From a virus: a DNA stretch of 21,728 nucleotides. The DNA lies in IMG/VR virus record IMGVR_UViG_3300025767_000147, positions 1 to 21,728 of that record. The stretch is one strand, 5' to 3'. Within the stretch, counting starts at the first letter, position 1; each line of letters opens with the position of its first letter. Positions 1 to 21,728 of the stretch are shown here, in pieces. The notes below the pieces were generated by a model, which had not been told where the DNA came from, searched no databases, and was given only the letters and a program-made list of their open reading frames with translations. The position numbers were made by a program, and so were the translations under genes.

Positions 1-3000
1 CTTGGACAGGAATAGGGTTTAACGATGGCGCAGCACTAGGTGCAGAGTATATCTGGCACAACGGAGGTAATGGAACTTTTGCTATCGGAGGCGGAGGCTC
101 AAACGTAGCTAACAAGAAGCTGCACGTTCATGGTGGTATGACTATTGGTAGTGGTTATGCTGCTACCAGTGTTACCGGCAACAGTCTCAGCGTAGAAGGC
201 AACTTAACAGTTGGTGGAGACTTCATTGCAAACGGTCAAGTATTTCTAGCCAATAGTGAGACGAGACCTGATGCTTTAAATAGTGCTGCAAATGGTCAGG
301 TCAGAATGGGAGGATCTGATGTATATTTATATGTTTCCTCGTTAAATGCAACAGGAGGGTACAAAGTTGCGGTTCAAGCTGCAAGGGCTTCTGACTTTGC
401 AAGTTTTGCTCTTAACCTACAATCAAATGGTGGAGCGTTACAAAGAGCGGGTAATACAGTTTGGGATGCAGGTACAGACGGCTCTGGCTCTGGTCTAGAT
501 GCTGATTTACTTGATGGTCAACATGGTTCTTATTATTACAGTGCGGCTAACCCGCCTCCAGGCGACATCACTGGCGTAACTGCTGGTACAGGTATGACTG
601 GTGGTGGTACTTCAGGCGCTGTAACGCTGAATGTTATAGGCGGAACTGGCATCACGGCGAATGCTGATAATATAACTGTCGATTCTACTGTACTAACAAC
701 CTCTACTTATGGAACCACACTAAATCCTGTTTATGCGCCTGTTAAGAAAGGCACTGCAACTCTTACTAATTCATATCAGACGGTATGCACTGTGGATGGT
801 AATAGTTTGGCTTCTGCAGTCAGAATGACCATAACAGGAACAGGCCCTAGTACTGTAATCGGAACTATATTAGATATTGTTTGTAATCATAGCTTAGACA
901 TTCTGGTTACATCTCAGACAAGTACATACACAATTCTAACTGTAAAAATAGTTTCAAACAACAATGAAGATTTTGCGGTACAACTAAAAACTAACAGTAC
1001 TAACAACCTACCTGTGAACATGGAAGTGTTTGCCTTGAACAGCGAAACAGTAACATTCACTAGCACCAATCCTTACACCGGAGCGACGTTAGAGCATGAA
1101 TGTAAAAATGGTGGCTTTGCAAGCTCTAGTTCCGGTGGAGCTGCGCATTCGTTCTATAGTAATGGTACTAAGTTAATCGCAGCAAATGACAACCAAGCAC
1201 TACATGATACAGATGCATTATCTATATCTGGGTCTACTATTACTTTGAGAAAGGGCGATAACACAACAGAAACTATAGCGATTCCTGCTCAAGGCGATAT
1301 CACTGGCGTAACTGCTGGAAACGGTCTTACTGGAGGAGGTAGTTCAGGTACTCCTACACTAAATGTAGGCGCAGGTAGCGGAATATCAGTTGCTGCCGAT
1401 ACTGTTGGTGTTGATTCTACTGTAATTCGAACTACAGGCGATCAGTCGATGTCGGGGATTAAAACTCACACAAGTCGACTGGCATTATCATCAGGCCAAA
1501 TGCTTAGTCTTGGTGACACTAATCATCATCTGGTAAAAGTAAGTACAGGTTATTCTGGAGCAACTGTTGATGGACCTAGACTTCAGGGACATCAAGGTGG
1601 AGAACTTGCTACCAACATAGGTAGTAATCAGTACTCACTTCGTTGGGACGGATCAGGAAATATTACTGTCAGGAATAATGTTAATGTTTTAAATGATATA
1701 GTAGTAGGAACATACAGTACAACCAATACTGGTAATTTATATCTTACTGGTTCTACAGTAAATACACAAGCCGTTCTTAAGTGTACTAATGGCAATTTGC
1801 ATATCGATTCAAATGCTGGCAACAATACGTACCTAAACTATTATGCAGGTAATGGAACTTATTTTGGTACTGGCGCAAGTGGAGTTGCTGCTGTTATGGG
1901 TCCAGATGGAGACTTATGGAAAGGCTCTAGCGATAACGCAGGTAGTAAATACTGGCACGCAAGCAACGATGGGTCAGGTTCAACACTAGATGCTGATTTA
2001 CTTGATGGTATTCAGGGGGCTTCATTATTACGCTCTGATGTTGCTGATACCATCGGGGGTAGGTTAACGATGGGGTTGCAGCACGCTCTCGTACCAGCGG
2101 ATTATGGGATAGGCGTTACTGGTCTCTATGCGTCTACCCGTTACCAACACGTTTGGTCTATGGGTTCGGCTTATGCCACTAGTTCAGACGGAACATCATA
2201 CGGCAACATGTATGGTCTTACATGGACGCATACCAATATTGGCACTGGCACTAACCAATCAATTGCTGGTTTAAGCCACCAGCTTCAGCTTAGAGAAAAC
2301 GGCGTATTAAAGTGTGCTTTTGGTACAGGTATCTGGACTGCTCATAATATTACTTCTGGTGGCCAAGGCACTTTATTCGGAACCTCAAACGACGGTTCTG
2401 GTTCTGGCTTAGACGCTGATCTGTTAGATGGTCAGCATGGTTCTTATTACTTGCCCACAACTGGCAAGGCTGCGGACTCTGATCTTTTTGATGGTGCTGA
2501 CTCTAGCCGTTTTATTTACGGAGATGGCGCTCAGAAATCTACGTCTGTTAGTTCGTTCCAAGCTCAACCTTCTGGCTTTTTCTTTTACTCCGCTGCCACA
2601 GGTGCTCCTACATCGGAATGGTACAACTGGATAACATGTAGAGGGAATAGCTGGGGTAACGGCGGCGAATATTCTTTTCAATTAGCGAATAGCTTTTGGA
2701 ATAAAAAACTATATTTTCAACACGTACAAACGGGTAGTTATCAAGGCTGGAACGAAATTTGGACATCAGCCACAGACGGTGCAGGCTCTGGTCTAGACGC
2801 TGATCTGTTAGATGGGCAACAGGGTTCTTACTATGCACCTGCTAGTCACGGTCACTCTTACCTTCCATTAACTGGTGGTACGTTGACTGGAGGATTACAA
2901 GTCAATGGAGCATTAGGGGCTCTCAGATCATCTACTAATGGTGCAATTTGGTTTACAGGTACAGTAGATTCAAACCATGCCCTATGGAATGATTACTATG

Positions 3001-3779
3001 GTGGACCAGGGACTAAAGGGGCGGCAAACTCTGGCTTTGATGGAATGAAATGGAACGCCTATAGAGGACTGCACCTCAAGGGTGGCGCTGGTGGTGCTTA
3101 TAATTGCTTGATTGTAGAAAACTCTGGCGGTTCTAATAATGACCACACTGTAAAGCTATATGCAGCTAACGTATTACGGCTATCAACTACAACGTCAGGA
3201 GTGACAGTAGGAGGGGCTCTTTCAGTAGATGATACGATCGTGCATAACGGTGATACGGATACCTATATGACTTTTGACGCAGCTGACCAGTGGAAACTAT
3301 ACTGTGGTGGCTATAAAATGATACAAGCCACAGAAGCTTCATCGGGTTATGATTATATATCATTTGGTGGAACAGATAATTCTGGTGAAATTTTCTTTAA
3401 TATTAATGGCGGTGATGGTCACTTTGATGGCGATGTATATGCATTCTCTACTACAACTTCTTCTGATAGAAAGTTAAAGAAAAATATACAATCTCTTGAA
3501 GGCTCTTTAGAAAAAGTACTGGGCCTAAGAGGCGTAAGTTTTGAATGGAAAAAGAATAATAAGAAGAGTATTGGTTTTATTGCCCAAGAAGTACAAGAAG
3601 TAGTACCAGACTTAGTAAAAAATAATAGAAAAGAGCATGACGGTGTATTAGTTGATGAACACTTAGGTGTAGACTATGGAAACGTAACAGCTTTATTAGT
3701 TGAAGCTATGAAAGAGCAACAACAGATTATAAATAAATTAGAAGCAAGACTTAAAGCTTTAGAAACTGGAGAAAAATAA
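1..3779 (+). CDS. Large tail fibre protein, C-terminal S74 self-cleaving chaperone domain (5' end cut by window)
   Basis: The frame is open from base 3, so the ATG at 138 is internal (it reads HGGMTIG) and the true start lies before the window; more than 1250 codons are visible. The product is a repetitive Gly/Ser/Thr/Asn-rich fibre, probably the receptor-binding fibre at the tail or neck. Numbering from the ATG at 138, it holds four copies of a DGSGSGLDADLLDGQ-type repeat, two copies of a GDITGVTAG/TGGG repeat, and a C-terminal Peptidase_S74-type domain beginning at SDRKLKKN (Ser1109), with GFIAQEVQEVVPDLV and a final coiled coil (about 1185-1210). In endosialidases this domain trimerises the fibre and cuts itself off before the Asp, using a Ser and a Lys five residues later. 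Both are present here. The gene occupies the place upstream of gene 13 where T4 carries wac. Receptor specificity cannot be read from sequence. Confidence 0.88.
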   Translation, partial: WTGIGFNDGAALGAEYIWHNGGNGTFAIGGGGSNVANKKLHVHGGMTIGSGYAATSVTGNSLSVEGNLTVGGDFIANGQVFLANSETRPDALNSAANGQVRMGGSDVYLYVSSLNATGGYKVAVQAARASDFASFALNLQSNGGALQRAGNTVWDAGTDGSGSGLDADLLDGQHGSYYYSAANPPPGDITGVTAGTGMTGGGTSGAVTLNVIGGTGITANADNITVDSTVLTTSTYGTTLNPVYAPVKKGTATLTNSYQTVCTVDGNSLASAVRMTITGTGPSTVIGTILDIVCNHSLDILVTSQTSTYTILTVKIVSNNNEDFAVQLKTNSTNNLPVNMEVFALNSETVTFTSTNPYTGATLEHECKNGGFASSSSGGAAHSFYSNGTKLIAANDNQALHDTDALSISGSTITLRKGDNTTETIAIPAQGDITGVTAGNGLTGGGSSGTPTLNVGAGSGISVAADTVGVDSTVIRTTGDQSMSGIKTHTSRLALSSGQMLSLGDTNHHLVKVSTGYSGATVDGPRLQGHQGGELATNIGSNQYSLRWDGSGNITVRNNVNVLNDIVVGTYSTTNTGNLYLTGSTVNTQAVLKCTNGNLHIDSNAGNNTYLNYYAGNGTYFGTGASGVAAVMGPDGDLWKGSSDNAGSKYWHASNDGSGSTLDADLLDGIQGASLLRSDVADTIGGRLTMGLQHALVPADYGIGVTGLYASTRYQHVWSMGSAYATSSDGTSYGNMYGLTWTHTNIGTGTNQSIAGLSHQLQLRENGVLKCAFGTGIWTAHNITSGGQGTLFGTSNDGSGSGLDADLLDGQHGSYYLPTTGKAADSDLFDGADSSRFIYGDGAQKSTSVSSFQAQPSGFFFYSAATGAPTSEWYNWITCRGNSWGNGGEYSFQLANSFWNKKLYFQHVQTGSYQGWNEIWTSATDGAGSGLDADLLDGQQGSYYAPASHGHSYLPLTGGTLTGGLQVNGALGALRSSTNGAIWFTGTVDSNHALWNDYYGGPGTKGAANSGFDGMKWNAYRGLHLKGGAGGAYNCLIVENSGGSNNDHTVKLYAANVLRLSTTTSGVTVGGALSVDDTIVHNGDTDTYMTFDAADQWKLYCGGYKMIQATEASSGYDYISFGGTDNSGEIFFNINGGDGHFDGDVYAFSTTTSSDRKLKKNIQSLEGSLEKVLGLRGVSFEWKKNNKKSIGFIAQEVQEVVPDLVKNNRKEHDGVLVDEHLGVDYGNVTALLVEAMKEQQQIINKLEARLKALETGEK
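477..536 (+). repeat. Fibre repeat A, copy 1 (DGSGSGLDADLLDGQHGSYY)
   Basis: First of four 20-residue in-frame repeats in the tail fibre. Similar LDG-containing elements are widespread in T4-like fibres. The next copies are at 1968, 2391 and 2775. Confidence 0.85.
561..695 (+). repeat. Fibre repeat B, copy 1 (GDITGVTAGTGMTGGG...)
   Basis: A 45-residue unit (residues 142-186 from the ATG at 138). It is matched by a second copy at 1293-1427 with the same skeleton: GDITGVTAG, TGGG, TLNV, GI, then VDSTV. It is probably a structural module of the fibre shaft. Confidence 0.85.
1293..1427 (+). repeat. Fibre repeat B, copy 2 (GDITGVTAGNGLTGGG...)
   Basis: Second copy of the 45-residue module (residues 386-430). 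The spacing from copy 1 is 732 bases, i.e. 244 residues in frame. The stretch between the copies contains a segment rich in VTFTSTNPYTGATLE-like beta strands. Confidence 0.85.
1968..2027 (+). repeat. Fibre repeat A, copy 2 (DGSGSTLDADLLDGIQGASL)
   Basis: The most diverged copy of the 20-residue element. The core DGSGS-LDADLLDG is kept, while the HGSYY end has become QGASL. Confidence 0.8.
2391..2450 (+). repeat. Fibre repeat A, copy 3 (DGSGSGLDADLLDGQHGSYY)
   Basis: Protein sequence is identical to copy 1 although the codons differ at several places. This suggests the protein sequence is under selection and that the repeat is not a very recent duplication. Confidence 0.85.
2775..2834 (+). 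repeat. Fibre repeat A, copy 4 (DGAGSGLDADLLDGQQGSYY)
   Basis: Fourth copy. It is followed at once by APASHGHSYLPLTGGTLTGG, a joint common in phage tail fibres that leads into the distal domain. Confidence 0.85.
3462..3467 (+). other. Predicted S74 autocleavage site (Ser|Asp) in the tail fibre
   Basis: The codons tct-gat encode Ser1109-Asp1110 (numbered from the ATG at 138) in the motif SSDRKLKKN. By analogy with the endosialidase S74 domain, the chain is cut between Ser and Asp, with the Ser and the Lys at +5 (Lys1114, present) as catalytic dyad. Cutting here would release a 104-residue chaperone that contains the terminal coiled coil. The residues are seen; cleavage is inferred from the family. 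Confidence 0.7.
3728..3735 (+). promoter_or_regulatory. T4-type late promoter (TATAAATA) inside the fibre gene end
   Basis: Exact TATAAATA within the last codons of the fibre gene. The predicted start is G3741, giving a 40-base leader to the ATG at 3781. Because it lies in coding sequence it could be chance, but its distance and orientation suit the next gene. Confidence 0.5.
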
Positions 3780-3780
3780 A

Positions 3781-4038
3781 ATGGCCATATCAAAAACTTC
3801 TACAATTAGCGAAATTGTAGTTACACCGGCAAAGTCAACAGATAAAGAGGAGACTGATAACGATTCTCATCCTGTCATAACTATTAATACGTTTGACACT
3901 TATATAGACGATGCTACAGATGCTGTAAATAATACTCTTGTATCTACCAAAATTTATAAGTTTACAGATGGAAGTCCTACAGACGTAACTGGCGAAGATT
4001 CAATGGTACAGGGCATAGCATCTTTTATATGGAGCTAA
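3781..4038 (+). CDS. Small protein of unknown function (85 aa), downstream of tail fibre
   Basis: I do not recognise this protein. It is an acidic, soluble-looking product (MAISKTSTISEIVVTP start, FIWS end) with no signal peptide, membrane segment or cysteine. The start ATG is one base after the fibre stop, and a weak Shine-Dalgarno (tggag, 3767-3771) lies in the fibre coding sequence, so it is probably co-translated with the fibre. It may also be read from a late promoter inside the fibre gene (3728-3735). The place between fibre and neck genes and the probable late expression suggest a minor virion part or a fibre assembly helper. This is inferred from position only. Confidence 0.75.
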   Translation: MAISKTSTISEIVVTPAKSTDKEETDNDSHPVITINTFDTYIDDATDAVNNTLVSTKIYKFTDGSPTDVTGEDSMVQGIASFIWS

Positions 4039-4066
4039 GACATTAGCTTGATTAGAGAATAAGTTG

Positions 4067-4074
4067 TATAAATA
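4067..4074 (+). promoter_or_regulatory. T4-type late promoter for the 4121 gene and the neck operon
   Basis: Exact TATAAATA in a true intergenic gap, followed by GATATA. The 14-mer TATAAATAGATATA recurs at 16162 and 16521. The predicted start is A4080, with a 41-base leader that begins with a small hairpin (4081-4094). Confidence 0.85.
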
Positions 4075-4080
4075 GATATA

Positions 4081-4094
4081 GAGGAATTGTCCTC
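4081..4094 (+). repeat. Hairpin at the predicted 5' end of the late transcript
   Basis: Perfect 5-bp stem GAGGA/TCCTC with a four-base loop ATTG. It would begin at +2 of the transcript from the 4067-4074 promoter. It has no T-run, so it is not a terminator. A 5' stem may protect the mRNA; this is inference. Confidence 0.5.
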
Positions 4095-4120
4095 AAGCTA
4101 AATTTATTAGGAGAAATAAA

Positions 4121-4402
4121 ATGGCAATTACATATAATATTGCGGAGGCGTATACTGGAACAAGAACCACTTCACTGCCTGATCCGGATAACGAAGGTCA
4201 AACGATCGAAACGACCGTAGACGTTACTGACGTTGAAGTAACATTTACTGACGATTCGTATGATCCAGCAAAAACTCACACGCGCATGGTTAATGTTTGT
4301 TTTGATTCAGAAGGAACTTACGACAATGACGCTACATTAGTTAGAGTTGGAGAAGTTATGGGCGGTGTAGAACATAAAATGGCGCTTGGCGTTATTTCTT
4401 AA
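4121..4402 (+). CDS. Small protein of unknown function (93 aa), late-promoted
   Basis: I do not recognise this one either. It is an acidic Thr/Asp/Val-rich protein with alternating beta-strand patterns (ETTVDVTDVEVTFTDDSY) and no signal peptide or membrane segment; it looks like a small beta-sandwich. It has its own late promoter (4067-4074) and a good Shine-Dalgarno (taggag) before the ATG. It stands 18 bases before gene 13, so the neck genes probably share its message. Like the 85-residue neighbour it starts MAI, but I see no convincing homology between the two. A minor structural or fibre-linked role is a guess from position. Confidence 0.8.
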   Translation: MAITYNIAEAYTGTRTTSLPDPDNEGQTIETTVDVTDVEVTFTDDSYDPAKTHTRMVNVCFDSEGTYDNDATLVRVGEVMGGVEHKMALGVIS

Positions 4403-4420
4403 CATTAAAGGAAACATAAA

Positions 4421-5170
4421 ATGGCAAAGCCTAATAGCAGAACAACATTAATAGAATATTGCCTACGTTCATTAGGTGCGCCAGTTGTAGAGATTAATGT
4501 TGATGACGATCAAGTAGAAGATAGAATTGATGAAGCTTTACAATTTTATCAGCATTATCATGCCGATTCTATAGAAAAAGTATTTTTAAAGCACCCAGTA
4601 ACAGCTGATGATATTACAAATGGTTATTTAACTATACCTGATTTGGTAACTGATGTTGTTAGAATATTTCCATTAAGAGATAGAAATAGCTCGGATAATA
4701 TGTTTGATGTTAAATATCAAATGCATTTAAACGATATGTATGCTCTTGGTTATATGGGTTCATTAGTTGAATATGAAATGTCTCAACAATGGCTATCTCT
4801 TTTAGATATGATTATGGATTCTGATAATAAACATCTTAGTTGGGATAGACATAAAAATCAATTAAGAATTGATATGGACTGGTCTAAAGAAGTATTGGTT
4901 GGCGAGTATATTGTTGTTGAATGCTACAGAATACTCGATCCTAACACATACACCGATGTCTATAATGATTATTTTTTAAAGAGATACGCGACGGCATTAA
5001 TTAAGCAGCAGTGGGGTGTTAACCTATCTAAGTTTGAAGGTATGGTAATGCCGGGTGGAGTAACATTTAATGGCCGACAAATTTTAGAAGATGCTAAAGA
5101 AGAAATCGAAAAACTAAATGAAGAAGTCAGATTAAACTGGGAACAACCAGTTGACTTCTATACGGGGTAA
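4421..5170 (+). CDS. 13: Neck protein gp13
   Basis: This 249-residue protein is of the gp13 neck/head-completion family, which with gp14 closes the filled head at the portal vertex and joins it to the tail. The recognised features are the N-terminal block SRTTLIEYCLRSLGAPVVEINVDDDQVEDRIDEALQF (given here as a region, residues 5-41), the YxxD-rich middle and the closing LNWEQPVDFYTG-type end. It is shorter than T4 gp13 (309 aa), as in marine T4-like phages. A Shine-Dalgarno aaagga lies 7-8 bases upstream. Genes 14 and 15 follow within 3 and 0 bases, in T4 order, which supports the call. Confidence 0.9.
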   Translation: MAKPNSRTTLIEYCLRSLGAPVVEINVDDDQVEDRIDEALQFYQHYHADSIEKVFLKHPVTADDITNGYLTIPDLVTDVVRIFPLRDRNSSDNMFDVKYQMHLNDMYALGYMGSLVEYEMSQQWLSLLDMIMDSDNKHLSWDRHKNQLRIDMDWSKEVLVGEYIVVECYRILDPNTYTDVYNDYFLKRYATALIKQQWGVNLSKFEGMVMPGGVTFNGRQILEDAKEEIEKLNEEVRLNWEQPVDFYTG

Positions 5171-5173
5171 TAA

Positions 5174-6103
5174 ATGCCTAGAAGTGTATATTTCTCGCAG
5201 TCAGTAGCTTCAGAGCAATCAGTCTACGAAGATCTAATAATAGAATCTCTTAAAATATATGGACAAGATGTCTATTATATTCCAAGAACTATAGTTGATA
5301 GAGATACAATCTTAGGAGAAGATAAAGCTTCTAAGTTTGACGATGCTTATATGATAGAAGCTTATATTGAAAATCCTGAAGGATTTGATGGGTCTGGGGA
5401 TCTATACCAAAAGTTTGGTTTAGAAATACGAGATGAAGCTACTTTTATTATTGCTCGTAAACAATGGACAAATTTAGTTGGAGTATGGAATAATGATGTA
5501 GAAACTATAAGACCTATGGAAGGCGATCTTATATTTCTACCAATGACAAATAAGTTCTTTGAGATCTCATTTGTTGAGCATGAACAGCCGTTCTATCAAT
5601 TATCTAATTTACCAGTTTATAAACTAAATTGTAGTCTCTTTGAATATAATGAAGAAGATTTTGATACTGGCGTTGATTCTATTGATGTAACAGAACTTAA
5701 GAATGCATATCAAGTTCCAATTACTGTAAGCTTAACCGGTGCTAATCACTTTGAGCTTGGAGAAATTGTAACTCAAGTAATTACAACTGATCCTGCTGTA
5801 AGCGTTTATGGAACTATACAAACTTTAACTAAGAATTCAGATTCACTTGCGACAATAAGCGTTTCTAATATTGGCGTGACTGGTTCTACTGAAGCTAAAG
5901 ACTTTATTATATCCCCTACACTTGGTTTGACCGGAAGTAAATCTGGAAATACATGTATTATTACAGCGATCGATGATGTTGCTGATAATACATCATTTGC
6001 AAGTGATGGTGGAGCAAGCAATAATGCATTTGAAGTAGATGCTGATGGATTTTTGGACTTTTCTGAAAATAATCCATTCGGTGATCCATCGGAGACTTAC
6101 TAA
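5174..6103 (+). CDS. 14: Neck protein gp14
   Basis: Partner of gp13 in the neck. The N-terminal half (residues 1-175) has the typical gp14 pattern: MPRSVYFSQ start, EQSVYEDLIIESLKIYGQDVYYIPR region, and FGLEIRDEATFIIARKQW near 92-109. It has 309 residues against 256 in T4. The extra length lies mainly in a Thr/Ser/Gly-rich beta region (about 178-285), with an FELGEIVTQ motif like small beta domains in other virion proteins. The end is acidic (ENNPFGDPSE). The start ATG follows gene 13 by three bases with a weak ggggt Shine-Dalgarno, suggesting translational coupling. The stop overlaps the next start (TAATG). Confidence 0.88.
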   Translation: MPRSVYFSQSVASEQSVYEDLIIESLKIYGQDVYYIPRTIVDRDTILGEDKASKFDDAYMIEAYIENPEGFDGSGDLYQKFGLEIRDEATFIIARKQWTNLVGVWNNDVETIRPMEGDLIFLPMTNKFFEISFVEHEQPFYQLSNLPVYKLNCSLFEYNEEDFDTGVDSIDVTELKNAYQVPITVSLTGANHFELGEIVTQVITTDPAVSVYGTIQTLTKNSDSLATISVSNIGVTGSTEAKDFIISPTLGLTGSKSGNTCIITAIDDVADNTSFASDGGASNNAFEVDADGFLDFSENNPFGDPSETY

Positions 6104-6849
6104 TGTTTGGTAATCATTTTTATCATGCAACTATGCGAAAAGCTGTTGCTGTTTTTGGAACTTTGTTTAATGACATTAGTGTTATTAGACAAGATGGTAG
6201 TGGTAATGTCCTTAACCAAGTTAAAGTTCCTTTAGCGTATGGACCTAAGCAAAAGTTCTTAGCTAGATTAGATCAAAATACTAATAGCGACGCGTCAATG
6301 GCTATTAAATTACCTAGAATGGCTTTTGAAATTACGTCTTTAGATATAGATTCGACTACCAAGCTTGGTAAAAGAAATGTTATTAGCGAGAATCACGCTA
6401 CTGATTCTACTAAAAAGAAAACGTTAAAACAGCAAGTCGCATATAATATTAATATGACTTTACACATTCTAGCAAAGAATCAAGATGATGGACTACAAAT
6501 TGTAGAACAGATTCTACCATATTTTCAGCCAGAATACACTATTACAATACGACCTGTAGATGGATTTCAATATAAACAAGATGTTCCAATTGTATTAACT
6601 GGTGTTACTATAAACGATGACTATGAAGGTGATTTTCAAACTAGAAGGGTTTTAGCATACCAATTAGATTTTACAATGAAAATGAAATTCTTTGGTCCTA
6701 CATCGAACCAAGGTATTATTAAAGAAGTTAATTTTGATTTTAACTCCGATATTGGTGGCGCCAATATATTAGAAAATATGGATTTTACAATAACTCCAGC
6801 CAATGCCGATGAGGATGATAACTATACTGTTAACGTAAGTATAACATAG
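6103..6849 (+). CDS. 15: Tail completion / sheath stabiliser gp15
   Basis: This 248-residue protein is of the gp15 family (T4: 272), the hexameric ring that ends the tail tube and sheath and receives the head. The family start is clear: MFGNHFYHATMRKAVAVFGTLFNDI, shown here as residues 1-25, followed by VPLAYGPKQKFLAR at about 43-56 and a DYEGDFQTRRVLAYQLDFTMK region near 177-197. The ATG shares its A with the gene 14 stop. The order 13-14-15-16-17 matches T4. Confidence 0.92.
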   Translation: MFGNHFYHATMRKAVAVFGTLFNDISVIRQDGSGNVLNQVKVPLAYGPKQKFLARLDQNTNSDASMAIKLPRMAFEITSLDIDSTTKLGKRNVISENHATDSTKKKTLKQQVAYNINMTLHILAKNQDDGLQIVEQILPYFQPEYTITIRPVDGFQYKQDVPIVLTGVTINDDYEGDFQTRRVLAYQLDFTMKMKFFGPTSNQGIIKEVNFDFNSDIGGANILENMDFTITPANADEDDNYTVNVSIT

Positions 6850-6856
6850 GTACATT

Positions 6857-7291
6857 ATGAATAAATTAGATAAGATGCAGGCTAGCCTGAATAAGAACTT
6901 GCCAGAGAAAAAAGAAAAGAACCCTCCCGTGGTCTTGACTAAAGATCAAACAGAAGTCAAAGACGATTACGAGTATTCAAGAAAAACATATAAAGATCTT
7001 ATTGATACTGGAGTAAAATCTCTAGATGTCCTTGCTGAACTTGCAAGAGAATCAGAACATCCAAGAGCATTTGAGGTATTATCTAAGGCTATAAAAGATA
7101 TTGGTGATGTCACTGATAAGCTTATGACGCTTCAGAAAAATAAGCAAGATTTAGCTGGCGAATCTGCAAGTAAAAAGCCAGTTACTAATAATAATTTGTT
7201 TGTTGGTAGTACAACCGATTTACAAAGACTATTCGCTCAAGCTGATAAAGAAGCGAAGGAAAAGGTTATAGATGTCTCGCCCAAAGAATGA
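6857..7291 (+). CDS. 16: Small terminase subunit gp16
   Basis: This 144-residue protein is of the gp16 family (T4: 164), the DNA-recognition and regulator ring that works with the gp17 packaging motor. Seen: a Lys/Pro-rich N-terminal tail (1-33); then the helical core DDYEYSRKTYKDLIDTG (about 35-51) and ESEHPRAFEVLSKAIKDI (66-83), whose two-helix coiled coil is typical; then NNNLFVGSTTDLQRLF (about 115-130). The 3' end overlaps gene 17 by 20 bases, as expected for the coupled terminase pair. No strong Shine-Dalgarno is seen. Confidence 0.9.
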   Translation: MNKLDKMQASLNKNLPEKKEKNPPVVLTKDQTEVKDDYEYSRKTYKDLIDTGVKSLDVLAELARESEHPRAFEVLSKAIKDIGDVTDKLMTLQKNKQDLAGESASKKPVTNNNLFVGSTTDLQRLFAQADKEAKEKVIDVSPKE

Positions 7292-8894
7292 TGAAGGCTA
7301 TATGGGCAATCCCAATGTTAAACGGGATGGCGTAGAAGCAGAATTTAGTGAAACCGAGATTAAAGAATACAGAAAATGTATGATGGATCCTGCTTATTTT
7401 GCTAGAACATATTTAAAGGTTATATCATTGGACGAAGGTTTAGTTCCATTTGATCTATATGACTATCAAGCAAATATGTTTAATCACTTTAACGATAATA
7501 GATTCTCTATTGTTTTAGCATGTAGACAATCTGGTAAATCTATTGCTGCTGTTGGTTACTTACTTTGGTATGCGTGTTTCCATTCAGAAAAAACTATTGC
7601 TATATTAGCTAACAAAGGTGCTACAGCTAGAGAAATGTTAGCTCGTGTTACTCTTATGTTAGAGAACCTACCCTTCTTTTTACAACCTGGGTGTAAAGCG
7701 TTAAATAAAGGTTCTATTGAATTTTCAAACAACTCAAAACTTATTGCTTCTGCAACTTCAGGTAGTTCTATTCGTGGTTTATCTATTAACTTATTGTTCT
7801 TAGACGAGTTTGCTTTTGTTGAAAATGACGCGCAGTTCTATACATCAACGTATCCTGTAGTTTCATCTGGTAAAGATACAAAGGTTATTATCACCTCAAC
7901 AGCTAATGGTATTGGTAATGTTTATCACAGAATCTGGGAAGGTGCTACTACATATACGAATGAGTATAAGGCGTTTAGAGTTGATTGGTGGGATGTTCCA
8001 GGAAGAGACGATGCTTGGAAAGCTCAAACAATTGCTAACACGTCTGAATTACAGTTTGATCAGGAATTTGGAAATAACTTCCATGGACGTGGTAATACAT
8101 TAATTGATGCTGGAGATCTTTTAGCTCAAAAATCTCAAAGACCGATGACATTTAATGAAAATCTGTTTATGTATGAGAAGCCAAAAGAAGGTCATAATTA
8201 TATAATGACTGTTGATGTATCTAAAGGCCGTGGGCAAGATTATAGTACGTTTAATATAATCGATACTTCAGTTAATCCATTTAAACAAGTAATGGTGTTT
8301 AGAGATAATAATATATCACCAATGTTATTACCAGACGTATGCTATAAATACGCTATGATATATAACAAAGCTTATATTATTGTTGAATCAAATGATCAAG
8401 GTGCTGTAGTTTGTAATGGACTATATTACGATTTAGAATACGAAAATATGTTTGTTGAATCACAAGTAAAGGCCAGCTCGATTGGTGCTACTATGACTCG
8501 AAGAGTAAAAAGAATTGGTTGTTCAACATTAAAAGACTTAATTGGTCAAAAGAAGCTGCACGTTATTGATGCAGAGACTATTAATGAAATGTGTACATTC
8601 GTTGCTCGAGGTAATTCTTTTGAAGCGCAGGCTCCTAACCACGATGATTTAGTTATGAACTTAGTAATGTTTGCTTGGTTTACAACAACAGATATATTCC
8701 AAGGATTGACTAATATTGATATGAAAAACTTATTATATCGTGAGCAGCTAAAAGCTATTCAAGATGATATGTTACCCTTTGGTATTATTAGTGACGGTAG
8801 TGATCATCATGTACAAGGCGTAGGAGATGGAGAAGGTAATGTTTGGTTTGAAGCTGAATATGAACGAGATCCACTTAATAGACGCTTAGTATAA
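7272..8894 (+). CDS. 17: Large terminase subunit gp17 (packaging ATPase-nuclease)
   Basis: Two-domain DNA-packaging motor, 540 residues against 610 in T4. The ATPase domain has the Walker A CRQSGKS (84-90), Walker B LLFLDEFA (174-181, catalytic Glu179) and the coupling motif TSTANG (208-213). The nuclease domain has the expected acidic residues: Asp315 (MTVDVSKGRGQDYS), Glu372 (IIVESNDQG) and Asp458/459 (PNHDDLVMN). They correspond to the T4 triad. All catalytic residues are present, so the protein should be active. The ATG used overlaps the end of gene 16 by 20 bases. The stop codon lies inside a late promoter element (8890-8897). Confidence 0.95.
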   Translation: MSRPKNDEGYMGNPNVKRDGVEAEFSETEIKEYRKCMMDPAYFARTYLKVISLDEGLVPFDLYDYQANMFNHFNDNRFSIVLACRQSGKSIAAVGYLLWYACFHSEKTIAILANKGATAREMLARVTLMLENLPFFLQPGCKALNKGSIEFSNNSKLIASATSGSSIRGLSINLLFLDEFAFVENDAQFYTSTYPVVSSGKDTKVIITSTANGIGNVYHRIWEGATTYTNEYKAFRVDWWDVPGRDDAWKAQTIANTSELQFDQEFGNNFHGRGNTLIDAGDLLAQKSQRPMTFNENLFMYEKPKEGHNYIMTVDVSKGRGQDYSTFNIIDTSVNPFKQVMVFRDNNISPMLLPDVCYKYAMIYNKAYIIVESNDQGAVVCNGLYYDLEYENMFVESQVKASSIGATMTRRVKRIGCSTLKDLIGQKKLHVIDAETINEMCTFVARGNSFEAQAPNHDDLVMNLVMFAWFTTTDIFQGLTNIDMKNLLYREQLKAIQDDMLPFGIISDGSDHHVQGVGDGEGNVWFEAEYERDPLNRRLV

Positions 8895-8897
8895 ATA
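8890..8897 (+). promoter_or_regulatory. Late promoter P1 upstream of sheath gene 18
   Basis: Exact TATAAATA overlapping the gene 17 stop codon. Predicted start A8903. First of three in 76 bases. Confidence 0.75.
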
Positions 8898-8908
8898 GTC
8901 TTAGAATC

Positions 8909-8926
8909 ATTATTTATATAAATAAT
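8909..8926. repeat. 18-bp perfect palindrome with back-to-back late promoter elements
   Basis: ATTATTTATATAAATAAT is its own reverse complement. It therefore contains TATAAATA on the + strand (8917-8924) and on the - strand (8911-8918), overlapping by two bases. Confidence 0.8.
8917..8924 (+). promoter_or_regulatory. Late promoter P2 upstream of sheath gene 18
   Basis: Exact TATAAATA. Predicted start G8930. It lies inside the palindrome 8909-8926 and so has a mirror element pointing into gene 17. Confidence 0.65.
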
Positions 8927-8957
8927 ACTGATTGAATATAACCGTATTATGAAAACT

Positions 8958-8965
8958 TATAAATA
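8958..8965 (+). promoter_or_regulatory. Late promoter P3, nearest to sheath gene 18
   Basis: Exact TATAAATA. Predicted start A8971, which gives a 19-base leader carrying the strong Shine-Dalgarno GAGAGGA (8976-8982), 7 bases before the ATG. This is probably the main promoter for the sheath. Confidence 0.8.
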
Positions 8966-8989
8966 AACTCAATTTGAGAGGACACAACA

Positions 8990-10660
8990 ATGGCATTTCA
9001 AGTATCACCAGGCGTCCAAGTCAAGGAAATTGACGCATCGGGCGTAATACCTGCAGTATCAACCAGTATTGGTGGATTCGCAGGGTCTTTTAATTGGGGT
9101 CCAGTCGAAGAAGTTCGCACGGTTAGTTCAGAAACAGAATTAGCTAGCATCTTTGGAACACCAGATTCCGATACATTTAAGTACTTTTTAACAGCAGCAT
9201 CATTCCTAAAGTATGGTAACGCTCTTAAAGTAGTACGAGTAGCATCAGGTCACTTAAACGCGACCGACGGTACTGCTAAACTAGTCAAAAACGAAGATCA
9301 TTATGATTCTTTAACTCATGATGGTAGCTTTATAGCTAAGTATCCAGGTAAACTGGGTAACTCGCTTAAGGTAACAATCTGTCCAGCTGATACTACAGCT
9401 TGGGCAGCATTTAACGAAGCAGGAAGCTTCGATGGCATTCCAGGAACATCTGATTCTGCGGCTCTTTTAGGACATTCAAACGATGAATTACACATTGCTG
9501 TTGTCGATGTGGATGGCACATGGAGTGGTACTGCTGGTACTGTTTTGGAAGCATTCCAATTCGTATCTCAGGCTTCAGATGCTAAAAAATCAGATGGACA
9601 AAGTAACTACTACAAAGAAGTAATTAATAGAACATCAAAGTATGTATATTGGACAGGTCATCCTACTGCATTAACCGATGCTGGTGAATCTCTTGCTGGT
9701 CAAGCTTCAGCTACAGCTTATGTAACTGGAACTGCTGCTATTGAATCTGCAATGGCTGGTGGTACTGATGATAACACACCAACAACTGGCGAAATTGGTA
9801 ACGGATTTGATCTATTAGCTGATGCTGAAACCATTGATGTTAACCTTTTGTTTGCATATCCAGACACTAATGGCACTAAAGATATTGCTGATAAGCTTAT
9901 TGCTATCTGTAATGCTAGAAAAGACTGTATGGCATTTGTATCTCCTCCAATCGATGACTCAGTTGGAACCGATACTCCGGCCGCTGATGTTAAAGCTTGG
10001 GCCGATACTCTTCCTTCAACTTCATATGCCGCTACTGATTCTGGCGCTGTATACGTATACGATAAGTATAATGATGTATACCGTTGGTTAGGAGCTTCTG
10101 GTCTTTGTGCTGGTCTTTGTGCCAACACAGACGATGTTGCCGATGCTTGGTTCTCTCCAGCTGGTGTTAATAGAGGTCAACTTTTTGGAGTTACTAAACT
10201 AGCTTACAATCCTAAGAAAGCTGATAGAGATACTCTCTATAAAGCAAGAGTTAATCCTCTCGTTTCTTTCCCTGGACAAGGTACAATGCTGTTTGGTGAT
10301 AAGACACTATTAAGCAAGCCTAGTGCATTTGATAGAATCAATGTACGAAGACTGTTTATCGTATTGGAAAAGGCAGTTGCTACTGCAGCTAAAGCTCAAC
10401 TCTTTGAATTCAACGACGAATTTACAAGAGCTCAGTTTAGAAATATGCTTGAACCATTTATGAGAGACGTTAAAGGTAGACGTGGTATGACAGACTTTAG
10501 AGTCATTTGTGATACTACAAATAACACTGGTCAAGTAATTGACGCTAATAGATTTGTTGCTGATATCTTTATCAAGCCTTCAAGATCTATTAACTTCATA
10601 ACACTTAACTTTATTGCAACACGAACCGGAGTTGATTTCTCAGAAATCGCCGGTAGTTAA
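8990..10660 (+). CDS. 18: Tail sheath protein gp18
   Basis: Contractile sheath subunit, 556 residues (T4: 659). The N-terminus MAFQVSPGVQVKEIDASG with the GGFAGSFNWGPVEE region (about 28-41) is typical. The conserved C-terminal core is seen at about 435-550: AFDRINVRRLFIVLEKAV, FEFNDEFTRAQFRNML, then a FIKPSRSINFITLNFIATRTGVDFSEI-type end (described by region). The middle, about 120-300, is the variable protruding part and accounts for the smaller size. The codons are visibly more C-ending than in neighbours such as gene 17, in keeping with high late expression. It is preceded by three late promoters and the best Shine-Dalgarno in the area. Confidence 0.95.
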   Translation: MAFQVSPGVQVKEIDASGVIPAVSTSIGGFAGSFNWGPVEEVRTVSSETELASIFGTPDSDTFKYFLTAASFLKYGNALKVVRVASGHLNATDGTAKLVKNEDHYDSLTHDGSFIAKYPGKLGNSLKVTICPADTTAWAAFNEAGSFDGIPGTSDSAALLGHSNDELHIAVVDVDGTWSGTAGTVLEAFQFVSQASDAKKSDGQSNYYKEVINRTSKYVYWTGHPTALTDAGESLAGQASATAYVTGTAAIESAMAGGTDDNTPTTGEIGNGFDLLADAETIDVNLLFAYPDTNGTKDIADKLIAICNARKDCMAFVSPPIDDSVGTDTPAADVKAWADTLPSTSYAATDSGAVYVYDKYNDVYRWLGASGLCAGLCANTDDVADAWFSPAGVNRGQLFGVTKLAYNPKKADRDTLYKARVNPLVSFPGQGTMLFGDKTLLSKPSAFDRINVRRLFIVLEKAVATAAKAQLFEFNDEFTRAQFRNMLEPFMRDVKGRRGMTDFRVICDTTNNTGQVIDANRFVADIFIKPSRSINFITLNFIATRTGVDFSEIAGS

Positions 10661-10674
10661 TTAGGAGAAGAAAA

Positions 10675-11202
10675 ATGGCAATTTTAGGCGTAGATGATTT
10701 TAAATCCAAGCTAGTAGGTGGTGGAGCACGTTCTAACATGTTCAAAGTAACATGTAACTTCCCTGCTTATGCTCAAGGTGATGTTGAACTTTCTTCTTTC
10801 ATGATTAAAGGCGCGCAATTTCCTTCATCAGTAGTAGCTCCTGTACCCGTATTATTCAGAGGCAGACAACTACAACTCGCTGGTGATAGGACTTTTGAAC
10901 CCGTTACATTGACTATAATCAATGATACTGGTTTCGAAGTACGAAACGCTTTCGAGAGATGGATGAATGGTATCAGCGAACACAATAATAATACTGGAGC
11001 AAGTAATCCAACAGATTACATGGCCGATATTATTGTTGAGCAGCTAAATAAGCAAGGTGATGTAACTAAGACTTACGATATGAGAGGTTGTTTTCCAACA
11101 AATCTTTCTACAATCGAACTTTCATACGATAATGAAAACCAGATTGAAGAATTTACTGTTGAGCTACAAGTTCAGTATTGGGAGTCCGGTACCACTTCTT
11201 AA
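10675..11202 (+). CDS. 19: Tail tube protein gp19
   Basis: Tube subunit, 175 residues (T4: 163). Its polymer forms the inner DNA channel inside the sheath. Family pattern: SNMFKVTCNFPAY (about 20-32), then SSFMIKGAQFPSS (40-52), the VTLTIINDTGFEVRNAFERWMNGI region (77-100), and the C-terminal FPTNLSTIELSYDNENQIEE strand pair (about 140-159). It stands 14 bases after gene 18 with the Shine-Dalgarno ttaggag, so it is in one transcription unit with the sheath, as in T4. A second protein of the same fold is encoded at 16534-16992. Confidence 0.93.
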   Translation: MAILGVDDFKSKLVGGGARSNMFKVTCNFPAYAQGDVELSSFMIKGAQFPSSVVAPVPVLFRGRQLQLAGDRTFEPVTLTIINDTGFEVRNAFERWMNGISEHNNNTGASNPTDYMADIIVEQLNKQGDVTKTYDMRGCFPTNLSTIELSYDNENQIEEFTVELQVQYWESGTTS

Positions 11203-11207
11203 AGGGT

Positions 11208-11215
11208 TATAAATA
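11208..11215 (+). promoter_or_regulatory. Late promoter for the portal/prohead unit
   Basis: Exact TATAAATA in the gap between genes 19 and 20. Predicted start A11221, with a 48-base leader that begins almost directly with a strong hairpin (11225-11244). Confidence 0.85.
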
Positions 11216-11224
11216 ATATTAGAC

Positions 11225-11244
11225 GAGGGGAGATAACTCCCCTC
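11225..11244 (+). repeat. Strong hairpin at the predicted 5' end of the portal transcript
   Basis: Perfect 8-bp GC-rich stem GAGGGGAG / CTCCCCTC with loop ATAA. It is flanked by outer arms AATATTA (11215-11221) and TAATATT (11248-11254). There is no T-run after it, so simple termination of gene 19 transcripts is doubtful. As RNA from the 11208 promoter, the stem would begin at +5. It may protect the 5' end or slow read-through from gene 19. Confidence 0.75.
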
Positions 11245-11268
11245 CGATAATATTGAGGTAGAATAAAA

Positions 11269-12762
11269 ATGGCAGAACTTTTTGGTTTTGAGATCAATAG
11301 AAAGGGCGGAAAGGAACCCGACCTTCCTTCTTTTGTTCCCAATACAGACGAAGATGGCGTAGGAGTCATTAACAGCGGTGGTCACTTCGGCCAGTACGTT
11401 GATATTGATGGTGACTCGGCTAAAAACGAAGTTGACCTTATTTTAAAGTATAGGGACATTGCATCACATCCAGAATGCGACGCAGCAATCGAAGATATTG
11501 TAAATGAAGCGATTGTAGGTGATAATAGATCAGCACCTATTGAAATTATTATGGATGAACTAAAGGCATCGGATAAGATTAAAGGTGCTATTAAAGAAGA
11601 GTTTGAAAACGTAATATCCTTATTACATTTTAATTCTTACTCTCATGATATATTTAGAAAATGGTATATTGATGGTAGATTACCATATCATATTATTATT
11701 GATAACGCAAACCCAAAAAAGGGTATACAAGAATTAAGATATATTGATCCAATTAAGCTTAGAAAGATTAAAGAGATCCAAGAAGAAAAAGATCCTAAGA
11801 CTGGAGCCAATATAATTAAGAAGTCAGAAGAGTACTTCTTATTTCAAGATGGAACTATGGCTGGAAATAACCAGGGATTAAAAATTCACCCAGATTCAAT
11901 TGCGTATTGTACTTCGGGCATGTTAGATCCATCACGTAAAAGAATCTTATCTCACTTACAGAAAGCTATCAAACCGACAAATCAGTTAAGAATGATGGAA
12001 GACTCATTGGTAATCTATAGAATATCAAGAGCACCAGAAAGACGTATCTTCTATATTGATGTTGGTAACCTCCCTAAAGGTAAAGCTGAAGAATATTTGA
12101 AAAACATTATGGGTCAATACAGAAATAAATTGGTCTATGATGCTAGTACCGGAGATATTAAAGATGACCGTAAACATATGTCGATGCTCGAAGACTTCTT
12201 CCTACCGCGTAGAGAAGGTGGCAGGGGTACAGAAATTTCGACCCTCCCAGGAGGAGAAAATCTCGGACAAATTGACGACATCATATACTTCCAAAAGAAA
12301 CTATACAAGTCGCTCAACGTTCCTGCTAATCGTTTAGAACAAGAGTCTGGTTTTAACTTAGGTAGATCCACAGAGATCTCTAGAGATGAAGTTAAATTTA
12401 AGAAATTCTTAGATAGATTAAGAAAAAGATTTAGCGATCTATTTTTACAACTACTCAGAACACAATGTTTATTAAAGGGTATTGTAACTAAAGAGGATTG
12501 GGCTAAATTTAAAGAAGATATCGCATTTGATTTTATTGAAGATAATTATTTTAGTGAATTAAAAGAAGCTGAAATTATGAGAGAACGATTTGAAATGCTA
12601 TCACAAATGGACGAATATGTTGGAAAGTATATTTCTAATGAATGGATCCGTAAAACAGTTTTAAGACAGTCTGATGATGAGATTGCCGAAATTAAGAAGC
12701 AAATAGATGCTGAAAGAGCTTCTGGCGAAATCGAAGATGAAGATGACGATCTTGAAGATTAA
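11269..12762 (+). CDS. 20: Portal protein gp20
   Basis: Head portal vertex protein, 497 residues (T4: 524). A dodecamer of it starts prohead assembly and passes DNA. Recognised blocks: DLILKYRDIASHPECDAAIEDIVNEAI (about 56-82), the FRKWYIDGRLPYHIIID region (about 128-144), QELRYIDPIKLRKIKEI (about 153-169), SRAPERRIFYIDVGNLPKGKAEEY (about 253-276), and GRGTEISTLPGGENLGQIDDI (about 321-341). The C-terminus is strongly acidic (EIEDEDDDLED). The ATG at 11269 has a modest Shine-Dalgarno (tgaggt). It is in T4 order, followed by 67-21-22-23. Confidence 0.95.
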   Translation: MAELFGFEINRKGGKEPDLPSFVPNTDEDGVGVINSGGHFGQYVDIDGDSAKNEVDLILKYRDIASHPECDAAIEDIVNEAIVGDNRSAPIEIIMDELKASDKIKGAIKEEFENVISLLHFNSYSHDIFRKWYIDGRLPYHIIIDNANPKKGIQELRYIDPIKLRKIKEIQEEKDPKTGANIIKKSEEYFLFQDGTMAGNNQGLKIHPDSIAYCTSGMLDPSRKRILSHLQKAIKPTNQLRMMEDSLVIYRISRAPERRIFYIDVGNLPKGKAEEYLKNIMGQYRNKLVYDASTGDIKDDRKHMSMLEDFFLPRREGGRGTEISTLPGGENLGQIDDIIYFQKKLYKSLNVPANRLEQESGFNLGRSTEISRDEVKFKKFLDRLRKRFSDLFLQLLRTQCLLKGIVTKEDWAKFKEDIAFDFIEDNYFSELKEAEIMRERFEMLSQMDEYVGKYISNEWIRKTVLRQSDDEIAEIKKQIDAERASGEIEDEDDDLED

Positions 12763-12767
12763 ATTAT

Positions 12768-12775
12768 TATAAATA
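12768..12775 (+). promoter_or_regulatory. Late promoter for the prohead core / capsid unit
   Basis: Exact TATAAATA six bases after the gene 20 stop. Predicted start A12781, only 15 bases before the ATG at 12796; the transcript would begin right at its Shine-Dalgarno (aaagga). This is the nearest perfect late element upstream of genes 21, 22 and 23. Confidence 0.82.
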
Positions 12776-12795
12776 TATACAAAGGAAATAGAATA

Positions 12796-12963
12796 ATGAG
12801 TATTATAGATTTGATTGATAATGTAAAAGGCGGAGACAACGTTCAAGCTGCTAAGGAATTTAATAGCATTATGGCTGACAAGTTGACTGCTGCAATGGAT
12901 GCTAAAAAGATTGAAGTAGCATCAACATTACAAGACAGACAACGCTCCAAATTGGAGCAATAG
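12796..12963 (+). CDS. 67: Small prohead core protein, gp67-like (55 aa)
   Basis: A short gene that is easily overlooked. Translation from 12796 gives 55 residues: MSIIDLIDNVKGGDN start, then EFNSIMADKLTAAMDAKKIE (residues 21-40), and a polar end. The EFNSIM-DK-AAM-AKKIEVA pattern is that of the gp67 prohead core family, known from T4 as an internal scaffold protein cut by gp21. The position between 20 and 21 is exactly that of T4 gene 67. T4's gene 68 is absent. Shine-Dalgarno aaagga, with its own late promoter. It is smaller than T4 gp67 (about 80 aa), mainly because the acidic tail is missing. Confidence 0.85.
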   Translation: MSIIDLIDNVKGGDNVQAAKEFNSIMADKLTAAMDAKKIEVASTLQDRQRSKLEQ

Positions 12964-12974
12964 GAAATAAGTAA

Positions 12975-13628
12975 ATGAAACTTATAGCAGAATATAACGA
13001 CAGTAACCTAGAGGTTATTGAAGAAAAAGTTAATGGCAAAAAGACTCTCGTAATTGAGGGTGTTTTTATGCAAGCTGACGCTAAAAATAGAAATGGTCGT
13101 GTCTATGAGAGATCTATTTTAGAAAATGCTGTTAACAAATACGTAAAAGAACAAGTAAGTACTGGAAGAGCTGTTGGGGAATTAAACCACCCTGAAGGTC
13201 CTTCCATTAACTTAGATAAAGTTTCACATAAGATTACTGAACTCCGATGGGACGGAAGTAATGTTATAGGAAAAGCATCAATCCTTAATACCCCTATGGG
13301 CAATATCGTAACTGGTTTGTTAGAAGGCGGAGTTAAGCTTGGTGTATCAAGTCGTGGTATGGGAAGTCTTGTGCAAAAGAATGGCGCTATGTATGTGAAA
13401 GATGACTTTATGTTGTCTACAGTAGATATCGTTCAAGACCCTTCAGCTCCAGAGGCATTTGTCAATGGAATTATGGAAGGTGTTGATTGGGTATGGAATA
13501 ATGGTGTACTTTGCCCACAAGAAGTTGAAAAAATTGAGACTGAAATCAAGGAAGCTCGAGGTATGCGTTCATCGGATATTGAGATTAAAGCTTTTAAGAA
13601 TTTCCTCTCTAAACTTGTAAATTCTTAA
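12975..13628 (+). CDS. 21: Prohead core protease gp21
   Basis: Serine protease that matures the prohead by cutting scaffold and capsid proteins after Glu. It has 217 residues (T4: 212). Seen: the FMQADAKNRNGRVYERSIL block (31-49), the likely catalytic His72 in GELNHPEGPS, the likely catalytic Ser in GVSSRGMGSL (Ser125/Ser126), and VDIVQDPSAPEAF (150-162), which holds the conserved Asp. The His-Ser arrangement fits the family fold shared by T4 gp21 and herpesvirus/HK97 proteases. The gene stands 11 bases after the gp67-like gene, with Shine-Dalgarno aggaa. Confidence 0.93.
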   Translation: MKLIAEYNDSNLEVIEEKVNGKKTLVIEGVFMQADAKNRNGRVYERSILENAVNKYVKEQVSTGRAVGELNHPEGPSINLDKVSHKITELRWDGSNVIGKASILNTPMGNIVTGLLEGGVKLGVSSRGMGSLVQKNGAMYVKDDFMLSTVDIVQDPSAPEAFVNGIMEGVDWVWNNGVLCPQEVEKIETEIKEARGMRSSDIEIKAFKNFLSKLVNS

Positions 13629-13642
13629 TAGGAGAATAAATT

Positions 13643-14746
13643 ATGTCTAATGACGAAATGCAAAACGATTTAGTCGAAGACGTATCAGAAACTGAAGAGC
13701 TTACTACCGAGGAGCTCGTTGAAGACGAACAAGTTCAAGACGAAGAAATCGTAGAAGCTAGTGATGACGCTGAGGATGAGGATGAAGACGAAGAGGAAGA
13801 AGTTGAGGAGTCTGCTGATGAAGAAGACGACGAAGACGAAGAGCCTGTAGTTGAAATGCCGAAAACCAAAGCTGCTATCATGGCATCAGTAAATGATATG
13901 TTGAAGAAATCGAAAAAAGAAGGTGCACAGAAGATCTATGCTCAAGTATATAAGGTAATCAATGCTCCAGACGTTGAAGGCCCCAAAGTAGCCAAGGAAG
14001 ATGTCGATGTCGACGTTAGCCACATTGACTACCAAGAGGACTTAGATAGTTTGGTCGCTGAAGAAGCTACTTTATCTGACGGATTCCAAGCGAAAGCTGG
14101 AATCATTTTTGAAGCTGCTTTGAAGTCCAAAGTAAGTGCAGAAATTGAGAGATTAGAGTCTGAGTACGTTCAAAACCTTGAAGAAGAAGTAACTGAAATC
14201 AAGTCCGAGCTAGTAGAAAAGGTAGATTCATACCTTAACTACGTGGTTGGTAACTGGATGGAAGAAAATAAAGTAGCAGTTGAAACTGGTCTTAGGACTG
14301 AAATTGCTGAAGACTTTATGGCTTCTCTACAATCAGTGTTCAAAGAACATTACATTGAGATTCCAGAAGGTAAGGTTGACCTGGTCGACGAATTAGCCGA
14401 GCAAGTTGCTGAACTGGAAGAGTCTCTAAATAAATCAATTGAAGAGAATATCGCACTTACTGAGTCTGTTTCCGGATTGGAAAGAGCTGAGATTGTACGA
14501 AATGCTTCTTCTGGGCTAGCATTGACTGAAGCTGAAAAGCTTGCATCTTTGGTAGAAGATATTGATTTTGATACAGCAGAATCTTTCGAAATGAAAGTGA
14601 ATGTTGTTAAAGAATCATACTTCAGATCTGAAGTTCAAGAATCAGTAGATGAAGCTCAAAAATTGGTTGGTACTGACGAAGTTGCGGCTGACATCAGTGA
14701 ATCTATGGCTAGATATGCATCAGCTATCTCAAAATATAAAAAATAA
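13643..14746 (+). CDS. 22: Prohead scaffolding core protein gp22
   Basis: Main scaffold of the prohead core, 367 residues, longer than T4 gp22 (269). The N-terminal 75 residues are an extreme run of Glu/Asp, followed by MPKTKAAIMASVNDMLKKSKK (around 74-94) and long helical coiled-coil segments (about 150-300) rich in Glu/Leu. The end is SMARYASAISKYKK, a typical gp22 C-terminus. The acidic tail probably mimics DNA charge or is removed by gp21. This is inference, though several L-x-E sites fit. Shine-Dalgarno taggag; placed between 21 and 23. Confidence 0.9.
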   Translation: MSNDEMQNDLVEDVSETEELTTEELVEDEQVQDEEIVEASDDAEDEDEDEEEEVEESADEEDDEDEEPVVEMPKTKAAIMASVNDMLKKSKKEGAQKIYAQVYKVINAPDVEGPKVAKEDVDVDVSHIDYQEDLDSLVAEEATLSDGFQAKAGIIFEAALKSKVSAEIERLESEYVQNLEEEVTEIKSELVEKVDSYLNYVVGNWMEENKVAVETGLRTEIAEDFMASLQSVFKEHYIEIPEGKVDLVDELAEQVAELEESLNKSIEENIALTESVSGLERAEIVRNASSGLALTEAEKLASLVEDIDFDTAESFEMKVNVVKESYFRSEVQESVDEAQKLVGTDEVAADISESMARYASAISKYKK

Positions 14747-14769
14747 ACGTCTTAATAGGAGAAACTTAA

Positions 14770-16110
14770 ATGTTTAATGCAGACAAAAACTTAATGGAAA
14801 AGTGGAGCCCGGTACTCGAGCACGCAGATGTTCCAACAATTCAAGATAGTCACAAAGCAGCGGTAACTGCTAGACTATTGGAAAACCAAGAAATCGCTGC
14901 TCGCGAAGAGCACATTGCCAAGTCAAACACCTTCCTTGGGGAAGATGCTCCGGCTAACTCAACTGGCAACGCTGTTGCTGGTTTTAATCCCGTTCTTATC
15001 TCTTTGGTAAGACGTGCAATGCCTAACCTTATCGCTTATGATATCGCTGGTGTTCAACCTATGACTGGTCCTACTGGTCTAATCTTTGCTATGAAGAGCA
15101 AGTACAGCACTCAAGCTGGTGATGAAGCTTTGTTTGGTGAAGCTAATACTGCTTTCTCTGGCTTGGCTAGTGTTACTCAAGAAGCTGGTCCTTCTGGTCT
15201 AGAATCTGCCGCCGATGATGGTGATGGTTCTTTGGCAACTGGCGAAACTTCTGGCGAAATCGTTTCCGATTATGCTGGTGGTCTTAGTACTGCTGCTTCT
15301 GAAGCATTGGGTACTGGCGGTTCAGGTGGTTCATTCGGTGAAATGGCATTCTCAATCGAGAAAGCTACAGTAACTGCTAAGTCAAGAGCTCTTAAAGCTG
15401 AATATACTATGGAACTTGCTCAAGATCTTAAAGCAATCCACGGTCTAGACGCTGAAGGCGAACTTGCTACTATCCTTTCTTCTGAAATCCTTGCGGAAAT
15501 CAACAGAGAAGTAGTTAGAACTGTAAACCGTACTGCTAAGCTAGGCGCTCTTCAGGCTTCTGCTACTGTTAAAGGTATCTTCAATATGGATACTGATTCA
15601 GACGGTCGTTGGTTGGCTGAGAAGGCTAAAGGTTTGATCGTACAGATCGAAAGAGAAGCTAACGTTATCGCTAAAGAGACTCGTAGAGGCAAAGGTAACT
15701 ATGTTATCTGTTCTTCTGACGTAGGTTCTGTACTTGCTGCTTCTGGCATGCTTGATTACAGCCCCGCTCTTGCTACTAACCTTAACGTAGACGATACTGG
15801 TAATACTTTTGCTGGTGTTCTTAACGGTAAGTTCAAAGTATATGTTGATCCATATGCAACTGGCGACTACGTTTGTGTAGGTTACAGAGGTTCTACTCCA
15901 TATGACGCAGGTGTATTCTACTGCCCATACGTTCCTTTAACTATGGTTAAAGCGATCGGTGAGGAAGACTTCCAGCCAAGAATCGGCTTCAAAACTAGAT
16001 ACGGTATGGTTGCAAACCCATTCGTAGCTACTGATGGAACCGTTGGTGCTGATCGTGCTAACCCATACTTTAGAATCTTTAGAGTAGACGGTATCATGCA
16101 AAGTGCTTAA
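14770..16110 (+). CDS. 23: Major capsid protein gp23
   Basis: HK97-fold capsid protein, 446 residues (T4: 521). The N-terminal delta segment runs to the likely gp21 cutting site L56-G57-E58 in FLGEDAPAN (T4 cuts after Glu65 by the same L/I-x-E rule). Then follow FNPVLISLVRRAMPNLIAYDIAGVQPMTGPTGLIF-type sequence (about 73-107), the EMAFSIEKATVTAKSRALKAEYT region (about 195-217) and the C-terminal NPYFRIFRVDGI. Codon use is the most biased in the window toward C-ending and GGT/GCT codons, as expected for the most abundant late protein. No perfect late promoter lies directly upstream, so transcripts probably come from 12768 or earlier; a terminator follows. No gp24 vertex paralogue is present nearby. 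Confidence 0.96.
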   Translation: MFNADKNLMEKWSPVLEHADVPTIQDSHKAAVTARLLENQEIAAREEHIAKSNTFLGEDAPANSTGNAVAGFNPVLISLVRRAMPNLIAYDIAGVQPMTGPTGLIFAMKSKYSTQAGDEALFGEANTAFSGLASVTQEAGPSGLESAADDGDGSLATGETSGEIVSDYAGGLSTAASEALGTGGSGGSFGEMAFSIEKATVTAKSRALKAEYTMELAQDLKAIHGLDAEGELATILSSEILAEINREVVRTVNRTAKLGALQASATVKGIFNMDTDSDGRWLAEKAKGLIVQIEREANVIAKETRRGKGNYVICSSDVGSVLAASGMLDYSPALATNLNVDDTGNTFAGVLNGKFKVYVDPYATGDYVCVGYRGSTPYDAGVFYCPYVPLTMVKAIGEEDFQPRIGFKTRYGMVANPFVATDGTVGADRANPYFRIFRVDGIMQSA

Positions 16111-16126
16111 TCTTTAATTAGATTAA
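16107..16126 (+). repeat. AT-rich inverted repeat at the end of gene 23
   Basis: TTAATC (16107-16112) and GATTAA (16121-16126) are separated by 8 bases and overlap the gene 23 stop. It is a weak stem just before the main terminator; it could help RNA 3' end stability. Confidence 0.4.
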
Positions 16127-16130
16127 TCTT

Positions 16131-16156
16131 AAAGGGTCCTTCGGGGCCCTTTTTTT
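16131..16156 (+). terminator. Rho-independent terminator after gene 23
   Basis: Nine-base-pair stem AAAGGGTCC / GGGCCCTTT (one G-T wobble) closed by the stable TTCG tetraloop and followed by a T-run to 16156. This is the only classical terminator I see in the window. It ends the capsid transcript just before a new late promoter at 16162. Confidence 0.93.
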
Positions 16157-16161
16157 ATGTG

Positions 16162-16169
16162 TATAAATA
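16162..16169 (+). promoter_or_regulatory. Late promoter for the lipoprotein gene
   Basis: Exact TATAAATA in the 14-mer TATAAATAGATATA, five bases after the terminator T-run. Predicted start A16175, with an unusually long 88-base leader. Confidence 0.85.
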
Positions 16170-16174
16170 GATAT

Positions 16175-16262
16175 AAGGAAGATGTTCTGCGTATCAAGTG
16201 GTACGCACTGCACATAAGTGGGTCAGGAAACCACCCCCGGAATTACAGGATAGGAGATTATC
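16175..16262 (+). promoter_or_regulatory. Structured, GGA-rich 5' leader of the lipoprotein mRNA
   Basis: The predicted leader has a hairpin TGCGTA (16188-16193) / TACGCA (16202-16207) with an 8-base loop. A second stem GTGG (16218-16221) / CCAC (16231-16234) is possible. A competing pairing CACT (16206-16209) / AGTG (16217-16220) overlaps both. Five GGA motifs lie at 16177, 16226, 16239, 16248 and 16253, the last within the Shine-Dalgarno taggag. It could be a translation-control element; this is inference. Confidence 0.4.
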
Positions 16263-16466
16263 ATGCATAAGATTTTTGCATTAATGACAGTAGTTTTGTT
16301 AGCTGGTTGTAATACAGTTGACTCAGTAATTGATGGCACTAAGAATATTGTTGGTGGTGTTGCGTCTGACGTTGCTGGAGTTACTACTGGTACTTTAGAT
16401 GTTGTATCTGGTACAATTAAAGGTGTAGCCGAGAAGACTGGTGTTGAAAAGACCGAAGCTAAATAA
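16263..16466 (+). CDS. Small lipoprotein (67 aa), unknown role
   Basis: Short secreted lipoprotein. The N-terminus MHKIFALMTVVLLAGCNT has a Lys, a hydrophobic stretch and a clear lipobox LAGC, so signal peptidase II should cut before Cys16. The mature 52 residues are small, Gly/Val/Thr-rich with repeated VxGxVxGxV-like steps (IVGGVASDVAGVTTGTLDVVSG) and an acidic/Lys end. The LAGCNT start recalls bacterial entericidin-type peptides, but the similarity is only in the signal region. It has its own late promoter, a structured leader and Shine-Dalgarno taggag (6 bases before ATG). Phage lipoproteins elsewhere block superinfection (phi80 Cor, T5 Llp) or take part in lysis (Rz1). Either is possible here, and neither is shown. 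Confidence 0.8.
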   Translation: MHKIFALMTVVLLAGCNTVDSVIDGTKNIVGGVASDVAGVTTGTLDVVSGTIKGVAEKTGVEKTEAK

Positions 16467-16520
16467 GTAAAGTTTTAGGAGCAAACCGGCCAAGGATGGC
16501 ACATTCTAACATTTAAAGAG

Positions 16521-16528
16521 TATAAATA
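16521..16528 (+). promoter_or_regulatory. Late promoter directly before the tube-like gene; predicted leaderless start
   Basis: Exact TATAAATA within TATAAATAGATATA. By the T4 rule the RNA would start at 16534, the A of the ATG. No Shine-Dalgarno lies at a usual distance (aaagag at 16515-16520 ends 13 bases before ATG). Confidence 0.8.
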
Positions 16529-16533
16529 GATAT

Positions 16534-16992
16534 ATGACTACATCAAATAAAAACTTTTTAAGCCCAGTAGGGTTTCAATTCAAAATCGATTCTACTCAGT
16601 ATTCGAATATAGAATATTTTTGCACATCAGTAACGCTTCCAGATTTATCTTTATCGGATGTACCTACACCATATAAGACATCTAATATGGGAATGACTGG
16701 TGATCGAATCGCGTTTGGCGATCTATCAATTCGATTTAATATAACAGAAGATATGGAAAACTATATTGAAATGTTTAATTGGATGCATAATATAATTCAA
16801 AAGGGAGAGTCATTTAAATCAGATGCTACTCTTTCTATATTGAGTAGTCATAATAATGTAACAAAGGAAGTAACGTTTAGAGATTGCTTCCCAACTAGTT
16901 TAGCCGCTGTTGAATTTTCGACACAACAGACTGACATTGAATACTTACAAGCTGATGTAACATTTAAATATACGTACTTTGAAATAACGTAA
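16534..16992 (+). CDS. Tail-tube-fold protein (gp19 paralogue; gp3/gp54-type role possible)
   Basis: This 152-residue protein resembles gp19 of the same window. Shared blocks are a V/A-x-L/F-P turn (TLPDLSL, about 34-40), a GDR-x-x-F-x-x-L strand (56-64), the F-x-WM-x-x-I helix (about 82-88), and FPTSLAAVEFS (about 120-130) against FPTNLSTIELS in gp19. The start NFLSPVGFQFKI is typical of baseplate/tube-end proteins. Marine T4-like phages carry a tail completion gene between 23 and uvsY, often named gene 3. That role, or a tube initiator (gp54-like), is plausible but not decided by sequence alone. The promoter predicts a leaderless message. Confidence 0.7.
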   Translation: MTTSNKNFLSPVGFQFKIDSTQYSNIEYFCTSVTLPDLSLSDVPTPYKTSNMGMTGDRIAFGDLSIRFNITEDMENYIEMFNWMHNIIQKGESFKSDATLSILSSHNNVTKEVTFRDCFPTSLAAVEFSTQQTDIEYLQADVTFKYTYFEIT

Positions 16993-17011
16993 ATATATAA
17001 GTTTACACAGA

Positions 17012-17040
17012 GTATACAGAAATATGTCCTTTCTGTATAC
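17012..17040 (+). terminator. Long perfect hairpin before uvsY (possible terminator or processing site)
   Basis: An 11-bp perfect stem, GTATACAGAAA (17012-17022) and TTTCTGTATAC (17030-17040), with a 7-base loop. It ends one base before the TATAAATA element of the next gene. It lacks a clean T-run and is AT-rich, so termination would be weak. It could also protect the 3' end of the upstream mRNA. Confidence 0.5.
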
Positions 17041-17041
17041 A

Positions 17042-17049
17042 TATAAATA
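17042..17049 (+). promoter_or_regulatory. Late promoter for uvsY-uvsW
   Basis: Exact TATAAATA. Predicted start A17055, with a 16-base leader that holds the Shine-Dalgarno tggag before the ATG at 17071. Confidence 0.82.
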
Positions 17050-17070
17050 ATTTTATACTATGGAGATATA

Positions 17071-17517
17071 ATGAATAGCCTAGAAACAATACTTGAAATG
17101 TGGAAGAAAGATTCAGTCATTGATCAACTCGAACTGGATAAGTCAGCTCGAGATTCTGCAAAGCTTCATTCGAAGTACTTAGAACTATACTCAGTTAATA
17201 AATTAAGATTCAAGAAATTAGAACTTGAATTTAAAGTATTATTGAGAGACAAATTTATGCATTACAATGGTAAACTTACCCAAGCTGAAATGGACGCAAA
17301 GGGTTGGTCATATGATCCATTGAATGGACTTACGGTATTAAAAGGTGATATGGACAAATGGTATGATGCTGATCCATTAATCCAAGAACATCAAGCTAAA
17401 ATGCATTATACGCAAGAAATGATAGACACACTAAAAGAGATAATGGAAAATGTCAAGTGGCGTCATCAGAATATTAAAAACATAATCGAGTGGAATAAAT
17501 TTACTAGCGGGATGTAA
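17071..17517 (+). CDS. uvsY: Recombination mediator UvsY
   Basis: This 148-residue, helical, charged protein is of the UvsY family (T4: 137), which loads the UvsX recombinase on gp32-covered single strands. Seen: LETILEMWKKDSVIDQLELD (about 4-23), close to the T4 start pattern; SAKLHSKYLELYSVNKLRFKKLE (about 29-51); and a C-terminal helix WRHQNIKNIIEW. The order uvsY-uvsW is as in T4, and the two overlap by one base (TAATG), so their translation is coupled. A late promoter lies just upstream; no MotA-type middle promoter was noticed. uvsX is not in the window. Confidence 0.88.
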   Translation: MNSLETILEMWKKDSVIDQLELDKSARDSAKLHSKYLELYSVNKLRFKKLELEFKVLLRDKFMHYNGKLTQAEMDAKGWSYDPLNGLTVLKGDMDKWYDADPLIQEHQAKMHYTQEMIDTLKEIMENVKWRHQNIKNIIEWNKFTSGM

Positions 17518-19025
17518 TGGAAAAAATTATAGTCAAAAAGAAGAATGAAGTCTTCCTCCATGTTGTGACCGAACCAGGGATAGAGATGGAGTTAACAGAA
17601 CACTTTTGTTTCTTCGTTCCAGGGTATAAATTCATGCCAGCGTACAAAAATCGTATGTGGGATGGCAAAATACGCCTATTTGACTTAAGAAAGAAGGTGA
17701 TATATGGTGGTTTATTCAAATATATCAAGGAATTTGCCCAAGCTAGAGGGTATGAACTCATTTGCGAAGACAATTCTATGTATGGAAGGCCCGATACTGA
17801 AGAATTGCATGATATAGAAAGCTTCCTGAACAGTCTGTCACTCTCTGTGAACGGAGTAGGTATAACACCCCGGTCGTACCAACTTGATGCACTGTCGAGG
17901 GCGCTACGGGAAAAGAAGTCATTGCTTTTAAGCCCTACGGCTTCCGGAAAGAGTCTGATCATATATCTGGCTATTCGATACCACTTAGAAATGAATCAAG
18001 GAAACGTACTGCTGATTGTACCTACAACGTCGTTAGTTGAACAGATGTATTCAGATTTTGGAGATTATTCTGGAACTGATGAGTGGAACGTAGGTGATAA
18101 TTGTCATAAGATCTATTCTGGTAAAGAGAAGTATAACATAAAGCAAAGAGTTATTATTACTACGTGGCAGTCAATCTATAAAGAAAACTCTAATTGGTTT
18201 CAAGATTTTGGAATGGTTGTTGGAGATGAAGCTCATAACTTTAAGGCAAAGTCGTTGACATCTATACTAGAAAAATGTGTTAACGCTAAGTACAGGATTG
18301 GTACAACAGGAACCTTGGATGGATCACAAACACATCAGTTAGTACTCGAAGGTTTGTTTGGTCCAGTATTTAAGGTTACCACAACTAAAAAGTTAATGGA
18401 AGAGAATTCCTTATCACAACTAGACATATTTGTCTTGCTATTGAAGTATAGTGATGAGTATTGTAAGCTTGTATCTAAAATGAAATACCAAGACGAAATT
18501 GATTTTATTGTAAAGTACGAAGCTAGAAATAACTTTATAGCAAACTTAGCTATGGATCAAGAAGGTAATTCTCTGATATTGTTTCAGTTTGTAGATAAAC
18601 ATGGTAAACCATTACACGATTTATTAAAGAAGAAGTTCGATGAGCTTCCAAGAAATACGAGGAGATTATTCTATGTCTCAGGTGAGACCGATGTGGACAC
18701 GCGGGAAGAGATACGAGCGATCACAGAGAAACAAGATAACGCGATCATTGTCGCTAGTATGGGCACTTTCTCTACAGGTATTAATATTAAGCGCTTACAT
18801 AACATTATATTTGCTTCACCAAGTAAGTCTCAAATTCGGGTTCTGCAAAGCATCGGTAGAGGATTAAGAAAGTCAGCTGATGGTATAGATACTAAGGTAT
18901 TTGATATTGCTGATGATTTACATTGGAAGTCAAAAAAGAACTATACATTATTACATGCTGCTGAGAGGATCAAGATTTATAGTAAAGAGAAATTTGACTA
19001 TAAAATTCATGATATAAATATATAA
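17517..19025 (+). CDS. uvsW: RNA-DNA / branched-DNA helicase UvsW
   Basis: Superfamily 2 helicase, 502 residues (T4: about 503). In T4 it unwinds R-loops, moves branched DNA and shuts off origin replication late. Seen: an N-terminal DNA-binding part (1-110); TPRSYQLDAL Q-like motif (about 117-126); Walker A SPTASGKS (139-146); TTWQS (215-219); DEAH (237-240); TGTLDGS (264-270); and motif VI QSIGRGLR (444-451). All motifs are intact. The first 450 bases use more G/C-ending and CGG/AGG codons than the rest. The last codons contain a TATAAATA element for the next gene. The start is set by the TAATG overlap with uvsY. Confidence 0.95.
   Translation: MEKIIVKKKNEVFLHVVTEPGIEMELTEHFCFFVPGYKFMPAYKNRMWDGKIRLFDLRKKVIYGGLFKYIKEFAQARGYELICEDNSMYGRPDTEELHDIESFLNSLSLSVNGVGITPRSYQLDALSRALREKKSLLLSPTASGKSLIIYLAIRYHLEMNQGNVLLIVPTTSLVEQMYSDFGDYSGTDEWNVGDNCHKIYSGKEKYNIKQRVIITTWQSIYKENSNWFQDFGMVVGDEAHNFKAKSLTSILEKCVNAKYRIGTTGTLDGSQTHQLVLEGLFGPVFKVTTTKKLMEENSLSQLDIFVLLLKYSDEYCKLVSKMKYQDEIDFIVKYEARNNFIANLAMDQEGNSLILFQFVDKHGKPLHDLLKKKFDELPRNTRRLFYVSGETDVDTREEIRAITEKQDNAIIVASMGTFSTGINIKRLHNIIFASPSKSQIRVLQSIGRGLRKSADGIDTKVFDIADDLHWKSKKNYTLLHAAERIKIYSKEKFDYKIHDINI
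19013..19020 (+). promoter_or_regulatory. Late promoter at the end of uvsW; predicted leaderless start
   Basis: Exact TATAAATA within the uvsW coding end. The predicted RNA start is 19026, the A of the next ATG. The element is in coding sequence and in very AT-rich bases, so chance cannot be excluded. Confidence 0.5.
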
Positions 19026-19406
19026 ATGGAATCTATTAAAAATATTGATATAAGACACTTTAAACTAACGAATAGCGAAGACCTCATTTGTTATGTCCAA
19101 AGTTCAAGTGAACACGCCTTTATCGTAGAACGACCTGCGGTCGTAAGGGTATCACCTGATGGTACTTTTACTTTTGGAGATTGGTTTCCCTTCTCTGATA
19201 AGAAGATCTATAAAATTATGAAAAGGTTCGTGATCAATCATACTGAAGTTGTTGAAGAGACCAAAGAGTCTTACATCAAGTATTCATGTCAAGATATGAT
19301 TAGAGATGAGATTAATCGTGATCTAGAAGAGTATGAATTGGAAGGTGAATCGATGATTGAAGATGACATTAGAGATGAAGAAACCATTGAACCAACCATA
19401 CATTAA
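19026..19406 (+). CDS. Small conserved-looking protein after uvsW (126 aa), possible Sm-like barrel
   Basis: No firm family. The first 65 residues (FKLTNSEDLICYVQSSSEHAFIVERPAVVRV, given by region 12-42, then GTFTFGDWFPFSDKK) have the strand pattern of an Sm-like barrel: a short helix, then five strands with the x-x-G/S-E-D-x-I-x-x-V and x-V-E-R-P-A-x-V steps. The C-terminal 50 residues are very acidic and helical (RDEINRDLEEYELEGESMIEDD). It lies one codon after the uvsW stop without a Shine-Dalgarno, so it is expressed by coupling to uvsW, from a leaderless late mRNA, or both. If it is Sm-like, an RNA-binding role would fit, but I cannot show it. Confidence 0.75.
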   Translation: MESIKNIDIRHFKLTNSEDLICYVQSSSEHAFIVERPAVVRVSPDGTFTFGDWFPFSDKKIYKIMKRFVINHTEVVEETKESYIKYSCQDMIRDEINRDLEEYELEGESMIEDDIRDEETIEPTIH

Positions 19407-19442
19407 TTGTTGTATACCCCTAACCTCCCCGGTAACATCTAT

Positions 19443-19471
19443 ATTATATCATACTTTCGACCATTTGTAAA
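19443..19471 (-). promoter_or_regulatory. Leftward sigma70-type promoter (antisense to late genes)
   Basis: On the - strand: TTTACA (19466-19471), 17-base spacer, TATAAT (19443-19448), with TGA before the -10 (extended -10). RNA would start near 19436 and run antisense into the 126-residue gene and uvsW. It is a near mirror image of the rightward promoter. Confidence 0.6.
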
Positions 19472-19477
19472 CGTTTA
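19468..19477. repeat. Palindrome TAAACGTTTA overlapping the leftward -35
   Basis: Perfect 10-bp palindrome. It overlaps four bases of the leftward -35 element, so a protein bound here could block that promoter. No partner is known. Confidence 0.45.
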
Positions 19478-19516
19478 ATTCACCTAATAGTGAAAAAAAA
19501 TAAAATAAAATAATTG

Positions 19517-19545
19517 TTTACATTTGACCCAAACTATGATATAAT
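19517..19545 (+). promoter_or_regulatory. Rightward sigma70-type promoter for gene 55-47-46
   Basis: TTTACA (19517-19522), 17-base spacer, TATAAT (19540-19545) with TGA extension, after an A-rich tract. RNA would start near 19552, about 16 bases before the gene 55 ATG with Shine-Dalgarno ttaggag. It fits early/middle expression by host polymerase. Confidence 0.82.
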
Positions 19546-19567
19546 ATTACATTATTAGGAGATATAA

Positions 19568-20143
19568 ATGACCACTAAAATCAAACCAAAAGCTAGGCCA
19601 CACTATGTCAATAACAAGGAATTCTCATTAGCAGTAGTTGAGTACGTTAAGACCGTAATAGAAGCTAAATCTAAAGATGCTCAAATCCCTAAGGTTCCAA
19701 ATTACGTTGCTGCATGTTTCATGAAAATATCTGAAGGACTGTCTCACAGACCGAACTTCGTTCGGTACACTTATAGAGAAGAGATGGTAATGGATGGTGT
19801 TGAAAACTGTCTAAGAGCTATTAATAACTATAAGATTGAAACTGCTACTAGAACCGGTAATCCAAACGCATTCTCGTATTTTACTCAGATTTGTTTCTTT
19901 GCATTTATAAGACGTATCACTAAAGAGAAGAAGCAGCAAGAAATCAAGTTTAGATACATTGAAAGAATGGGTATTGAAGATTTTACTGCTATGGGTATGG
20001 ATGATAATGGAGCTGCTCAAACGTTAGAATATGTAGATACCTTAAGGCAGAGGATCGATCAGATTAGAACTAAGGATGCTAAGATTAAAGAGTTTGCGAA
20101 GATCGAAAAAGAGAAAGAAAAACTAGAATTGTTTATGGTGTAA
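19568..20143 (+). CDS. 55: Late-transcription sigma factor gp55
   Basis: This 191-residue protein is of the gp55 family (T4: 185), a minimal sigma that directs host RNA polymerase to TATAAATA promoters with gp33 and the gp45 clamp. Seen: HYVNNKEFSLAVVEYVK (about 12-28); EGLSHRPNFVRYTYREEMVMDG (about 56-77), the block most like T4; and FSYFTQICFFAFIRRITKEKKQQ (about 101-123), the core-binding and -10 contact region. It has no region 4, as usual. The product explains the many TATAAATA elements in this window. It is preceded by a host-type promoter, not a late one (the ttaggagatataaatg start has TATAAATG, one base off). Confidence 0.93.
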   Translation: MTTKIKPKARPHYVNNKEFSLAVVEYVKTVIEAKSKDAQIPKVPNYVAACFMKISEGLSHRPNFVRYTYREEMVMDGVENCLRAINNYKIETATRTGNPNAFSYFTQICFFAFIRRITKEKKQQEIKFRYIERMGIEDFTAMGMDDNGAAQTLEYVDTLRQRIDQIRTKDAKIKEFAKIEKEKEKLELFMV

Positions 20144-20145
20144 TT

Positions 20146-21207
20146 ATGAAAGTTGCTATATTGAATGATACGCATTGTGGCGTAAGAAACTCGTCTGATA
20201 TATTTTTAAACTATCAGGAGCGTTTTTATGAAGAGATCTTTTTTCCATACCTAAAAGAGCATGGTATTACAAACATTTTACATTTAGGAGATTATTATGA
20301 GCATCGCAAGTTTGTTAACTTCAAGGCGCTTAATGCTAATCGTAAACACTTTCTTGAGCCTATGCGTGATCTTGGTATTACAATGGATATTATTCCTGGC
20401 AACCACGATGTATATTTCAAGAATACAAACGAATTATGCTCACTCAAAGAACTACTTGGCTACTTCACATCCAACGTTAATATTATAATGAAACCTACCG
20501 TCTTAGATTATGATGGTTTAAAGGTTGGTGTATTACCTTGGATTAATAGCGCAAACTATGAAGAATATACTAAATGGGCTATGACATGTAATGCATCTAT
20601 TCTTGGAGCTCATCTTGAGTTAAAAGGATTTGAGCTTATGGCTGGTATAACTAATCCTCATGGTATGAACGCTGATATCTTTTCTAGATTCGAAAGTGTA
20701 TTAACTGGTCATTTTCACACAAAATCTAGTCAAGGAAATGTTCATTATCTTGGTAATCAGATGGAGTTTACTTGGTCTGATTGTGATGATCCTAAGTACT
20801 TCCACATCTTAGATACTGAGACTCGTGAAGTTACACCAGTACGTAATCCCATTACTATGTTTAAAAAGATAGTATACGATGATGCTAAAACTGATTATAA
20901 TACTATTGATGTTTCAGAGTTTGAACATAAATTTATTAAGCTTATCGTTGTAAACAAAACTGATCTTTATATGTTTGATCGTTTTGTTGATAAATTACAA
21001 AGCATTGAAACGTATGAACTTAAAATCGCTGAAACCTTTGAGGAGTATCTTGGTGACAGCGTGGAAGATGAAAAGGTATCATTAGAAGATACTGGAGTCT
21101 TACTTGATACTTATGTCGACGCAGTTGAAACTGATTTGGATAAAGACCACATCAAAGTCGAATTAAGAAAACTATATACTGAAGCACAGAATCTCGAGGT
21201 CGTATGA
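20146..21207 (+). CDS. 47: Recombination nuclease subunit gp47 (Mre11/SbcD-like)
   Basis: Metallophosphoesterase of the Mre11/SbcD family, 353 residues (T4: 339). With gp46 it resects DNA ends for recombination-dependent replication. Metal-binding motifs in order: NDTHCG (Asp8, His10), LGDYYEHR (Asp49), GNHD (Asn86, His87), GAHLEL (His156) and GHFH (His189, His191). All are present, so it should be active. The acidic C-terminal third probably carries the gp46 contact. The ATG follows gene 55 by two bases and its stop overlaps the gene 46 start (ATGA), so 55-47-46 form one coupled unit. Confidence 0.95.
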   Translation: MKVAILNDTHCGVRNSSDIFLNYQERFYEEIFFPYLKEHGITNILHLGDYYEHRKFVNFKALNANRKHFLEPMRDLGITMDIIPGNHDVYFKNTNELCSLKELLGYFTSNVNIIMKPTVLDYDGLKVGVLPWINSANYEEYTKWAMTCNASILGAHLELKGFELMAGITNPHGMNADIFSRFESVLTGHFHTKSSQGNVHYLGNQMEFTWSDCDDPKYFHILDTETREVTPVRNPITMFKKIVYDDAKTDYNTIDVSEFEHKFIKLIVVNKTDLYMFDRFVDKLQSIETYELKIAETFEEYLGDSVEDEKVSLEDTGVLLDTYVDAVETDLDKDHIKVELRKLYTEAQNLEVV

Positions 21208-21728
21208 TACATTTTAAAAGCGTCAGTTGGAAGAATTTTCTTTCGACTGGCAATGATACAATTAAAGTACAGCTAGATAAAACAGCATCAACATTGGTGG
21301 TAGGTTCAAATGGCGCTGGTAAATCCACAATGCTGGACGCTCTTTCATTTGGTCTATTTGGTAAGCCTCATAGAGATATTAAAAAAGATCAGTTAGTTAA
21401 TAGTATCAATAAGAAAGGTACTATTGTTGAAGTTGAGTTTAATGTTGGTAATTCTGAGTTTAGAATTCATAGAACTATTAAACCTGGTAAATTCGAAATA
21501 TGGCAAAATGGTAATCAGATAAATCAAGCTTCTAATGCTCGTGATTTTCAAAAGTACTTAGAACAAAATATACTTAAGCTAAATCATAAATCGTTTCATC
21601 AGGTTGTTGTATTGGGTAGTAGTTCTTTTATTCCATTCATGCAATTACAGGTTGGTCAGCGTAGAGAAGTTATTGAAGATCTATTAGACATTAATATTTT
21701 TAGTAAAATGAATTCATTATTGAAAGAA
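21204..21728 (+). CDS. 46: Recombination nuclease ATPase subunit gp46 (Rad50/SbcC-like), 3' end cut by window
   Basis: The first 175 residues of an SMC/Rad50-type ATPase are visible; T4 gp46 has about 560. Seen: the start MIHFKSVSWKNFLSTGND, the Walker A GSNGAGKST (34-42), LDALSFGLFGKPHRDIKKDQLVN (44-66), and the Q-loop-like region VVLGSSSFIPFMQL (about 138-151), followed by the beginning of the coiled coil. The signature motif and Walker B lie beyond the window. It overlaps gene 47 by four bases (ATGA), which confirms the start. Confidence 0.94.
   Translation, partial: MIHFKSVSWKNFLSTGNDTIKVQLDKTASTLVVGSNGAGKSTMLDALSFGLFGKPHRDIKKDQLVNSINKKGTIVEVEFNVGNSEFRIHRTIKPGKFEIWQNGNQINQASNARDFQKYLEQNILKLNHKSFHQVVVLGSSSFIPFMQLQVGQRREVIEDLLDINIFSKMNSLLKE

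Follow-up and report, generated by a model that had tools for sequence, protein, structure and literature searches.

Comparison of T4-like phage genomes points to a leftward-facing sigma70-type promoter, predicted to make a noncoding early RNA, at the junction between late genes and the gene 55 operon. Its retention across hundreds of T4-like phages of very different hosts suggests that this RNA has a real job. As a possible explanation, which we prefer while rating it somewhat short of probable, the leftward promoter and the promoter of gene 55 would form a two-way early promoter module, whose leftward noncoding RNA quiets or insulates the end of the late block.

The window, that is, the whole 21.7-kb stretch of DNA analysed, is an IMG/VR virus fragment of a T4-like phage; among named phages, C48C1 (Kyanoviridae) comes nearest to it by gp55, at 59% identity. 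Its genes run from structural genes through uvsY, uvsW and orf126, across a gap of 161 bp, to 55 and 47, all rightward. An earlier note on this DNA had placed a promoter on each strand of the gap, and the sequence agrees, with TTTACA AATGGTCGAAAGTATGA TATAAT read from 19471 to 19443 on the minus strand and TTTACA TTTGACCCAAACTATGA TATAAT from 19517 to 19545 on the plus strand. The features of the region are:

17517 to 19025, plus strand: uvsW helicase, the next gene antisense to the predicted leftward RNA (PHROG 16, E 1.5e-102)
19026 to 19406, plus strand: orf126, a T4-GC139 homologue of the Sm-like fold family, in antisense overlap with the predicted RNA (PHROG 527/471)
19407 to 19436, minus strand: G-rich noncoding 5' leader of the predicted leftward RNA, before orf126
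19436, minus strand: predicted leftward transcription start, a G, placed by position at the 7th base past the -10
19443 to 19471, minus strand: predicted leftward sigma70-type early promoter, -35 TTTACA at 19471-19466 and -10 TATAAT at 19448-19443, with a 17-bp spacer ending in TGA (from the sequence and its relatives)
19472 to 19516, no strand: AT-rich stretch (45 bp) with phased A/T tracts between the -35 elements, likely an upstream element common to both promoters
19517 to 19545, plus strand: rightward sigma70-type early promoter of the 55-47-46 operon
19568 to 20143, plus strand: gene 55, encoding the late sigma factor and read from the rightward promoter (PHROG 234, E 3e-51)
20146 to 21207, plus strand: gene 47 (PHROG 100, E 1.3e-91)

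The two strands have TTTACA-17-TGATATAAT in common, and our recount returns the same 11 of 17 shared spacer positions as the first count. The leftward promoter matches 11 of 12 hexamer positions at a spacing of 17 bp, within the 16-18 bp of sigma70-type early promoters, and each of the two promoters has a TG extension and ranks in the top three sites of 20 kb. The motif TTTACA-N14-TGATATAAT, with up to two mismatches, occurs three times in the window (two of them exact) against 0.27 expected, and none of the shuffles held three; the looser TTKACA-N17-TATAAT, with at most one mismatch, also occurs three times, against 0.97 expected, and is less striking, so that the evidence from the window by itself is moderate. 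It is conservation, in our comparison of relatives, that settles the reality of the predicted promoter. The start proposed near 19436 falls on a G, and a G or TG at the predicted start is conserved in relative groups B and M.

The gene map bears out the claim that all nearby genes point rightward, which holds for genes of at least 60 aa matching known families, and with it the antisense orientation of the leftward promoter to orf126 and uvsW. The profile of the orf126 family matches PDB 3by7, an Sm-like protein (E 9e-15), and Pfam Sm_like is found in 6 of 18 family members, the window protein not being among them. Relatives of orf126 carry the label methylamine utilization, and this usual annotation of the family looks misleading when set against the profile matches.

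Relatives of gp55 were gathered from IMG/VR with five queries, together with phiM12-like ones and several named phages, and conservation was counted after loci with gp55 more than 85% identical had been dropped. In the 82 loci so retained, the leftward promoter is strong in 79 (6.1 expected from dinucleotide shuffles) and the rightward promoter is present in 71 (5.9 expected). The earlier note had said that relatives without the leftward copy would speak against its proposal, and had held the match to be unlikely by chance; what we find is near-universal retention, 111 of the 114 gaps that precede gp55 in a larger set at the same threshold having a strong leftward promoter. Within these loci, comparably sized gaps elsewhere carry one in 3 of 73 cases, and gaps after terminase or sheath genes in other loci in 0 of 59. 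The promoter is present in the cyanophages P-SSM2, S-PRM1 and Syn9 and in ACG-2014d and ACG-2014f, as well as in C48C1, Pelagibacter phage Mosig and Sinorhizobium phage phiM12, with perfect or near-perfect copies in Mosig, phiM12 and loci L320-L328. It is clearly missing from L040, L057 and L386 and weak in L404. In L057, an 8-bp hairpin, TTTGGCAT-TGTC-ATGCCAAA, lies directly after the stop of the orf126 homologue (3694-3760).

In loci with an intact pair, the spacing from one -10 element to the other falls into clusters near 41, 50, 61, 71, 81, 91, 102 and 111 bp, and the 102 bp of the window lies on a peak. For loci with gp55 below 85% identity (n=123) the Rayleigh R is 0.62 at 10.4 bp (p ~2.5e-21), a scan of periods from 7 to 16 bp at this threshold peaking at 10.3 bp; at 70% p is ~2.5e-5 (n=36) and at 60% ~0.06 (n=10), all of these p-values assuming independent loci, which is only partly true. 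The Mosig group taken alone in the 70% set (n=9) has no phasing, and the control distance from the rightward -10 to the gp55 start has no such period at 85% or 70%. Pairs of loci with gp55 80-99.5% identical differ in spacing mainly by 0-2, 8-11, 17-19 and 25-28 bp and rarely by 3-7 bp, and the changes between nearest relatives agree with steps of whole turns. The A/T content between the -35 elements is in phase with both promoters, a signal as strong in none of 500 shuffles, although its period is broad. In many cyanophages the -35 elements overlap, with TTGTCAA common to both, so that some spacings are fixed. As the spacing shifts by whole helical turns, the two promoters of an intact pair appear to make up a single early module locked in phase, and we propose that their position on one helix face would couple their occupancy.

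To see what the leftward promoter is tied to, the profile of the orf126 family was applied to 136 loci. The promoter lies at most 190 bp from the stop of the orf126-family gene in 128 of these, and in four of the remaining eight (L050, L077, L079 and phiM12) it adjoins gp55. Some loci have extra genes separating the orf126 homologue from gp55 (e.g. L054, L067, L076, L369, L372, L382, L387 and L393); there the leftward promoter keeps its place where the late block ends, and the distance to the gp55 promoter can reach hundreds of bases. In L067, L076, L369, L382, L387 and L393 the leftward promoter stands without a neighbouring rightward partner. In L077 and L079, which have a gene inserted on the other side, it stays with gp55. 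Loci L320-L328 have no orf126 homologue, and the large open reading frame that abuts directly, assigned as UvsW by its motifs, is still followed by the leftward promoter. Given its retention through these insertions and through the absence of orf126, the leftward promoter is not tied to orf126, nor is its tie to the gp55 promoter a strict one; from its placement, it is a predicted mark of the late/early junction itself. The link to the gene 55 promoter drawn in the earlier note is thus supported in part, by the helically phased spacing, while the mirror pairing on which it had dwelt turns out to be dispensable, since the leftward promoter persists in inserted-gene loci that have no adjacent partner.

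These loci also bear on the suggestion that the leftward promoter is a functionless by-product of a strong, near-symmetric promoter region with incidental bidirectional initiation. AT-rich symmetry can give rise to bidirectional promoters, and the overlap of the cyanophage -35 elements would fit such an origin, but the leftward promoter is retained without a rightward partner in the inserted-gene loci and is kept at least as well as the rightward one (79 against 71 of 82), and we regard this account as very improbable. A boundary element, at which loading or collision of leftward polymerase stops late transcription from entering gene 55, would agree with a promoter that marks the end of the late block whichever gene is last, and with L057, which has the hairpin in place of the promoter. 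However, that single hairpin is anecdotal, late activity of sigma70 promoters is an assumption, and the leader conservation described below would be left unexplained, which makes a pure boundary role distinctly unlikely.

As the earlier note had said, the leftward promoter has no gene to serve: no consistent leftward open reading frame was found in relatives. A leftward small protein was considered and rejected, as the frames that begin at an RTG facing the conserved His-stop of orf126 differ both in length and in sequence. PhiM12 and phiN3 are an exception, with a frame of 50-55 aa after the leftward promoter (minus strand, L316 2122-2274 and L317 2106-2273) and a C-terminus IGDNV-P-YRRF in common that is absent in other groups. 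No conserved terminator was found, terminator-like sites occurring in 11 of 83 loci against 4.6 expected. A stable structured small RNA was likewise rejected, the folds being ordinary (z-scores about -0.7 to +1), and the leftward site matches no Rfam family. Synonymous conservation in the orf126 homologues is raised only over the last ~8 codons, so that a long antisense RNA would have no visible sequence constraint of its own.

It is the start of the predicted RNA that is distinctive. In the window, the leftward leader contains GGGGAGG at 19430-19424 and GTATAC at 19417-19412, and leaders in the two main groups are 30-39% G on the leftward side against 17-20% on the rightward. In cyanophages the first ~20 nt are far better conserved than those of the rightward RNA (0.94/0.72 vs 0.48/0.22 bits). 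An inverted repeat runs across the predicted leftward start both in the Mosig group, with 171 Watson-Crick pairs where the half-swap null reaches at most 147, and in the cyanophages, with 266 pairs against at most 251; the strand that forms the repeat is not separable by G-T versus A-C counts, which are confounded by composition. The Mosig-group repeat has a constant ATGT centre, with compensatory changes GGTCT/AGACC, GGACT/AGTCC, CGACT/AGTCG and AGACT/AGTCT (e.g. L334, L341, L394 and L407). The window's group has a weaker short hairpin slightly downstream of the start, matched by 4 of 300 nulls, and the window's own copy is poor.

Such a leader might belong to a short trans-acting or protein-binding RNA of which the first 20-45 nt matter, perhaps acting with the Sm-like protein encoded alongside. 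The excess of leader conservation in cyanophages and the Sm-like family of the adjoining gene speak for this. However, the leader varies in sequence between phage groups, no stable fold was found, the promoter is retained where the Sm-like gene is absent, and the repeat of groups B and M extends across +1 and so does not lie wholly within the RNA; taken together, these points make a short RNA improbable. The leftward RNA might also prime replication, through an R-loop near the G-rich leader that serves as an origin, like T4 oriF and oriG, and that UvsW later removes. The leader is G-rich and C-poor, the start region is conserved, neither an open reading frame nor a terminator is present, and in T4 a middle promoter with an unwinding element gives a persistent R-loop that is unwound by UvsW (PMC3016281). 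Against it, C48C1, S-PRM1 and Syn9 have no switch of GC or AT skew at the site, which is a weak test, and T4 R-loop origins do not need a specific sequence (PMC3016281), so that we consider priming, too, unlikely.

Strong promoter-like sites antisense to late genes were sought elsewhere. Besides the leftward promoter, the late blocks of S-PRM1 hold none and those of Syn9 two. C48C1 (L304-L307) has nine (e.g. at 12459, 119222 and 125302) against 1.5 expected from codon shuffles, and coding constraint accounts for its terminase site (22 seen, 19.8 expected). A genome-wide network of antisense promoters was rejected, given the lack of real excess in S-PRM1 and Syn9 and the coding constraint at the C48C1 terminase site. 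The window has a weaker promoter-like site at that same place in its terminase gene (8197-8225, minus strand), over codons of the nuclease motif.

In the two-way module that we prefer, unmodified host sigma70 RNA polymerase would fire rightward into 55-47-46, and the same polymerase would fire leftward, its noncoding product lying antisense to orf126 and uvsW at the end of the late block, with the neighbouring promoters using a common phased AT-rich segment on the same face of the helix. Leftward transcription would most likely keep the end of the late block quiet or insulated until gp55 appears, by means of polymerase collision and antisense pairing. We infer the making of the RNA, its early timing, its effect and the holding down of late genes until gp55 accumulates, and simple interference of this kind does not need the conserved initial leaders or the inverted repeats at +1. 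Here we speculate, tentatively, that marine and alphaproteobacterial T4-like phages might have the phase-locked two-way promoter as an ancestral regulatory module, in which leftward noncoding transcription serves to gate the late block or to prime replication, with the common helical face coupling it to the output of gene 55.

The phages concerned are among the most abundant viruses in the sea, and MotA, AsiA and the ADP-ribosylating enzymes, with which T4 sets the timing of its promoters, are missing from T4-like cyanophages (PMC2984593). The leftward promoter, kept at least as well as the gene 55 promoter and at a spacing set by helical turns, is a specific, mutable element with which late-gene silence and gene 55 timing in these cyanophages could be probed. 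In the literature searched we did not find it reported, and the published start-site mapping of Syn9 may list it.

Several known systems resemble it in part. Like the T4 early promoters read by host sigma70, it has a -35, a 17-bp spacer, a TG-extended -10 and AT-rich upstream DNA; it differs from them as one arm, without a gene, of a divergent and helically phased pair. Antisense transcription of T4 gene 32 was reportedly described by Belin in 1987, likewise antisense to a T4-type gene and at another locus, a likeness of description. The T4 R-loop origins oriF and oriG, and the removal of R-loops by UvsW, have been reviewed (PMC3016281); as there, the promoter would need no product, its RNA could form an R-loop and UvsW is the known antagonist. 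Those origins use MotA-dependent middle promoters, whereas the leftward promoter of the window has a sigma70 -35, TTTACA, with no MotA box at -30 and no TGCTT in the spacer. A further parallel is CfrI (Millard 2010), an antisense RNA of ~225 nt to psbA and a homing endonuclease gene in cyanophage S-PM2, which was detected experimentally and was the only antisense RNA in T4-like cyanophages called confirmed by a 2010 review (PMC2984593). The leftward RNA, predicted from sequence, would likewise be a noncoding antisense RNA in a T4-like phage, but the leftward promoter sits at the late/early junction and is far more widely conserved than CfrI.
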